NCBI GenBank assembly: GCA_902778455.1
Contig: CACYXR010000024.1
Span: forward strand, 1 to 64,000
Reading direction: 5' to 3'
DNA: 64,000 nt
From: an uncultured Selenomonadaceae bacterium
GTDB taxonomy: Bacteria; Bacillota; Negativicutes; Selenomonadales; Selenomonadaceae
Shown here: piece by piece, positions 1 to 64,000 of the stretch
Position numbering within the stretch: the stretch's first letter is position 1
Layout: each line of letters starts with the position of its first letter
Notes under the pieces: generated by a model
What the model saw: the letters and a program-made list of their open reading frames with translations, nothing else
What the model was told of the DNA's origin: nothing
Database searches by the model: none
Program-made: the position numbers and the translations under genes

Positions 1-110
1 ATAGCGAGAGGTGATTATTTTTTTGTATAACTTCTTGACGCGCACCCGCATAGCGGGTGGTTCTCTGTTTCGCTTCGCTCAACTGGCTAAAGCCTTGAAC
101 AAAAATCGCC
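1..110. other. Left-edge hairpin-rich noncoding segment
   Basis: I see no convincing gene here. The segment has a 7-bp inverted repeat around 47-59 (ACCCGC / GCGGGT), an inverted GGCT/AGCC further right and an A/T-rich run at 15-27. Closely spaced small hairpins like these resemble the subterminal ends of IS200/IS605 elements, but no transposase lies inside the window, so this is only a guess. The adjoining sequence left of the window would decide it. Confidence 0.25.
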
Positions 111-302
111 TCATCCCAAATGCGGGACGAGACGTCTGCTCGCGGTTCCACCCTGCTTGCCATGATAAAAAGGCCAACTCAAACCGCCTAACGCGCGGTC
201 CACGTCCGATTCCTCATCGGAAGCTCCGAAGCGGTGGTGACGGTCTTTTTCCGAAACGATTTCAGCCAAGGCGTTTCTCTCTGTGGGATGATTCCCCGCC
301 AT
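111..302 (-). CDS. Possible small protein, unknown function (63 aa)
   Basis: A short leftward reading frame of 63 residues with no family I recognise; it is charged and has no membrane segment or signal peptide. Support comes only from its upstream signals: an AAGGAG ribosome site five bases before the second ATG (302), and a good promoter (TAGACA, 17-base spacer, TATAAT) at 333-361. An in-frame ATG at 305 is too close to the ribosome site to be the better start. The promoter overlaps a 37-bp repeat. The frame could be chance, since GC-rich sequence gives many open frames. Confidence 0.35.
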   Translation of the reverse strand: MAGNHPTERNALAEIVSEKDRHHRFGASDEESDVDRALGGLSWPFYHGKQGGTASRRLVPHLG

Positions 303-332
303 CATGTCTCCTTCATCGCTCTTTCCGCGGAT

Positions 333-361
333 ATTATAACGCCTTATTCAAATTTTGTCTA
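333..361 (-). promoter_or_regulatory. Sigma-A-type promoter inside a repeat
   Basis: Read on the minus strand, a TAGACA -35 box (356-361) is followed after 17 bases by a perfect TATAAT -10 box (333-338). The -35 box is part of the right arm of the palindrome in the proximal repeat copy, so a protein bound to the palindrome would block RNA polymerase. The second repeat copy has only TATGAC at the matching place. Confidence 0.55.
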
Positions 362-449
362 CAGACAAAATCACCCCAGAAGCGTTTCGACGAGGCGGAT
401 TTCCGCCGAGTCATAACGCCTTATTCAAATTTTGTCTACAGACAAAATC
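336..449. repeat. Two identical 37-bp direct repeats with a palindrome
   Basis: Positions 336-372 and 413-449 are identical and start 77 bp apart. Each contains a palindrome with 9-bp arms (ATTTTGTCT and AGACAAAAT) around a 2-base centre. The interval between them carries a GC-rich hairpin (GGCGGA/TCCGCC). They lie directly behind the rimI stop and in front of the possible small gene. They could be paired operators or copies of a dispersed element. Confidence 0.8.
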
Positions 450-453
450 CCCC

Positions 454-894
454 TTATAAATCCATATTCCACATGATTACGGCATCCTCGCCGTTATCGA
501 GGTAATAATGCGGCCTGTGCCCGCAATCCCTGAATCCGAATTTTACATAGAGTGCGAGGGCCGCCGTATTGGACGGGCGAACTTCGAGAGTCATACGCGT
601 TGCGCCGCGTTTTTTTGCCTCTTTAATCAATTCCGTCATCAATCCGGCGCCGACTTTTTTCCCGCGATACTCCGGCGCCACGGCAACATTCGTAATCTGC
701 GCCTCGTCGTCCAGAATCCATGTGCCCGCATAGCCGATTACCTTGTCATCGTCAAGCGCCAAAAGATAATAAGTGCGTTCGTTCGCCGCTTCCTCCCAAA
801 AGGACTTCCGCGACCAGGGCATGGAAAACGACGCCTTTTCGACCTCTTCCACCGCCTCCGCGTCCTCCGGCTTCATCTCACGAAAGGCAATCAC
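454..894 (-). CDS. rimI: Ribosomal protein S18 alanine N-acetyltransferase RimI
   Basis: A single GNAT-fold acetyltransferase of 146 residues, the usual RimI length, which acetylates the N-terminal alanine of ribosomal protein S18 using acetyl-CoA in the cytoplasm. The acetyl-CoA loop RGKKVG is at residues 77-82, and the LEVRPSN...LYVKFGF block typical of RimI is at 103-121. Translation starts at GTG 894, which overlaps the tsaB stop by four bases and follows a strong AAGGAGGAG site. It is the last gene of a tsaE-tsaB-rimI operon, a common bacterial arrangement linking t6A tRNA modification and RimI. Confidence 0.93.
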
Positions 895-1622
895 GGCTGC
901 TCCTCCTTATGCCGCTTCTCCCAAAGCACCTCGGCCTCGGAGCGTCGGACGTAAATCGGCTCCAGATCCATCGGACTGTTTCCCTCGCCGTTTTCCAATC
1001 GAACAATGGCACGTGCGGCAACCAGCGCGGCACGCGGCATGATATGCGTAATCGGCGCAAGCGTCGCGTTTTTCGGAAGCTCGATATCCTTCATTGCCAG
1101 CTTTCGCGTGAAGTCACCCGCAATCATCACCGGACTTTTAATCTCCGCAATGGTCGCAATTATCTCCTGCGGAGACGCAACGGCAACTTCTTTTTCGCAA
1201 ATAAGCCCCTGCTCCGCGGAACGGTAAAGCGCAAAATAAGCGTTTCCTTTTTGTGCATCAATCAGCGGCGCGACCACCGCCCCCGGCGACGGGAACGCCG
1301 CCGCCAGAACCTCCAAGGTCGGCACGCCTACCAACGGAATCGACAGCGCATAGGCAATCGCTTTCGCCGCCGCCAATCCGATACGAAGCCCTGTAAATGA
1401 ACCGGGCCCCAAGCTCACAGCGACGGCGGAAAGATCCTCGCGCTTCACGTCCGCCAAGCGCATTACCTCCTCGATATTCACCACCAGCGTTTCCGAATGG
1501 GTAAAACGTGTCTCCGCCGTCAACTCCGCCAGTACGCGTTCCCCTGTCGCGACAGCCACACTCGACACCATCGTCGCCGTATCCATCGCAAGGATCGTCA
1601 TTTTTCCGTCAATACCCGCCAT
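891..1622 (-). CDS. tsaB: tRNA threonylcarbamoyladenosine biosynthesis protein TsaB
   Basis: TsaB is the inactive ASKHA-fold partner of TsaD in the complex that makes t6A at position 37 of ANN-decoding tRNAs. The N-terminal [15 protein letters not shown] strand and the [14 protein letters not shown] motif are family hallmarks. The start is ambiguous. ATG 1622 has a GGAGGAGG sequence ten bases upstream, but that is also coding sequence of tsaE. ATG 1601 gives the usual family N-terminus (MTILAMD) and a four-base ATGA overlap with the tsaE stop. The catalytic subunit tsaD is not in the window. Confidence 0.92.
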
Positions 1623-2071
1623 AGCGCGTTATCCTCCTCCGTTGCGGAAAACGTGAGCCGACGCTCGTTTTCCGTCTCGCCCCGCTCGATTTCCAGCCGA
1701 ATATGCGGCTCGGGCAAAGCGTCGGGAAACTTGTCCGCCCACTCGATCAGCACGACGCCCCTACCATCCTCGGCATATTCGTAAAACCCGATATCGTCGA
1801 GTTCCTCTTCCCTATCCAATCGGTAAAGGTCGAAATGCGTGACGGGAAGCCGCCCGTTATATTGATTCATCAATGCAAATGTCGGACTCGTAACCTCGCC
1901 CGTCACGCCCAGCCCCCGCGCAAATCCTTGCGTGAAAAGCGTTTTCCCCGCGCCGAGATCACCGACAAGGCAAAGCACGGTCCCCGCCTCAGCTGCCGCA
2001 CCCAGCCGCTCCGCCAAAGCCGCCGTCTCTTCCGGCGAACGGGTGACGACTGTAAACGAAATATCTGCCAT
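1598..2071 (-). CDS. tsaE: tRNA threonylcarbamoyladenosine biosynthesis ATPase TsaE
   Basis: TsaE is the small P-loop ATPase that drives turnover of the TsaB-TsaD complex in t6A synthesis. The Walker A motif GDLGAGKT is at residues 37-44, followed by the family motif [10 protein letters not shown] and the HFDLYRLD block that holds a catalytic aspartate. Its 157 residues match the usual size. ATG 2071 is preceded by AAGGAG at nine bases. It is the first gene of the tsaE-tsaB-rimI operon and overlaps the next start. Confidence 0.94.
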
Positions 2072-2110
2072 GCAAACGATCTCCTTTGCTATATTCCTGA
2101 AGCGTGTTGA

Positions 2111-3745
2111 TCAATTCGCCCTTGTCTCAATGACCTTGTCCAAAACCTCTGCCAATTTTGCCGTCAATGCCTTCCGTTCGTATTTTTGAATCCCCTGACT
2201 GGAATATACAATAGATTCGCCATTTTTCCACTTTGTATATTCCTCAAGAATCATCTGCTTAATCTCAGGAATCTGCGTTCCCAAAAATGCTTTACCATGT
2301 CCCGTTTCCCTCAAAAGCAAATCTACCACTCCGTCCTTCGGGGCCAAAGCCAGAATGGGCCGTCCGCTGCGGAGGTATTCAAATATTTTCCCGGTAAATA
2401 CCATTTTGCTTGCAGGATCATCTCCCACTAAAAGCAACAATAAATTAGAATCCAGATTTGAAGCAATCGCTTCTTTATGAGGTATATAGGGTACATACTG
2501 GAAAATCGCTTCCATTTCATATTTCTGCACCAATTCAAAGCCTGTTTCGGACGCGCCTACGACACGAAAGATTATCCGTGAGAGATCCACCTCATTTGCA
2601 TCGCTTAATTCTTTAATGGCCTGCAATATAGGCGCTATGCTTCTCTGCTTCGAATACAACAACCCACTGTAGTTAATGGTGAATTTTTCCTTCCGATGTA
2701 TCTCATCCGTTATGTCTGAAAAATCCATCTCGTCATATCCATTCGTTATCCCCACAAATTTTTCTTGTGGAATTTGAAAACTTTTTGTATAGATCGGAAT
2801 CGTTTCTCCCACTGTTACAATATTGCAATCCGCATGATGCAACAAAATGGATTCCAACTCCCTGCTCAATTGATGGAACGGATTGTTCATATCCAACAAC
2901 GGGGTCGTCGGATTCATCGTCCACATATCCCGATAATCCGCCACCCAAGGAATTCCATATTTTTCCTTGAGGTGAAAACCTGCTAAATGTGCACTGTAAG
3001 GACCGGAGGTGGTGTAAACGGCACGAAAATCCGCCAAGTTCACACACTCCTCAATAAACTTCGTCACATGATAAGTCCAAAAAAGTGCCCAACATGGAAA
3101 CACCAGCAAATATTCTATTCCGCTTTGGGTCTGAAGAATCTTCTCGAATAACCGCACGGCTTCCTGTTTTTTGCAAAGCGCCCCGAGCAAAAATTCCAGT
3201 AAATCACGCGCTTGACTTTCATCGATGCTTGAAAGCTGCCTGGTGCCTACCAAGTCTGAAATTCGTACGACCTCCACATCCTCGGGAATTTCCGCAATTT
3301 GACTCTCATCGGACCAATTCCAATACACGGGAGCAGTCTCTGCGGAAATCACCGTGGGTTTCCAATCGAACATGGGAAGATATTTGGCGAATTTCAAAGA
3401 CCGAAATACGCCGGAGCCGGACAGAGGAGGGAAATAGTAGGCAATCATCAAAACGCGCTTTGCCGTTCTGTTTGCAGCCAATTCTGTCGGCCTCTTCCCC
3501 TTTGACCGTTCGCGCAGGGCAAAGAGATTTTGAAGGATTTCCGGCTGATCCGGATGCTGCTTCAAAGACCTTCGATACAATTCTTTGGCATTCTCGTAAT
3601 CTTCGCAAAGCGTGCAAACCTTCCCCATCAAGTTCTGAACATCCCATCGGTCGAGATCCTTTGGGGATATGGATGCCATGGCATCGATAGCCTCCAACAG
3701 ATTGCCTTCATTGACCATTTGTTCTAAGTGCTTGAGTTCCTTCAT
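2111..3745 (-). CDS. TPR-glycosyltransferase (GT4-like)
   Basis: The first 75 or so residues are helical and TPR-like (one repeat near YENAKELYRRSLKQHPDQPE). They are followed by a two-domain GT-B glycosyltransferase of the group-1 type, with a nucleotide-sugar-site region around KIFEYLRSGRPILALAP near the C-terminus. It probably adds a sugar to a surface glycan or protein; donor and acceptor are unknown. ATG 3745 is preferred over the upstream ATG 3766 because GGAG lies 11 bases before it. The gene looks visibly more AT-rich than the housekeeping genes on both sides and interrupts an otherwise conserved setting, which suggests horizontal gain. Confidence 0.75.
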   Translation of the reverse strand: MKELKHLEQMVNEGNLLEAIDAMASISPKDLDRWDVQNLMGKVCTLCEDYENAKELYRRSLKQHPDQPEILQNLFALRERSKGKRPTELAANRTAKRVLMIAYYFPPLSGSGVFRSLKFAKYLPMFDWKPTVISAETAPVYWNWSDESQIAEIPEDVEVVRISDLVGTRQLSSIDESQARDLLEFLLGALCKKQEAVRLFEKILQTQSGIEYLLVFPCWALFWTYHVTKFIEECVNLADFRAVYTTSGPYSAHLAGFHLKEKYGIPWVADYRDMWTMNPTTPLLDMNNPFHQLSRELESILLHHADCNIVTVGETIPIYTKSFQIPQEKFVGITNGYDEMDFSDITDEIHRKEKFTINYSGLLYSKQRSIAPILQAIKELSDANEVDLSRIIFRVVGASETGFELVQKYEMEAIFQYVPYIPHKEAIASNLDSNLLLLLVGDDPASKMVFTGKIFEYLRSGRPILALAPKDGVVDLLLRETGHGKAFLGTQIPEIKQMILEEYTKWKNGESIVYSSQGIQKYERKALTAKLAEVLDKVIETRAN

Positions 3746-3881
3746 TTCAAATATCACTCCATGCAATTCATTTTTTGCATCTAATGTTGCATGCCATAAT
3801 GACTCCCATCGATTCCCGGCCCTAATTATAACCTCCGTTTCATTTCACCGCAAGACAACCGCGATGGTCAGAATTCCCCCC

Positions 3882-4679
3882 TTATTCCATCCGCATCACA
3901 CCGTATCGCACATTGCTGTATTTCCCGCCTTCAAACTCCGTGAAACCTAACCTTGCAAATTCTTCGCTTTTGCTCGACTCCTTCAGCACGACGCGGTGAC
4001 GGGCTACTCGTCTCGCCTCTTGGATTGCCTCGCTCGAAACCGGGCGCGGATCGGCCAAGAACCGTAGCGGATGGATGCCCGCGCTTTCCGTGAACGGATG
4101 GCGGAACATCGGGTCAAAATAAACGGCGTCAAAAGAATTATCGGGCTGTTCTCGCAAATAATCCAGATAGTCGGTGCAAACGACACGGACGCGCCGCATC
4201 GCCGCCACCGTCGTCGGATGCTCGCCATCTGACGTTTCCAACCCATGCGCAATCAACGCGGCGACAACGGGATTTTTTTCCAGCGCGATGACCTTGCCCG
4301 TTTCCCCCGCGCCGAAGCTTTCCACGATGGCGTCCGCCCCCATGCCGAGCGTGCAGTCGAGGACGTGCATCCCTTCCGCAAGAGCAAGCGCGTTCAGCAA
4401 ATGATCGCTCTCGCCGCGACGCAGATTTTTCAGCCGCAGATGCGCCATGCCCGGATGAAAATAAAGCTCGCCGTCCGGCGTATCGACGACAAGCTTTTCT
4501 TTCGCGACCATCACGCAGGAAACGCCGAACCGTTCACGAATCGCCTCCAGCGACGTATTGCCCCGCTCGGAAAAGGGCGCTCCGAGTTTCTCCGCCATTT
4601 CCCGCGCCAGCACAAAGTGCTCCGGTTTCGCCTTGTGTCCTACCGTCACAACGATTGCGTTCTTGTTTTCCATCGTCAT
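3882..4679 (-). CDS. Class I SAM-dependent methyltransferase, RsmJ-like
   Basis: A 265-residue methyltransferase resembling RsmJ, which methylates a guanosine of 16S rRNA in Enterobacteria. The SAM-binding loop reads LDCTLGMGADAIV, and the target-base motif is YFDPMF, close to the DPMY of RsmJ. The start at 4679 overlaps the mutL stop by three bases; a second ATG at 4673 has better spacing from AAGAGG and is equally possible. It is translationally coupled to mutL. The substrate in this organism is not proven, and a Firmicutes-type relative without known function is the alternative. Confidence 0.8.
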   Translation of the reverse strand: MTMENKNAIVVTVGHKAKPEHFVLAREMAEKLGAPFSERGNTSLEAIRERFGVSCVMVAKEKLVVDTPDGELYFHPGMAHLRLKNLRRGESDHLLNALALAEGMHVLDCTLGMGADAIVESFGAGETGKVIALEKNPVVAALIAHGLETSDGEHPTTVAAMRRVRVVCTDYLDYLREQPDNSFDAVYFDPMFRHPFTESAGIHPLRFLADPRPVSSEAIQEARRVARHRVVLKESSKSEEFARLGFTEFEGGKYSNVRYGVMRME

Positions 4680-6526
4680 GTCCTCTTGAACATTTTCGCC
4701 AAATCCCCGCCGGTAAACCGCAGGATCGTCGGCCTGCCATGGGGACAGGTGTACGGACGCGCGGTTCGCGAAAGCGCCTCCAACAAAAGCTGCATCTGGC
4801 GAAGGTTCAGTTCGTCGCCGCGCTTGATCGCCGCTTTGCAGGCGGTCATCGCGATGCAGGCGTGACGGATCTCCGCCGCCGTCGGCGCGTGCATTTCCGT
4901 CAGCCATTCGAGTATCTTCCGAAGCGTCGTTTCCGCCTCGCCGACGGGAATATCGGCAGGCAGCGAGCAGAGCCGGAACTGGTTCTCGTCGCTTTTGGCG
5001 AGATCGAAACCCAGCTTTTGGAAAAGCTCCTGCTGTTCCTCCAAAAGCTCCGACTCCCGCGGGCTGAAATCGAGAAACAGATGGACGAGAAGCTGCTGTG
5101 ACGGTATATCGTCCGCCAAAGCGGAAAACCGGTCGTACAAAATGCGCTCATGGGCAGCATGCTGATCGACGATGTAAAGCGTGTCGCCGTCCTGCGCGAT
5201 GATAAAGCACATGGCGACCTGCCCGATCGGCACCATCGAAAGCTGCGCGTCATCCCTCACATCCGGCGCGTCGGCCACCAGCGGCGCAATTTGCTGCTGT
5301 TCATAGGAAACCTGCGCCGCGCCGTTTTTCTCCGCCGCCAGTTCTTTCTGCACCTCGGCGAAATTCTCCACGCCCGCCTTGTCCGCGAAGGGCACGGTCG
5401 GCAGGAACGGACGCGGCAGCGAGGATGGCCCGGACGCAGCCGTGGGCGAAAACGACGCCACGGAAAACGACGGCGTAGTTTCTCCGCCCCGATGCTCCGG
5501 TACACGGGCAACGGCGGCGACCTGCTCCAGACTTTGCCCTTCCGGCCGCACAGCGTCGACGACGGATTTGTAAACGGCCTTGAAAATCCTTCCCTCGTCT
5601 TCGAACTTGATTTCCGCTTTGCGCGGATGGACATTGACGTCGACGCTCCGCACCGGCACTTTAACGACAAGCACCGCCAAAGGATACCCGGCCTTCGGCA
5701 ACAGCGAATGGTACGCGTTGTCTATGGCACGTGCCATCGCCTTGTTTTCCACGACTCGCCCGTTGACAATGAAGGTCTGCCATCCGCGGCTGCTGCGAAG
5801 CATTGACGGCTTCGTCAAAAAACCGGTTATTTTTACATCCTCGTCCTCAAAGGACAACGGCAAAAGCGATTCGCCCACAGCCCCGCCGTAAATGGCGACG
5901 ATAGCGTCACGCAGCGATCCCGTCCCTGGGGTCTTGACTGTAGTCTTGTTGTTGCTGATCAGCCGGAACGAAATCCCCGGCTCGGCCAAGGCGGCTTTAA
6001 CAACGCAGTCGTTAATCTTCATTCCCTCGGTATGCGTCGTTTTCATGAATTTTTTTCGCGCCGGCGTATTAAAAAATAAGTCTTCCACTTTCACAGTGGT
6101 TCCCGGAGCCGCGCCCGCGTCGGTAATCTCCGGCTTCTTTCCTCCCATGATTCGGACAGAAACTCCCAGCTCGTCCTCCGCCCGACGTGTGACGAGGGAA
6201 AACCGTGAAACGGCAGCAATCGTCGGAAGTGCCTCGCCGCGGAACCCCAGCGTCGGTACCGATAAGATATCCTCGCTGTCCTTGATCTTGCTCGTCGCGT
6301 GCCGCTGCACGGAAAGCTCCGCGTCATCCCGGCTCATGCCGCAGCCGTTGTCGGTGACGCGCATCAAGCTCTCGCCGCCCGACATGATTTCTATCTCGAT
6401 AGCAGTCGCGCTGGCGTCCACGGCGTTCTCGACCAGCTCCTTGACAACGGACGCGGGCCGCTCAACGACCTCGCCCGCCGCGATCTTGTTGACGGTGTCG
6501 TCGTCCAGAAGATGAACGATGCTCAT
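4676..6526 (-). CDS. mutL: DNA mismatch repair protein MutL
   Basis: MutL couples MutS mismatch recognition to strand removal. The N-terminal GHKL ATPase shows KELVENAVDA (near residue 30), DNGCGM and GFRGEAL. After a long proline/serine linker the C-terminal domain carries DQHAAHERI, ACKAAIKRG and CPHGRP. These three motifs are typical of MutL proteins that nick DNA themselves, as expected for an organism without MutH. The canonical motif ends in Glu but here Asp occupies that place (DQHAAHERILYD). Length (616 aa) is normal. The start overlaps the mutS stop by four bases. Confidence 0.96.
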   Translation of the reverse strand: MSIVHLLDDDTVNKIAAGEVVERPASVVKELVENAVDASATAIEIEIMSGGESLMRVTDNGCGMSRDDAELSVQRHATSKIKDSEDILSVPTLGFRGEALPTIAAVSRFSLVTRRAEDELGVSVRIMGGKKPEITDAGAAPGTTVKVEDLFFNTPARKKFMKTTHTEGMKINDCVVKAALAEPGISFRLISNNKTTVKTPGTGSLRDAIVAIYGGAVGESLLPLSFEDEDVKITGFLTKPSMLRSSRGWQTFIVNGRVVENKAMARAIDNAYHSLLPKAGYPLAVLVVKVPVRSVDVNVHPRKAEIKFEDEGRIFKAVYKSVVDAVRPEGQSLEQVAAVARVPEHRGGETTPSFSVASFSPTAASGPSSLPRPFLPTVPFADKAGVENFAEVQKELAAEKNGAAQVSYEQQQIAPLVADAPDVRDDAQLSMVPIGQVAMCFIIAQDGDTLYIVDQHAAHERILYDRFSALADDIPSQQLLVHLFLDFSPRESELLEEQQELFQKLGFDLAKSDENQFRLCSLPADIPVGEAETTLRKILEWLTEMHAPTAAEIRHACIAMTACKAAIKRGDELNLRQMQLLLEALSRTARPYTCPHGRPTILRFTGGDLAKMFKRT

Positions 6527-9105
6527 GCTCTGCCCGCCTCCTTCTGCGCCTTCTGCTGCAATTTATACAATTCGTTCATCGCCTCGATCGGCGTCATCGC
6601 CATCACGTCAAGAGCCAAAAGCTCGTCGGCCAAAGGCGAAGCAAACAGCGACGTCATGCCCGTATCTTTCGGCGCCTCCGTTTCCCGCTGCCCCGAATCT
6701 GTCTGAACGGGCGCAAGCGCACATTGTTCCAGCCCGTCAAGAATGACCTCCGCGCGGTCGGTGACGGACTTCGGCAGCCCTGCCAACCGTGCAACATGGA
6801 TGCCGTAGGATTTATCCGCGCTGCCCGGAACGATACGCCGCAGGAACACGACCTTGCTGCCGCGTTCCCTTACCGCTACGCAGCAGTTCTTGATATGCTC
6901 GCTCTCCATATCGGTCAATTCGTGGTAATGGGTGGCAAACATCGTCTTCGCATGGATATGGTCGCGGATGTACTCAACGACGGCCCTGGCAATGCTCATG
7001 CCGTCGAAGGTGCTGGTGCCGCGCCCGATCTCGTCAAGAATCACGAGACTGTCCTTCGTCGCGTATTTCAATATCTGCGCGACCTCGTTCATCTCTACCA
7101 TGAATGTACTTTGCCCGCTGACAAGGTCGTCGCTGGCGCCGATGCGCGTGAAAATGCGGTCGACGGGCGAGATTGCCGCCTCCCGCGCAGGGACAAAACT
7201 TCCCGCCTGCGCCATCAGCACGATCAACGCAGTCTGCCGCATATAGGTGGACTTGCCCGCCATATTCGGACCGGTAATCAACATAATCTCGCTTTCTTCA
7301 TGATTCAGTTCTGCGTCATTCGGCACAAAAAGATCCTGCGTCAAAATCCGCTCAACCAGCGGGTGACGACCGTCCACAATATGAATCACGCCATTTTCCC
7401 TGATCGTGGGCCGCGCATAACCGTGTGTATCCGCAGCTTCCGCCATGGACACAAGCACATCAATTATCGCCAATTCCCGCGCCGTGCACTGGATGCTTTC
7501 CAGTTCGGCAACGACGCGCTCCCTGACCTCGTTGAAAAGATTGTATTCAATCGCGACGATTTTTTCCTGAGCGCCGAGGATTTTCGTCTCAAATTCCTTC
7601 AGTTCCTCAGTGATGAACCGTTCCGCATTCGCCAATGTCTGTTTCCTGACATAATGGACGGGCACGAGATCCTTTCCGCTGTTCCTGACCTCGATATAAT
7701 AGCCGAAAACCTTGTTGTAACCGATTTTCAGCGTCTTGATACCCGTTTTCTCGCGTTCGCGCTCCTCGATTTCCTGCAGCATTTTCTTGCTGTCGTGAGA
7801 AATTCGGCGATATTCGTCCAGCTCCTCGTCATAGCCGCTTTTAATGATACCGCCCTCCCGAACGGAAAATCCGGGTTCGTCAACGATAGCACGCTCCAAC
7901 AACGAAACCAGTTCGTCGTATGTGCCTATACGGTCACGGCTGCGGCAAAGCAGCGCAGACTGCGCCGATGCGAGCATTTCTTTGACGCCCGGCAGCGCAC
8001 GAAGAGACAGCTTCAGCGCAACGAGATCCCTCGCGTTGGCCGCGCCGACCTCCGCCCTCGTCAAAAGACGCTCGAAATCGTATATTTCCTTCATGCTTTC
8101 GCGCAAGCCCGTCCGCACAGAAAACTCTTTCAGGAGTTCTTCTACTGCATCATGGCGCGCGCGAATATCGGCCACAACAACGAGCGGCTGCTCCAGCCAT
8201 TTGCGGAGCAGTCGTCCTCCCATCGCCGTACCTGTAAAATCAAGAACATCGAGCAGTGTATTCTTCTTGCTTCCGTCCCGCAAATTGCGTGTGATTTCAA
8301 GATTCCGAAGCGTTGTCGTATCCAGGACGAGCCGCCCCGAAGATTCCAGCCTTGTCAATCGGCTGATATGGCTGAGGTCGGTCATGACCGTCTGATGTAA
8401 ATAGTCGAGCAGTGTAGAAAGAGCCGTTTCCGCGCCTTTGTCCCCCGGACGCCGTTCCGCGCCGAAATGGCGAAGCATCATATCCTCGGGACGTTCGACC
8501 GGCGGAAGCGACGAAAAGGCGCAATGCGCCATCCGCTGCGTGAAAAACTCCTCAACCTCCGGGCGGAAAGACGGTTCCCCTGCAAGCAAAAGCTCCGCCG
8601 GAGCCAAACGATATAATTCGTCGAGTAGCGTCTGAATCCTGTTTTTTCCGTCGTACAAGCCGTAAAAGCATTCACCGGTAGAAATGTCCGCCCCTGCGAG
8701 CACGGCACGCTCCCCGTCCTCGTAAAGAAGCGCGATATAATTGTTCTGTGCCGCCGTCAATGCGTCCTCGGACAAGATCGTACCCGGCGTGATGACCTTG
8801 ATGACCTCCCGCTTCGTCAGTCCCGGCGATTTTGGATCACCGATCTGCTCGGCAATGGCGACCTTGTATCCGCGCCGGATCAGTTTTGTGATATACCTCT
8901 CCGCCGCATGGTACGGCACACCGCACATCGGCGATTTTTCCGTATCCCCGCTGCGGCTCGTCAATGTCAGTCCCAATTCCTTTGAGACAAGCACTGCATC
9001 GTCGAAAAACATTTCATAAAAATCACCCAAACGAAAAAATAAAATTTCGTCCGGGTGCTGCTCCTTCGTTGCCTGATACTGCCGCATCATCGGCGTAAGT
9101 TCCAT
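6523..9105 (-). CDS. mutS: DNA mismatch repair protein MutS
   Basis: MutS recognises mismatches and small loops as a dimer. The mismatch-binding domain has the GDFYEMF signature (Phe-x-Glu), and the ATPase has Walker A GPNMAGKST and the conserved VILDEIGRGTST block. I chose ATG 9105, which gives 860 residues, because AGGGAG lies nine bases upstream. The in-frame TTG at 9123 includes that site as coding sequence. It heads the mutS-mutL-methyltransferase operon, which lies just past the rpsA terminator. Confidence 0.97.
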   Translation of the reverse strand: MELTPMMRQYQATKEQHPDEILFFRLGDFYEMFFDDAVLVSKELGLTLTSRSGDTEKSPMCGVPYHAAERYITKLIRRGYKVAIAEQIGDPKSPGLTKREVIKVITPGTILSEDALTAAQNNYIALLYEDGERAVLAGADISTGECFYGLYDGKNRIQTLLDELYRLAPAELLLAGEPSFRPEVEEFFTQRMAHCAFSSLPPVERPEDMMLRHFGAERRPGDKGAETALSTLLDYLHQTVMTDLSHISRLTRLESSGRLVLDTTTLRNLEITRNLRDGSKKNTLLDVLDFTGTAMGGRLLRKWLEQPLVVVADIRARHDAVEELLKEFSVRTGLRESMKEIYDFERLLTRAEVGAANARDLVALKLSLRALPGVKEMLASAQSALLCRSRDRIGTYDELVSLLERAIVDEPGFSVREGGIIKSGYDEELDEYRRISHDSKKMLQEIEEREREKTGIKTLKIGYNKVFGYYIEVRNSGKDLVPVHYVRKQTLANAERFITEELKEFETKILGAQEKIVAIEYNLFNEVRERVVAELESIQCTARELAIIDVLVSMAEAADTHGYARPTIRENGVIHIVDGRHPLVERILTQDLFVPNDAELNHEESEIMLITGPNMAGKSTYMRQTALIVLMAQAGSFVPAREAAISPVDRIFTRIGASDDLVSGQSTFMVEMNEVAQILKYATKDSLVILDEIGRGTSTFDGMSIARAVVEYIRDHIHAKTMFATHYHELTDMESEHIKNCCVAVRERGSKVVFLRRIVPGSADKSYGIHVARLAGLPKSVTDRAEVILDGLEQCALAPVQTDSGQRETEAPKDTGMTSLFASPLADELLALDVMAMTPIEAMNELYKLQQKAQKEAGRA

Positions 9106-9135
9106 AATGTTTTGCTCCCTCAAAAAGCCCGTTGC

Positions 9136-9169
9136 AAAAAATAAAGGAGTGATGTCCCCATCACTCCTT
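9136..9169 (-). terminator. Rho-independent terminator behind rpsA
   Basis: An 11-bp perfect stem (9144-9154 with 9159-9169) with a four-base loop is followed on the minus strand by a T-rich stretch. It ends the ispH-rpsA transcript before mutS. Confidence 0.88.
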
Positions 9170-9183
9170 CACCCCAATTTCTT

Positions 9184-10269
9184 TTACTCTTCCGCGTTCT
9201 CTTCCAATTCTTTCGCCGCTTTCGTGATGCTCAACGAAATGCGCTTGCGCGCCGTATCAATGCGGAGAATCTTGACCTTCACCACATCGCCCGTATGCAC
9301 GGCCTCATCCGCCCGCGCGATACGCTTGTCGGAAAGCTCGCCCATCGGAATCAGGCCGTCGAATCCCGGCTCGATTTCCATAAACGCGCCAAAGTCCGTC
9401 AGCTTGATGACCTTGCCTTCAATAATCTGTCCTTCCTCATACCGAGCCGCTCGCTCGAACCACGGATTGGGCAGCGTATCCTTGACGCTGAGCGAAATCC
9501 GATGCTGCTCCTGATCGACATTCTTGACAAAAACGTCCAGCTCCTGACCGACCTTCAACACATCGGACGGATGCTTAACCCGATCCCAGGCGAGATCAGA
9601 AATATGCGCGAGGCCGTCCACGCCGCCGACATCGATAAACGCACCGTAATCGACGATACGCTTGACCGTTCCCTTGACTGTCTGACCTGCTTCCAGCGTG
9701 GAAAAGACGCGCTCCTGCGCTTCTTCGCGTTCCTGCGTCAAAAGTTCTTTGCGGGAAAGCACAAGCTTATGATTGGGAGCGTCAAACTCAATCGGCAACG
9801 CCTCAAATACTTTTCCTTCAAAGGACGAAAGATCCTGTACATAATGCAGCCCCACATGGGACGCCGGGATAAATCCGCGAAGTCCCTGCACGCCGACCGA
9901 AAGGCCGCCTTTGATCGCTTTCAAAACCGTAACTTCCAGCGGTTCTTTTTTCTCGACACAGCCTTCGAGCTTCTTCCATGACTCTTCCTGATCGGCTTTC
10001 AGCTTCGAGAGTGTGTAGCCGTACTCGCCGCCTTTGGACACCACATAGACGTTTATTACGTCGCCGACCTTGACGACGTCTTCCGCTGAATCCGGCTCGG
10101 GATAGGCAAGCTCCTTCTTAAGTATAGGAACGTCATTTTTCGCGCCGATGGAGACCAACGCCTGTCCGTGCTCCACCTGCTCCACCGTCGCCTGGACGAC
10201 AGTGCGCTCCTGAATATCCTGCAGGCTCTCCGCCAGCAGGGCTTCCATGTTTTCGTTTACATCTGACAC
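9184..10269 (-). CDS. rpsA: Ribosomal protein S1-like RNA-binding protein (four S1 domains)
   Basis: Four S1 (OB-fold) RNA-binding repeats follow one another. The first two are diverged; the last two are canonical (VKGTVKRIVDYGAFIDVGG and IEGKVIKLTDFGAFMEIEP). Firmicutes-type S1 proteins help bind mRNA and often have four domains, against six in E. coli. I place the start at GTG 10269, giving 361 residues. A GGGAG site lies 11 bases upstream, inside the end of ispH, so the two genes overlap by 13 bases. ATG 10248 would be a shorter option without a ribosome site. It is coupled to ispH, as in many Clostridia, where the two can be fused. Confidence 0.88.
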   Translation of the reverse strand: MSDVNENMEALLAESLQDIQERTVVQATVEQVEHGQALVSIGAKNDVPILKKELAYPEPDSAEDVVKVGDVINVYVVSKGGEYGYTLSKLKADQEESWKKLEGCVEKKEPLEVTVLKAIKGGLSVGVQGLRGFIPASHVGLHYVQDLSSFEGKVFEALPIEFDAPNHKLVLSRKELLTQEREEAQERVFSTLEAGQTVKGTVKRIVDYGAFIDVGGVDGLAHISDLAWDRVKHPSDVLKVGQELDVFVKNVDQEQHRISLSVKDTLPNPWFERAARYEEGQIIEGKVIKLTDFGAFMEIEPGFDGLIPMGELSDKRIARADEAVHTGDVVKVKILRIDTARKRISLSITKAAKELEENAEE

Positions 10270-11081
10270 TTTTGATATACCTCCCTGATGATCCAGTCCG
10301 GAGTCGAGGCCCCAGCTGTGATCCCGATTTTCTTGATATTGTGAAACCATGCGTCCTCCATTTCGGACGCCGTTTCAATATGATGAACAACGGTCTTTTC
10401 CGCGCAAATCTGCGCAAGACGCGTAGTGTTCGCACTGTTCTTCCCGCCGATAACCAGCATCATGTCCACATCTGCCGCAAGAGCAAGCGCGGCAGACTGT
10501 CTTTGATCGGTAGCTGTGCAAATCGTTCGGATAATCCGTATATCGTTGGATTTTGGAATCAGTCTCGCGGCAATCTCCTGAAATCGCGTGCCGGAAAAAG
10601 TCGTCTGAGCGACAATGCCCAACTTCAGATAATTCGGAAGCGCTTCCGCCTCTTCCTCCGTCTCCACAACAGCGGCATTTCCGCCTGCCCATTCCAAAAT
10701 GCTTTTGACTTCCGGATGCTTTTTCTCGCCGATAATGACGACGTCAAATCCATCCTCCGCCAATCGATGCGCCGCCATCTGCGCTTTCTTGACATGGGGG
10801 CAGGTCGCGTCCACCACCTTGATAGGCCGCGCGTTCGCTGCCTCATAAACCGCAGGCCCGACGCCATGGGAACGAATGATAAGCGTCCCCCCGTCCGGCA
10901 CCTCATCCAGCGAATCCACCGAGCCTACGCCCTCTTCTTCGAGGCGTGCAACCATTTGCGGATTGTGAATAATCGGCCCGAGCGTGGAAGCGTTTTTCTC
11001 CGCCGCACTGTCCCGCGCAAGCCGGATCGCACGCTTGACACCATAACAAAAGCCGAGATAATCCGCTAAAATCACTTCCAT
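10257..11081 (-). CDS. ispH: 4-hydroxy-3-methylbut-2-enyl diphosphate reductase IspH
   Basis: IspH performs the last step of the MEP pathway, reducing HMBPP to IPP and DMAPP with a [4Fe-4S] cluster. The three cluster cysteines are in GFCYGVKRAI (residue 12), VDATCPHVKKAQ and IRTICTATDQRQ. The glutamate/threonine motif TTFSGTRF and the SANTTRL block are also present. Length (274) is normal. It lies between plsC and rpsA in the classic cmk-plsC-ispH-rpsA order. Confidence 0.96.
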   Translation of the reverse strand: MEVILADYLGFCYGVKRAIRLARDSAAEKNASTLGPIIHNPQMVARLEEEGVGSVDSLDEVPDGGTLIIRSHGVGPAVYEAANARPIKVVDATCPHVKKAQMAAHRLAEDGFDVVIIGEKKHPEVKSILEWAGGNAAVVETEEEAEALPNYLKLGIVAQTTFSGTRFQEIAARLIPKSNDIRIIRTICTATDQRQSAALALAADVDMMLVIGGKNSANTTRLAQICAEKTVVHHIETASEMEDAWFHNIKKIGITAGASTPDWIIREVYQKCQM

Positions 11082-11171
11082 AAGATTACCACATCACCCA
11101 GCCTTTTACAAGCTATTTTAGAGTATACCACAAATTTATCAGTTTTTGCCATAACTTTTTTGAAAAATGAG

Positions 11172-11216
11172 GAAAAATCTGCGGGGCCGTTGCATCAGCA
11201 TTTGCGACAGCCCCGC
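11172..11216 (-). terminator. Terminator behind plsC
   Basis: On the minus strand a long stem begins with seven GC-rich pairs (GCGGGGC/GCCCCGC), extends with mixed pairs to a small loop, and is followed by ATTTTTCC. It lies between plsC and ispH and may separate the two transcripts. Confidence 0.75.
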
Positions 11217-11229
11217 TTCTCCATTCCTT

Positions 11230-11808
11230 CTATTCTTTTTCGTACATTTTTTTCATTTTAATAACTTCTTCGCGAATTTTTTTTGAGAATTCATCCAGCG
11301 TCTCCCGGTTTGCCTTTCCCTCGAAGGTCATCGGCTCGCCGTAAATTACCCTGAGTTTTTTCATTTTGTCCGTTCCCAGTATGGCCGCCGGTACGACAGG
11401 TGCGCCGCTCATCGACGCCAGCAACGCAACGCCTGCGCCAAAATTATGCACTTCTCCGTCCTTGCTTCTCGTTCCTTCGGGAAAGATGCCGACGCATCGG
11501 CCCGCACGCAGTTCCTTGACCGCCGCCTTGACCGCCGACCTATCCGCCGCGCCGCGGCGCACCGGAAACGCGAACAGCCAGCGGATGACCGTGCCGAAAA
11601 TCGGAATCTCGAAAAGCTCCTGCTTCGCCATATAGCTGACGGGACGCTGCAAAAAACTGGCAAGGAACGGCGGGTCCCAGTTGCTCATGTGGTTCGCCGC
11701 CACGATTACGCCGCCCTCCGGCGGCAAATGCTCCGCCCCGTAATCTTTTGCGCCGAGCAGACGGAAAAATGCGGGGAAGATCACGTGAAGAATCCGATAC
11801 AGTATCAT
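11230..11808 (-). CDS. plsC: 1-acyl-sn-glycerol-3-phosphate acyltransferase
   Basis: PlsC makes phosphatidic acid from lysophosphatidic acid at the inner membrane. The catalytic HX4D motif is NHMSNWDPP near residue 40, and the substrate motif FPEGTRSKDG is near 113. An N-terminal hydrophobic segment anchors it. The gene is short (192 aa), typical for bacterial PlsC. It follows cmk with a seven-base gap, the usual neighbourhood in this phylum. Confidence 0.94.
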   Translation of the reverse strand: MILYRILHVIFPAFFRLLGAKDYGAEHLPPEGGVIVAANHMSNWDPPFLASFLQRPVSYMAKQELFEIPIFGTVIRWLFAFPVRRGAADRSAVKAAVKELRAGRCVGIFPEGTRSKDGEVHNFGAGVALLASMSGAPVVPAAILGTDKMKKLRVIYGEPMTFEGKANRETLDEFSKKIREEVIKMKKMYEKE

Positions 11809-11814
11809 CGCCCG

Positions 11815-12468
11815 TCACCCGCACAATTCCATGACCTGCGCAACGACCTCTTCGATCGTCATGCCCGTCGTATCCAAAAGCGTTGCTTCCGGCACGCGTA
11901 CCAGCGGTGAAATTGCGCGCTCACTGTCCGCCTTGTCCCGAGCGGCGATTTCTGCGGCCAGTTTTTCCATCGGCTCGTCATAGCCTTTCGCTTTCATTTC
12001 CTTCCAGCGGCGGAGCGCACGCTCCTCGATGGATGCGGTCAAAAAGATTTTCACGTCGGCGTTTGGCAGCACGTTCGAAGCGATGTCGCGCCCGTCCATG
12101 ACGACGCCGCCGTCTTTTGCCATCCCCCGCTGCAACTCCACCATTTTCGAGCGCACCGGACCGAGCTGCGCCACCTTGGAAACCAGCGCCGTGACTTCTG
12201 GCGTTCGGATTGCCTCCGTCACATCCGTATCATCCGCAAACACACGAACGGCATCGCCGACGATGCGCAGACGCACATCAAGTTTTTCCGCCGTGCGAAT
12301 GATTGCCTCGTCCGTCGTCTCCACACCCGTATCGAGCACCTTCCACGCCACCGCGCGATACATCGCGCCCGTGTCGATATAGATATAGCCAAGCTTTTCG
12401 GCGACGAGCTTCGCAATCGTGCTCTTGCCCGCGCCCGCCGGCCCGTCGATTGCCACCGTTTTTTTCAT
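11815..12468 (-). CDS. cmk: Cytidylate kinase
   Basis: Cmk phosphorylates CMP and dCMP with ATP. The P-loop GPAGAGKST is near residue 9, and the CMP-binding segment with YIDTGAMYRAV and the MDGRDIA motif are present. ATG 12468 (217 aa) is chosen because GGAGG lies eight bases upstream. It precedes plsC directly. Confidence 0.95.
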   Translation of the reverse strand: MKKTVAIDGPAGAGKSTIAKLVAEKLGYIYIDTGAMYRAVAWKVLDTGVETTDEAIIRTAEKLDVRLRIVGDAVRVFADDTDVTEAIRTPEVTALVSKVAQLGPVRSKMVELQRGMAKDGGVVMDGRDIASNVLPNADVKIFLTASIEERALRRWKEMKAKGYDEPMEKLAAEIAARDKADSERAISPLVRVPEATLLDTTGMTIEEVVAQVMELCG

Positions 12469-12584
12469 AATGCGTTCCTCCAAAAAGAAATATCCATTTT
12501 ATAACAAAGCGTTTAACGCAAACGTAACTTTCAGAACCTCACCCACCGCTGGCGCGGTCCCCCTTACGAGGAGGACTATGTACG

Positions 12585-13895
12585 TCAGTATTGCAAATTC
12601 TTCAAAGTTTTATAAAACGTCGGATACGAAATGTCCACGCACTCCGGATTTTCGATTGTCACGCCGTCTCCTGCCGCGCCCGCTATCGCCAGCGACATGG
12701 CCATTCGGTGGTCGTCGTAGGAGAAGCATTCCGCGTGGCGGATTTTTTTTGCGCCGCCGTGGATTACGAGACCGTCCTCCGATTCCTCGACGCAGGGCGC
12801 GAGCTTATTGTATTCGACGGCAACGGCGTGCAGCCGATCCGTTTCCTTGACGCGAAGCTCTCCCGCGTCCGAGATCACCGTATCGCCATCGGCGAAAAGC
12901 GCCGCCACCGCAAGAATCGGTATTTCGTCAATCAATCGGGGAATGATTGCGCCGCCGAAGGAAACGCCGCGGAGTTTTGCCGAACGGACACGAATGTCTG
13001 CCATCGGCTCGCCGCCGCTCTCCTTTTCGTTCAGGAGCTCGATATCCGCGCCCATGTCCCGCAGAACGTCAAGCACGCCGGTACGCGTCGGATTGACGCC
13101 GACGCCTTTCAGCAGAAGGTCGCTGCCTTCGATGATTGAAGCCGCGACGAGCCAGAAGGCCGCCGAGCTGATGTCCCCCGGCACCTCGATGGATTCCGGC
13201 GCGGAAAGCTTTTTCACCGCGCGGCAGGAGACACGGTTTCCGTCCTGCCGGATCTCCGCGCCGAAAGCGCGAAGCATTCTTTCCGTATGGTCACGGGAGG
13301 GAAACGGCTCGATGACTGTCGTTTCACCTTCGGCTCGAAGCCCCGCAAGCAGGATTGCCGATTTCACCTGTGCGCTGGCCATCGGCATCTTGTATTCGAT
13401 CCCCTGCAGCTTTTTTTCGGCGGGCAGGATCGTGATCGGCAGATATTTCCCGCCCGCGCGGCCCGCAATACGGGCGCCCATACGCGAAAGCGGCTCTATC
13501 ACGCGTCCCATCGGGCGACGGTAAAGCGCCGCGTCCCCGGTGAACGTCGAAAGGAACGGCTGCGGCGCAAGCAGTCCCATCATCAGCCGAAGCATCGTAC
13601 CGGAATCCCCCGCGTCGAGAATCCCCTGCGGCTCGATCAATCCGTCAAACCCGTCCCCCGTGACGTCCAATGTAGTATCGTCCGTCCACCGCACGGAAAC
13701 CCCCAGCATCTCCATCGCCGCCGCCGTCGAAAGGCAATCCGCCGCATGCAAATAATTCGTAATATGCACCGGTTTATCGCAAAGTCCCGCCAACATCACG
13801 CTCCGATGGGAAACGGACTTGTCGCCGGGAATCTCGATCTCGCCATGCAATCCGCTGACAACCCGCGTAATCTCTTTTTTATTTCTTTGTTTCAT
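12585..13895 (-). CDS. aroA: 3-phosphoshikimate 1-carboxyvinyltransferase (EPSP synthase)
   Basis: AroA joins PEP to shikimate-3-phosphate in chorismate synthesis. The N-terminal lysine motif GDKSVSHRSVMLAGL, the LDAGDSGTMLRL motif and the C-terminal KETDRL and DDHRMAMSLA blocks are all present. I chose ATG 13895 because GGAGAG lies seven bases upstream. The gene sits between a flavoprotein gene and cmk on the same strand. No other shikimate gene is in the window. Confidence 0.95.
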   Translation of the reverse strand: MKQRNKKEITRVVSGLHGEIEIPGDKSVSHRSVMLAGLCDKPVHITNYLHAADCLSTAAAMEMLGVSVRWTDDTTLDVTGDGFDGLIEPQGILDAGDSGTMLRLMMGLLAPQPFLSTFTGDAALYRRPMGRVIEPLSRMGARIAGRAGGKYLPITILPAEKKLQGIEYKMPMASAQVKSAILLAGLRAEGETTVIEPFPSRDHTERMLRAFGAEIRQDGNRVSCRAVKKLSAPESIEVPGDISSAAFWLVAASIIEGSDLLLKGVGVNPTRTGVLDVLRDMGADIELLNEKESGGEPMADIRVRSAKLRGVSFGGAIIPRLIDEIPILAVAALFADGDTVISDAGELRVKETDRLHAVAVEYNKLAPCVEESEDGLVIHGGAKKIRHAECFSYDDHRMAMSLAIAGAAGDGVTIENPECVDISYPTFYKTLKNLQY

Positions 13896-13913
13896 CAAAT
13901 TTCTCTCCACACT

Positions 13914-15170
13914 TCACTCTTCACTCTGTTTTGCAGCCCACGTCCCTGCCGCTGCGCCCATGGAAAACGCCGCCTGCAGATTGTAGCCGCCCGTAAATCC
14001 GTCCACGTCGGCTACCTCGCCGACAAAATACAATCCCTTCACAAATTTCGATTCCATCGTTTTCGGATTCAGTTCTTTGACCGAAACGCCGCCCGCCGTC
14101 ACTATCGCCTCATCGATCGGTCTGGTACGGGTAATCGTAAGCGGCAGATGCTTCAATTTTTCCACGATACGAAGCCGTTCCGTCCGCGTAATCTGATGCA
14201 CCGGCTTTTCCTCGTCTATATAGGCAAGATCGAGCACCGGCGCAATCAGCCGCGCAGGCAAAAGGTCGACCATCGCGTTTTTCACCTGCTTGTTCTTGTA
14301 CTGCTCAAAATCGCGCTGCACACGCTTTTCCAGCGTATCCTCGTCCAGCGCGGGCTTCAGGTCGATTTCCGCCGCAATATATTCGTGTGTCCGCAGATAC
14401 ATCGCCGCCGCACGGGAAAGCGTAAGAACAATCGGTCCGGTGACGCCGAAATGCGTGAACATCATTTCGCCGAAAGCCTCGCCGATTTTTTCCGACGGCT
14501 CAACCTCCGAGAACAGACGGAATCGGACGTTCTTCAGCGAAAGCCCTGTAAGCTCCCACGGCCATTCCTCCTCTGTCTCCAGTGGAACGAGCGCAGGCGT
14601 CGGCGGCTCTATCGTATGCCCGACGGCCTCGGCCATGCGGAAGCCGTCGCCCGTAGAACCTGTGCGCGGATAGGACGCGCCGCCCGTCGCGACGATTACC
14701 GCGGCCGCAAAAATCTCCTCCCCCGACGAGAGCCGCACGCCCCGCACGCGTCCATCCTCCGTCAGCATATCTCGTACCGTCGCATGAAGCCTAACCGTGA
14801 CGTTCAGCTCATGGAGCCGATGCAGGAGCGCGTCCACCGCGTCAGACGCCTTGGAACTGGCAGGGAATACACGCCCGCCTCTCTCCGTGACTGTCGGTAC
14901 GCCCGCGTTTTCAAAAAAAGCGATGACGTCCTCATTGTCAAAAAAACGGATCGCGCTGTTCAGGAACGCGCCGTTGCCGGGAATATTCTTTATAATCTCG
15001 GACACGGGCGCCGCGTTCGTCATGTTGCAGCGCCCCTTGCCCGTGATTGCCATTTTCCTGCCGACACGTTCCATCTTTTCCAGCAGCGTGACCGACGCGC
15101 CGTTTTCCGACGCCTTGATTGCCGCCATCATGCCGGCAGGACCCGCACCGACTACAAGAATCTTACCCAT
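13914..15170 (-). CDS. HI0933/YhiN-family FAD-dependent flavoprotein
   Basis: A 418-residue flavoprotein of the HI0933 family with N-terminal dinucleotide fold GAGPAGMMAAIKASENG, the family signature GRKMAITGKGRCNMTN, and C-terminal GEVADVDGFTGGYNLQAAFSMG. Family members bind FAD and are predicted NAD(P)H-dependent oxidoreductases, but the physiological reaction is not established. It sits between rluB and aroA with short gaps and is probably cotranscribed with them. Confidence 0.9.
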   Translation of the reverse strand: MGKILVVGAGPAGMMAAIKASENGASVTLLEKMERVGRKMAITGKGRCNMTNAAPVSEIIKNIPGNGAFLNSAIRFFDNEDVIAFFENAGVPTVTERGGRVFPASSKASDAVDALLHRLHELNVTVRLHATVRDMLTEDGRVRGVRLSSGEEIFAAAVIVATGGASYPRTGSTGDGFRMAEAVGHTIEPPTPALVPLETEEEWPWELTGLSLKNVRFRLFSEVEPSEKIGEAFGEMMFTHFGVTGPIVLTLSRAAAMYLRTHEYIAAEIDLKPALDEDTLEKRVQRDFEQYKNKQVKNAMVDLLPARLIAPVLDLAYIDEEKPVHQITRTERLRIVEKLKHLPLTITRTRPIDEAIVTAGGVSVKELNPKTMESKFVKGLYFVGEVADVDGFTGGYNLQAAFSMGAAAGTWAAKQSEE

Positions 15171-15172
15171 GT

Positions 15173-15922
15173 TCAGCCCTTCCGCTTTCCGCAGCGCATG
15201 GGCAGATTCGCAAGCTCATACAGATACTCGACTTCGTCCGCTGATAATGCGCGATGTTCGCCTCGTTTCACACCGGAAAGGCTCAGTCCGGCAAATTCCG
15301 TCCGTTTCAACGCCTGTACGGAATGACCGACCGCTTTGCACATCCGCCGCACCTGACGGTTTTTCCCCTCGTGGATAGATATTTCCAGCTTTGTCCGCCC
15401 GCTTTTCTGATCCCAATCAAGTACGCGCACCTTCGCCGGAGCCGTGACGCCGTCCTCCAACGTTACTCCGTTTTTCAGCGTTTGTAGTTCCGACTTCTCC
15501 AATCTACCCTCAACCTGGGCGATATAGGTTTTCCAGATTTCCCGCGCCGGGTGCAGCAGGCCGTTCATCAATTCGCCGTCGTTCGTCAGAAGCAGAAGCC
15601 CTTCCGTACCGTTGTCCAGGCGCCCCACCGGATAAATGCGCGCGTCAACCTCCGGCAGCAAATCGAGCACCGTCTTCCGCCCGCGGTCATCCTTCGCCGT
15701 CGAAATGTATCCTTTCGGCTTGTTCAGCAGAAAATAGACGTGTTCTTCCGCCTTGCCGATCGGCTCACCGTCCACGCAAATCGTCTGCGAGTTCACATCC
15801 GCCTGTGTGCCGAGAGACGCCACGACGCCGTCCACCGTCACACGTCCTTCCTCGATCATTTTCTCTGCCGCGCGACGGGATGCAATGCCCGCCTGACTGA
15901 TGATCTTCTGCAACCGTTCCAT
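15173..15922 (-). CDS. rluB: rRNA pseudouridine synthase RluB-like
   Basis: An S4 RNA-binding domain (residues 1-60: MERLQKIISQAGIASRRAAE) is followed by a RsuA/RluB-type catalytic domain with the GRLDNGTEGLLLLTNDGEL motif that holds the catalytic aspartate. It probably makes pseudouridine in 23S rRNA helix 89. RsuA/RluE-type relatives cannot be fully excluded. The two-base gap to the flavoprotein suggests one transcript. Confidence 0.9.
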   Translation of the reverse strand: MERLQKIISQAGIASRRAAEKMIEEGRVTVDGVVASLGTQADVNSQTICVDGEPIGKAEEHVYFLLNKPKGYISTAKDDRGRKTVLDLLPEVDARIYPVGRLDNGTEGLLLLTNDGELMNGLLHPAREIWKTYIAQVEGRLEKSELQTLKNGVTLEDGVTAPAKVRVLDWDQKSGRTKLEISIHEGKNRQVRRMCKAVGHSVQALKRTEFAGLSLSGVKRGEHRALSADEVEYLYELANLPMRCGKRKG

Positions 15923-15941
15923 GAAGTCCTCTTTTCAAAAT

Positions 15942-17207
15942 CTATGTAAACAACGAAGTAATCCTGTGCCAGAACCTTGCCAGGCCTCCCAGGAAAGAAT
16001 TTTCCCTTCCCACATGGCTTTCCGCCGTCAGCGGGACGCTGGCAACTTTTTGGCCCTTATAATAATATACGGCTTCGCCTGCTTTTTCGCCCCGCCGCAC
16101 CGGCGCTTCCAGCGAATTCGGCGCCTTGATTTCCCGCCGGTAGGCTGACGCATCCCCGTTGGGAACGGGAAGGCGAAGCTCCTTTTCCGCCACCAGAGCG
16201 ACCGTTTGTTCCTTGCCGCCTGCGACGGCAACAGTCGCCAACTTCTCCCCTTTTTTCACGAACTCTCGCGCCTCGATATGACGAAAGCCGTAATCGAGCA
16301 TCGCTATCGAATCGTTCCACATATAAATGCCGTCGAGCACAACTGCAATCAACTGCACTCCGTCCCGCTCCGCAGCCGTCACGACACAACGCCCCGACGC
16401 GTCCGTGTAGCCGGTCTTGACGCCGTTCGCTCCCGGATAGATCCAAAGCAGCATATTCTCGTTTTCCAGTTCACGGGAAAAGGGCGGCTTCACCAAAGGC
16501 ACACGCCGTTCTTTCGTTGAGACGATTTTGCGGAACACGCTGTTCTTATACCCGTAGGCCGTAATCAACGCCAAGTCATGCGCCGTCGTGTAATGGCGCG
16601 GGTCGTGAAGCCCGCAGGAATTGGTGAAGCGTGTATTTTTCGCGCCGATTTCCTGCGCTTTTTCCGTCATGCGCCTGGCAAACTTCTGTACGCTGCCCGC
16701 CACATGCTCCGCGACGGCGGCGGCGGCGTCGTTGCCCGAAACGAGCATCATGCCGTAAAGAAGATCCTCCAGACGATACCGCTCACCATACTCCAGCCAC
16801 ATCGTCGAGCCTTCCATGTCCGCGGCAGCAGCGCTGATTTTCACCGCGTCGTCCAAGCTGACTTTATCTGATTCCAGCGCCGTAATCAGCGACATGATTT
16901 TCGTAGTGCTCGCCGGATAGCGTCGCTCGTCCATGCACCGCTGATAAAGCACCTCACCCGTCAGCGCGTCCATGACCACCGCCGAACGCGCGGTCACATG
17001 CGGTAAAGCGTCTCCCGGCGGGATATAGACCGGAGGATCCTCCGGCTCTCCGCCTGTTTGATGTTGTTGCCCCCCTGTCTGAGGCTGTCCTGATTCCATC
17101 TGAACAGACACAGCGCTTTCGTCGGCTTCTTCCCATGCCGCAAGAACCGGAGAGAAACTAAAAGCAAGCATGACTGCCGCGCCCAGTAACGCCGTTTTCC
17201 TTCTCAA
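15942..17207 (-). CDS. dacF: D-alanyl-D-alanine carboxypeptidase (DacF-like)
   Basis: A penicillin-binding protein that trims the terminal D-Ala of peptidoglycan stem peptides. A signal peptide (about 23 residues, ending LAAWEE) leads into a serine peptidase S11 domain with STTK (SxxK), SGN and KTG motifs, each at the expected spacing. The end has a PBP5-type C-terminal domain and an amphipathic tail. A proline/glutamine-rich linker follows the signal. It overlaps the small DUF2007-like gene by four bases. Confidence 0.93.
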   Translation of the reverse strand: MRRKTALLGAAVMLAFSFSPVLAAWEEADESAVSVQMESGQPQTGGQQHQTGGEPEDPPVYIPPGDALPHVTARSAVVMDALTGEVLYQRCMDERRYPASTTKIMSLITALESDKVSLDDAVKISAAAADMEGSTMWLEYGERYRLEDLLYGMMLVSGNDAAAAVAEHVAGSVQKFARRMTEKAQEIGAKNTRFTNSCGLHDPRHYTTAHDLALITAYGYKNSVFRKIVSTKERRVPLVKPPFSRELENENMLLWIYPGANGVKTGYTDASGRCVVTAAERDGVQLIAVVLDGIYMWNDSIAMLDYGFRHIEAREFVKKGEKLATVAVAGGKEQTVALVAEKELRLPVPNGDASAYRREIKAPNSLEAPVRRGEKAGEAVYYYKGQKVASVPLTAESHVGRENSFLGGLARFWHRITSLFT

Positions 17208-17398
17208 AATTCAGCGCCCATATTGGAAATCACCGACTGCGCGTCTTCCGCCTCCGCCTCTGGGACCTGTATCTCAAAGGCCGAATCCTCCTCGCAGGAA
17301 ACAGACTTGACCCGCGCGAGAAAGCCTTCTTCTGTCAACAAGCCGCACAGCTTGTCCGCCTGCGCCTGATCCGCGACGATATAAATCGCCTTCCACAT
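17204..17398 (-). CDS. Small DUF2007-like protein (64 aa)
   Basis: A 64-residue protein resembling the DUF2007 family (putative signal-transducing proteins): N-terminal MWKAIYIVADQAQADKLCGL and the typical IQVPEAEAEDAQ region. ATG 17398 has GGAGGG six bases upstream. It overlaps dacF by four bases and follows dnaE closely, so it may be cotranscribed with both. The function is unknown. Confidence 0.75.
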   Translation of the reverse strand: MWKAIYIVADQAQADKLCGLLTEEGFLARVKSVSCEEDSAFEIQVPEAEAEDAQSVISNMGAEF

Positions 17399-17430
17399 GT
17401 TTTTCCCTCCATTGATAACTGACAAATACC

Positions 17431-20400
17431 TTATCGTTCCTTCACCGAACCCACGCCAAATATTTTTTCGAGCGCCGCCTTTGCCTCCGGCGAACCGTCC
17501 AGCCAATAATCCTGTTCAAGAGGCGTATTCTTTCTCCGATCTGTCAGATAAAGCTGCACCTTATGTTCCCCATGATGCTCCTTTGCAACTGCGCGAAGGC
17601 ACGCGTAATTTTGTTCCGTGGCCTGTGCCGTGTTCGTCATAATGAAATATTCGGTCCGATAGCCTTCCATCGGCCATATCTTGTCAGCAATTAGTTTGGT
17701 TCCCGTTTCCGCCATATCGACCCGGCCCTGGATCACGACGGGCTTATCTTCCGCCAAAAGCTCCGTGCCCTCGTAAAATATCTTCGGGAACACGACGGTT
17801 TCAATATCACGGGTATAATCTTCCAGCGTCGCGAAAGCCATTGTATCGCCTTTCTTCGTCGTGGAACGTTTCACCTTCGTTACGAGCCCCGCAACACGCA
17901 CAAGCTGTTTGTCCCTGACCCCGCCGTCCAGGATTTTCTCCAACGGTACCAGCTTGCCCATCACTTCCTTATACGCGTCCAGGGGATGCCCGGTGATATA
18001 GAAGCCCGTAATATCCTTTTCCCATGCGAGCATTTGCGAAAACTCAGCCTCCGGAATATTCGGCAGCGGGACTTCCATCATGTCTGCGTCCTCCGCCTCA
18101 TCAAACAGACCGATTTGCCCGCTCTCCTCGTCACGCTGCGCCCGATTCGCCGCATCCAGCGTCTGCGGCATGATTTCCAACAATTGGGAGCGCTTAGCGC
18201 CGAAGGAATCAAAGGCCCCGCATTTGATCAGGCTCTCGACTACGCGCTTGTTGATCTGCTTGGAACTGACACGACGGCAAAAATCAAACAGGGAAAGAAA
18301 TGGGCCGCTGTCGCTCCGTATTTTTTCCATCACGACAATCGCCTGTTCTCCGACATTTTTCACAGCGGCAAGGCCGAAGCGGACTGCTTGCCCGTCGACG
18401 CTGAAATTCGCGCTGCTCGCGTTGATGTCGGGCGGCAGGATGGGAATGCCCATGCGGCGCGCCAATTCGATATACGTTGCCACCTTGTCGTTGGAATCTA
18501 CGACGCTTGTAAGCATCGCTGCCATGAACTCCGCTGGATAATGGGCCTTCAGATAGGCTGTCTGCCAAGCCACCAGCGCATAAGCGGCGCTGTGAGACTT
18601 GTTGAAGCCATAGTTCGCAAAGTGTGTCAGGAGTTCGAATATTTTCTCCGCAAGCGAATCCTGGATTCCGTTTTTCTTTGTCCCTTCCAGAAAAGTCGCC
18701 TTTTTTTGCATCAGAAGTTCCGGCTGTTTATGCCCCATGGCGCGGCGAAGAATATCGGCCTCGCCGAGGGAGAACCCTGCCAGCACCTGCACGATCTGCA
18801 TGACCTGCTCCTGGTACAGCACCACGCCGAAAGTCTCTTTCAGGATTGGTTCGAGCAGCGGATGGAGATAGGAAACTTTCTTTTTGCCCTTGCGCCCGTC
18901 GATGAAATCCTGCACCATGCCGCTTCCCAAAGGCCCGGGGCGGTACAACGCGACCGTCGGGATCAAATCCTCGAACCGTTCCGGCGCGAGATCCTTGACC
19001 AGCTTCGTCATCCCCGCCGATTCCATCTGGAAAACCGCGCCTGTCTTGCCTTCGCAGAGCATTTGCGCCGTCATCCGATCCTCGGACGGGATATCGTGGG
19101 TATTGATTTTCTCTCCCCGGACGGTCTCGATATTTTTAATCGCGTCGCCGATGACCGTCAGCGTCCGAAGACCGAGGAAATCCATCTTCAAAAGCCCGAG
19201 TTCCTCGACGAGGTCTTTGTCGAAAGCTGTCACCAGCATCCCTTCGGACATCTGCACCGGCATATAATTCGTCAAGGGCTCGCGGGCAATCACGACGCCT
19301 GCCGCGTGAGTCGACGACTGGCGGGGCAGCCCTTCGATTTTTCGCGCGTAATCAATCATTCGCCGCGCGCCGGAATCCGCCTCATAGAGTTTCCGGAAAT
19401 CCACCGAATCCCGCAGTGCCTTGTCGAGGGTTATCCCAAGCTCCGTCGGGATCAGCTTCGCGACCTTGTCGACTTCGGCATAAGGGATTCCCAGCACGCG
19501 TCCCACGTCACGCACGGAACCCCGCGCCGCCATCGTGCCGAAGGTGATGATCTGCGCCACATGGTCGTCCCCGTAGCGCTCCTTTACGTAATCAATGACT
19601 TCTTTTCGACGGATATAACAAAAATCCACGTCAATATCCGGCATAGTCACGCGTTCAGGGTTCAGGAAGCGCTCAAACAGCAGCGCGTATTTCAGCGGGT
19701 CGATATCCGTGATGCCTAGAATATACGCGACGATACTGCCCGCCGCCGAGCCTCGCCCCGGGCCCACCGCAATGCCTCGTTCCCTTGCATGGTTGATAAA
19801 ATCCCAGACAATCAAGAAATAACTGTCAAATCCCATCTGGTGGATGACGCCAAGCTCGTAATCCAACCGTTTGCGAACTTCTTCGGTGACCGGTTCGTAC
19901 CGGCCGCCGACCTTTTCCTCGCAAAGCTGACGAAGGTACGCCTCATCCGTTAGGCCATCCGGCAGCGGGAATCTCGGCAGGATATGCCTTCCGAAAGTAA
20001 ATTCCACGCTGCATCGTTCGGCGATTCGGAGCGTATTCTCCATCGCCTCGGGATACTCGGGAAACAGCTTCGCCATCTCCTCCGGCGATTTCAAATAAAA
20101 CTCATCGTTCTGGAAGCGCATGCGCCCCGGGTCGTCCAACGTCTTTCCCGTCTGGATGCAGAGCAGGACGTCGTGAAACGAAGCGTCTTCCTTATGAGTA
20201 TAATGGGAGTCGTTGGTCACAACCAGCCCGACGCCGTACTTTTTCGCGAGACGGATCAGACCTTCCGACGCCTTTTCTTCCTCTGGGAGTCCATGTCTCT
20301 GCAGTTCGATGAAAAAATTGTCTTTGCCGAAAATCCCGATATATTCCGCGACAAGAGCGTCCGCCTTGTCCGGCTGATCCTGGATCAGCGCACGGGGAAT

Positions 20401-20829
20401 CTCTCCCGCGATGCAGGCGGAAAGGCATATGATCCCTTCGTGATACTGACGCAGAAGCTCCTTGTCGATGCGCGGCTTATACCACATGCCCTCGATATTT
20501 CCGAGGGAAACAAGTTTCACGAGATTCCGGTAGCCGGTCTCATTTTCCGCCAGCAGAATCAAATGATGGTATCGGACGCCGTCCACCTCGAACTGATCCT
20601 TCCGGGATTTAGGGGCAAGATAGACCTCGCAGCCGATAATCGGCTTGATCCCGGCCTTTTTCGCGGCCTTGTAGAACTCCATCACACCGTACATCTGCCC
20701 ATGGTCGGTAATGGCGACGGCTTTCATGCCGAGCTTCTTGACCTCGTCGATCAGCTCGCCGACACGGCTGGCGCCGTCCAAAAGGCTGTATTCCGTATGC
20801 ACGTGCAGATGCACGAAATTCTCCGCCAT
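17431..20829 (-). CDS. dnaE: DNA polymerase III alpha subunit
   Basis: The replicative C-family polymerase, 1132 residues. It has an N-terminal PHP domain (HLHVHTEYSLLDGAS), the palm with catalytic aspartates MPDIDVDF and the OB-fold near the C-terminus (RVAGLVTKVKRSTTKKGDTMAFA). ATG 20829 follows an AGGAGG site. No separate 3'-5' exonuclease is nearby. The next genes downstream are the DUF2007-like and dacF genes. Confidence 0.97.
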   Translation of the reverse strand: MAENFVHLHVHTEYSLLDGASRVGELIDEVKKLGMKAVAITDHGQMYGVMEFYKAAKKAGIKPIIGCEVYLAPKSRKDQFEVDGVRYHHLILLAENETGYRNLVKLVSLGNIEGMWYKPRIDKELLRQYHEGIICLSACIAGEIPRALIQDQPDKADALVAEYIGIFGKDNFFIELQRHGLPEEEKASEGLIRLAKKYGVGLVVTNDSHYTHKEDASFHDVLLCIQTGKTLDDPGRMRFQNDEFYLKSPEEMAKLFPEYPEAMENTLRIAERCSVEFTFGRHILPRFPLPDGLTDEAYLRQLCEEKVGGRYEPVTEEVRKRLDYELGVIHQMGFDSYFLIVWDFINHARERGIAVGPGRGSAAGSIVAYILGITDIDPLKYALLFERFLNPERVTMPDIDVDFCYIRRKEVIDYVKERYGDDHVAQIITFGTMAARGSVRDVGRVLGIPYAEVDKVAKLIPTELGITLDKALRDSVDFRKLYEADSGARRMIDYARKIEGLPRQSSTHAAGVVIAREPLTNYMPVQMSEGMLVTAFDKDLVEELGLLKMDFLGLRTLTVIGDAIKNIETVRGEKINTHDIPSEDRMTAQMLCEGKTGAVFQMESAGMTKLVKDLAPERFEDLIPTVALYRPGPLGSGMVQDFIDGRKGKKKVSYLHPLLEPILKETFGVVLYQEQVMQIVQVLAGFSLGEADILRRAMGHKQPELLMQKKATFLEGTKKNGIQDSLAEKIFELLTHFANYGFNKSHSAAYALVAWQTAYLKAHYPAEFMAAMLTSVVDSNDKVATYIELARRMGIPILPPDINASSANFSVDGQAVRFGLAAVKNVGEQAIVVMEKIRSDSGPFLSLFDFCRRVSSKQINKRVVESLIKCGAFDSFGAKRSQLLEIMPQTLDAANRAQRDEESGQIGLFDEAEDADMMEVPLPNIPEAEFSQMLAWEKDITGFYITGHPLDAYKEVMGKLVPLEKILDGGVRDKQLVRVAGLVTKVKRSTTKKGDTMAFATLEDYTRDIETVVFPKIFYEGTELLAEDKPVVIQGRVDMAETGTKLIADKIWPMEGYRTEYFIMTNTAQATEQNYACLRAVAKEHHGEHKVQLYLTDRRKNTPLEQDYWLDGSPEAKAALEKIFGVGSVKER

Positions 20830-20876
20830 GCCTGTCGCCGCCTCCTATCTATATGCATTACGAGCGTTTTCCATTC

Positions 20877-20901
20877 TTGCCTTTCCCTGTGGGGAAGGCA
20901 A
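20877..20901. repeat. Intergenic hairpin, REP-like
   Basis: An 11-bp stem with a three-base loop (TTGCCTT...AAGGCAA) lies between dnaE and the ABC permease gene. Similar cores (CCCTnnnGGGGAGG type) occur at 28552-28574 and 61142-61162. It is not followed by a clear T-tract on the coding strand. Confidence 0.5.
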
Positions 20902-20977
20902 ATAATAATCCTAACTTTACCCCTTTAATTATATCAAACAATTATATCAAAGAAACGATATGCCGCAAACCTTCTTT

Positions 20978-21721
20978 TTATTCTCGCCCCTGCCAGCGGC
21001 AGAAATATCTCTCGGCACAGTCGAGAACGCCGAACAGGAACAGTCCCATCGCGCTCAATACGACAATGCCGGAGTACATTTCAAGATAGTTGACACGAAG
21101 CCACGCGTCCATGATGAAGTAGCCCATGCCGTACTGCGTGCCGAAGGTTTCCGTGAAAAACAACACGGAAATCGCAGTGGCCATCGCCACGCGAATCGCG
21201 GTCATGAATTTCGGCAGCGACGCGGGCAGAAGCACTTCGCAAAGAATCACTCGAAAACCTGCCCCCAAGGAAGCCAGCGGATAAAAGACTTCCTCGGGAA
21301 TGGCGCGGATACTGTCACGCACCGCGATGACCACTTGGAAGACGAGGATCAAAAAGAGCATGATCGTCTTGGATCCGTCGCCGAGACCGAAAAGCAGCAT
21401 GACAATCGGAAGCAGCGCGATTTTCGGTACCGGATAGGTCAGATACACCAGCGGCGCCAGCAGCCTGTCCGCGCGCCGCGACCATCCCATCAGGACGCCG
21501 ACAGGCAGCCCGACGCCGACGGCAAGCAGAAGGCCCGCGATTATTCGTCCGAGACTGTACATACCGTGCACGGCAATCGTCCCGCAGAAAATCTCACTGA
21601 TCTTTTCCACGACGAGAAGGGGCGACGGAATGATTGGAAGCCGGACAATCTCCGCCAATATGAGCCATGCGCAAAACAAGGATACAGCCCCGAAGAACGA
21701 TGCAAGAATCCGCTTTCTCAT
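20978..21721 (-). CDS. ABC transporter permease, NitT/TauT type
   Basis: A multi-spanning permease of the SsuC/NrtB type. It contains the conserved EAA-like loop (the segment around PASLPKFMTAIRVAM) and about six hydrophobic segments. I chose ATG 21721, overlapping the ATPase stop by four bases. It is the last gene of a binding protein-ATPase-permease operon. The substrate is unknown: sulfonates, a thiamine precursor or another small anion are possibilities. Confidence 0.85.
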   Translation of the reverse strand: MRKRILASFFGAVSLFCAWLILAEIVRLPIIPSPLLVVEKISEIFCGTIAVHGMYSLGRIIAGLLLAVGVGLPVGVLMGWSRRADRLLAPLVYLTYPVPKIALLPIVMLLFGLGDGSKTIMLFLILVFQVVIAVRDSIRAIPEEVFYPLASLGAGFRVILCEVLLPASLPKFMTAIRVAMATAISVLFFTETFGTQYGMGYFIMDAWLRVNYLEMYSGIVVLSAMGLFLFGVLDCAERYFCRWQGRE

Positions 21722-22467
21722 GCCTCGGCCCCCTTCCCGGTCAGCCATCCGCGAAGCCGCGCCTTTTGCGCCGCAAAATCGCCGGAAGCTTCCCGCCGGG
21801 CAAAATGCGGATTTTCCATCACCATCGAGACGCGTCCCGGCGAGGATGACAGCACAACGATGGTCTGCCCGAGATACAGAGCTTCCTCGATGTCGTGAGT
21901 AACGATTACCGCCGTGACAGCCTGTGCGCGCCAGAGCTCAAAAAAAACTTCCTGCATTTCTTCCCGCGTAATGGCGTCCAGCGCAGAAAACGGCTCGTCC
22001 ATCAACAGCACATCCGGCTGCAAAAGGAATGCCCGCGCAAGGCTCGCCCGTTGCTGCTGCCCGCCCGAAAGCTCGCGGGGAAATCGTGCCAGAAACTCCT
22101 CGCCGATTCCGAGCCGCGCCAGCATTTTTTCCTCTCCGTCGGGAACGGGCGTCTCAGGATGCTTGACCTTCCACGAAAGGCGGATATTGTCCCGCACGGT
22201 CTTCCATGGAAGCAAACCGTAATTCTGCGGGATGAACCCGATAGAGAGCGACTTCGGATTGACTGGTGCGCCCTCAATCGAGACTTCGCCCTCGTAATTG
22301 GAGGCAATGCCCGCAAGGATCCGCAGCAGCGTTGATTTTCCGCAGCCGGACGGCCCGATGAGCGCGCAGATTCCCCCCTTCGGCACTTCAAGGTTCAACC
22401 CCTTCAGCGCCATGCTCCGCCCTTTTGCCGTATCATAATACGCCGACAGGTTCGAGACGCAAATCAC
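21718..22467 (-). CDS. ABC transporter ATP-binding protein, NitT/TauT type
   Basis: The ATPase of the importer, 249 residues. Walker A GPSGCGKST is near residue 39, the ABC signature LSGGQQQRASLARAF and Walker B VLLMDEP are near 142 and 161, and the H-loop VTHDIEEALYLG follows. It overlaps both neighbours by four bases, so the three genes are translationally coupled. Confidence 0.93.
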   Translation of the reverse strand: MICVSNLSAYYDTAKGRSMALKGLNLEVPKGGICALIGPSGCGKSTLLRILAGIASNYEGEVSIEGAPVNPKSLSIGFIPQNYGLLPWKTVRDNIRLSWKVKHPETPVPDGEEKMLARLGIGEEFLARFPRELSGGQQQRASLARAFLLQPDVLLMDEPFSALDAITREEMQEVFFELWRAQAVTAVIVTHDIEEALYLGQTIVVLSSSPGRVSMVMENPHFARREASGDFAAQKARLRGWLTGKGAEA

Positions 22468-23426
22468 GGCAGGAATTCTCCAACGACGAGATTTTGATAG
22501 GTGTACTCCTGCTTGATCAAATCCTTCTCTTTCAGCCAGCGCATGACTTCCGTCACGTCGCTCTCCTTCGGAAGCGCAGCGGCGTGATAATCCGGCAGCT
22601 TCAGCGCGTCCTTCGCCGCGGCGGGAAAGCCGCTTTTTTCCACGACCATCCCGATATATTCCTCCCGCGGCGTCTTCTTCAAATACTCAATCGCCTTGTT
22701 ATAGGCACGGTACATCGCTTTCAGCGATTCCTTCTTGTCCGCCGCCGCCTTCGCAGAAAACAGCATAACGCCGGGATTGATGCCCAGCTCTCCCGAACCG
22801 GTCAGGAACTTGCAGCCGTTTGCCACGGCAATGCTCGCCATCGGCTCCGGCAGTGTCGCAGCGGGCAGCTTCCCGTTTTGCAGCATTTCCAACCGCACAG
22901 GAATCTGCGGAATGGAAACCTTTTGCAGCGAGTCAGAGTCCATGCCGTTCTCCCGAAGGATACGGTCAGTCACATACTCGATAATCGTGTTGCGGGAGAC
23001 CGCAATCTCCGCGCCGGCTAATGCTCGGACATCCGCCGCGTCATTTCCCCGGCCCGCAATCATCTGATAGGCGCCGTCCGTCGCGGAAGTCACACGCACG
23101 TCAAAGCCGCCGGCTCTGGCGAAGGCCGCCGCCAGCAGATCGGAAATCGCGCCGTCGATCTGACCGCTTTGCAGCGCCGCGTCCCGATCCATCGCGCTCT
23201 TGAACGGATGAAGCGTCACTTCGACGCCTTCTTCTGCAAAAAATCCCTTTTCCTTCGCGACGATAAAAGGAACGGAATCCGTATCGGGCATCAAACCGAC
23301 GGAAAGCGCCGACTTTGCTCCATTGGACGCGGGCGCTTCCTGCTTCGCCGTGTCCTTGCCGCAGCCGGCAGCGAGGACGAGCAGCGCAATACAAACGAAC
23401 AACAGCTTCCAGCATTTTTTGAGCAT
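22464..23426 (-). CDS. ABC transporter substrate-binding lipoprotein, NMT1/THI5-like
   Basis: A periplasmic binding protein of the NMT1/SsuA-like fold. The signal peptide ends in the lipobox LAAGC, so it should be lipid-anchored. I place the start at ATG 23426, which has GGAGG eight bases upstream; the frame remains open upstream but enters a repeat element. The core reads SVGLMPDTDSVPFIVAKEKG, as in sulfonate, nitrate or thiamine-precursor binders. It is the first gene of the importer operon and its promoter region lies beside the MITE-like element at 23471-23585. Confidence 0.87.
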   Translation of the reverse strand: MLKKCWKLLFVCIALLVLAAGCGKDTAKQEAPASNGAKSALSVGLMPDTDSVPFIVAKEKGFFAEEGVEVTLHPFKSAMDRDAALQSGQIDGAISDLLAAAFARAGGFDVRVTSATDGAYQMIAGRGNDAADVRALAGAEIAVSRNTIIEYVTDRILRENGMDSDSLQKVSIPQIPVRLEMLQNGKLPAATLPEPMASIAVANGCKFLTGSGELGINPGVMLFSAKAAADKKESLKAMYRAYNKAIEYLKKTPREEYIGMVVEKSGFPAAAKDALKLPDYHAAALPKESDVTEVMRWLKEKDLIKQEYTYQNLVVGEFLP

Positions 23427-23470
23427 TTCCTGTACCTCCAAAAAAGGCGCGGCAAACAGCCACGCCATTG

Positions 23471-23585
23471 AGGAAACACTGAATAAGTCCCTCCGCGAAA
23501 CAGTCCACTGGACTATTTCGCTACCGGGTCTTTTTCCGCCTGTCGTCGTCAAATCCCTCTCGACGTAGCTTAATCAGTGTTTTCT
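23471..23585 (-). mobile_element. MITE-like element, copy A (115 bp)
   Basis: The element is bounded by inverted ends AGGAAACACTGAATAAG and (reversed) AAAACACTGATTAAG. Inside are a CAGTCCACTGGACT-type palindrome and a segment CGGAAAAAGACCCGG shared with the copies at 29876 and 45982. It lies in the opposite orientation to them and is shortened by an internal replacement. It has no coding capacity. It sits between the coiled-coil gene and the binding-protein gene. Confidence 0.8.
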
Positions 23586-23590
23586 TTATG

Positions 23591-24328
23591 TTACCCCTTC
23601 GACGACAGCGAGCCTATCATATCCATCGCACTTTCGAAAAAGCGCAGGATTTTTTGCACCGTTTCCTCGTGCTCCTCATAAGTCTTCATTGCCTTGTCTT
23701 TCATATCCTCGGCTTTCTGGCGCATCTCCTCCAGCTCGGCGAGCTTCGTGTTCAGCATTTTGAGCGTTTCCGCCGCCTCGTCGATGGAACGGTTGATTTC
23801 CTCCACATCCCGCTTGGAACGGGTCTGGATATCCTCGTTTTCCTCCTGCCGTTTCTTGCGCTCTTTATCCTTGCCCGTGACTTCTTCCCAGACTTTACGG
23901 ACGGAAGACTTGTTGCGCTCCGCTTCGTCGATCTGCTCGTTGCGGCCCGCCGCGCGGTCCGCCTGCGCCTCCAGCTCCCGCTGGCGCGCCTCCAGCGCCC
24001 TCTTTTCCCGTTCCAGCGCCTCACGCTGCTCTCGGATAGCCGCCTCCTGCTTCCGAAGGCTTTCCTCCTGCCGGGCAAATATCAGTTCCTGTTGGATGCG
24101 GTCGTTTTTCGCCTCCTGGGATTTGTCATGCAAATAGCCAGCCGCGAGAAACCCGCCGCCCAACGCGACAAAAAATACAAGCACAAGCACTGCCCAACGC
24201 CAACGGCGCCCATCGGAAGACGAATCCTCTTCTTCCTCCTCCGGCTCATCCGGCATGGAAATCTTCCCCTCGTTTGCCGACACAGGCAGCTTCTCGTTAT
24301 CCCATCGCCCGTCATGCTTTGCCGTCAT
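23591..24328 (-). CDS. Membrane-anchored coiled-coil protein, unknown function
   Basis: No known family recognised. The first 40 residues are acidic and probably cytoplasmic, followed by one transmembrane segment (WAVLVLVFFVALGGGFLAAGY, about residues 43-63). A long charged, largely alpha-helical region follows, with heptad-like EREKRALEARQRELEAQ and several further coiled-coil stretches. ATG 24328 is preferred, with AAGGGG upstream; it overlaps the DUF3783-like stop. It is the last gene of the cysS-to-DUF3783 chain and could be an envelope or cell-division scaffold. Confidence 0.6.
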   Translation of the reverse strand: MTAKHDGRWDNEKLPVSANEGKISMPDEPEEEEEDSSSDGRRWRWAVLVLVFFVALGGGFLAAGYLHDKSQEAKNDRIQQELIFARQEESLRKQEAAIREQREALEREKRALEARQRELEAQADRAAGRNEQIDEAERNKSSVRKVWEEVTGKDKERKKRQEENEDIQTRSKRDVEEINRSIDEAAETLKMLNTKLAELEEMRQKAEDMKDKAMKTYEEHEETVQKILRFFESAMDMIGSLSSKG

Positions 24329-24722
24329 CGTTTTTCGCCCCTTCCGCCATAAACGCATGCTCTTTCTTCATCGTCTCGCAAAGACGTCGGAGAGTCCACA
24401 AGGTATTGAACGGCGTCGCCACCGCCTTGTATCGGATTGGCGGGATTCCAGCCGTCTTCATCGCTTCCAGCACCTTGTCCAGCCGCTTTCCCTTGATATT
24501 TCCAAGCACCATGACCGGCTCCGGGAAAACGAATCCCGCTTCGTCGTCCCGCGTCGCGGGCGCAAAGCCCTTCATCCCCAGCAGAAAGCCGATTTTTTCC
24601 CGCCAGCTTCCCTCCGGCAGCGCACGGCACTCGACGCCGAGCTTTCGCATAACAGCGCGCACCGCGTCCAGCGTTTCTTCGTCAAAATGATAGCACAGCA
24701 CTTTTTCCGCCGCTTTTTTCAT
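24312..24722 (-). CDS. DUF3783-like protein
   Basis: A 136-residue protein that resembles the DUF3783 family by length, its conserved VLGNIKGKRLDKVLEAMK region and the C-terminal FNTLWTLRRLCETMKKEH helix. No enzymatic motif is visible, and the function is unknown. The start overlaps the rlmB stop by four bases and the end overlaps the coiled-coil gene. Confidence 0.65.
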   Translation of the reverse strand: MKKAAEKVLCYHFDEETLDAVRAVMRKLGVECRALPEGSWREKIGFLLGMKGFAPATRDDEAGFVFPEPVMVLGNIKGKRLDKVLEAMKTAGIPPIRYKAVATPFNTLWTLRRLCETMKKEHAFMAEGAKNDDGKA

Positions 24723-25576
24723 GGCTTGCCTTTCTGCCGCCGCTGACGCAGCGACTCATACATCAGGACCGCGCCCGCCACCGATACGTTCAGCGAATTG
24801 ATTTTTCCGAGCATCGGAATTTTCACGAGGATGTCGCAGCTTTCCCGGACAAGACGGGAAATGCCGCGCCCCTCGCTGCCGACGACAAGCACCGTCGCCC
24901 CGGTCAGATCGGCGTCAAAATAATCCACGGTCCCATCCATATCCGCCCCGACAACCCAAAAGCCTTCCCGTTTCAGGTCCTTGATGGTCTGCGCGATATT
25001 CCCTATCCGCGCCACCGGCACATATTCCACAGCGCCGGCGGAGGTCTTCGCCACCGTAGCGGACAACGGGCAGCTTCGCCGCTTCGGGATCAGCACCCCG
25101 TCCACGCCTACGGCGTCCGCCGTGCGGAGAATCGCGCCGAGATTATGCGGGTCTTCCAATTCATCCAGTAAAAGCAAGAACGGCGCGTCACTTTTTTTCC
25201 GCGCCGCCTCCAAAAGCTCGTCCAACGGCGTGTAATCCACCGGCGACGTATAGGCCAGCACGCCCTGATGCCGGACTCCCTTCGCGACAGCCTCGATTTT
25301 ATTCCGCGCCACCGTCTCGACAATAGCGCCGCTTTCCCGCGCCAAACGTACGATCTCGCGAATCGAGCCATACCCGTCCCCTTCGGCAACGAGCAGGCGA
25401 TTGACGGCGCGCCCGCTTTTCAAGGCTTCTGTCACCGCGTTGCGCCCGACAACCACGTCCTCGGGCAGCGAAACAGGCTCCTCCGAAACGGGACGCGGAA
25501 CCTTGTTCGACGGCCGCAATGTTTTGCCTTCACCCCTGCCCGTCTTGCTTCCGGCGGGTCTTTGCTTTTTCTCCAT
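24719..25576 (-). CDS. rlmB: 23S rRNA 2'-O-methyltransferase RlmB (TrmH/SPOUT family)
   Basis: A SPOUT-fold RNA ribose methyltransferase. The N-terminal substrate-binding domain is followed by the catalytic knot: NLGAILRTADAVGVDGVLIP, VGSEGRGISRLVRE and KIPMLGKINSLNVSVAGAVLMYE. RlmB methylates G2251 of 23S rRNA in E. coli. It lies one base from thyX and overlaps DUF3783. The N-terminal 40 residues are lysine/arginine-rich and unusual for the family. Confidence 0.9.
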   Translation of the reverse strand: MEKKQRPAGSKTGRGEGKTLRPSNKVPRPVSEEPVSLPEDVVVGRNAVTEALKSGRAVNRLLVAEGDGYGSIREIVRLARESGAIVETVARNKIEAVAKGVRHQGVLAYTSPVDYTPLDELLEAARKKSDAPFLLLLDELEDPHNLGAILRTADAVGVDGVLIPKRRSCPLSATVAKTSAGAVEYVPVARIGNIAQTIKDLKREGFWVVGADMDGTVDYFDADLTGATVLVVGSEGRGISRLVRESCDILVKIPMLGKINSLNVSVAGAVLMYESLRQRRQKGKP

Positions 25577-25577
25577 T

Positions 25578-26267
25578 TTATTCCTCGCGGAGTTTCATCA
25601 TTTCATCGAATTTCCCGCAGGTCATCTTACCTTCGGGGCAGCTGCCCGTCGCCACGCAGGTCGCCCCCGCGTTCTTGAACAGCAGCGGCGCGACCTTCTT
25701 GACCTCAGCCAACATCTTATAGGCCAGTGCGCGAATCTCCCACTGCGCCCGGTTGCAGCAGCGCAGATTGAAGAAATGCAGCAGAGAGCGCGCGTTCATC
25801 GTCACGACGATTTTCGTCTCCGCCGCGTTCGCCAGCACATATCGCGCATCCTCTTTCGGCACGCCCATTTCCGTAAACATGTCGTAAGCCGCCCGGATTT
25901 CTTTCATCAGCGCGTCGAATTTTTCCTTCGCGTCCGGCTTTTCGGCAATCGACGGCGGCGTGACATAGGCGAAATCATGGGCCGCGACATACCGCTGGGA
26001 TTGCTGGGAATAAGACGCAATCCGATGGCGTACGAGCTGATGCGTCAGCGTCCGCGACACGCCCTCGATCCCGAAAGTGAAGGACACATGCTCCAGCGTA
26101 GAGGCGTGCCCCATCTCGACCAGCATCTTGACCATCTTTTCTATGGTCTCCGTCGTCATCTTCTCCGAGAGCTCCGCCGCCCCGGACGGCGAATAGCAAA
26201 GCCGCGCCGACATGGCGACGACACGTTCCGGCTCCGGCGTATGTTCCAAAAGCGTTACCTGAATCAT
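25578..26267 (-). CDS. thyX: Flavin-dependent thymidylate synthase
   Basis: ThyX converts dUMP to dTMP with methylene-THF, NADPH and FAD. The diagnostic ThyX motif RHRxxSxxxxSQRY is present as [14 protein letters not shown]. The segment [17 protein letters not shown] near the C-terminus is also typical. ATG 26267 follows GGGAGGG. It shares a strand and short gaps with mrnC and rlmB, so it is likely in one operon. Confidence 0.96.
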
Positions 26268-26280
26268 AATGCCCTCCCTT

Positions 26281-26760
26281 TTACGGCTTTTTGGCCGCCA
26301 TCTTCTTCGCGATTGCCTGAAACGCCGCCTCGGAGATTTCCCGCAGGCGTTCCGTTTCATTTTTCAAATACAAGGTTCCCAAAAGTGCCTCAAATCCCGT
26401 ACTGATATGGTATTCCTGCACCGTCGAAGCGCGGGGCGTACGGCTTTGGGCGTTCCGTCCCCGCCGGAAGATTTCCTTTTCGTCCTCGGTCAGCATCGGC
26501 TCGATTTCCGCGTAGGCACGCGCCTGCCCGACAGCCGAAACGATTTTCGCGCTGAAATCATTCAGGATATTGACCTGCGTTTGCGTATAAGACAGGAGAC
26601 GCTTCCGCACGAAAAGATGAAAAACCGCGTCTCCGACGAAAGCCAGCACCAGCGGGTGCATCTCCCCCACGGCGACGTCTTCATATTTCCGCTTCAGCTC
26701 ACCCGCTTCGTCCATCTCAAAAACCGACGCCGCAATTCTCTGACGGTCTTTGAATCTCAT
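26281..26760 (-). CDS. mrnC: Mini-ribonuclease 3
   Basis: Mini-III RNase, an RNase III catalytic domain without the dsRNA-binding domain that matures 23S rRNA ends in Firmicutes. The catalytic segment [14 protein letters not shown] and the C-terminal [13 protein letters not shown] are present. ATG 26760 overlaps the cysS stop by four bases (ATGA) and follows GGAAG. A GTG at 26772 is a weaker alternative. Confidence 0.93.
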
Positions 26761-28184
26761 GCGCGCTTCCACCGCGTGCCCGTCGCGGAATCTTCCAGGA
26801 CAATGCCGCGCGCTTTCAGACTATCACGGATTTCATCCGCCCGCGCCCAGTTCTTCGCCTTGCGCGCCGCCAATCGTTCCTCCACGAGCGCGTCAATCTC
26901 CGCGTCCTCGTCGCTCTTTGCCGCCGCTTTCTCCAGAACTCCGATAATCTCAGCCATGTCTTCAAAAGCCGCCCGGACGCGCCCAAAATTTTTCGCGTCA
27001 AAAGCCTTTCCGTGATTTACAACGTCGTTGTAATAGACATTGACGTCCTTTGCCACGGCAAACAAATGGCTGATGGCCAGCGCGGTATTGAAATCATCCG
27101 CCATGGCATCGAAGAAGGCCTCCCGCGACTTTTCCGCGGACGCCGCAAGTTCCTCCGCAGTATCCGAGTCTCCGTTCCGCGCAGAAAGCGACTCCAAATT
27201 CTCCTTCGCATTCGCAAGCCGAGAGAGACCGGCCTGCGCATCCTTCAGGCGTTCGTCGCTGAAATCCAGAGGACTGCGGTAATGCGTCTGCAAAATGAAG
27301 AACCGCACGACCTCCCCCGGATACTTTTTGAGAATGTCCGCCACCGTAAAGAAATTATTCAGCGACTTGCTCATCTTCTCGTTGTGGATGGTGATAAAGC
27401 CGTTGTGCACCCAATACCGGGCGAAGCAGTCCTCGCCGCCGCAATACGCCTGCGACTGGGCAATCTCATTCTCATGGTGCGGGAAGATCAGGTCGCTGCC
27501 GCCGCCGTGGAAGTCAAAGGTCTTGCCGAGGTACTTCAGCGACATCGTCGAACATTCGATATGCCAGCCGGGGCGTCCTTTGCCCCACGGACTTTCCCAG
27601 AACGGCTCGCCAGGTTTCGCGGCCTTCCATAACGCGAAATCCATCGGATTCCTTTTCCGCGCGTCCACCTCGACCCGCGCGCCCGCCATCATATCGTCGA
27701 GATTGCGTCCGCTGAGCTTGCCGTAACCCTTGAAAGCCTCGACACTGTAATAGACGTCCCCTTCCAGTTCGTAAGCAAAGCCCTTGTCCACAAGTCCCTG
27801 TACCATTTCAATAATCTCGGGAATCGTCTCCGAAACCCGCGGGTAAACGTCGGCTCGGCGGACGTTCAGCTCATCCATCACATGAAAATAGGCATCGATA
27901 TACCGATCCGCGACGTCCTTCCAGGTCACGCCGCGCTCGTTTGCCGTGCGGATAATCTTGTCGTCCACATCCGTGAAATTCTGGATATAGCGCACCTCGT
28001 AGCCGCACTTCGCAAAGAACCGCCGAATTACGTCCCATGTGACAAACGGACGCGCGTTGCCGATATGCGGATCATTGTACGGCGTGACGCCGCAGACATA
28101 AATGCCGACCTTGCCCTGCTCAAGCGGGGAAAAGACTTCCTTTTGCCGCGACAGCGTGTTGTAAACCTTGATTTCCCGTGCCAT
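26757..28184 (-). CDS. cysS: Cysteinyl-tRNA synthetase
   Basis: Class I aminoacyl-tRNA synthetase for cysteine, with the HIGH motif as PYNDPHIGNARP, zinc-binding ECSTMS and KMSKS near residue 270. The 475-residue length is typical. The downstream mrnC, thyX and rlmB genes follow the common Firmicutes order. The small gene at 28194 lies just upstream. Confidence 0.97.
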   Translation of the reverse strand: MAREIKVYNTLSRQKEVFSPLEQGKVGIYVCGVTPYNDPHIGNARPFVTWDVIRRFFAKCGYEVRYIQNFTDVDDKIIRTANERGVTWKDVADRYIDAYFHVMDELNVRRADVYPRVSETIPEIIEMVQGLVDKGFAYELEGDVYYSVEAFKGYGKLSGRNLDDMMAGARVEVDARKRNPMDFALWKAAKPGEPFWESPWGKGRPGWHIECSTMSLKYLGKTFDFHGGGSDLIFPHHENEIAQSQAYCGGEDCFARYWVHNGFITIHNEKMSKSLNNFFTVADILKKYPGEVVRFFILQTHYRSPLDFSDERLKDAQAGLSRLANAKENLESLSARNGDSDTAEELAASAEKSREAFFDAMADDFNTALAISHLFAVAKDVNVYYNDVVNHGKAFDAKNFGRVRAAFEDMAEIIGVLEKAAAKSDEDAEIDALVEERLAARKAKNWARADEIRDSLKARGIVLEDSATGTRWKRA

Positions 28185-28193
28185 TGTTACTTC

Positions 28194-28454
28194 TTACACC
28201 TCATTTTTCAAAACGTCGATAATCCCGTAGCCCAACGCGGGGCTTCCGTCCGGCATCCGCAGCGACTCAAGCTCCTCCAGCGTATAGCCGCTTTCCTTGA
28301 ACACGGCGACCAGATTGTCCCGCGCATTCTCTGCCGCTTCCTTCGCGGCACGGTACTTGCGCCCGACCGCCCCCATCAGGCGGATCGAATTCAAATCCGT
28401 CTCCGCGATCAGGTATGCCGTCCCCGCCTCGTTGATGCGATTCAATCTATCCAT
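28194..28454 (-). CDS. Conserved-looking small protein, unknown function (86 aa)
   Basis: An 86-residue, mostly helical, charged protein with no recognised domain or signal. ATG 28454 has AAGGAG seven bases upstream, which supports translation. It lies ten bases before cysS and may be cotranscribed. No function is assigned. Confidence 0.55.
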   Translation of the reverse strand: MDRLNRINEAGTAYLIAETDLNSIRLMGAVGRKYRAAKEAAENARDNLVAVFKESGYTLEELESLRMPDGSPALGYGIIDVLKNEV

Positions 28455-28551
28455 CGGCAATCTCCTTAAATAAAAATAAATGAGTTCTTTAATAGGTATT
28501 CTTCACGAACCCCCTCCGGCACTTCGTGCCGAACAACATGTCACCGGCATG

Positions 28552-28574
28552 CTGCTCCCTTTCAGGGGAGGCAG
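28552..28574. repeat. Intergenic hairpin, REP-like
   Basis: A stem CTGCTCCCT/AGGGGAGGCAG, with a bulge, lies between the small cysS-upstream gene and the GTPase gene. Its core resembles the hairpins at 20877-20901 and 61142-61162. A GGCAC/GTGCC hairpin lies just left, near 28518. Confidence 0.4.
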
Positions 28575-28618
28575 TATTTCATCCCTGTTATTTTACCAAA
28601 ACGTGGTCAAAAAGCAAA

Positions 28619-29689
28619 TCACCGCTTCAATACGCCCCGCAGGATTTCCTGCGCGATCGTATAGCAGTCCTCCACGTATTTCTCTCCGATTTTCTGGATC
28701 ATCATATAGCCTGTGGCAGCAGCCGCCGCTTGACCGACGAAGGGGATATACTTCGCTATTTCCTTTCCCGCGAACTCTCCCGCAAGTTTTTTGACCATCA
28801 TCACGACGCCCTCCTGCGTCGCGTAGGAAAAGACGCGCTGGCCGATAGGCGCCAGAACCTTGTACTTCTCCAATGTCTGCGCCATATCGTCGGTAATACC
28901 GAAAATGCGCCGAATCTCCGAAAGCAGCTTATAAAACATGCCCACATCCAGTGTGACATCCAGCCCCGGCACCGGGTTCACCGCGTTCGCCGCGCCGAGC
29001 CACGCGTAAGTGTTGACCGCCTTCATCGAATGCTGTTTCTTGTACGCGAGATCTTCCATCGAGGTCGCCTGGAATTCCGCGCGCAGCTTCGACGCCTTCA
29101 CGCCAAGCACATCCGCCGCGAAAATCGCCTGCTTCAGTTCCTCGATGCCCTCGCCCGTCCTGCAGCTTACAAACTGCACCGGGGCCTCCGGCTCGCCGAG
29201 CTTGTCCCGCACATCCCGCGCGATTTCCTCCATCAGCTCGGTCTTCGGCTTCTCCTCATCCCAAATCTGATCCTTCTTGTTCCGCACGATAAAAAACGGA
29301 TGCTCCCGCTCGTCGCGCCACTGTTTCAGATATGAAAACAGGATGGCGTCGGAATCGTGAAGCTTGCCTTCGAACACGAAAAGATAGAGATCGTACTGCT
29401 CCGGGTGGAATTCCTCCACCCATCGCTCAACAGGAAAGCGCGCCGTACCGTACCCCGGCAGATCATGGATACGGAGCGTGCCGAAAGCCGCCTCCTGCAT
29501 ATCCACCGTCGTATCGGTATGGACGCCCGTCTCGAAAAGCTTTCGCCCGATCAGTTTATTGATAAGGCTGGATTTGCCCGCCCCCGGCTGCCCGACCAGC
29601 GCAATATGGACTTCCTCCTCCAGCTCCCGTTTCTTTTCCTCCCACTTCGCCTGCATTTCCTCTTCGAGATTCAGTTTGCCGTTTTCCAT
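28619..29689 (-). CDS. IRG-like / DUF697-type GTPase
   Basis: A 356-residue GTPase. The G1 loop is GQPGAGKSS near residue 34, G3 is DLPGYG near 78, and G4 is NKKD. The distance from G1 to the DLPG motif and the first 25 charged residues recall bacterial relatives of immunity-related GTPases. The C-terminal half contains DUF697-like hydrophobic helices (the region around NAVNPVPGLDVTLD and VGQAAAAATGYMMI), so it probably attaches to a membrane. Function unknown; a role in envelope stress or phage defence is conceivable but unsupported. Confidence 0.72.
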   Translation of the reverse strand: MENGKLNLEEEMQAKWEEKKRELEEEVHIALVGQPGAGKSSLINKLIGRKLFETGVHTDTTVDMQEAAFGTLRIHDLPGYGTARFPVERWVEEFHPEQYDLYLFVFEGKLHDSDAILFSYLKQWRDEREHPFFIVRNKKDQIWDEEKPKTELMEEIARDVRDKLGEPEAPVQFVSCRTGEGIEELKQAIFAADVLGVKASKLRAEFQATSMEDLAYKKQHSMKAVNTYAWLGAANAVNPVPGLDVTLDVGMFYKLLSEIRRIFGITDDMAQTLEKYKVLAPIGQRVFSYATQEGVVMMVKKLAGEFAGKEIAKYIPFVGQAAAAATGYMMIQKIGEKYVEDCYTIAQEILRGVLKR

Positions 29690-30123
29690 TTCATAACCCC
29701 CTTATTTTATGCGGGTTTTCTTTTCATCATATCATAAAAGCACGCAAAAAACACTCGCTTTTTATTTTTGGCGCGTTTTTACGACAAGATTATCCTTTTC
29801 GGCTTGACTCACCGATATAATCAAAAAAACATGAACACCTTATGCTCGACATGATAAAATATAAAAAAAATATAAAGGAAACACTGATTAAGTCAATTCG
29901 TGCATCTGTCGAGGGATTTTTTCGACTGTCTAGGAAAAGCCCTCGAAGGCGTAGCATCGCTACGTCGAGAGGGCGTCGAGAGGGATTTGACGACGACAGG
30001 CGGAAAAAGACCCGGCAGAGGCGCGGAGGGACTTATTCAGTGGTTCCTAAAGTCCCCCGCTGTCCTGGAAATTGCCGTGATCGAAGAACGACACGGAAAC
30101 ATTGATGAGGAGGAGTTATTCTT
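29690..30123. other. Intergenic region with a MITE-like element
   Basis: This 434-base gap between divergent genes (GTPase on the minus strand, VOC on the plus strand) holds an AT-rich stretch (29690-29875) and the MITE-like element at 29876-30048. No other gene is supported. The short reading frame across the element is repeated at the second copy and is therefore a product of the element. Confidence 0.7.
29876..30048 (+). mobile_element. MITE-like element, copy B (173 bp)
   Basis: The longest copy. It begins AAGGAAACACTGATTAAG and ends CTTATTCAGTGGTTCC, which are inverted relative to each other. Inside are CGAGGGATTTTTTCGACTG, a GCGTAGC...GCTACG hairpin and CGGAAAAAGACCCGG. Compared with copy C it has about 30 extra bases made of repeated GTCGAGAGGG units. 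No transposase is encoded. It ends 75 bases before the VOC gene and may affect its expression. Confidence 0.82.
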
Positions 30124-30510
30124 ATGAACGTCAAGGGGTTTGACCATTTCGTACTGACCACGTCCAATCTTGAAAAATGTCTTTCGTTTTACGGGGAAAT
30201 ATTGGGATTTCGCACGGAACAGCATGACGGAAGATACGCTTTGTATTTCGGGGAGCAAAAGATCAACATTCACACAAAGCCTGCCGAGTTTCTGCCGGCG
30301 GCCTCGTTTCCGCTGGCGGGAAGCTTGGATCTTTGCTTTATTGCGGAAGGGGACGCAGAAACGGCATACCGGGAGCTTCGCGAAAAAAACGCGCCGCTTG
30401 TGTCGGATGTGGTAATACGGCACGGCGCACTCGGCACAATGAAGAGCCTGTACCTTCGGGATCCTGACGGCAACCTCATCGAATTGGGTTTTTATGAATC
30501 GGAACGATAA
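30124..30510 (+). CDS. VOC-superfamily (glyoxalase/dioxygenase-like) protein
   Basis: A single 128-residue vicinal-oxygen-chelate domain made of two beta-alpha-beta modules. Metal-ligand candidates are the histidine in GFDHFVLTT near the start and the glutamate in DPDGNLIELGFYE at the end. Such small VOC proteins include lyases and antibiotic-binding proteins; which one this is cannot be told from sequence. The start has a strong GGAGGAG site. It follows MITE copy B. Confidence 0.8.
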   Translation: MNVKGFDHFVLTTSNLEKCLSFYGEILGFRTEQHDGRYALYFGEQKINIHTKPAEFLPAASFPLAGSLDLCFIAEGDAETAYRELREKNAPLVSDVVIRHGALGTMKSLYLRDPDGNLIELGFYESER

Positions 30511-30625
30511 TAAATGCCATCCCTTGCAATCATACCTCAAAAACCATTCCTTTCTCCCAATTCAATTCTACATTCCCCCTCGAAAACCGGCAATAGAAAG
30601 ACGGGCAACACTTTCCCAAAAATGG

Positions 30626-30631
30626 TATAAT
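30626..30631 (+). promoter_or_regulatory. Candidate -10 box before the PhzF-like gene
   Basis: A perfect TATAAT lies 36 bases before the start of the next gene. No good -35 box is seen at the usual distance, so the promoter may be activator-dependent or extended. Confidence 0.4.
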
Positions 30632-30666
30632 GGCAGACGGCAACAAACTGAACGGAGGTAAGCCAC

Positions 30667-31449
30667 ATGAAGCAATACATCGTCGACGCGTTCACAAGCA
30701 AACCCTTTGCGGGCAATCCGGCGGCGGTCTGCGTGACGGAAGCGCCGCTTCCTGAGGAATTCATGCAAAAGCTGGCGGCGGAAAACAATCTCTCGGAGAC
30801 TGCGTTCCTCGTCAAGGAAGGGGACGGATGGCGGCTGCGCTGGTTCACGCCGGGGACGGAGGTAGACCTTTGCGGCCACGCGACTTTAGCCTCATCTTTC
30901 GTGATGCTGAATTACTACGAGAAGGAAAAGGACAGCGTGCGTTTTTTCACGCAGAGCGGCACACTGGCCGTCACGCGGAAGGGCGGACTGTACGAGATGG
31001 ATTTTCCCGTCTATCCGCAACGAGAGATTCCGGTCACGGACGATATGGAAGCCGCCTTCGGCGTCCGCCCCGTCAAGGCGCTCCTCGGTCCGGATCTCGT
31101 CTGCGTCTTTGCCGACGAGAAAGAAATCCGGAGCATGACGCCAAACCAAGCGCTGCTATGGAAACTGGACGGCAGGGGACAAAACGTCACCGCCCGGGGC
31201 ACGGAAAGCGATTGCGTATCCCGCAGCTTCTTCCCGAAGCTCGCCATCGCCGAAGACCCCGTCTGCGGCTCGGCCCATTGCCAAATCGCCCCCTACTGGG
31301 CCGAAGTCACAGGCAGAAAGGAGATTCACGCGTATCAGTCGTCGGCCCGGGGCGGACATCTATACTGCCGCTTGAAAGGCAACGGACGAATCGCCATCAG
31401 CGGCGAAGCGGCGCTGGTCGCCGTTTCCGAGATTGCCGCCAAACCGTGA
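30667..31449 (+). CDS. PhzF-family isomerase-like protein
   Basis: A 260-residue member of the PhzF (phenazine biosynthesis-like) family, with N-terminal DAFTSKPFAGNPAAVC, LAAENNLSETAFL (catalytic glutamate), and the GHATLASS and DPVCGSAHC blocks near the C-terminus. Most family members are not in phenazine pathways and have unknown substrates. No phenazine gene is nearby. The start follows GGAGG. Confidence 0.9.
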   Translation: MKQYIVDAFTSKPFAGNPAAVCVTEAPLPEEFMQKLAAENNLSETAFLVKEGDGWRLRWFTPGTEVDLCGHATLASSFVMLNYYEKEKDSVRFFTQSGTLAVTRKGGLYEMDFPVYPQREIPVTDDMEAAFGVRPVKALLGPDLVCVFADEKEIRSMTPNQALLWKLDGRGQNVTARGTESDCVSRSFFPKLAIAEDPVCGSAHCQIAPYWAEVTGRKEIHAYQSSARGGHLYCRLKGNGRIAISGEAALVAVSEIAAKP

Positions 31450-31462
31450 TACAATCGAAAAA

Positions 31463-31496
31463 AAAAGCTGCAGGCAACAATGCTTGCAGCTTTTTT
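31463..31496. terminator. Bidirectional terminator between PhzF-like and chemoreceptor genes
   Basis: A 12-bp stem with one G-U pair and an ACAA loop (31465-31492) is flanked by A and T runs. It serves both convergent genes. Confidence 0.88.
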
Positions 31497-31526
31497 GTAT
31501 GGGAAGTTTTTTTGAACGCGTTCCGA

Positions 31527-33212
31527 TTATATTTTGAACTTGCCCGTTGCCGTTTGAAGATCCGTCGCGAGGTCGGCCAGCGAATGGGACGCCGAGGCAA
31601 TCTCTTCGCTGGACGCGGATTGCTCTTCCGCGGCCGCTGAGATGCTCTGGGTTTCCTCGCTGGTGGAACGACTCACTTCGTCGATGGTATCCATCGCGGT
31701 CACGATGCCTTGCATTCCTTTCGAGACCTTCTGAACCTCGTCGTTGATTTCCACCATCTCCGACTTGATGGACGCGACCCGCGAAGTGATGTCCCGGAAC
31801 TGCTCGCCCACCTCGCGGATGGCCTGCGTACCCAGCGCGACCTCGTTGGTGCCCGCCTGCATGGCGACTACCGCGTCTTCCGTATCCCCCTGGATAATCG
31901 CGATGCGGTTCTTGATTTCCTCCGCCGAACGCTGAGACTGCTCGGCGAGCTTGCGGACTTCTTCCGCCACGACGGAGAAGCCGCGTCCCGCCTCGCCGGC
32001 CCGTGCCGCCTCGATGGCGGCGTTCAGCGCCAGGAGGTTCGTCTGGTCGGCGATGGCCGAGATGCTTTCGACAATCTGGCCGATCTGCTTCGAGTTCTCT
32101 CCGAGCTTCTTGACAACCTCCGCCGAATTCGCCACGCTCTGCTCGATGCCGTTCATTTTGTCCATGGCGTTGTTCATAAGCTCCGCGCCGTGATCCGCCG
32201 CACCCGCCATCTGCTCGGTGTTTTCCGTGACGACTGCCGCTTTTTCCGTCATGGCGTTGATATCGATGAACGCGGCGTCGATATTTTGCTTGGCGCTGTC
32301 TACGCTGGCCAGCTGCTTGTCCATGCCGCCCGCCACTTCGATGACGGTTTGCGCGACGTGTGTAGCCGCCTCCGCCGCCTGCTGGGAGCTGGCCGTCAGC
32401 TCCTCGGAGCTGGCCGCGACCTGTTCAGCCGTATTCGCCATCTGGTTAATCAAGCCACGAATGCTCTTCAGCATCGAATTGAACGCGTCCGACATTTGGC
32501 CGATCTCGTCGCCGGAAGTGACGGCCAGCGGCTCCAGCCGCAGATTCCCCTGCGACATCTCGCCCATATGCTCTACAAGTCCCGTAATCTGCTTGACGAT
32601 CCGTCCGATGACAAACCAGGACAGCGCGCCGATGGCGACGAGCAGCACGATAATCGCGACGGCGATAGTCACGATGAAACCCACCTGGATCTCATCGAGT
32701 TCCTTCGTCGGAATGCCCATGAACAGCATACCTACGACCTGGCCGCTCGCGTTCTTGAGCGGCTTATACGCACTCAAATAACGGTTGCCCAAGACCTCCG
32801 CGTAACCGGAAAAAGAATTCCCGTTGCGCAGGACGGTGGCAATAATCGCCTCCGACGCTTTCGTCCCGACCGGGCGCTTCCCGGCGGCATCCTTGAATGT
32901 GGTCGCGACGCGCGTGTCCTGGTTGAACATCGTCACGTTGTTGCCCGAAAGCTGCCCCAATTCGTCCAGCAGTTTGTCGTCGCCGTCGAACTTCTTCGCG
33001 CCTTTATACAGGCCGTCCGGCTTTGATTCCCAGGCGCCCGGATAGCGGGCTTCCAGCACGGCGTGGATTTCCTCCAGGTCGTGCACCGCTTTTTGCTCCA
33101 GTGCAAATCCAAATCCGCGGTCCGCCGTGAAATATCCAAGTACGCCGACGATGACGCAGGCGACCGCCAATAGGATATTGAATGCCATTATAGCTTTTCC
33201 CTGTAATTTCAT
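31527..33212 (-). CDS. Methyl-accepting chemotaxis protein, Cache-type
   Basis: A 561-residue transmembrane chemoreceptor. One N-terminal transmembrane segment (residues 8-29) leads into a periplasmic Cache-like sensor (about 33-180). A second transmembrane segment ([18 protein letters not shown]) is followed by a HAMP domain and a long cytoplasmic coiled-coil signalling tip with the [10 protein letters not shown]-type hairpin. A sensor like this usually binds small carboxylates or amino acids; the ligand here is not known. It transcribes towards the PhzF-like gene. Confidence 0.93.
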
Positions 33213-33568
33213 TTCCCTGATTCTCCTTTACCGCGATTTAGGCGCAATAGCCTTGCTCATACGTTGTTTCTTCCCTTTTCGTTCAGCCCAGGTATGTTCC
33301 TTTCATAAAATGCCCCCTTCAAGTTTCATATTTGTTTTCGTATCGTTTCATACTAAGCTGATTGTATTTTAGTCCGTCTGTCGGAACGTAAACAACAACC
33401 AATCGGGCGTTGCCTATCCAAACAGACGCATTCTTGTTTCCTATTGTTCATAATAATGCAGACAAATGACTTGGCTTTATGTTATGATGACGTTGCCCGC
33501 CTTCAGTGCGTGTCGTAAAAGCGGACAGCCATCATACTGAGGATATGGCGAACAAGGAGACGGACACG
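33213..33568. other. Divergent intergenic region, chemoreceptor / AraC regulator
   Basis: This 356-base gap is AT-rich, with no gene supported. A TATGAT -10-like box lies about 75 bases before the AraC start, with only a weak CAGACA -35-like box. Short near-repeats of TATGAAAC occur on the chemoreceptor side. No clear flagellar sigma-28 site (TAAA-15-GCCGATAA) was found. Confidence 0.45.
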
Positions 33569-34537
33569 ATGGATTCATTCGACTGGAAACAAAAATTTGA
33601 CGTTTCGTATGCATGCATAGACAGTACCGACGGATTCGAACGTTATCATATCGAAAATGAAACCGGCGACGGTACGATTACCGCGTGCGCGGTTTTTCCC
33701 GGCCTTGAGGCGATTCTTTTGGATTTTCGTCTGCGCCGCTGCGATACGCCGCTGACGCTGAACAAGGACGTCATTGATATGGGATATTGCATCGACGGAC
33801 GTTTTGAGTGCAACGTCAACCGGCAGTACTGCTACTTCGCTTCCGCCGGGGATTTTTCCCTGGGCTTCTTCGGGAAGCAGGAATCCCGCGGCATATTTCC
33901 GACGAAACGATATCTGGGAATCAATATTTTTCTGGACATAAAGCTGTTTCCACAGCATCATGCAGAGGCTCTGCGAGAGCTGGATATCCGTATGGAGCGG
34001 ATTCATGCGCTGGCGGATATGCGATCCCGCTGTTACATACTGCGCCGCAGTCCGGAGCTCATAGCCATCGAGACGGCTATTGCGGACGGATTCCGGCAAA
34101 AAAGCCGTTCCCATCTGAGAATCAAGATAATGGAGCTGCTGATGTTCCTCACCAATCTAAACGATACCACAGCCCGCGAGACGCCGATCTATCTCAATAA
34201 AAGGCACGCAGCGCTTGCCAAGGCTGTGCATGAGCGGTTGACGGCCGACGGATGCGGGCATATCACGATAGAACAGTTGGCGACTGAATTCGGCGCAGGC
34301 GTCACAGCGCTGAAAACGTCGTTCAAAAGCGTTTACGGCCTCCCGATTTACCAATACCAAAAGGACTTTCGTCTCCAGAAAGCGCAGCGGCTGCTTCGGG
34401 AAACGACGCTTCCGGTAGCCGCCGTCGCCGAGGAAGTCGGCTACACAAATCCGGCCAAGTTTTCTTCGGCATTCAAGAAACGGTTCGGCATTCCGCCCAC
34501 AAAATACAGGAATAATGCGACGCAATCCCCGTCATAA
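33569..34537 (+). CDS. AraC-family transcriptional regulator
   Basis: The C-terminal 100 residues form the double helix-turn-helix of AraC/XylS regulators, with QLATEFGAGVTALKTSFK and the typical VAEEVGYTNPAKFSSAFKKRFG. The N-terminal 200 residues are a poorly conserved sensor. I start at ATG 33569, with AAGGAG nine bases upstream, giving 322 residues. Upstream ATGs at 33545 and 33506 lack such a site. It faces the chemoreceptor gene, but its targets are unknown. Confidence 0.87.
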   Translation: MDSFDWKQKFDVSYACIDSTDGFERYHIENETGDGTITACAVFPGLEAILLDFRLRRCDTPLTLNKDVIDMGYCIDGRFECNVNRQYCYFASAGDFSLGFFGKQESRGIFPTKRYLGINIFLDIKLFPQHHAEALRELDIRMERIHALADMRSRCYILRRSPELIAIETAIADGFRQKSRSHLRIKIMELLMFLTNLNDTTARETPIYLNKRHAALAKAVHERLTADGCGHITIEQLATEFGAGVTALKTSFKSVYGLPIYQYQKDFRLQKAQRLLRETTLPVAAVAEEVGYTNPAKFSSAFKKRFGIPPTKYRNNATQSPS

Positions 34538-34607
34538 GATTTCTTATGGTTTGCTACGCCATGAGAAAGTGTTGTTCATATTTTTCTTTTCCGCTGCCGC
34601 GGCAGCT

Positions 34608-34646
34608 AAAGAAACGCGCCCACCAGGTGGTGGGCGCGTTTCTTTT
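34608..34646. terminator. Bidirectional terminator, AraC / integrase
   Basis: A perfect 18-bp stem (34608-34625 with 34628-34645) lies between the convergent AraC and recombinase genes. It is flanked by an A-rich left side and TTTT on the right, so it can stop both transcripts. Confidence 0.9.
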
Positions 34647-34652
34647 CGAGGT

Positions 34653-35639
34653 TCAATCCCTGTACATTTTCCCCAACGGATTATCTTTGAACAGCGTTCC
34701 CTGCTCGATATACCGATGGACCATTTTTTCGGATTTATGCCGCGTCTGGCGCATGATGTCGAGAACGCCGATATCGTGCTGAGCGGCGCTGGTGGCGAAG
34801 CCTCTTCGCAGGCTGTGTCCCGCGAATCTGCTTTCATCAAAGCCCGCCATCCTCGCGTATTTTTTCACGATCAACGCGACGGATTTGTCCGAAAGCGGCG
34901 CGTCGCGAAGCTCACCGTTTCGCTTGAAGGCGCGGAACAGCGGCCCCGTTTTGAGCCCCGTGCGGCTGATCCAGTCCCGGACGGCACGAGCGGCGCAGAT
35001 AGTCGCATCGGGCGCGAAAGGAATCGCGACGCTGCTGCCTTTACCGGTCTGGTCGCCTTTCGCCCTTGGAATGAACACGACGAGCCCCTGCGGGGAAAAG
35101 GTCAGGTTCTCCACCTGCACGGCGACCAGCTCCGAGCGTCGGAATGCCCCCGCGAATCCCAAAAGGATCAGCGCACGGTCGCGGAGCGTCGGCAGGCTGT
35201 CGCCTACGAAGCAATCGGCGAGCAGCGGCAGCGTTTCCAACAGGATCGGGGATTTCCCCTGCTGAAAGGTCCCCTTCTCTCGGCGAATCGACGCCACCGC
35301 CGCGCGCACGACGCCGTTCTTGGCGGGATTTCGCTCGCCGTCGAAGCCGGCCGCGATATGGTTTTCCGATATAGCCGTGACGCGCCGCGCGACGGTGTTC
35401 GCCCGCGCATTATCCGCGAGGTCGTTGACATAGTTTACGATAGTCTCCGGCTCGGCGGGCAGCGGCTTTTTTTCATGGTCCTTGCACCAGTCGAGGAAAT
35501 CCCGCCAGTCGGCGTCGTAGGCCTTGACCGTGTTCTCGGCCTTTGAGCGGTTCAGCCGCCGCTTGCTTTTTTCCGAAAGCGCCTCGTTTTGCTCGATTAC
35601 CTGATTATCCCGCAGGAAAAAATCTTCTCCCTGTTCCAT
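34653..35639 (-). CDS. Lone tyrosine recombinase (phage-type integrase)
   Basis: A 328-residue site-specific recombinase. The SAM-like N-terminal domain (near residues 30-115) is followed by the catalytic domain, with Arg in GAFRRSEL, Lys near KGDQTGKG, HSLRR (His-x-x-Arg), RHKSEKM and the nucleophile Tyr in HRYIEQ. All catalytic residues look intact. I chose ATG 35639, which follows GGAGGG. There is no excisionase, no phage gene and no obvious attachment-site duplication near it. It lies just before the hydrogenase operon. Confidence 0.85.
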   Translation of the reverse strand: MEQGEDFFLRDNQVIEQNEALSEKSKRRLNRSKAENTVKAYDADWRDFLDWCKDHEKKPLPAEPETIVNYVNDLADNARANTVARRVTAISENHIAAGFDGERNPAKNGVVRAAVASIRREKGTFQQGKSPILLETLPLLADCFVGDSLPTLRDRALILLGFAGAFRRSELVAVQVENLTFSPQGLVVFIPRAKGDQTGKGSSVAIPFAPDATICAARAVRDWISRTGLKTGPLFRAFKRNGELRDAPLSDKSVALIVKKYARMAGFDESRFAGHSLRRGFATSAAQHDIGVLDIMRQTRHKSEKMVHRYIEQGTLFKDNPLGKMYRD

Positions 35640-35752
35640 CTTGCCCTCCGTACGTTTGTTTTTTCTTTCCATATTATAAAGAGCGCACACAAATTAATCA
35701 ATATATGCATAAAAAAGATGAATGAAAAAGAAGGATTTTTCGCGTCCTTGTC

Positions 35753-35776
35753 AAAATAATAAATAAGTATTATTTT
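35753..35776. promoter_or_regulatory. Inverted repeat upstream of the hydrogenase operon
   Basis: Arms AAAATAATA and TATTATTTT, separated by six bases, lie 64 bases before the hydrogenase start. A TTGTCA box at about 35749 with TATTTT 17 bases later overlaps it. This is a plausible operator over a promoter, for example for an anaerobic or redox regulator, but it matches no consensus I know well. Confidence 0.4.
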
Positions 35777-35839
35777 GTATAGGGTTATTTTTGTATAGAA
35801 TTTATCTATGCAATCCGAATTCCGAACGGGGGGAACGCT

Positions 35840-36934
35840 GTGGAAAAACGGGAAAGCTTATGGGAAGCCTATCTCCGGCGGGGACTGAGCCGCCGCAGCT
35901 TCATCAAAGGGTGCGTCGCGCTGACGAGCCTGATGGGGCTATCGACGGACATGGTCTCGAAGGTTGTGGAGGCGGCGGAAAAGAAACCTCTGCCGGTCGT
36001 GATCTGGATGCACGGCCATGAATGCACGGGCTGCGACGAGGCGTTCATCCGCTCGGCGTCGCCGCTGGCGTCCGATCTTGTGCTGTCGAGCATCGCTCTC
36101 GAATACGATCATCTTTTGAGCGCGGCCTGCGGCGAACCGTTTGAGCATCATTTGGAAGAAACTGTCAAGAAATATTGGGGCAATTACATTCTTGCGGTGG
36201 AAGGCGCAATATCGACGACAGACAACGGCGTTTACTGCATGTCCGGCGGCAAGCCCTTCGTCGACACGTTCCAGCGCGTCGCGAAAGGCGCGATGGCCAT
36301 TATCGCCTACGGCACCTGCGCGGTGTCGGGCGGCATCCAGGGCGCGAAGCCGAACCCGACCGGGTCCAGCGGCGTCGGCCATTACGTCGGCACGAAGCCC
36401 ATCGTCAATGTTCCGGGCTGCCCGCCGATTCCGGAAGTCATGACCGGCGTAGTCATGCACGTCGCCCTGTTCGGCAAGCTGCCGCCGCTTGACAGTGAGA
36501 ACCGCCCGAAGCAATTCTTCGGCAATCGCATTCATGACACCTGCTATCGCCGTCCGTTCTTCGACGCCGGCATGTTCGCCGACCGTTACGACGACGCGGG
36601 CGCGAAAGCGGGCTGGTGCCTGTACCGTCTCGGCTGCCGCGGCCCGGAGACTTACGCCTCCTGCGGCAATCTGCGCTGGTATCAGGGCATGAGCTATCCG
36701 ATCCAATCGGGTGCGGCCTGCATCGGCTGCGCGAACAACAATTTCTGGGATTCCGGCGCATCCTTCTCGGAACGTCTGCCGAAATACGGCCCGCTGGGCG
36801 ACGTGGACACCATCGGCGCAGGGCTGGCTATCGCCTCGACGGCAGGCGTCGCTCTCCACGGCGCGATGAGCGTCATCCAGAAGCAGAAACGCGAAGCCGA
36901 AGAAGCCGAATCGGAGGGAGGAGCGCATAAATGA
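35840..36934 (+). CDS. hyaA: [NiFe]-hydrogenase small subunit (Tat-exported, uptake type)
   Basis: The electron-transfer subunit of a membrane-bound H2-uptake hydrogenase. The N-terminus carries the twin-arginine motif SRRSFIKG and a hydrophobic stretch, so it is exported folded with its large subunit. Proximal cluster ligands include HECTGC; the distal cluster region is HDTC...GWC...LGC and the medial one ends with CIGC. The CTGC motif has Gly, not Cys, at its third position, so the [4Fe-3S] cluster of O2-tolerant enzymes is unlikely. A C-terminal hydrophobic anchor is near residue 330. Translation starts at GTG 35840 after a G-rich site. Confidence 0.93.
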   Translation: MEKRESLWEAYLRRGLSRRSFIKGCVALTSLMGLSTDMVSKVVEAAEKKPLPVVIWMHGHECTGCDEAFIRSASPLASDLVLSSIALEYDHLLSAACGEPFEHHLEETVKKYWGNYILAVEGAISTTDNGVYCMSGGKPFVDTFQRVAKGAMAIIAYGTCAVSGGIQGAKPNPTGSSGVGHYVGTKPIVNVPGCPPIPEVMTGVVMHVALFGKLPPLDSENRPKQFFGNRIHDTCYRRPFFDAGMFADRYDDAGAKAGWCLYRLGCRGPETYASCGNLRWYQGMSYPIQSGAACIGCANNNFWDSGASFSERLPKYGPLGDVDTIGAGLAIASTAGVALHGAMSVIQKQKREAEEAESEGGAHK

Positions 36935-38847
36935 AGCATGTAACAGTTGATCCGGTCACTCGAATCGAAGGCCATCTGCGCGTCGAGATGACCGTGGACG
37001 AAGGCAGCGGCAAAGTCACCGACGCCCTTTCCAGCGGAACGGCCTGGCGCGGATTGGAATTGATCATGAACGGGCGCGACCCGCGGGACGCCTGGGCCTA
37101 TATCCAGCGCATCTGCGGAGTCTGCACGACGGCCCATGCGCTGGCTTCGGTGCGCGCCGTCGAGGACGCCCTCGGCATCAAGATTCCGAAAAACGCCAAT
37201 TATATCCGCAATATCATGGCAGCTTCTCTGACGGTACAGGATCATATCGTGCATTTCTATCATCTGCACGCTCTCGACTGGGTCAGTCCCGTCGAGGCGC
37301 TGAAGGCCGATCCTTCCGCTACGGCGAACCTGCAAAATACGATATTAAACACCTACCAGCTTCCGTTCCGCGCACCCGATACCTCGGACACTGAAGCGTA
37401 CCCGAAGGCCTTCCCCGAGGCGACGCCGGCCTATTTCAAGGCCATCAAGGACAAGGTGCAGGCAATCGTTTCCAGCGGGCAGCTCGGCATTTTCGCCGCC
37501 CAGTGGTGGGATCATCCCGACTACCAGCTGTTGCCGCCGGAAGTCCATTTGATGGCGGTGGCCCATTACCTCGAAATGCTCGACAAGCAGCGCGAACTTG
37601 TCACACCGCATGTCGTGTTCGGCGGCAAGAACCCGCATCCGCATTATATCGTCGGCGGCATGCCCTGCTCGATTTCCCTCGAGGACGGCAACGCTCCGGT
37701 CAACACGGCGCGCCTTGCCATCGTCGACCGCGCCCTCAATCTCGGACGTACATTGGCAAATACCTTCTATCTGCCGGATCTGCTCGCCGTCGGACACATC
37801 TATGTCCAAAAGGGCATGACGGACGGCGGCGGCCTCGCAAAAACGCGGGTACTTGGCTTCGGCGCGTATCCGATGGACACGTATTCCGGCACGTCGAACG
37901 GCGATTTTTTCCGCCAATGCCTGATCCGCTGCAACGGCGTCGTCGAGAACTTCGGCGCAGGCGCTGCGCAGGCAAAATTCACCGAGCTGACCGCCGAGGA
38001 TCTCAGCAATCCCGAAGTGTTCAGTGAAGGAGTCGCCCATGCGTGGTATGAATATCCGGGCTCGAAAGCGAACAAATCGCTCCATCCGTGGGACGGCGTC
38101 ACCGAACCGAAATTCACCGCGCCGAAAGTCGGCACGCCGACGGACTGGAAGGAACTGGACGAAAAAGGCAAGTATTCGTGGCTCAAGACGCCGAAATGGC
38201 ACGGCAAGCTCTGCGAGGTCGGGCCTCTGGCGCGCTATATCGTGATTTACACCCGCGCCCAACAGGGCATGCTGCCCGATCCGACATGGGCGGAGAAGAT
38301 GATGCTCGATCAGATCGACGCGGTGTCGAAGGTGCTGAACCTCGCGCCCCACGTCTGGCTGCCGACCATGGTTGGCCGAACGGCGGCGCGCGGACTCGAC
38401 GCACAGCTCAACGCGGAAATCGCGAAGTTCTTCTTCGACCAGCTCATCGCAAATCTCAGATCCGGCGACTCGCAGGTCGCGAACATGGCGAAATGGGAAC
38501 CGTCGGAATGGCCGAAGCTGGCGAAAGGCGTCGGGCTTTATGAAGCGCCGCGCGGCGCGCTCAGCCATTGGGTGAACATCGAAAGCGGAAGCATCGCGAA
38601 TTACCAGTGCATCGTGCCTACGACATGGAACGCCTGCCCGCGCGACGACCAGGCGGGACACGGCGCCTACGAGATGGCGATGATGGACACCCGCGTCAAG
38701 GTACCCGACAAGCCTCTCGAAATCGTCAAGGTCGTCCGTTCCTTCGACCCGTGCATGGCATGCGCAACCCATATTTTCAATACGGAAGGCGAACAGCTCC
38801 AAGTCGTCACCACCGATCCCTACACGGGGACCCGCGTCGAATCGTAA
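36931..38847 (+). CDS. hyaB: [NiFe]-hydrogenase large subunit
   Basis: The catalytic subunit that holds the Ni-Fe(CN)2CO centre. The N-terminal ligand motif is RICGVCTTAHALAS, and the C-terminal one is DPCMACATH. A tail of about 22 residues follows the last histidine, the usual peptide removed by a HyaD/HybD-type protease after nickel insertion. It overlaps the small-subunit stop by four bases. No maturation gene (hyp or hyaD-like) is in the window. The 638-residue length is slightly longer than usual. Confidence 0.95.
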   Translation: MKHVTVDPVTRIEGHLRVEMTVDEGSGKVTDALSSGTAWRGLELIMNGRDPRDAWAYIQRICGVCTTAHALASVRAVEDALGIKIPKNANYIRNIMAASLTVQDHIVHFYHLHALDWVSPVEALKADPSATANLQNTILNTYQLPFRAPDTSDTEAYPKAFPEATPAYFKAIKDKVQAIVSSGQLGIFAAQWWDHPDYQLLPPEVHLMAVAHYLEMLDKQRELVTPHVVFGGKNPHPHYIVGGMPCSISLEDGNAPVNTARLAIVDRALNLGRTLANTFYLPDLLAVGHIYVQKGMTDGGGLAKTRVLGFGAYPMDTYSGTSNGDFFRQCLIRCNGVVENFGAGAAQAKFTELTAEDLSNPEVFSEGVAHAWYEYPGSKANKSLHPWDGVTEPKFTAPKVGTPTDWKELDEKGKYSWLKTPKWHGKLCEVGPLARYIVIYTRAQQGMLPDPTWAEKMMLDQIDAVSKVLNLAPHVWLPTMVGRTAARGLDAQLNAEIAKFFFDQLIANLRSGDSQVANMAKWEPSEWPKLAKGVGLYEAPRGALSHWVNIESGSIANYQCIVPTTWNACPRDDQAGHGAYEMAMMDTRVKVPDKPLEIVKVVRSFDPCMACATHIFNTEGEQLQVVTTDPYTGTRVES

Positions 38848-38859
38848 GGGGGGCTTGGC

Positions 38860-39573
38860 ATGGAACATGACAACATGAAAATCCAGAAACGGCGGGAATA
38901 TTACCTGTTCAGCCCGTGGCTCCGCATTTTCCACTGGATCATGGTGGATTCGATCATCGTGCTCTTCGTGACGGGCATTTTGATCGGCAAGCCGCTGGAA
39001 ATCATGGCGCTGGAACCGACACAGACCAGCATGCTGATGGACTGGGTGCGGAATATCCATTTTCTCGCTGCCTACGCATTTTGCGCTTCCTTTATCCTGC
39101 GCATCTATGGTTTCATCGTGAACAAGGGCGACCGCCTGTTCCCGCACTTTTGGGAAGGCCGCTTCTACGCCGACACCATCGACGTCGCGATGCACTATAT
39201 GCTCGTCAAGAAGTTTCACCGCTCGTACCTCAGGAACCCGCTGGCGCGGATGTCCTACGCCGGACTGTATGTGCTTGTCGCCATCGAGGTGCTGACGGGC
39301 TTTGCCATGTACTACATGACAGAGCCCAGCGGGATTGGCGGCACGCTCTTCGGCTGGGTCAACGTTTGGCTGGGCGGCGAGATGATGATGCACCTTGTCC
39401 ACCACTATACCGCATGGGCCATCGTACTCTTCACCTCCGGCCATCTTTACATGGTCACGAGGGCCGAGTTCATGGAAGGCGAGAGCGAAGTCTCCAGCAT
39501 GTTCTCCGGGGCAAAGCTCCTGGAGCACGTCCCGGTGGACGCCTCCGACGTGGACAGTGCGGAAAAAGTCTGA
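38860..39573 (+). CDS. hyaC: Hydrogenase b-type cytochrome subunit
   Basis: A membrane cytochrome b of the HyaC/HupC type that passes electrons from the hydrogenase to the quinone pool. It has about four transmembrane segments and histidines in transmembrane positions (FHWIMVDS, NIHFLAAYA, HHYTAWAI) that can ligate two hemes. Its order after the small and large subunits is standard for group 1 enzymes. This makes H2 an electron donor for anaerobic respiration such as fumarate reduction. Confidence 0.93.
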   Translation: MEHDNMKIQKRREYYLFSPWLRIFHWIMVDSIIVLFVTGILIGKPLEIMALEPTQTSMLMDWVRNIHFLAAYAFCASFILRIYGFIVNKGDRLFPHFWEGRFYADTIDVAMHYMLVKKFHRSYLRNPLARMSYAGLYVLVAIEVLTGFAMYYMTEPSGIGGTLFGWVNVWLGGEMMMHLVHHYTAWAIVLFTSGHLYMVTRAEFMEGESEVSSMFSGAKLLEHVPVDASDVDSAEKV

Positions 39574-39580
39574 CAAGACA

Positions 39581-39615
39581 AAATACGCTCCGTTTTTTGC
39601 GGAGCGTATTTTTCT
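39581..39615 (+). terminator. Terminator behind the hydrogenase operon
   Basis: A 12-bp stem (39581-39592 with 39600-39611) with a seven-base loop is followed by TTTTT. Confidence 0.9.
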
Positions 39616-39696
39616 TTTCTATTTTCTTTCTGTCACTTTCCTGCTATTATATATTTTATCAGGAAAGATATCCCAATACCGAAAGGACGATTCCCT

Positions 39697-40749
39697 ATGT
39701 CAGATTCCCTGTACGGCGGACGCAGGCCTCAGCTTCTCGCCGTAGACGACGATAATATGAACCTGCGAATGATTTCCCGCGCGTTCGAAGCCGAGGCGGA
39801 CGTGACCACGGCTCCCTCCGGGCCGGAAGCCATTTCGTGGCTCGCGTCCCATGAAGCCGACCTCGTGATGCTTGATTACCGTATGCCCGTCATGGATGGA
39901 TTCGACGTGCTGCGCATACTGAAAAAGAACCCGCGCACCGCCGATATCCCAATCATCATACTGACCGGCGATATCAGCGTCGAATTGGAAGCCAAGGGCT
40001 TCATCGAGGGCGCGACCGATTTCGTGCGAAAGCCCTTCATCCCCGATGTCATGCGCCAGCGCGTGCGCCGCGTGCTCCGCTACGAATACCTGCAGGAAAA
40101 TCTCGCGCAGGAGGTCAAGCGGCAGACAGCCCTCGCGGAAAAACGCCTAAAGGATAGCCAGGAGCTGTTCAAGGAAATGGCCATCGCCCTCGCCAAGACC
40201 ATCGACGCGAAGGACACTTACACCCACGGCCATTCCGAGCGCGTCGCGACCTATTCGCGGATGCTCGCGAAACGGGCCGGAGACGACGAGGAAGCGCAGG
40301 AGCGCATCTACTATATGGGACTCCTGCACGACATCGGAAAAATCGGCGTCGCCGGAACCATCATCAACAAAGCCAGCAGACTGGACGACGATGAATTTCA
40401 ATCCATCCAATCCCATCCCATCATCGGCTCCGAAATCCTGAAAAATATCAGCCAATTCCCCGACCTTTCCATTGGCGCGCGCTACCATCACGAGCGTTAC
40501 GACGGCAAAGGCTACCCGGATCATCTGGCAGGCGAGGCAATTCCCCGAGCCGCCCGAATCATTGCCGTTGCTGACACTTATGACGCCATGACATCCAGCC
40601 GCAGCTACCGCAAAGGATTGCCCCAGGACGTCGCCCGCGCCGAGATCGAAAAAGGGAAGGGCACCCAGTTCGACCCTGAATTCGCCGACCTGATGATTGC
40701 CCTGATTGACGACGACAAGGACTACACTATGCGCAGCCGCGAGGAATAG
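39697..40749 (+). CDS. Response regulator with HD-GYP phosphodiesterase domain
   Basis: The N-terminal receiver domain (about residues 1-125) has AVDDDN, the phosphoacceptor aspartate in LVMLDYRMPVMDGF and a FVRKPF lysine. A coiled linker leads into an HD-GYP domain with the HD pair in LLHDIGK, HPIIGSEIL, HHERYDGKGYP and VADTYDAMTS. HD-GYP proteins usually hydrolyse c-di-GMP to GMP. No cognate histidine kinase is next to it. The metF start follows 15 bases later, so the two could share a transcript. Confidence 0.93.
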   Translation: MSDSLYGGRRPQLLAVDDDNMNLRMISRAFEAEADVTTAPSGPEAISWLASHEADLVMLDYRMPVMDGFDVLRILKKNPRTADIPIIILTGDISVELEAKGFIEGATDFVRKPFIPDVMRQRVRRVLRYEYLQENLAQEVKRQTALAEKRLKDSQELFKEMAIALAKTIDAKDTYTHGHSERVATYSRMLAKRAGDDEEAQERIYYMGLLHDIGKIGVAGTIINKASRLDDDEFQSIQSHPIIGSEILKNISQFPDLSIGARYHHERYDGKGYPDHLAGEAIPRAARIIAVADTYDAMTSSRSYRKGLPQDVARAEIEKGKGTQFDPEFADLMIALIDDDKDYTMRSREE

Positions 40750-40764
40750 AAAGGAGAATCTTCC

Positions 40765-41631
40765 ATGCCCGCAACCGCAGAACGGCAACGCGCCATTTTT
40801 TCCTTTGAGATTTTCCCGCCGAAACGGGAAATGCCCATGGACACCGTCTACCGTACTCTCGATGAATTGACCGATCTCGAGCCGGACTTCATCAGCGTCA
40901 CCTGCGGCGCGGGCGGCTCGGCGGACGGCTCGAACCATCGGACGATCGAGGTCGCCTCCGCCATCCAGAACAAATACCATCGCGAAGGCATCGCACACCT
41001 GCCCTGCATCCATTTCAGCCGAGCCGACGTGCTGGCCATGCTCGACGAGCTGGAAGCCAACGGCGTTCGGAAAATCCTCGCGCTGCGCGGCGACCGCGTG
41101 CCGGACCTGACGCCGAAAGAAGATTTCCATCACGCCAGCGACCTCATCGCCTTCATTCGCGCCCACGCAAAAGACCGTTTCCAAATCTTCGCTGCCTGTT
41201 ATCCCGAGGGCCACATCGAAGCCCCCGACCTCGATACGGACATCGGAAACCTTCGCAAGAAAGTGGACGCGGGCGTTGACCGCTTGATTTCCCAGTTGTT
41301 CTTTGACAACGCATTTTTCTATGATTTTCTGAACAAAGCGCGAAAAGCCGGAATCAACGTTCCCGTTGAAGCCGGCATCATGCCCGTCACGAACAAAAAG
41401 CAGATTGAACGCATGGTGACTCTCTGCGGAGCGACACTGCCGAGAAAATTCCAGCGCGTGCTGGCGAAATACGAGTCCCAGCCGGAAGCCCTGCGCGAAG
41501 CGGGCATCGCTTTCGCCACCGAGCAAATCGTGGATCTTCTCGCCCACGGCGTCGACGGCATCCACCTCTATACGATGAACAATCCCTATATCGCCAGAAA
41601 AATCAGCGAAAGTATCCGCACGCTGCTATGA
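40765..41631 (+). CDS. metF: 5,10-methylenetetrahydrofolate reductase
   Basis: MetF reduces methylene-THF to methyl-THF for methionine synthesis. The N-terminal FSFEIFPPK motif, FISVTCGAGGS, LALRGDR, ACYPEGH and SQLFFDNAFFYDF blocks are all family hallmarks. The 288-residue length is usual. The start has GGAG upstream and follows the HD-GYP response regulator closely, an unusual neighbour for metF. Confidence 0.94.
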   Translation: MPATAERQRAIFSFEIFPPKREMPMDTVYRTLDELTDLEPDFISVTCGAGGSADGSNHRTIEVASAIQNKYHREGIAHLPCIHFSRADVLAMLDELEANGVRKILALRGDRVPDLTPKEDFHHASDLIAFIRAHAKDRFQIFAACYPEGHIEAPDLDTDIGNLRKKVDAGVDRLISQLFFDNAFFYDFLNKARKAGINVPVEAGIMPVTNKKQIERMVTLCGATLPRKFQRVLAKYESQPEALREAGIAFATEQIVDLLAHGVDGIHLYTMNNPYIARKISESIRTLL

Positions 41632-41698
41632 GGCAAGGAATAGCCAAAGCACGATCTGCAAAATGATGATTCGTCGGCGGCTGCGTTTGCGGATTTGT

Positions 41699-41716
41699 AA
41701 ATCTTTACTGCGATTT
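41699..41716 (+). repeat. Dispersed 18-bp repeat, copy 1
   Basis: The 18 bases AATCTTTACTGCGATTTA are repeated exactly at 46125-46142. Its ends form an inverted TAAATC/GATTTA. The third related site, at 42774-42787, shares GATTTATGAGACGG with the copy at 46138. Copies 1 and 3 flank the orphan gene at 41822-42559. Confidence 0.7.
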
Positions 41717-41719
41717 ACA

Positions 41720-41761
41720 TCCCCCCATGTCGCTGCAAATGCAGCGGCATGGGGGGATAAA
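41720..41761. repeat. Long GC-rich hairpin near metF
   Basis: A stem of about 19 bp with one mismatch (ATCCCCCCATG ... CATGGGGGGAT, and GCTGCA/TGCAGC inside) lies 90 bases after metF. There is no good T-tract on either strand, so it may stabilise RNA ends rather than terminate. Confidence 0.65.
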
Positions 41762-41775
41762 AGCATATAACGACA

Positions 41776-41810
41776 AAACAAGCACGTCCTTTTTCGGGGC
41801 GTGCTTGTTT
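41776..41810. terminator. Probable terminator between metF and the orphan gene
   Basis: A 14-bp stem with one G-U pair and a T-rich loop, with TTTT or TTTG on either outer side. It can end the leftward orphan gene and, less well, the rightward metF. Confidence 0.65.
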
Positions 41811-41821
41811 GTATATATTGG

Positions 41822-42559
41822 TCAAAAAAGGAAATGATATAGCATTTCCCCAAAATCCTGCGGGCTCATGGCCAAGAATATCTTTTGCCGCTCCGCCTTC
41901 GGGATGCATTGAGTGAGCCGCATAAACATCTTCGCTGCATTGGATTTCCCGACCATGGGCGCAATCCCGCTGACGAATCTATCCAGAGCGGCGACAACGG
42001 CTTTCCGGAGACCATCAGACTCGTTTCCCATCATCGAGAAAAGAGCGATGCAGGATTCCCTTGCCTCAACAGAAACTTCATCGGAATTGCCGCGATACGC
42101 GGACGCCATTGCCTGATATTCTTTCTTGAAATCGTCGACGGCGAATCCGGACAGGGTCAATGCAAGCTGACGAGGAGCGACGGTGGACAGGATTTTTTTC
42201 CTGGACTGGAGCGGAATGTTCTCGCAGAGACTGAAGAATCGAATCCGACTTCTTTCAAGACCAAGCCGCGTAGCCGTCAAGGCCTGGAACTCGTCGAATG
42301 CCTGCCGCGCATTGGCTAAAAATATTTCATCGAAGGAACCGCCAAGTACAACGCAGAATGTTTTCGCGAGCCACTTCTCCCATGAATCGTGAAAGGCGCG
42401 TTTCTTTTCTGCCTTCATTTTCTGGACTTCGTTTTCTATGTTATCAATCAGCGCAGACGACGACGTCATCCCCCATGACGATTCAGTGAAAGAAGCATCG
42501 GCAGCAGGCTGCGGAAACGCTTCCTTATGAGGTGTCGACGGCTCTAATGGAAACCCCAT
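41822..42559 (-). CDS. Orphan helical protein with internal duplication
   Basis: A 245-residue protein that I do not recognise. The second half repeats a pattern of the first: RFFSLCENIPLQSRKKIL followed by APRQLALTLSGF matches MFMRLTQCIPKAERQKIF followed by SPQDFGEMLYHF. Both copies are predominantly helical. The N-terminal 40 residues are polar and of low complexity. ATG 42559 is chosen over 42649 because AAAGGAT lies before it. It is flanked by related short repeats and has a distinct strand and composition from its neighbours. Confidence 0.55.
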   Translation of the reverse strand: MGFPLEPSTPHKEAFPQPAADASFTESSWGMTSSSALIDNIENEVQKMKAEKKRAFHDSWEKWLAKTFCVVLGGSFDEIFLANARQAFDEFQALTATRLGLERSRIRFFSLCENIPLQSRKKILSTVAPRQLALTLSGFAVDDFKKEYQAMASAYRGNSDEVSVEARESCIALFSMMGNESDGLRKAVVAALDRFVSGIAPMVGKSNAAKMFMRLTQCIPKAERQKIFLAMSPQDFGEMLYHFLF

Positions 42560-42773
42560 AATCACTTCATCCTTTCGTGCATCGATGGCAGATGGGGCAG
42601 AATCCGACAGTGGAACGGCACGTTTGCATCGTATGTTCAAGACCTGCATATGAGCGTACTATAATATCTGATTATACCCGAGGCGACACGGAGCGTCAAG
42701 GGGTGTGCGATTTCCCCCTTTTTGTTTTGATAAGGCTATATTATTCCCCGTCAGAAATGTCTATTTCTTACGG

Positions 42774-42787
42774 GATTTATGAGACGG
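42774..42787 (+). repeat. Dispersed repeat, partial copy 3
   Basis: Fourteen bases, GATTTATGAGACGG, also occur at 46138-46151. It lies between the orphan gene and znuB. The preceding CTTAC is a possible remnant of the CTTTACTGC part of the full copies. Confidence 0.5.
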
Positions 42788-42842
42788 ACGGGATTCCCTT
42801 TGAAAAGATGACTTTTTATTGAAAACCTCTTCGATGACAGCG

Positions 42843-43688
42843 TCATGCCCCACGCAGCCGACCTGCTATGCAGAACAGCAGAAACGCGGCTGCGTCCATT
42901 GCTACTACGGTGGCCCCCACAGGAGTGCCCGCAAGGATTGACGCCAAAATACCCGCCAGAGCACAGACGACGGAGAGCACCGCCGAACAGACAGTTACGG
43001 AAAAGAATGTGCGGAAAATCCGCATAGCCGACAGCGCGGGAAAAATCACGAAGGCCGAGATCAAGAGCGAACCGACGAGGTTCATCGCCAGCACGATGAT
43101 CACGGCGATAATCACGGCGAGCATCAGGTTGTATCGGCTCGCATTGACGCCGACAGCCCGGGCGAAATCTTCGTCGAAGGTAATCGCGAAGATTTTCTGA
43201 TAGAAAAAAACGAACAGCAGCACCACCACGACGGAAAGCAGCACCGAGAACCAGACTTCCTGCTTCGTCAGTGTCAGGATTGACGTGGAGCCGAAGAGCG
43301 TGCTGCACACGTCGCCGGAAACGTTCGGCGAAGAGGAAAACACATTCATCAGGAGATAACCGAAGGCCAGCGACGTGACGGAAATCATGGCGACGGCGGC
43401 GTCCCCTTTAATTCTCGTGTCCTTTCCGGTGCGGAGCAGCAACACAGCCGCAAGCAGTGTCAAGGGCAGAACCACGGTCATTTTGTTCACGGTCTGCAAT
43501 ACGGTGGCAACGGCCAGCGCGCCGAAAGCCACATGGGAAAGGCCGTCGCCGATGAAGGAAAAGCGTTTCAACACCAGCGTGACGCCGAGAAGCGACGAGC
43601 AAAGGGCAATCAGCACCCCGACAATCAGAGCGTACCGCACGAACGGATACTGCATATACAGCGTGAGTTTTTCAATTAAAGCTTCCAT
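42843..43688 (-). CDS. znuB: Zinc ABC transporter permease
   Basis: A multi-spanning permease of the metal ABC-3 family with hydrophobic segments starting at VRYALIVGVLIALCSSLLG and the family GDGLSHVAFGALA loop near residue 47. I chose ATG 43688, with AAGGAGG ten bases upstream; it overlaps znuC. It forms the membrane channel of ZnuABC and is the last gene of the operon. Confidence 0.92.
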   Translation of the reverse strand: MEALIEKLTLYMQYPFVRYALIVGVLIALCSSLLGVTLVLKRFSFIGDGLSHVAFGALAVATVLQTVNKMTVVLPLTLLAAVLLLRTGKDTRIKGDAAVAMISVTSLAFGYLLMNVFSSSPNVSGDVCSTLFGSTSILTLTKQEVWFSVLLSVVVVLLFVFFYQKIFAITFDEDFARAVGVNASRYNLMLAVIIAVIIVLAMNLVGSLLISAFVIFPALSAMRIFRTFFSVTVCSAVLSVVCALAGILASILAGTPVGATVVAMDAAAFLLFCIAGRLRGA

Positions 43689-44388
43689 GCGGGCGCGCCT
43701 CCTTTTCCTCCGGCGCGTCCTTCCTTTCGCGCAGATATTCGTCCCGCGTCCCAAAAAAGACGCAATGACCGAGATGCAGGATATGCGTGGCACAGGGCAA
43801 CGCCTCAGCCACATCGTGGGTAATCATTACGATAGTGACGCCCGACCGATGGAGCTCACCAATGATTCGGTACATATCGGCGGTGACAACGGGATCGAGG
43901 CCTGACACCGGCTCGTCGAGGAGCAGCAGTTTTTCCGTGGCGCAAAGCGAGCGTGCCAAAAGGACGCGTTGCTGCTGCCCGCCGGAAAGGTCTCGATAGC
44001 AACGGTCGGAAAGCTCTGCAACGCCCATGCGCTCCATATTTTTCGCCGCCCGTTCCTTTTCCTCCTGCCTGTAAAACGGACGAAATCCCATGCGCCCTTG
44101 AAAACCGGACAGCACGATTTCCCGCACGGAAGCGGGAAAATCCTTCTGCACGTCGGTCTGCTGGGAAAGATAACCGATTTCCTGCTTTTTCAGACCGTCT
44201 CCGAATGCAACGTGCCCGGAAAGCGGCGGTCGAAGCCCGAGAATCGCCTTCATCAAAGTGGACTTGCCCGCGCCGTTTTCACCGACGATGCAGAGATACA
44301 TACCGGCTTCGACAGAAAAGCTCAAATCCTTGACGATGGTTTCGCCCTCATAGCCAAGGTAAAGATGTTCACAGACGATTTGCGGCAT
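43672..44388 (-). CDS. znuC: Zinc ABC transporter ATP-binding protein
   Basis: A 238-residue ATPase with Walker A GENGAGKST near residue 36, the signature LSGGQQQRVLLARSL, Walker B LLLLDEP and the switch histidine in ITHDVAEAL. The start overlaps the znuA stop by one base (TAATG). It powers uptake of Zn(II) delivered by ZnuA. Confidence 0.94.
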   Translation of the reverse strand: MPQIVCEHLYLGYEGETIVKDLSFSVEAGMYLCIVGENGAGKSTLMKAILGLRPPLSGHVAFGDGLKKQEIGYLSQQTDVQKDFPASVREIVLSGFQGRMGFRPFYRQEEKERAAKNMERMGVAELSDRCYRDLSGGQQQRVLLARSLCATEKLLLLDEPVSGLDPVVTADMYRIIGELHRSGVTIVMITHDVAEALPCATHILHLGHCVFFGTRDEYLRERKDAPEEKEARPHGSFN

Positions 44389-45515
44389 TATCGCAGCGCT
44401 TCTTTCAAAACTTCGAGATTTTTCCGCATAACTGCGAGATAATTGTGCCCGTAGGCCGCCTTATCCCCCACCGTGGACTGCATAGAGTCGAGCACGAGGA
44501 TTTTCTGGTCATGGGTCGGCGTGTTGTAAAGGATTGTCTCGGCAACCTTGCGGGATCCGCCTTCAATGGTCAAAATGGCGGGAAGCTTCAATTCATCCAG
44601 CTTTGCCGAAAGGAATGCAATCGTCTCAAAACTGGCCTCTGTCTCGGCGGAGCAGCCGGGAAACGCGGCGTAATATTTCAGGCCATAATCATCCACCAGA
44701 TAACGGAACGGGAAACGATCGCCGAACAGCAGCGTCTTCTTCGGCGAAGCTGCCACAGCGGCCTCATATTCCTTATCCACAGCGTTCAGCTTCGCACGGT
44801 AACCTTCGGCATTATCCTTGTACGCCTGCGCGTTGGCGGCATCGGCGCGGGCAAGGGCATCGGCGATGGCGTCCGCGCACACTTTGGCATTTTTCAGCGA
44901 CAGCCAGATATGCTCGTCGTATTCGTCGTGGTGCTCATGGCCGTCTTTATCGTGGCTGTGTTCTTCATGCTTGTGCTCTTCATGCTTATGCTCTTCATGC
45001 TTGTGGTCGGCGGCTTCCTCATGATGCTTGTGTTCGTCTTTGTTATGTTCATCATGCTTGTGGCCGTCTTCATCGTGGTCATGGTGATGGTGCGCTTCCA
45101 TCCCCTCGACGGTCTCTTCCTGCTTCAGACGATCGCCGAGCACGTCCATCAGCCGCAGCACGACCATATTCTTGTTGACAGCCTCCTTGCGCGCGTCCTC
45201 AATCCATTTGTCCGACTCACCGCCCACATAGATCAGGACGTCGCAGGACGACAGCTTCACGAGGTCGTCTGCCGTCGGCTGGTAGCTATGCAAATCGACG
45301 CCGCTTTTCAGCAGCATGGTCAGCTCGGCGTGCGCCGCTTCGCCGCCGAGGATTTCCCATGTCCAATCGTGAATCGGAAATATCGTCGTGACAATCTTGA
45401 GTTTTTTCGGCTCATTCTTTGTCCCGGGCGTTTGCGCGGTCTGTGTTTGTCCGCCGCAGCCGCCGAGCAGCGCAAGCATGATCAGGCAAACAAAAAAGGA
45501 AATTATCTTTTTCAT
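44388..45515 (-). CDS. znuA: Zinc-binding lipoprotein with His-rich loop
   Basis: Cluster A-I substrate-binding protein for Zn(II). The signal peptide ends in lipobox LLGGC (Cys20). Zinc ligands are probably His in FPIHDW, His in VDLHSYQ and His/Asp in the C-terminal lobe. Residues 141-202 form a very long charged loop rich in His, Asp and Glu, including three tandem HKHEEH-type units. Such loops are known as zinc traps in ZnuA. Zur lies immediately upstream. Confidence 0.95.
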   Translation of the reverse strand: MKKIISFFVCLIMLALLGGCGGQTQTAQTPGTKNEPKKLKIVTTIFPIHDWTWEILGGEAAHAELTMLLKSGVDLHSYQPTADDLVKLSSCDVLIYVGGESDKWIEDARKEAVNKNMVVLRLMDVLGDRLKQEETVEGMEAHHHHDHDEDGHKHDEHNKDEHKHHEEAADHKHEEHKHEEHKHEEHSHDKDGHEHHDEYDEHIWLSLKNAKVCADAIADALARADAANAQAYKDNAEGYRAKLNAVDKEYEAAVAASPKKTLLFGDRFPFRYLVDDYGLKYYAAFPGCSAETEASFETIAFLSAKLDELKLPAILTIEGGSRKVAETILYNTPTHDQKILVLDSMQSTVGDKAAYGHNYLAVMRKNLEVLKEALR

Positions 45516-45548
45516 GGCTTATCTTATCCTCCGTTATTGTTCCTTTAG

Positions 45549-45944
45549 TTATCTGCAATCCGGGCACAGCCCGTAAAGTACCGTACGTTTCGGATCGACG
45601 ACAAAATCGTGCTCCCCCGAAAGATGCTCCCGAACGGACTCGAACTGCCCGCATCGGATATGCAGCAGTTTCCCGCAGCCCTCGCATTTGCAATGGACAA
45701 TCGGCTCCCCGGAAGGCTCTTCCCCCGTGTACTCATAACAGGCCGCGCTGTTCTCATCCACGATGTACTTGCGGAGCACGCCCTCGCGTACCAGCTCGTC
45801 CATCTGCCGATAGAGCGTCGTCGTCCCGATGGGATGCCCCTGCGTCTCGAAATGGGAACGGATCTCCGCCACCGTGATGTGACGCCCGCGCGCCGTCTCC
45901 AAATAATCCAGCAGCGCCTTTTTCTGCTTCGTGTTATATTTCAT
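45549..45944 (-). CDS. zur: Fur-family regulator, probably Zur
   Basis: A 131-residue Fur-type repressor: an N-terminal winged helix (residues 1-75) with TTTLYRQMDELVREG and a C-terminal dimerisation domain with two CxxC pairs (CEGC and CPDC) that hold structural zinc. The neighbouring znuACB operon makes Zur more likely than Fur or PerR, which is an inference from context. It begins the zur-znuACB unit, so it probably regulates itself. Confidence 0.87.
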   Translation of the reverse strand: MKYNTKQKKALLDYLETARGRHITVAEIRSHFETQGHPIGTTTLYRQMDELVREGVLRKYIVDENSAACYEYTGEEPSGEPIVHCKCEGCGKLLHIRCGQFESVREHLSGEHDFVVDPKRTVLYGLCPDCR

Positions 45945-45981
45945 CGCTTCTCTCCTTTATGAATCACAGGTAAGAGTTTTT

Positions 45982-46124
45982 AAGGAAACACTGATTAAGT
46001 CAATTCGTGCATCTGTCGAGGGATTTTTTCGACTGTCTAGGAAAAGCCCTCGAAGGCGTAGCATCGCTACGTCGACGGAAAAAGACCCGGCAGAGGCGCG
46101 GAGGGACTTATTCAGTGGTTCCTT
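45982..46124 (+). mobile_element. MITE-like element, copy C (143 bp)
   Basis: It starts AAGGAAACACTGATTAAG and ends CTTATTCAGTGGTTCCTT, with inverted ends. The flanking bases extend the pair to TTAAGGAA/TTCCTTAA. The interior is identical to copy B except for a missing GTCGAGAGGG-rich block of about 30 bases. It lies 37 bases before the zur start. There is no transposase. Confidence 0.82.
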
Positions 46125-46142
46125 AATCTTTACTGCGATTTA
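46125..46142 (+). repeat. Dispersed 18-bp repeat, copy 2
   Basis: Identical to 41699-41716, and directly after MITE copy C. The 14 bases overlapping its end (46138-46151) match 42774-42787. Confidence 0.65.
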
Positions 46143-46150
46143 TGAGACGG

Positions 46151-46173
46151 CATTTGCACCATAGGTGCAAATG
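46151..46173. repeat. Intergenic hairpin
   Basis: A perfect 10-bp stem (CATTTGCACC/GGTGCAAATG) with an ATA loop follows the dispersed repeat copy 2. There is no T-tract. Confidence 0.6.
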
Positions 46174-46352
46174 TAGTATTAAAACAAAACTGGAAACCGT
46201 TTCTTATTTTATCATTCCTTTTTCTCACTGTCAATAAAATCGGAAACGATTTCCATGTTCGCCTTGAAATAATTATTACGGAAAGGCAAAAGCATCAAAT
46301 GCAAATATGGGAGAACATCGTTAAAGCATGGTCAAACGCGGTCACAGGCACG

Positions 46353-46391
46353 CAAAAAGAAAAGAGCCGCCTACAAAACGTAAGTGGCTCT
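46353..46391 (-). terminator. Terminator behind tRNA-Arg
   Basis: A 12-bp stem with one mismatch and one G-U pair (46363-46374 with 46380-46391) is followed on the minus strand by a T-rich run. It ends the tRNA transcript. Confidence 0.82.
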
Positions 46392-46405
46392 AATGTTATA
46401 AAAGA

Positions 46406-46482
<77 letters not shown>

Positions 46483-46540
46483 AATTGCACGAAATGTATT
46501 ATAGCAAATCCTGCGCGGCCTTGCAATCCCCGACGGAAAA

Positions 46541-46987
46541 TCAGCCCCATTTCGCCTTGTACTGCATTGCCTCCTGCTTGGAGATGATCTGGCTGCTGTA
46601 CAGATCCGTGAGCTGGTACTTTCCGTTGACGAAATTGACATGATAAATATTGTCCGGCGCATCGTAAGTGCAAATCGTATCGAAAGTGTACTGCAAATCC
46701 GCCTCGACCACAGTGAAATCCAAAACGACAAAATCATTCGTACCAGCCGCAAGGTATTCCCTCTGCGCTTCAATGCGGAGAATCGGCTTGTCGTCCAAGG
46801 TCTCAAGATGCGTGTACGCATTGCCTTTGAGCTTGACACGGCGAAGCGTGTCGCGGGCGCCTCCGACGGAAATGATATTCGCGCCTTCCGGCAGTTTCAG
46901 GTCTACAATGTCATACGTGCACGATTCCTGCGGTTCCGTGTCCTCGAACTGCACGCCGTTTTTTCCGTGAATCCGATATGCCTGCAT
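46541..46987 (-). CDS. Unknown protein in glycosylation cluster (148 aa)
   Basis: A soluble 148-residue protein with no recognised domain. It is rich in beta-type segments, and its N-terminus reads MQAYRIHGKNGVQFEDTEP. I start at ATG 46987, after GGGGAG. It is the last gene of the leftward cluster that begins with the TPR-GT2 genes, before the tRNA, and may be cotranscribed with the HAD gene (17-base gap). Confidence 0.6.
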   Translation of the reverse strand: MQAYRIHGKNGVQFEDTEPQESCTYDIVDLKLPEGANIISVGGARDTLRRVKLKGNAYTHLETLDDKPILRIEAQREYLAAGTNDFVVLDFTVVEADLQYTFDTICTYDAPDNIYHVNFVNGKYQLTDLYSSQIISKQEAMQYKAKWG

Positions 46988-47003
46988 AAGTTTTCTCCCC
47001 CAT

Positions 47004-47630
47004 TCATAACATCCGAAGCAGCCTGCAAAGTGATTCCGCGTCCTTCGCCATATAATCGGAAGCCGCGATGGCCGCTTCCACCGGGCGATGAACGCCTCCA
47101 TAGGAAACGGCAATATCCGCCGCTTCGAACATCGGAATATCGTTCGCTCCCTCGCCGACTGCAATGACGCGGTCGGCTTCTTTTTTCAGCGCCCGCACCG
47201 ACTCGCCCTTATCGACGATGGACGCCAGCACCAGACCCTCGTTCTCGTCCCATGCGCTCTGCGAGGTAAATGCGCGGCAGCCCAGTTTTTTGAGTATCGG
47301 CTCAACCCACAGATCGAGATTTCCTGTGACAATCGCACAGTCCTCCGCCCGTTCACGGATGAATTCGGAAATCAACGGATCGAGCTCGACGGTATCCATG
47401 ATTCCCTGGATTGTCGCCAGCGGGATTTCCTTCAGGATATGGAACCGAAGGCGGAACGACTCGGAGAAGGCGAAGTGTCCGTCCATCGTCAGCCGCGTCA
47501 GCCGCGCCATTTCCTCGGAAAGCCCAAGCTCCCCCGCAAGAATCGGAAGCGTCTCCTCCCGCGTCACGGTCCCGTCCAAATCAAACGCGAACACGGTTCG
47601 ATTTGTTCGATCTGTCCGCTCTTCTTTCAC
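47004..47630 (-). CDS. HAD-superfamily phosphatase, SerB-like
   Basis: A 208-residue phosphatase. Motif I is FAFDLDGTVT, with two aspartates. Motif II is IVTGN, and the C-terminal AVGEGANDIPMFEAAD is motif III/IV. The cap domain between motifs I and II suggests a SerB-like or sugar-phosphate phosphatase. In this setting it may make or recycle a sugar phosphate for glycan synthesis, but that is inference. The start is GTG with a weak AAGGTGG site. Confidence 0.8.
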   Translation of the reverse strand: MKEERTDRTNRTVFAFDLDGTVTREETLPILAGELGLSEEMARLTRLTMDGHFAFSESFRLRFHILKEIPLATIQGIMDTVELDPLISEFIRERAEDCAIVTGNLDLWVEPILKKLGCRAFTSQSAWDENEGLVLASIVDKGESVRALKKEADRVIAVGEGANDIPMFEAADIAVSYGGVHRPVEAAIAASDYMAKDAESLCRLLRML

Positions 47631-47657
47631 GTGCCACCTTCTTTCTCCATATCGGCG

Positions 47658-48362
47658 TCATACCTCCGGCGACAGCATATCGCCGTACTCCTTCAGAAAA
47701 TTTTTCTGCCATTCCTTGTATTCCGGCGCAAGCGGCTTCTCCCTCGGGCAATGGATGCACCAGAAATCCCGCTCCTGGTTCGGCACGACGACCTGATAGC
47801 CTTTTCGCGCGAACTCCATGCACTGAGACGTGTCGTAAAAATGCCAGCCCCCAAAAAGGTCTTCGCGCCACCGAATATCGTATTGTGTCGCCAGCAGCAG
47901 CCCGTCCGCCGCCTCGACGTCAATATACGCGTCTTCCGGCTCCTGCATTTCGGAATCGACTACCGATTCCGGCTCACAGGCGTGCAGCACCCGGCCATAG
48001 CATCGCAGCCCGTCCCACCATATCCCGCTGGCGGGAAGGGAGCGGCAGCCGACCATGCCGATCATGCCGACGGACGCGTCCTCAAAAATCCGAAGCATGT
48101 CCCGCACGAAATCCTTGTTCACGACCAGCGTGTCCTGATGCAGATACACCTTGTACCGTGCGTCGGAAGACTCCATCGCCGCGTTGTACCCCGCCGCCAT
48201 CGACGCCGCACCGCGCATGGGCAGATATTCCGCCGCCATCCCCTGCGGCAGGCGCAAATGGCGAAGATACAGCAAGCACTCTTCGTACTGCCCTTCGTCG
48301 TTGACGCAGGTAATGAACGCGATTTTCCCGTCATCCGCCAATACCTTCGCCCCCTTATACAA
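47658..48362 (-). CDS. StrF-like glycosyltransferase
   Basis: A GT-A type glycosyltransferase related to the StrF-domain family, with FITCVNDEGQYEECLLYLRHL, a conserved GYNAAM helix and YKVYLHQDTLVVNKDF (an HQD variant of the DXD motif). The start is uncertain: TTG 48362 (GAGGA seven bases upstream) or TTG 48341, since no in-frame ATG exists and the frame is closed upstream. An ATG at 48385 in another frame overlaps the previous stop, hinting at a small frameshift near the start. Confidence 0.7.
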   Translation of the reverse strand: MYKGAKVLADDGKIAFITCVNDEGQYEECLLYLRHLRLPQGMAAEYLPMRGAASMAAGYNAAMESSDARYKVYLHQDTLVVNKDFVRDMLRIFEDASVGMIGMVGCRSLPASGIWWDGLRCYGRVLHACEPESVVDSEMQEPEDAYIDVEAADGLLLATQYDIRWREDLFGGWHFYDTSQCMEFARKGYQVVVPNQERDFWCIHCPREKPLAPEYKEWQKNFLKEYGDMLSPEV

Positions 48363-48381
48363 TCCAGAATCCTCGAGGACG

Positions 48382-49275
48382 TCATTCTGCGCCTATCCGC
48401 CGCAAACGCTCCCAGACCTCATCCAAAAAAGCCTGACGTTCTTTCGGCGAATGCTCCGAAAGCGCCATGCGGAACACGTCCTGATGCACGACGACCGACG
48501 CCGCAAACCGCCCGATATAATCCGCCAAAAAACCATCCTTGTCAATAAGCTCCCAAAGCGCGCCGACATTTTCGGGCAAATCAATCTCATACTCGATCCG
48601 CCGCAAAAGTATGGCCAGACGTTTCCGCGCCTCCGGTGCATACGCCGCTTTCAGCAGAGCAACGTCTGAGGACGAACGCAATGCCTTTACCAGCCATACT
48701 TCCGTATCAAGGTCGTTCAGTCGATTCTCGAAGCCCGCCGCAACGAACGGATTAATTTCATCCCCCGTCCCGCCGCCACGCACCGGGGCGAAAAATATAT
48801 CCTTATAAAACGACGCGTAAAGCAGCCGCTCGAATTCCGGCTTCGCGTATCTGCGCCGCACAATGGCGTAATAATGACCGTCCATCAATTCCCGCAGGAC
48901 GCGCCAATACCGAATATTCTCAAAGCTCGTCAAGAGATATCCGGTGTCCTTTATGAACGTCCCGATTCCCGACGCGATATCCTGCGGATTCGCGACGTTT
49001 TCCAGCATCCGTTCCGACAGGACGACGTCAAAGGTATGCCTAGGAAACGGCAGCACTTCCTCGCGGTAATCGAGGACCGTCCATTTGATGCCCAGCCCCG
49101 CCATTTCCGGCGTCTGAGTCATATCTCGGTCCGAAACGACGGCAAACAAAGCAGCGCCGGGGAACCTGCTTCTGATCGCAGGCAAATATTGTATGCTTTC
49201 AATGACCAGCACCGAGCCAGGCATTTCCCCCGGTTCAAAAAAACGGAGAAGCTTCAGCTCGTCACCCGTTTCCAT
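48382..49275 (-). CDS. Methyltransferase-like protein
   Basis: The first 150 residues have a degenerate class I SAM-methyltransferase pattern: SVLVIESIQ (motif I lacks the usual glycines), the acidic VLDYRE segment, and a FDVVLSERMLENVANPQDI motif where such enzymes have the conserved Asp-Val. The C-terminal half is helical. A glycan or flagellin methyltransferase is a reasonable guess; catalytic activity is not assured. It is followed by the StrF-like gene and preceded by the TPR gene on the same strand. Confidence 0.6.
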   Translation of the reverse strand: METGDELKLLRFFEPGEMPGSVLVIESIQYLPAIRSRFPGAALFAVVSDRDMTQTPEMAGLGIKWTVLDYREEVLPFPRHTFDVVLSERMLENVANPQDIASGIGTFIKDTGYLLTSFENIRYWRVLRELMDGHYYAIVRRRYAKPEFERLLYASFYKDIFFAPVRGGGTGDEINPFVAAGFENRLNDLDTEVWLVKALRSSSDVALLKAAYAPEARKRLAILLRRIEYEIDLPENVGALWELIDKDGFLADYIGRFAASVVVHQDVFRMALSEHSPKERQAFLDEVWERLRRIGAE

Positions 49276-49280
49276 ACGGC

Positions 49281-50348
49281 TTACATCTCACGAATCGCCT
49301 GGATAAGCAGGAAATCCGTCTGCCGCATCCGTGCCGCCGCTTGGAAAGCCTTATCTTTCTCACCCTTTTCCGCGAGCAGCACGGCGAGATTCCGGAGCAA
49401 TCCGTCGTCCGTTTCGTCAAACTTCAGCGCTTCCGTCAGGAATAGCTCGGCCGCTTCCAAATTGTCCTGCGCGTAGTATCCGCCTGCGAAAGAATCCAAT
49501 ATCCGTACTTTTTCCGCGATGGAACGGGGACTATCTAGCACCTCGCGAAGCTTCCTTCTGGCTTCGTTTGCTTCGCCCGCCTGCGAAGGCGTATCGGACA
49601 CAGCGGCCGTCCCCTGATCCGAAGGCGAAGAGATATTCGCCTCCGAACGCGAATCGGGCACCGCCGGCGCAGAAGGCGGCTCTTGCGGTTGCTGCGCTTT
49701 GTCCCCATGCACACGGGCGTCGATTTTCTGCTTCAGATTCCGCAAAATCTCCAGCGCGCTCTTGCCTGTTTCCTGTCTTGGCTCAGGTGCAGCGGGCGCC
49801 TGTGCTTCCGGCTGCGGCACAGCAACGGATTCTGGAGACGCCGACGGCGCTTCCTCTTCATCCAGCCGCAGGAACTTTGCAAGATGCGGATACTCCTTCC
49901 GGATTCGTTCCGGCTCGTTGCGTCCGTAAAACCCCGACAGCGATTCGACTTCATCCTTCTCTTCGTCGCTCATGCCTGGCAGGAACTTATCTGCCAACAG
50001 ATCAAAGATAGAAAGTCCCGCGTCGACCTTTTCCTGAAGGATGCAAAGACGCGCGAGCAGGATGCGCGCCGCCACATGGCCGGGAGCAAACTGCAGCGTA
50101 TTGTCGATCCAAGCCGCCGCCCGCTCATAGTCCCCCAACATGAAATACGCATACGCGCCCGCATACATCGATGCCGGACTGACCGTTTTCCTTTCCGCCA
50201 GCTCGGCCAATGTGTTCAAAGCGTCAGAATACGCCTCCTGCTCAATTTGGTCTTGGAGCTTTTGCTCTAGTCCCTTCACTTCCGCCTGCTGTCCGGCGAC
50301 TTCCTCCATCTGCTGTTTTTTCTTCAGTTTTCGGCTTGCCTTTCCCAT
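49281..50348 (-). CDS. TPR-repeat protein
   Basis: A 355-residue protein with a lysine-rich N-terminus (MGKASRKLKKKQQM), several TPR-like helical pairs (near SPASMYAGAYAYFMLGDYERAAAWID and LDSFAGGYYAQDNLEAAELFL) and a low-complexity Ala/Pro/Gln/Ser segment in the middle. It may be a scaffold for the glycosyltransferases around it. ATG 50348 is preferred, with GGAGG eight bases upstream. It is not a known family beyond TPR. Confidence 0.65.
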   Translation of the reverse strand: MGKASRKLKKKQQMEEVAGQQAEVKGLEQKLQDQIEQEAYSDALNTLAELAERKTVSPASMYAGAYAYFMLGDYERAAAWIDNTLQFAPGHVAARILLARLCILQEKVDAGLSIFDLLADKFLPGMSDEEKDEVESLSGFYGRNEPERIRKEYPHLAKFLRLDEEEAPSASPESVAVPQPEAQAPAAPEPRQETGKSALEILRNLKQKIDARVHGDKAQQPQEPPSAPAVPDSRSEANISSPSDQGTAAVSDTPSQAGEANEARRKLREVLDSPRSIAEKVRILDSFAGGYYAQDNLEAAELFLTEALKFDETDDGLLRNLAVLLAEKGEKDKAFQAAARMRQTDFLLIQAIREM

Positions 50349-50402
50349 TGCCCGCGCCTCCAATTTTAATTTTTTATCATTATTTCCTACTGAACATACA
50401 TC

Positions 50403-53400
50403 TTACGCTTCGCCGCTCCTCCATTTCCGCCAAATCTCGTTGTACTGCGCCTCTATCTCGCGGATATAACGTGCGGCATCCATCACCGGCGACTGCTCCA
50501 GCATGTTCCGGAGATTTTTGTGCAGCGTGTCCAACAGCTCTTCATCCAGCGCCAGCGCGACCGCCTTCTCTACATACTCGTCCACAGTTTCCGCCGTCAG
50601 TTCCCCAAGGCCGACATTCTTCAAAATCCCATAGCTGAACCGTGAACTGCGCCGTTCACCGTACCGCGACACTACCGGCACGCCCATATAAAGCGTGTCG
50701 CAGGTTGTCCCGCCGCCCGGCCATGGATAGGTGTCAAGGGCAATATCCACATCAAGATATCGTTCCATAAAATTCTTCGTGGCTGGTTCAAGAATTACCC
50801 GCTCCATCGGAAGCCCAAGCGCTTTCAACCGTTGATATGCCGCTTCCGCCGCCTCAGGGCTCTCCAGCACAAAGCTCTTCAAAAGCAGCCTGGAGCGCGG
50901 AACGCGACGAAGGATTTCCTTCCACGCAAGGAGCATTTCATCCTTGACCTTCGCGTACTGGTTGAACACACCGAAAAGCACCCACCCTCGCTGCTTGGAC
51001 GGAGCCCCTTTGGAGGCAGGAAAAATTTTTTTCCCGATGACCGCATAACAGAATTGCGCTGTAACATAAAGCGGTTTTTCCACAAAATACGCTTCACGCC
51101 CCTCTCCCGGCGGATCGACAAACGAATCCGTCAGGAAATAATCCATGGCATCCAATCCCGTCGTCGCCATATACCCCAGCCCAGAAATCTGAATCGGCGC
51201 AGGTTTCCATGCGAAAACCGAGACCGCGCTGTTCGCCGTATGTCCTGCGAGGTCAAACAAAATATCGATCTCATCCTCATATATCACCTTTGCAGCCGCT
51301 TCCGGCTGGGTGCGGTCGATATCCCGCCATACATCCGCCATCTGCTTCACGACTGCCGACTCCGGAACCTTTTCCGCCGCGGAGTTGTAAGCATACACCT
51401 CAAACCTGGCCCTGTCCCGGAACATCAAGAACGGGACAATAAAATGGGACATCACATGCCCACCGAAATCCGGAGAGACGTAGCCGATGCGAAGTCTGCT
51501 GTGCTCCGGCCTTTGCCGGGAATGGCTGTACCGCTTGATTCCCTGGAATATTTCCGAATAACGCTTGCTTTGGTTGAACAAATCCTGCGACGGAATATCG
51601 TCGTTATTATGAGAAAGCAAAAAACCTCCGTAGGCAATGGCCCGGCTAAAAATCGTATCCCCCAAAAGATAGGCTTCCGTATAAGCATGGAGGGATTTCT
51701 CGACCTCCCCCAGGATAAACATCAACCCTCCATATCGCATCCACACCTGTTGGCGAAGAAGATTGTCTTCCTGACTGCTGCCTACCGAATACAGCATCTG
51801 CTGATACGTCTTTGCCGCCGACAAAAGGAACAAACGCTGATCCTGCGAATATGCGAGCCATCCTAAAAGCTTCGCTCTTCCCGGCGGCTTCAGCTTTTCC
51901 GCGCGCCTCATCCAATACAAGCAATGCCGATCGTCTTTCAGGATGTAATACGCTTGTGCGACATGCACGACGGAATCCGGCAGATTGACACCGGCGAACA
52001 CAAGACGGCTGCCCATTGCCGCCGCTTCTTTCCAGCGCTTTTCGTCTCGCGCCCTTTGGAATCGCTCCCATCGGCATGTCAGGCTTTCCTTTTGCGTCTC
52101 TTCGTCCGCCGTTCGTTCCCATGCGACGAAAATATCGCCATACGCCTCTTCCAGCGCGTCCATATACCGCTGCGCATTCATCACCGCCGAAGATTCTATC
52201 TTCCACTGAAGCGTCAAATGTAGTTCTGTGAGCCGCTTTCGATCTTTCGCCAAGCCCACGGCCGCTCTGATATATGACGGCCAATCCGGAACGCAAAACG
52301 AATCCATTCCTATATTCATCAAGATACTTTCGCTTGCGCGTTCCGCATAAACGCGCCCTTTTCTCGCCACTACTGGGATTCCCATATAAAGGGCTTCGCA
52401 AACCGATCGTCGGCCTGTCCTCGGATACGTATCCAAGGCGATATCGACGCGCTCGTAATCCGCAAGATAGGATTCCGTCCAGGCAACGAGCTCGACACGC
52501 GACTCGTCCAATCCCGCTGCCTCCAATCGTTCCATCGCTTCCGTCCGTCGCTCCTTGTCAGAAAACGTTCCGTCCTGCACAAGCAGACGCGCGCCGTCCA
52601 CGCGGCGCAAAATTTCTGCCCATGCCCGAATCGCATCGTCCGTCACCTTTTCCCAACGTGCGAGCACACCAAACGTCAAATACCCGGCTTCCAGAACAGG
52701 CGCAGGCAATGAATACACTCTTGCGCTTTTGGGGCGCATGCAGCATATCTGGCTCTCCGGCAGACGAAGCAGCTTTTCCGAAAAGAACTTCTCCTCTCCC
52801 TTAGGCGCAGTATAAACATCCGTCAAGAAATAATCAACCGCGCTCGCCCCCGTCGTCCCCCGGGATTGTACGGCGCTCACCTGTATCGGCGCGGGCTTAT
52901 AGGCGAGAACGGGAAGTGCACTGTCAGCATTCCCCCCTGTCAAATCCACAAGGATGTCAATCCCGTCAACGTATATACACTCTGCCGCCTCCCGCGCCGA
53001 AAGGCCGGACAATTCTCTCCATGCCGTGGCCAAATTCACAATCGTAATGTTTTTATACACCGTCTTGCCCAATGCATACCCGTACACTTCAAAACGGTAT
53101 CGATCCGCATATCCAAAAAAAGCAGTGACCAATGAGAGATTGTCTTTTTCCTCCGACCCATGCAGGATATAGCCGACACGAAGCACATCATGATGTTCCG
53201 CCGCAGGATCGTGCGTAAAGGGGGAGCCATCCTCGGAAGATTCGTCAAGAAATTCTGGTTCGCGGCTTGGGCCTGCTTCATCGCCGGATTGCTCCTCTTC
53301 CGGCGCGGACTGCTCCCGCACGAACTTCTTCCAAATCCGGATATAGGCCTCCGTCAAATCCTTCCGATATTGCTCCATATTCATCAAGGGAGAGCGCCTC

Positions 53401-54974
53401 ATCATATCCCGGAGATTTTGCCGGAGCACAAGCAAAAGCTCCTCGTCCCCGGCCATCCCCACCGCTTTTTCCACATATTCTTCCGCAGTGTTTGCGACCA
53501 GCTCGCCCAAGCCCAGATTCATCAGCAAGCTTTTCCCGAACCGCCCGCCGTGATTCACGCCCGCCATCGTCACCACCGGGACGCCCATGAAAAGCGCGTC
53601 GCAGGTTGTCCCGCCGCCCGGATACGGGAACGTGTCGAGAGCGATATCCATATCCGCGTATTCCCCGAGATAGTCGCGGGAAAAACCTCTTGTCTCCACC
53701 CGCTCCCGTGGAATTCCCATCCGTTCCATTCGCGCCAGTGCATAAGCGCGATTGTCCGGCTCATCGAAAATCTTTCCCTTCAAGAGCAGCCGGGAGCCCG
53801 GCACCCTTGCCAGGATCTCCGCCCAGAGCCGAAGCGTCTCATCGGACATCTTCCCGAAATCATTGAAGCTGCCGAAGGTCACTGCACCGTTCCGACGGCA
53901 GGGGGGAGCCTCCGCCGGAAGCGGAGCAGCCCCGACGTCCGTATAGCAAAAATGTGTATGCGGCAGAACCAGCAGCTTTTCCGTAAACGCCTTCTGCGTT
54001 TCCTCATCGTCCAGATATACGTCTCCCAGGAAATAATCGATTGCCGAGAGCCCCGTCGACGCCCAATACCCGATGCCGGAAATCTGGATCGGCGCGGGCT
54101 TATATGCCATAATCGGCAGAGAATTCCCCATCGTATGCCCGCCGAGCTCCACAAGGATGTCAATCCCATCCTCGAAAATCCTGCTCGCTGCCTCCTCCGG
54201 TGAAAGGTTCCGAAGGTTCCGCCAGTAATCGACAGCCTTGGACAGGTCCAAGCTAAACTCGTCCTCTTCCCCCGTCATATATGCGTAAACCGTAAACGGC
54301 GTCTTGACATGCCCCAAAAGCATCGCCGTCGCAAACCGGAGCACCACATGATACCGCAAATCCGCAGAGATATAGCCGATCCGAAGCGGCCTTTCCCCGT
54401 ACCTCCGACGATGAGTGAACCGTTTCACATCCTTGAAATAATCGTTATACCGCGCCGCCGCCTCACGCTGTTCCTCCGGTGAAATCCCCGGCAGGTAATG
54501 AAGATCGTAAAGATAATTGCTGTACTCGCCTGCGCCAAGCTCCGGAGCAATCCTCGAAGCCTCCAGGTCATATTTCGCCGCTTCCCCCGGTTCCCCAAGC
54601 AGACGAAAGCAGCGTCCCAAAAGGTTGCAGACCCGCTCCCGAATCTGCGCGCCGGCGTTTTTGTCCTCCAAAAGCGACTCCAACGGCTCAAGCAGCGCCG
54701 CTCGCGCGCCTTTCATGTAAGCCACCCGCGCAGAAAGATACCGCGTATTCGGTTTTTCCGGCGCCAGTGCCTCCAGCTCTCCCAATGCCTTTTCCGCCGT
54801 ACCGGCGTCGTTCGTCTCGATTCCGAGGCTTGTCAACAACCCCAGCGCTTCCTCGCGGTCATAGGGCATAAACGCTTCGATGGCGTCCCGGGCCTTCTCC
54901 ATCGCGCCGCTCATCAACGCAGCGCACGCCTCGTCCCGAAGCCGCGTCGCTTCCTTTGCCTCCTGCTCGTTCAT
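50403..54974 (-). CDS. Giant protein with three O-GlcNAc-transferase-like (GT41) modules
   Basis: A 1523-residue protein. A TPR-like N-terminus (1-190) is followed by GT41 module 1 (about 197-552), module 2 (597-953), a TPR-like segment (965-1150) and module 3 (1160-1518). Modules 1 and 3 keep the key features: His in YISADLRYHV (209) and GYVSPDFGGHV (1173), the GGHT/GHTANS loop, Lys of FNDFGK (375) and FNQYAK (1342), and DTxPxPGGGTTCD. Module 2 keeps Lys 776 but has lost the histidine and has GRRSVCE in place of GGGTTCD, so it is probably inactive. It should glycosylate proteins, probably flagellin. Tandem GT41 modules in one chain are unusual. Confidence 0.85.
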   Translation of the reverse strand: MNEQEAKEATRLRDEACAALMSGAMEKARDAIEAFMPYDREEALGLLTSLGIETNDAGTAEKALGELEALAPEKPNTRYLSARVAYMKGARAALLEPLESLLEDKNAGAQIRERVCNLLGRCFRLLGEPGEAAKYDLEASRIAPELGAGEYSNYLYDLHYLPGISPEEQREAAARYNDYFKDVKRFTHRRRYGERPLRIGYISADLRYHVVLRFATAMLLGHVKTPFTVYAYMTGEEDEFSLDLSKAVDYWRNLRNLSPEEAASRIFEDGIDILVELGGHTMGNSLPIMAYKPAPIQISGIGYWASTGLSAIDYFLGDVYLDDEETQKAFTEKLLVLPHTHFCYTDVGAAPLPAEAPPCRRNGAVTFGSFNDFGKMSDETLRLWAEILARVPGSRLLLKGKIFDEPDNRAYALARMERMGIPRERVETRGFSRDYLGEYADMDIALDTFPYPGGGTTCDALFMGVPVVTMAGVNHGGRFGKSLLMNLGLGELVANTAEEYVEKAVGMAGDEELLLVLRQNLRDMMRRSPLMNMEQYRKDLTEAYIRIWKKFVREQSAPEEEQSGDEAGPSREPEFLDESSEDGSPFTHDPAAEHHDVLRVGYILHGSEEKDNLSLVTAFFGYADRYRFEVYGYALGKTVYKNITIVNLATAWRELSGLSAREAAECIYVDGIDILVDLTGGNADSALPVLAYKPAPIQVSAVQSRGTTGASAVDYFLTDVYTAPKGEEKFFSEKLLRLPESQICCMRPKSARVYSLPAPVLEAGYLTFGVLARWEKVTDDAIRAWAEILRRVDGARLLVQDGTFSDKERRTEAMERLEAAGLDESRVELVAWTESYLADYERVDIALDTYPRTGRRSVCEALYMGIPVVARKGRVYAERASESILMNIGMDSFCVPDWPSYIRAAVGLAKDRKRLTELHLTLQWKIESSAVMNAQRYMDALEEAYGDIFVAWERTADEETQKESLTCRWERFQRARDEKRWKEAAAMGSRLVFAGVNLPDSVVHVAQAYYILKDDRHCLYWMRRAEKLKPPGRAKLLGWLAYSQDQRLFLLSAAKTYQQMLYSVGSSQEDNLLRQQVWMRYGGLMFILGEVEKSLHAYTEAYLLGDTIFSRAIAYGGFLLSHNNDDIPSQDLFNQSKRYSEIFQGIKRYSHSRQRPEHSRLRIGYVSPDFGGHVMSHFIVPFLMFRDRARFEVYAYNSAAEKVPESAVVKQMADVWRDIDRTQPEAAAKVIYEDEIDILFDLAGHTANSAVSVFAWKPAPIQISGLGYMATTGLDAMDYFLTDSFVDPPGEGREAYFVEKPLYVTAQFCYAVIGKKIFPASKGAPSKQRGWVLFGVFNQYAKVKDEMLLAWKEILRRVPRSRLLLKSFVLESPEAAEAAYQRLKALGLPMERVILEPATKNFMERYLDVDIALDTYPWPGGGTTCDTLYMGVPVVSRYGERRSSRFSYGILKNVGLGELTAETVDEYVEKAVALALDEELLDTLHKNLRNMLEQSPVMDAARYIREIEAQYNEIWRKWRSGEA

Positions 54975-54992
54975 CGCTCGTTTCGTCCCTTC

Positions 54993-56441
54993 TCAAGCAT
55001 CTATCTCCCATGGAAAGACCTGTTCCAGTTTGGAAATGTAGCCCTGCATCTCCTGCGCAATTCCCGAATCTGCTCTCCGGAGCGCGTCGGGCAAATCCAC
55101 TTTCATCCCTGCCCGCTGCGCCGCCAGCACTTCCATTGCGCAGCCGCGTATCATAGCCCGCGCCAATTCCCGCGCCGCACTCGGATACGCTTTCGCGAAA
55201 AGCAGCCGCTCGCCCTCGGACAGGATACGGCCTCCCGCCTTTTTATCGTAGTATAAGCATACCTCATAGAGGCCGCTCTTTGCAAGTATGCGGACGAGAA
55301 ATTCCGCGTCCGCCGCCGGATCGTAAATCGTGTTCAGGAACTGGATCGCGTCCGCCGCCGGAAGCGCGCGCAGGATTTCCCCGAGCAGAGAAAGTGCCGG
55401 CTCGTAAAATCGTTCTTCCTTCAGCGCTTCCGTCGCGTCATCCAGCGCCTGCGCCTCCTGCCCCCGTTGATGGGAGATATCGGCGAGGTGGCCTAAAATA
55501 ATAGCCCGGATATGGCCCGCACCCGGTTCCGTCATCGTAAGCGCTTCGTGCAGCGCCGTTTCAGCTTCGGTATATTGCTCCGCCTGCCACGCCGAGACGC
55601 CCTCGATAGCCTTATAATCCGCCGTGCCGGGGAATTTCTTCAGCGCGTCCCGCGCTGCCTCGCGCACCTCGACAAAAGGGCGCCTCAATGCAAGCATCGA
55701 ATTCAGCAGCACATTGTATGGACTTTTTTCCCGTCCGCCCAGCGTGAAACCGGAAGCAATCGCCTTTCGCGCCCATTCCTCCGCTTCCTCGTACCGCTCC
55801 AGCCCAAAGCAGCAATCCGCGAGATAAAAGGCGTCCGAAGGCGACTCTCCCCGCCGCTCTCGCTCTGAAAGCAGAAGAGAAAGATTCCGCTCCGCTTTCG
55901 CACGCAAAAGCCCGGACGAATACCCCGTATGCCAGACCCGCACGTCCCGCACCTCCACCATCCGCCAACCGCTTCCACGCGCCTGAAGCATCTCATGCAC
56001 ATGGCCGTGATATCTTAGATCGGGATGACGGCGAAATACCCGAAGCTGGAAACCGCCGTTCGAAAGCGCCCCGTCGCGGTCCACGTCTATATTGACCAGC
56101 GGGCAGAAAAAGCCGGCTATCTTTCGCTCTTTGTCAAACTTTTGGATATACGCCCTGACCTTCGGTATATCTTCTTCCGAAAAATATTCGTCGGCGTCGA
56201 GAAAGACAATCCAGCTTCCTTTCGCTTTTTGCAGCGCGCAATTTTTTGCCGCCGAGAAATCGTTGCGCCACGCGAAAGAATAAACGGATGCGCCCGCTTC
56301 CCGTGCCAGCTCCGCCGTCCGATCCGTCGATCCCGTATCCACCACGACCATCTCGTCGGCAAGGGCGCGGGCACACGTGAGCCACCGGGGAAGGTTCCGC
56401 TCCTCGTTCTTTACGATCACGCACGCCGAAATCTTAACCAT
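54993..56441 (-). CDS. TPR-containing family 2 glycosyltransferase (SunS/FkpM-like)
   Basis: The N-terminal 230 residues are a GT2 GT-A domain with CVIVKNEERNL, VDTGSTDRT, and FLDADEYFSEED (DXD-type). The C-terminal half consists of TPR-like helices. Family members add sugars to peptides or to lipid carriers. The overlap with the next gene is eight bases. It precedes the giant GT41 protein by 18 bases and probably belongs to the same transcript. Confidence 0.82.
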   Translation of the reverse strand: MVKISACVIVKNEERNLPRWLTCARALADEMVVVDTGSTDRTAELAREAGASVYSFAWRNDFSAAKNCALQKAKGSWIVFLDADEYFSEEDIPKVRAYIQKFDKERKIAGFFCPLVNIDVDRDGALSNGGFQLRVFRRHPDLRYHGHVHEMLQARGSGWRMVEVRDVRVWHTGYSSGLLRAKAERNLSLLLSERERRGESPSDAFYLADCCFGLERYEEAEEWARKAIASGFTLGGREKSPYNVLLNSMLALRRPFVEVREAARDALKKFPGTADYKAIEGVSAWQAEQYTEAETALHEALTMTEPGAGHIRAIILGHLADISHQRGQEAQALDDATEALKEERFYEPALSLLGEILRALPAADAIQFLNTIYDPAADAEFLVRILAKSGLYEVCLYYDKKAGGRILSEGERLLFAKAYPSAARELARAMIRGCAMEVLAAQRAGMKVDLPDALRRADSGIAQEMQGYISKLEQVFPWEIDA

Positions 56442-57801
56442 TGTCCGCCGCCTCCGCCGTTAACGACGCCGATAAACGAGCGGCGCACCCCGCGCCCGCG
56501 ATTTTTTCGACCTCGCCCATGATTTTTGCGCAGGTTTCCTTCATATCATCCCGTACGGATTCCCTGCCCATGTATGCCTGCCAGACCGCCGCCAAATCCG
56601 ACGGCAGCAATCCCTCCGCCAAAGCCGAAGCCGAGCGCGCCTCCGGCGAATCGTCGTCCTCCATCAAAAGCAGCAACGAAAAAAGCCGCACACCTTGCTC
56701 CCAAGTGAAACGCCGCGCTTCCCTCGAAAGCCCCTGCCAGTCCCCCGCCCCCGCCAAATCGCGGAGCGGCTCTTCTGCCCGCTCGTCCCGAAACAGCCGC
56801 TCCCAAAGAACCGCCCGTTCCGCAATCAGACGTGCCGTGTTCTCGTCAAAGGTCGTAGGTTCAAGCCCGCTGCCCGCACCTTCCGCGTAAATCGCCAAAG
56901 CCTTACGGCCCTCGCGAAGCGCCCCGCGATAATCGAGTCCGAAACCGAGACACTCCGAATATTCCCCGTGAAACTCCGGAAGCTCCGGAAAGTCCTTCAC
57001 CGCCATCTTCGCCGCCTTGCGCCGCTGTCGATATGCTTCCGGCCGCTTCGCTAAAATACGGAGCAAAATCCGGTATGAACGGCTGGCGTAAGCAAAAGGC
57101 TTCCGCCCGCCCTCCACATCGAGCCACGCGTATTTCATCGCTTCTTCCTCATCGCCGAGGCCGTCATACGTCTCCGCCAAATACATATAGATCGAGTCCC
57201 GCGGCTTCCCGCTTTCCAGCTCTTTTTTCAAAAGTGCGAGATTGCGCTCCCCTTTCGCCCGCGAAAGCGTCGCCGAGTACCCGGTATGCATCATCAAAAG
57301 CTCGTCGCCGGGCACCATCGCCATACGCCGGATGGGGTCACCGTGAAGACGCGGCTCCTCATGGATCGCGCCTTCATAGGCCAGCCCTTCGACGCGGCGC
57401 AGAATCCTCGGTACATAGGAATCCAGCAGTACCTTTCCCGCGTCCTCGTCCAGTTCCCGACGCGGAAACATCAACAAATCCGCGTCTTTCCCGTATCGCT
57501 CGATGACCCGACGAACATTGCCCGCCATGGTTTCGTCAAAATACTCGTCCGCATCCACGACGAGAATCCAGTCCCCCGTCGCTTTCGACAGCGAAAAATT
57601 CCGTGCCGCCGAAAAATCGTCGCACCACGGAAACTGAAACACACGCGCACCATATTCTTCCGCAATCTTCACCGTATCGTCGGTGGATCCCGAATCCACC
57701 ACGACGATCTCATCCGCCGCGCCCGAAATGCTTGCAAGTGAACGCGCAAGCCTCGCCGCCTCATTCTTCACGATATAACAGGCAGAGATCCGCAACCGCA
57801 T
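56434..57801 (-). CDS. TPR-containing family 2 glycosyltransferase
   Basis: A 455-residue paralogue of the neighbouring gene, with GT2 motifs CYIVKNEAARL, VDSGSTDDT and VDADEYFDE and a helical C-terminal half. I chose ATG 57801, after AAGGGG; an upstream ATG at 57873 would add 24 residues with no ribosome site. It is the first gene of the leftward glycosylation cluster and lies 143 bases from the divergent ATP-grasp gene. Confidence 0.82.
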   Translation of the reverse strand: MRLRISACYIVKNEAARLARSLASISGAADEIVVVDSGSTDDTVKIAEEYGARVFQFPWCDDFSAARNFSLSKATGDWILVVDADEYFDETMAGNVRRVIERYGKDADLLMFPRRELDEDAGKVLLDSYVPRILRRVEGLAYEGAIHEEPRLHGDPIRRMAMVPGDELLMMHTGYSATLSRAKGERNLALLKKELESGKPRDSIYMYLAETYDGLGDEEEAMKYAWLDVEGGRKPFAYASRSYRILLRILAKRPEAYRQRRKAAKMAVKDFPELPEFHGEYSECLGFGLDYRGALREGRKALAIYAEGAGSGLEPTTFDENTARLIAERAVLWERLFRDERAEEPLRDLAGAGDWQGLSREARRFTWEQGVRLFSLLLLMEDDDSPEARSASALAEGLLPSDLAAVWQAYMGRESVRDDMKETCAKIMGEVEKIAGAGCAARLSASLTAEAADNG

Positions 57802-57882
57802 CGCGCCCCTTTCCGCATAAACCTCTAGTTTTATATTATAGCAAAATATTCCGGCAAAATCACCGTATATCAATAGAAACGG

Positions 57883-57911
57883 TTGATAGGACGTTTTTCA
57901 TGTTGTATAAT
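57883..57911 (+). promoter_or_regulatory. Sigma-A-type promoter of the ATP-grasp/HD-GYP gene
   Basis: TTGATA (57883-57888) is followed after exactly 17 bases by TATAAT (57906-57911), and the gene starts 34 bases later. It is the best promoter match in the window. Confidence 0.85.
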
Positions 57912-57944
57912 AAAAGATATATATAGATAGTCAAGGAGGCCGCT

Positions 57945-60338
57945 ATGAATTTTATTTTTATTTCTCCGCATTCCCCGCGAAACTACTGGCTGTTTTGCGA
58001 CCGCCTGAAAAAAAACGGCGTCACGGTGCTCGGCATCGGGGATATCCCTTACGATTCCCTGGAAAAGCATGTCAAGGACTCTTTGACGGAATATTATTAT
58101 GTCGAATCCCTGCAGGACTATGACAAAATGTTCCGTGCTGTGGCTTTTCTTTCGTTCAAATACGGAAAAATCGACTGGATCGAATCTCACAACGAGCTTT
58201 TCATCGAGCAGGACGCTCGTCTGCGGGAAGACTTCAATATCAAGACCGGCCTGCAGACGGCGGACATCGAACGGTTCCGCCTGAAGTCGGCTATGAAGCC
58301 ATATTTCCGAAACGCTCATATCGCCGCGCCCCGTCACGCTGCCATCCCCACCATTCGGGAGGCAAAAGCTTTTGCACGGAAAGTCGGGTATCCGGTCATT
58401 GTGAAGCCGGATATGGGCGTTGGCGCAAAGGACGTCCAACTGATTGAAACTGCCACCGAGCTGGAATGGTTCTTCTGGGAAAAATCCACCGTGCCATACA
58501 TTATGGAAGAATTTGTGCATGGCAACATCTATTCCTACGACGCGATCGTAAACCTGGACGGCGAACCCCTCTTTGAGTCAATGACGGCATGGCCGCCTTC
58601 CATCATGGAAATCGTCGCCAAACAGCTCGACTTCTCATACTATGTCGCGGCGGATATCCCTGACGACTTGCGGAACGCAGGGCGCGCCGCCATACGAACC
58701 TTCGGCATTCGGGGCCGCTTCATTCACCTGGAATTCTTCCGGCTGACCGAGGACCAGCCCCCTCTCGGCGCGGAAGGCGAGCTCGTCGCACTGGAAATCA
58801 ATCTGCGGCCGCCGAGAGGCTACGCCGTGGACATGATGAACTACGCACATTCCACCGACGCATACAAAATCTGGGCAGACATGGTCACCATCAACAAGTG
58901 CATCATCCCCAGACGCTCCGATCACCGCTTCTGCGTATTCGCGGGACGACGCAGCAGCCACGCCTATCTGCACTCCCATGCGGAAATCATCACGCGCTAC
59001 AAATCGAATATCGTGCTGCAAGAGACAATACCGCCCCAGCTGCATGCGCAGATGGGCAACTATATGTATTCCGCCCGCACACGGACGAAAGAAGAAGCGG
59101 CAGAATTCATCCGCTACGTGCAGACCCAGTTCAGCGAGAACGGACAGGCACGCCGGCTGCTGCTGAAGGATCTGAAGCCGGGCATGGTTCTGGTCCAGCC
59201 GATCGTCCTCCTAGACGGCAAGATTTTGATGGAAACCGGAACGAGAATGACGGAATTCGTCATCAGCCTCCTGCGCGACCCAAACTACATGGAAAAAGTG
59301 CTCCCGGAAGGCTCCTCTCTGGACGATTTGATGCTGACCGTAAACGTCCCCCAGGAGATCAAAACGGTTTCCGTGGAAGACCATCCGAAGGCGGAAATGA
59401 CGGACTCCCCATACGCGAAATTACCGCCGCCGGACCCGAAGACCGACAAGCTTCTCGACGCGGATTATGTGCGGACATATCAGGAAGTCTTCCAGGAACT
59501 GGAGCAGCTGCTGAACCCGAACACCATCCACCGGGGCCTCAATCTGGACGCCCTCGGCCAGCTGATTTCCGACCGCAAGCTTGCGAGCCTCTGCAACGAT
59601 TCCATGGCCATCACCCAAATCCACAACATGGACTGCGAAGGCTCCTATCTGATCCATCACAGCCTGCACGTCGCAATCCTGGCCGGCCTGACGGGAAAAT
59701 GGATGCGCTGGCCGCGGGAATCCTACGAGCGCCTGCTGCTTGCGGGACTGCTGCACGACGTCGGCAAACTGAAAATCGCCAAAGACATCCTGAACAAACC
59801 GGGAAAACTTTCTCTGTCGGAAATGAAAATCATGCAGAACCACCCCACCTACGGTGTGGAAATCCTGGCGAAATCCGGTCTCTCCACCGAATCCGACCTC
59901 ATCGCCGGCGTGCTCCAGCACCACGAGCGCGGGGACGGCTCCGGCTATCCGTCCGGGCTCAAGAACGATATGATTTCCCCCTTCGGGAAAATTCTCGCGA
60001 TTCTCGACATTTACGACGCTATGGCCACGAACCGCGTATACGCGCACAAGGTGTCGCCCTTCGACATCTTCGACCGCCTGAGCATGGACATGACCGCCGG
60101 AAAGCTCGACGAGGCCTATTGCGTGCTGTTCATGCGGGAAATGGGCCGCTCGCTGACCGGAAACTGGGTGCGGCTGAGCAGCGGCGAAAAAGCGAAGATC
60201 ATCTATATCGACCAAAACAAAACGAATGCCCTGCCCATCGTACAGACAACCGAAGGCAAATTCTACGACCTGACCACCGACGACTCAAAGAAGGTGGAAG
60301 AACTGCTCACCATCAAAGAAGCGACGTTGGGAAAATAG
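57945..60338 (+). CDS. Fusion of an ATP-grasp domain and an HD-GYP domain
   Basis: A 797-residue cytosolic protein. Residues 1-105 are a pre-ATP-grasp fold; residues 106-395 are an ATP-grasp domain with Lys in VIVKPDMG (154), the acidic pair in IMEEFVHG (188-189) and metal-binding EINLRPPRG (284). Residues 405-445 resemble the short module found before HD-GYP domains (KDLKPGMVLVQPI). The HD-GYP domain (about 540-740) has HHSLHVA, LLHDVGKL (HD at 604-605), HPTYGVEIL and HHERGDGSGYP, all intact. This joins a carboxylate-amine ligase to a c-di-GMP-hydrolase fold, which I do not know as a described architecture. The ligated substrates are unknown. Confidence 0.85.
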   Translation: MNFIFISPHSPRNYWLFCDRLKKNGVTVLGIGDIPYDSLEKHVKDSLTEYYYVESLQDYDKMFRAVAFLSFKYGKIDWIESHNELFIEQDARLREDFNIKTGLQTADIERFRLKSAMKPYFRNAHIAAPRHAAIPTIREAKAFARKVGYPVIVKPDMGVGAKDVQLIETATELEWFFWEKSTVPYIMEEFVHGNIYSYDAIVNLDGEPLFESMTAWPPSIMEIVAKQLDFSYYVAADIPDDLRNAGRAAIRTFGIRGRFIHLEFFRLTEDQPPLGAEGELVALEINLRPPRGYAVDMMNYAHSTDAYKIWADMVTINKCIIPRRSDHRFCVFAGRRSSHAYLHSHAEIITRYKSNIVLQETIPPQLHAQMGNYMYSARTRTKEEAAEFIRYVQTQFSENGQARRLLLKDLKPGMVLVQPIVLLDGKILMETGTRMTEFVISLLRDPNYMEKVLPEGSSLDDLMLTVNVPQEIKTVSVEDHPKAEMTDSPYAKLPPPDPKTDKLLDADYVRTYQEVFQELEQLLNPNTIHRGLNLDALGQLISDRKLASLCNDSMAITQIHNMDCEGSYLIHHSLHVAILAGLTGKWMRWPRESYERLLLAGLLHDVGKLKIAKDILNKPGKLSLSEMKIMQNHPTYGVEILAKSGLSTESDLIAGVLQHHERGDGSGYPSGLKNDMISPFGKILAILDIYDAMATNRVYAHKVSPFDIFDRLSMDMTAGKLDEAYCVLFMREMGRSLTGNWVRLSSGEKAKIIYIDQNKTNALPIVQTTEGKFYDLTTDDSKKVEELLTIKEATLGK

Positions 60339-60344
60339 GCCGCA

Positions 60345-60382
60345 AAAAAACTGCCGCACGGAAAAACGTGCGGCAGTTTTTT
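60345..60382. terminator. Bidirectional terminator, ATP-grasp/HD-GYP gene and fliT-like gene
   Basis: A 15-bp stem (60345-60359 with 60368-60382) is flanked by A and T runs, between two converging genes. Confidence 0.92.
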
Positions 60383-60385
60383 GCC

Positions 60386-60721
60386 CTAAAATTGTGTATT
60401 GACCATATGCCCGCTTGGCTGGAAACCGGGGGACGCGGTATAGGAGCGAACCTTCACATTGCGCTGCTTCGAGCGGGCAAGCCAGCTCTGGGCGCGATCC
60501 TTTACGTCCTTCGCTACGGGCTGGAGCTTCGCCAGAAACGCTTTATATTCGTCCGTCTTCTTGTGGTCCGGCGTCGTCGCCGCAATCATGCGGTCGAAAA
60601 TCACGTTCCGCTGCTCCGCGATATTCAGGAACTCGTCAATATCCTCGCGGTCAAGGAACTTCTGCATTTCCTTCGTCAGCACGTAATACTGCTCCCAAAG
60701 CGCGCTCGCATCCTTCGCCAT
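60386..60721 (-). CDS. FliT-like flagellar chaperone
   Basis: A 111-residue, mostly helical protein immediately downstream of fliS, sharing one base with its stop (TGATG). Size, helical character and position fit FliT-type chaperones, which bind FliD before export, but the sequence is diverged and no FliT motif is certain. A charged KQRNVKVRSY tail precedes the C-terminus. Confidence 0.5.
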   Translation of the reverse strand: MAKDASALWEQYYVLTKEMQKFLDREDIDEFLNIAEQRNVIFDRMIAATTPDHKKTDEYKAFLAKLQPVAKDVKDRAQSWLARSKQRNVKVRSYTASPGFQPSGHMVNTQF

Positions 60722-61107
60722 CAGGACGCCGCCCCTTTCTCCGCGCGGGCCTTCTTCATCGCCTGCGCCCACGCGTCCCGGAGCTCTGTGATAATGTTCT
60801 TCGCCTCGTCGAGCTGCTTGACGTCGCTCTTCATGTTTGCCTCGACCAGACGGTCATAGACATAGTTGTAAAGAGGCAAAAGCTGGTGCGCAATCTCATA
60901 TTCCATATTGAGCGTCACGCGAAACTCCGTAATGATGTTCTGCGCTTTCTGCAAGGAGTTGTTCGCTTCCTCATAGTCTTTCCTCTCGATAGCATCCCTG
61001 CCCTCGGTCATGAAACGAAGCGCGCCGTTATAGAGCATCAGCGTCAACGCTTCCGGCGTCGCCGTCAAAACCTGCTGGCGCTTATATGCCTCGGCTGCAT
61101 TTACCAT
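60721..61107 (-). CDS. fliS: Flagellar export chaperone FliS
   Basis: FliS holds flagellin monomers unfolded for type III export. The four-helix family pattern is clear: AYKRQQVLTATPEALTLMLYNGALRFM near the start. The 128-residue length is typical. It lies between fliD and the FliT-like gene. Confidence 0.94.
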   Translation of the reverse strand: MVNAAEAYKRQQVLTATPEALTLMLYNGALRFMTEGRDAIERKDYEEANNSLQKAQNIITEFRVTLNMEYEIAHQLLPLYNYVYDRLVEANMKSDVKQLDEAKNIITELRDAWAQAMKKARAEKGAAS

Positions 61108-61141
61108 GTGTGTACCTCCTGCTCAATCGTGGAATTAATCG

Positions 61142-61162
61142 CCCTCCCCTATGGGGAGGGCT
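61142..61162. repeat. Intergenic hairpin between fliS and fliD
   Basis: A perfect 9-bp stem (GCCCTCCCC/GGGGAGGGC) with a TAT loop. The T-rich run is on the plus-strand side, so it does not fit a terminator for fliD; it more closely resembles the hairpins at 20877 and 28552. Confidence 0.6.
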
Positions 61163-61170
61163 TTATTTTT

Positions 61171-63630
61171 TTACTGTTGTCCGCCGAACAATGTATTGTA
61201 CTGGCTGTTCAACGAAGCGATCATCGTCTCCAGCGCATCGTACCTCTTATAGAGCTGCGTCTGGTAGTCGTCCATCATCTTCTTGAAGTTCGTCATTTTG
61301 TCCTTGAGCTGCGTAATCAACAAGCCCAAAGAGCTCTGGTCGTTGGAGTCAGGAAGGACGCCCGCGTAATCCTCGACCTTCTTGATGCCGTCGGTGATTG
61401 CGTTGAAGTACAGGCGGTTCGCGATACCGCGGTGATTGTAATCATCCTTCAGCATATAAGTTTGGCGTTTCGTCTTGTCCTTCTCTTCCGTGTACGTATC
61501 CTGATCGGACGCGAAAAGCTCGTATACGCAATCGGGATCGGCCGCCAGCGCCTTCTTCAGTTTGTCCACGTCCAGCTGCAAATGCCCCTGATTGTTCGTC
61601 GACGTAATGCCGATAGCCGAAGCGGAATTGTACTCGCTGTGGACGCTTTGCACCGGCGTCATGATGGCGTCGCGCATATCGGAAATCAATTCCCGCAAAA
61701 TATCGTTGTGGTAGAACAGGCCCTCTTTCGCCTTTTCCGTCCACTTGTCGATCTGCTCCTGCGTCATGCCCGCTTCCTGCGTCTTCGACAGCGGCTCGTA
61801 GTCGCCGCTGGGCTTCGTATTGTACTTTTTCGTCAGATCGTCGAGAATCTTATTGTAGTCCTCGACGAACTTCTTGACGTTCTCGATGATCTTGTCCGTA
61901 TCCTGGGAAACGGAAACCGTCGCCTTCGCGCCCTCCGTCTTGTTCAGGAACTGGTAAGTGACGCCCGAAACCGTCAAGCGGTTGTCCTTGACGTCGCTAT
62001 AAACGCGCCCGTCAATCTTCACCGTGCCCTCCGAGCCGTTCACGATCTTCGTTGTCGCCGCAATGCTCACCGACATCGAGTCGCCATCCGAGAAGGACTT
62101 TGCTCCGCCCGTGTCGCCGCCGTCCACCGACCGGCCCAAATTCAGATTCGTGAAAAGCTTCGCCGAGAGGCCGTTGCCGCCGTCCGCCCCCATCGTCAAA
62201 GTCAAGTTGCCGCCCTTACTCGTAAGTGCAAAACCATTGGCCTCGTCATAGGTTGCCGTGACATTGCCGCCAAATTCGCTAGACTGGTTGTTGATCAGAT
62301 CCGCAAGGCCATCCATGCTTGCCGACGCCAATGCCCCGTATTTCAGCGTGAAGTCCTTGGTCACAGACCCTCTCGTCACCGAGAAGGAAATCGCCGTATC
62401 ATCCTTGCCGACAATGGCCGTCGAGCCGTCGGCCTTCGTAATCACATACTCGCTCGCGTTTGCAAGGGTAAGGGGAACAAAATGAAGATCTCCCTCATAC
62501 GTCCCATCAATTGGATTACCGTTTTCATCAAGTTGCGCGTAATTTCCGTTCTCATCTTCGAGAACGCAGTGTCCATTCGCATCAACGAGAACGGGATTAC
62601 CATCGTCGTCCTTAATCGGTTCTTTATCTGCATTCAGGAAACTGTGGGGCTGGATATCCTTCAGCACGATATCCTTCAATTTGCCGCCCGAGGTCACGCC
62701 CTCTTTCGTATACTTGACCGCGTCTTTCGTTTTCAGCGCCGCCGTGGAGGTCGGCGCATCCGCCGCCGAGGCGAAGGTCTCCGCGGGATCCAGCTCGCCG
62801 TCGTGAGACTTGCCGAGGTGCAGCGCGTTGAACAGCGCCGCGGCGCCCTTGTCCCCGGCGCCGCTGATATTGCCCATCGTGAGCTTGACAGTCGCCTCCG
62901 AGCCGCTCTCCTTATTGTAAAGGCTGAAGGAATCGTTGGTCGCGTCATAGCTCGCCGTGACGTTCGTATTCAGATTCTTGATGTCTGCGGCCAAATCGTT
63001 GAGCGTCTTGCTCTCGAACAGCTGGCTAAAGGTATAGTTGACAGTCTGCTTGCCCCTTTCCTCCTTCGGCAGCGTGTCCACGTCTTTGTCGTCGGCCTGC
63101 ACGAGGAACGAGATTGCCGTGTCATCCCCATTCACCCTTTGCGGTTCGCCGGCGGAGCCGTCCGCTTTCGCAAACGTGACATCGAACGTACCATCACCAT
63201 TATCTTTGAAGCTCTGGAACGCGATATCCCTAAGGTATATGCTCGACGCCTTTTTCGGATCGGAGCTGTTCCGCGTAATACCATCTTCCGTGGTCAGAAG
63301 ATACGCGTTCTGCGAAAGGCTCGTAACCTCGATGTTGTGCGTCATCGCAACCGCCGCGCCGTTTGCCGTCGCCGTGACTACCGTCTTGTTGCTGGACTCC
63401 GCGTTCATTGCGCTCATGTTCGACTGCATCTTGTAGTCGGACAGCGTCGAATACTTGAAGGTGTTCAAGGACGTATAGATTTCGTTGAAGCCCTGCTTCA
63501 GCCACTCGTTCTTGACTTCCTTCTTGTACATCTTGTCGTATTGGTTCTGTTTGGACATCATGCCCGCCTTGACCATCGACTCGATGTCGAGGCCGGAGCC
63601 GGAAAGTCCGTAAAGACCATTTACGCCCAT
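61171..63630 (-). CDS. fliD: Flagellar hook-associated protein 2, FliD (filament cap)
   Basis: A large 819-residue FliD. The conserved FliD N-terminus reads MGVNGLYGLSGSGLDIESMVKA, and a helical C-terminal region carries the D0-type heptads. The middle contains two related repeats (from DDTAISF at 170 and again at 411) and a low-GC Asp/Asn/Gly-rich insertion at 330-378. FliD caps the growing filament and can also bind mucosal glycans. AAGGAGG precedes ATG 63630. It lies between flaG and fliS. Confidence 0.93.
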   Translation of the reverse strand: MGVNGLYGLSGSGLDIESMVKAGMMSKQNQYDKMYKKEVKNEWLKQGFNEIYTSLNTFKYSTLSDYKMQSNMSAMNAESSNKTVVTATANGAAVAMTHNIEVTSLSQNAYLLTTEDGITRNSSDPKKASSIYLRDIAFQSFKDNGDGTFDVTFAKADGSAGEPQRVNGDDTAISFLVQADDKDVDTLPKEERGKQTVNYTFSQLFESKTLNDLAADIKNLNTNVTASYDATNDSFSLYNKESGSEATVKLTMGNISGAGDKGAAALFNALHLGKSHDGELDPAETFASAADAPTSTAALKTKDAVKYTKEGVTSGGKLKDIVLKDIQPHSFLNADKEPIKDDDGNPVLVDANGHCVLEDENGNYAQLDENGNPIDGTYEGDLHFVPLTLANASEYVITKADGSTAIVGKDDTAISFSVTRGSVTKDFTLKYGALASASMDGLADLINNQSSEFGGNVTATYDEANGFALTSKGGNLTLTMGADGGNGLSAKLFTNLNLGRSVDGGDTGGAKSFSDGDSMSVSIAATTKIVNGSEGTVKIDGRVYSDVKDNRLTVSGVTYQFLNKTEGAKATVSVSQDTDKIIENVKKFVEDYNKILDDLTKKYNTKPSGDYEPLSKTQEAGMTQEQIDKWTEKAKEGLFYHNDILRELISDMRDAIMTPVQSVHSEYNSASAIGITSTNNQGHLQLDVDKLKKALAADPDCVYELFASDQDTYTEEKDKTKRQTYMLKDDYNHRGIANRLYFNAITDGIKKVEDYAGVLPDSNDQSSLGLLITQLKDKMTNFKKMMDDYQTQLYKRYDALETMIASLNSQYNTLFGGQQ

Positions 63631-63684
63631 GATAAACCCTCCTTAGTTCAAAAACATCCCTATTTTCCTTACGGAATCAGAGAA

Positions 63685-64000
63685 TCAGGCGTGCTCGTCG
63701 AGGAACGCGCCGATCCACTCCTTGGTCTTGACCATGCTCTTGACCATTTCCTCGGGCGGGAACTCCTTCAGGACTTCCTTCGTCTCCTTGTCAATCATCT
63801 TGACCGTCATGACGTCGACGTCCTTGTTGTACTTGAACGCCAAATTGCAGTCGATCTTGTCCATCAGCTCGTTGAGCTCTTTGGTCATCAGGTCGACTGA
63901 CTTCTCGTCCATCTTCTGCTGCTGGTCTTCCGCCTGCTTCTGCGCCCGACGGACGTCCGCATTCTGGTCATCCGCGCCCAGCTTCCGGCTGTCCCCTCCG
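63685..64000 (-). CDS. flaG: FlaG-family protein, truncated by the window edge
   Basis: The C-terminal 75 residues are FlaG-like: LNELMDKIDCNLAF, VMTVKMIDKETKEVLKEFPPEEM. The frame stays open upstream to the window edge without a stop, through a Gln/Asp-rich stretch, so the true start lies beyond it; an internal ATG at 63912 is not a convincing start. FlaG affects filament length. The 3' end lies 54 bases before the fliD start. Confidence 0.8.
   Translation of the reverse strand, partial: GGDSRKLGADDQNADVRRAQKQAEDQQQKMDEKSVDLMTKELNELMDKIDCNLAFKYNKDVDVMTVKMIDKETKEVLKEFPPEEMVKSMVKTKEWIGAFLDEHA

Follow-up and report, generated by a model that had tools for sequence, protein, structure and literature searches.

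The L-amino-acid ligases RizA, BacD/YwfE and BL00235 are known as single proteins, HD-GYP domains serve more often as outputs, and few HD-GYP proteins have, to our knowledge, an identified input signal. In L-amino-acid ligases, single changes (BL00235 P85, BacD W332) are reported to alter substrate choice (PMC6920838). In the HD-GYP protein PmGH, for which the metal ligands are listed, K317A brought no substantial loss of activity whilst D183A abolished it, and a Y/F subgroup of HD-GYP, with a Y/I-L-L motif and a predicted binuclear centre, is described alongside it (PMC4159591).

The window (the whole 64,000-nucleotide stretch of DNA, from a rumen bacterium of the Selenomonadaceae, that was analysed) joins these two types of enzyme in a single open-reading frame. 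Both domains are complete in the 797-aa product, as an earlier note on this DNA had read it, and the features of the gene are as follows.

57883..57911, plus strand: promoter-like site TTGATA-17-TATAAT, 11 of 12 consensus bases, called by consensus match alone
57945..60338, plus strand: fused gene, ATP-grasp ligase-fold half and HD-GYP half, 797 aa, from the uninterrupted open-reading frame, domain searches and models
57945..59132, plus strand: residues 1-396, ATP-grasp fold with all three domains present, its nearest structures the L-amino-acid ligases RizA/BacD/BL00235
59133..59144, plus strand: junction codons 397-400; in a gapless alignment the TAA of the unfused locus L013 lies opposite codon 397, followed by its 12 intergenic nt
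59145..59645, plus strand: residues 401-567, N-terminal part of the HD-GYP module, with a low-confidence stretch at residues 470-490 (pLDDT <50)
59646..60068, plus strand: residues 568-708, HD-GYP catalytic core with H572, H604-D605, K608, H633, H659-H660 and D688; Y568 replaces the eighth metal ligand
60165..60335, plus strand: residues 741-797, beta-strand region at the C-terminus, shared with and conserved in stand-alone HD-GYP relatives

The open-reading frame starts with ATG at 57945 and stops with TAG at 60336-60338, and AAGGAGG upstream of it, read directly, is a good ribosome-binding sequence. Both flanking genes lie on the minus strand, which together with the putative promoter bears out the strong promoter of its own that had been proposed for the gene. 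On one side are two GT2 glycosyltransferases and a very long GT41 protein, on the other a 128-aa open-reading frame, FliS and FliD. The earlier note had drawn attention to these flagellar and glycosylation neighbours; they are truly present in the window, but we dropped them as functional evidence since other fused loci do not have them in the flanks available, and in the flanks examined (several of them short) the one neighbour in common was an adjacent GT2 gene, in the closest relative only. A 1523-aa protein of the window (50403-54974, minus strand), beside FliD/FliS, has six stretches matching glycosyltransferase family 41 (O-GlcNAc-transferase type) and is possibly a multi-domain flagellin glycosyltransferase. 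A second HD-GYP domain lies at 40192-40680 (plus strand) within a 391-aa open frame, and is one of the ten HD_5 matches of the genome.

For the ATP-grasp half Pfam alone was weak and fold comparison was decisive. PF02786 matched above its cut-off at residues 124-175 (23.7 vs 19.8 bits); PF02655, the type originally suggested, fell just under its cut-off (22.8 vs 23.2), and the assignment holds for ATP-grasp but not for that family, the fold being of the L-amino-acid-ligase kind. Residues 1-398 were modelled with AlphaFold on an alignment of 30 sequences (mean pLDDT 92.6), and the model was compared with the PDB using Foldseek, where L-amino-acid ligases topped the list: RizA was best (4wd3, E 2.3e-24, TM 0.72), with YwfE/BacD (3wnz, 3wo1, 3vmm) and BL00235 (3vot), and RizA was again best in a sequence-profile search of the PDB (E 6.9e-13). 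The window copy keeps K154, E188/E189, E263, E284, N286 and R288, which are expected from the fold to bind ATP/Mg; the ATP-binding lysine, acidic pair and C-terminal Glu/Asn/Arg cluster of the RizA/BacD type are all present. Judged by the model, residues 1-396 are a three-domain ATP-grasp of the L-amino-acid-ligase fold, with RizA/BacD-type ligases as nearest neighbours.

The HD-GYP module spans residues 400-797, with a PF13487 match (5.9e-24) at residues 569-708. Its best sequence match in the PDB was PmGH (4mcw, 2.6e-22), followed by a 3'3'-cGAMP phosphodiesterase (5z7c, 3e-21). Seven of the eight PmGH metal ligands are kept (PmGH/fused: H189/H572, H221/H604, D222/D605, H250/H633, H276/H659, H277/H660, D305/D688), and further matches are K225/K608, D308/D691, R314/R697 and the GYP motif at 667-669. 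The HD motif and metal-binding His/Asp residues (H572, H604-D605, H633, H659-H660, D688) occur in all complete fused copies, and the HHExxDGxGYP signature reads H659-HERGDGSGYP-669. The carboxylate ligand of PmGH E185, which belongs to the E/D-T-G trinuclear subgroup, is missing: the window copy has Y568-L569-I570 at this position where the remaining complete fused copies have Y-L-L, and the fused site looks intact for a member of the Y/F subgroup. Hydrolysis of c-di-GMP by the fused protein is nevertheless not assured, because the catalytic D183 of PmGH aligns with a glycine and E185 with Y568; PmGH K317 corresponds to A700.

The fusion was present in eight of the 11 genomes of the genus (Schwartzia-like Selenomonadaceae; G000, G001, G003, G004, G006-G009), where G000 is the genome of the window and the seven others carry the fused protein at 66-98% identity. 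The G001 copy is partial and ends at a contig end, leaving seven complete fused sequences. An unfused neighbouring pair occurred in eight of the 11 genomes (the G001 and G008 pairs are incomplete or interrupted), and unfused copies stood alongside the fusion in five fused-bearing genomes, with a partial one in G001; the window genome has both. Most genomes of the genus are fragmented assemblies, as an assembly or sequencing artefact or a chance juxtaposition would have it, but the same fused frame recurs in eight separate genomes at 66-98% identity, five of which (and G001 in part) also have unfused copies. Since seven further genomes of the genus have it, the fusion is neither an assembly error nor a product of chance, and we give this explanation virtually no credence.

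Searching 381 Negativicutes genomes (102 genera) with the junction region at E 1e-30 or better, which reaches only homologues of the ATP-grasp/HD-GYP pair, gave no match outside the genus; 189 genomes of the family matched one half or the other, and among the matches listed none spanned the junction outside the genus. The architecture had been put forward as undescribed; of 5.39 million open full-text papers just three mention both ATP-grasp and HD-GYP, and by title and abstract none of the three reports it. Within that literature we found no earlier report of an HD-GYP protein with an enzyme-derived N-terminal half, and within the genomes searched we found it in one genus only.

The origin of the fusion can be followed in an unfused row in the window genome (locus L013), which consists of a PF00756 esterase (227-1024), an ATP-grasp gene (1037-2227) and an HD-GYP gene (2240-3430), the latter two in one frame with TAA and 12 nt between them. 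In the gapless alignment the L013 HD-GYP start codon falls at about codon 401-402 of the fused gene, whilst in other genomes of the genus the unfused pair has TGA and a shifted frame. As both genes are in one frame and 12 nt apart in some tandem loci, the fusion needs the loss of just one stop codon. In IQ-TREE trees of each half all fused copies formed one clade (100/100), and fused and tandem copies together formed another (100/100 in the ligase half, 100/99 in the HD-GYP half); the history is best read as an HD-GYP gene that joined the ligase locus once, a pair that was then duplicated and a single fusion in one of the copies. Support was weak (81/71) for how the tandem and the fused HD-GYP copies branch relative to each other, so that gene conversion may have taken place among them. 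The tandem HD-GYP genes also form two subgroups (L010, L015, L017 vs L009, L013, L016, L018), a split that is at odds with the tree of the adjacent ligase gene and may reflect gene conversion or replacement.

Several stand-alone Selenomonadaceae HD-GYP relatives (from the set L118, L120, L122-L126 and L129) are without one HD-motif residue (e.g. LDIGK, IDCGK, TEIGK) and have the GYP part intact; fused and tandem copies retain the HD motif that these have lost. The esterase adjoins the tandem ligase wherever the contig reaches far enough. In the flanks available we found no esterase homologue near the fused loci, several of which lie close to contig ends, and the adjacent PF00756 gene that is a trait of the unfused ligase family is thus missing from them as far as these flanks extend. 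A long open frame in G090 had looked like an esterase/ATP-grasp fusion, which was rejected because the matches are in different frames.

The unfused ligase belongs to a wide family with 449 matches in GTDB contigs. The best 80 of these were retrieved (L033-L112), and came mostly from gut/rumen Bacillota, Bacteroidota, Spirochaetota and Fusobacteriota, with 52-58% identity for those from outside the genus. In 45 of the 80 retrieved loci (four of the 45 are tandem loci of the genus) there was a PF00756-type esterase gene nearby; it lies upstream in Selenomonadaceae and in many Clostridia, and on the downstream side in Paludibacteraceae and some others. Within 6 kb of the ligase, 15 of the retrieved loci had genes of the Cys/Met PLP-enzyme family and 11 had cysteine synthase, these being raw counts from loci that are related to each other and hence not independent; a few were near a MetQ/MetI transporter, a sulphate transporter or LarE. 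This gut/rumen ATP-grasp ligase-like family is thus sometimes near CysK and MetY-type enzymes, and such neighbours suggest, no more, a role of the parent ligase near sulphur-amino-acid metabolism. Rfam gave no riboswitch tying ligase loci to sulphur metabolism or c-di-GMP in 11 ligase loci or the window.

We compared fused and tandem copies at 115 ligase columns, each at least 97% conserved among 81 unfused ligases. In the seven complete fused sequences 88 of 805 cells were changed (10.9%), whereas six tandem copies from the genus differed in just two of 690 (0.3%). W86 is replaced by F or Y in all seven (F in the window copy), and other changed family-invariant positions of the fused ligase half are 10, 159, 164, 214, 230, 290, 291 and 294, those at 290-294 adjoining the conserved N286/R288. 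W86, T164, L230, A290 and T294, invariant in the family and kept in the tandem copies, are changed in some or all fused copies; the window copy and that of another species have R in place of G291, and one relative has A in place of G160. The ATP/Mg core residues, in contrast, are kept in all seven complete fused sequences. In ten species pairs with both copies, the mean dN of the ligase half was 0.172 for the fused and 0.046 for the tandem copies (about 3.7-fold), whereas that of the HD-GYP half was 0.161 and 0.165; dS was near saturation and rates were therefore compared through dN only. In the ligase half of all fused copies dN was well below dS. By these sequence measures the fused ligase half is still under selection, with constraints other than those of its unfused twin.

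The changes at family-invariant residues, with G291 replaced by R in two species and G160 by A in one relative, are what might be seen if the ligase half were losing function and the protein were an HD-GYP phosphodiesterase with an inert N-terminal passenger; set against full length, no stops, invariant ATP/Mg residues and dN well below dS in all fused copies, this is very improbable. Nor do we think it likely that two enzymes were merely tethered, with both activities kept and no allosteric coupling, as a by-product of stop-codon loss between adjacent genes. Such an accident could be reached from one-frame tandem genes 12 nt apart, where one stop loss is enough, and it is in keeping with the weakly structured residues 470-490 (pLDDT <50), N-terminal to the catalytic HD-GYP core; but the fused gene has been kept while the genus diverged and the rate has changed in the ligase half only, an asymmetry that tethering does not predict.

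The fused protein might instead be a working ligase with a new substrate range, regulated by its HD-GYP half through cyclic dinucleotide binding or hydrolysis. Single changes at BL00235 P85 and BacD W332 are reported to alter substrate choice (PMC6920838), and here changes lie near the conserved N286/R288 loop of a ligase whose fold is complete and whose ATP/Mg core is kept in all seven complete sequences. The gene row with HD-GYP is, moreover, older than the fusion, and purifying selection on the ligase half is equally expected of a ligase with a new substrate. W86, however, could not be linked to known specificity positions, since alignment of the N-terminal region to BL00235 gave no usable match for P85; the relaxed half is the ligase and not the HD-GYP, and HD-GYP domains are in general more often outputs, so that we regard a regulated ligase as doubtful, if somewhat less so than mere tethering.

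We favour a reading, with a probability of roughly 0.45, in which the HD-GYP phosphodiesterase has taken over the ligase half as its input domain. The ligase as input and the HD-GYP as output is more likely, and fits better than the ligase tied to c-di-GMP suggested in the earlier note, because the invariant residues of the ligase have drifted (10.9% vs 0.3%), whilst the HD-GYP half has its ligands preserved and a rate like that of its unfused paralogue. The sequences show that in the genus ancestor an HD-GYP gene was placed directly behind an L-amino-acid-ligase-like ATP-grasp gene, often itself after an esterase gene; the pair is present twice, and the reading frames of one copy were joined, with a single origin. 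On the favoured reading the unfused copy would keep the ancestral ligase job and the fused copy would have turned into a signalling protein, whose ligase half may still bind ATP/Mg together with an amino acid or peptide, possibly turning over slowly or not at all. A ligand-driven conformational change there would set the activity of the attached phosphodiesterase, which would lower c-di-GMP or a related cyclic dinucleotide. Turnover of c-di-GMP is plausible, and a network built on it expected, in this organism because its genome has 28 GGDEF, 10 EAL and 10 HD_5 matches; PilZ gave no match in genome G000. The full-length model leaves the relative placement of the two halves unfixed (pTM 0.55).

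More tentatively, a duplicated ligase may have been captured as the sensor of a cyclic-dinucleotide phosphodiesterase; the charging of its active site with ATP and an amino acid, for which a sulphur amino acid is one candidate, would then govern c-di-GMP breakdown directly. We know of no enzyme-derived nutrient sensor of this kind described for c-di-GMP signalling. If ligand binding by the ligase half does control the phosphodiesterase, the protein would illustrate the conversion of a metabolic enzyme into a c-di-GMP sensor, and the fusion may link amino-acid metabolism to signalling. Here the candidate input is an enzyme with its closest unfused relative in the same genome, which makes a residue-by-residue comparison possible, and such ligand control would also open a way into a ligase/esterase pair, as yet uncharacterised, that many gut/rumen bacteria have and that is sometimes near sulphur-amino-acid genes.

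Compared with the known systems, the whole ligase half has its three-domain ATP-grasp fold in common with RizA (4wd3), BacD/YwfE (3vmm, 3wnz) and BL00235 (3vot), with Foldseek E-values of 2.3e-24 to 1e-18 and TM of 0.69-0.73, yet identity is only 14-18% and, set against that type, the fused copies have changed residues invariant in their own ligase family. PmGH (4mcw) resembles the HD-GYP half in seven of eight metal ligands, K225, D308, R314 and the GYP motif, and differs in E185 (Y568), K317 (A700), D183 (glycine) and an entirely other N-terminal domain. V-cGAP3 (5z7c), the 3'3'-cGAMP phosphodiesterase 3 that was the second-best PDB match of this half, likewise has a tyrosine at the E185 position, but its N-terminal domain differs from that of the fused protein and cGAMP specificity is not inferable from sequence. 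The unfused esterase/ATP-grasp/HD-GYP row (L013 and others) has the same domains in the same order, about 59-67% identical and sister to the fused copies in both trees, but as separate genes, with the esterase upstream and the ligase residues as in the wide family.
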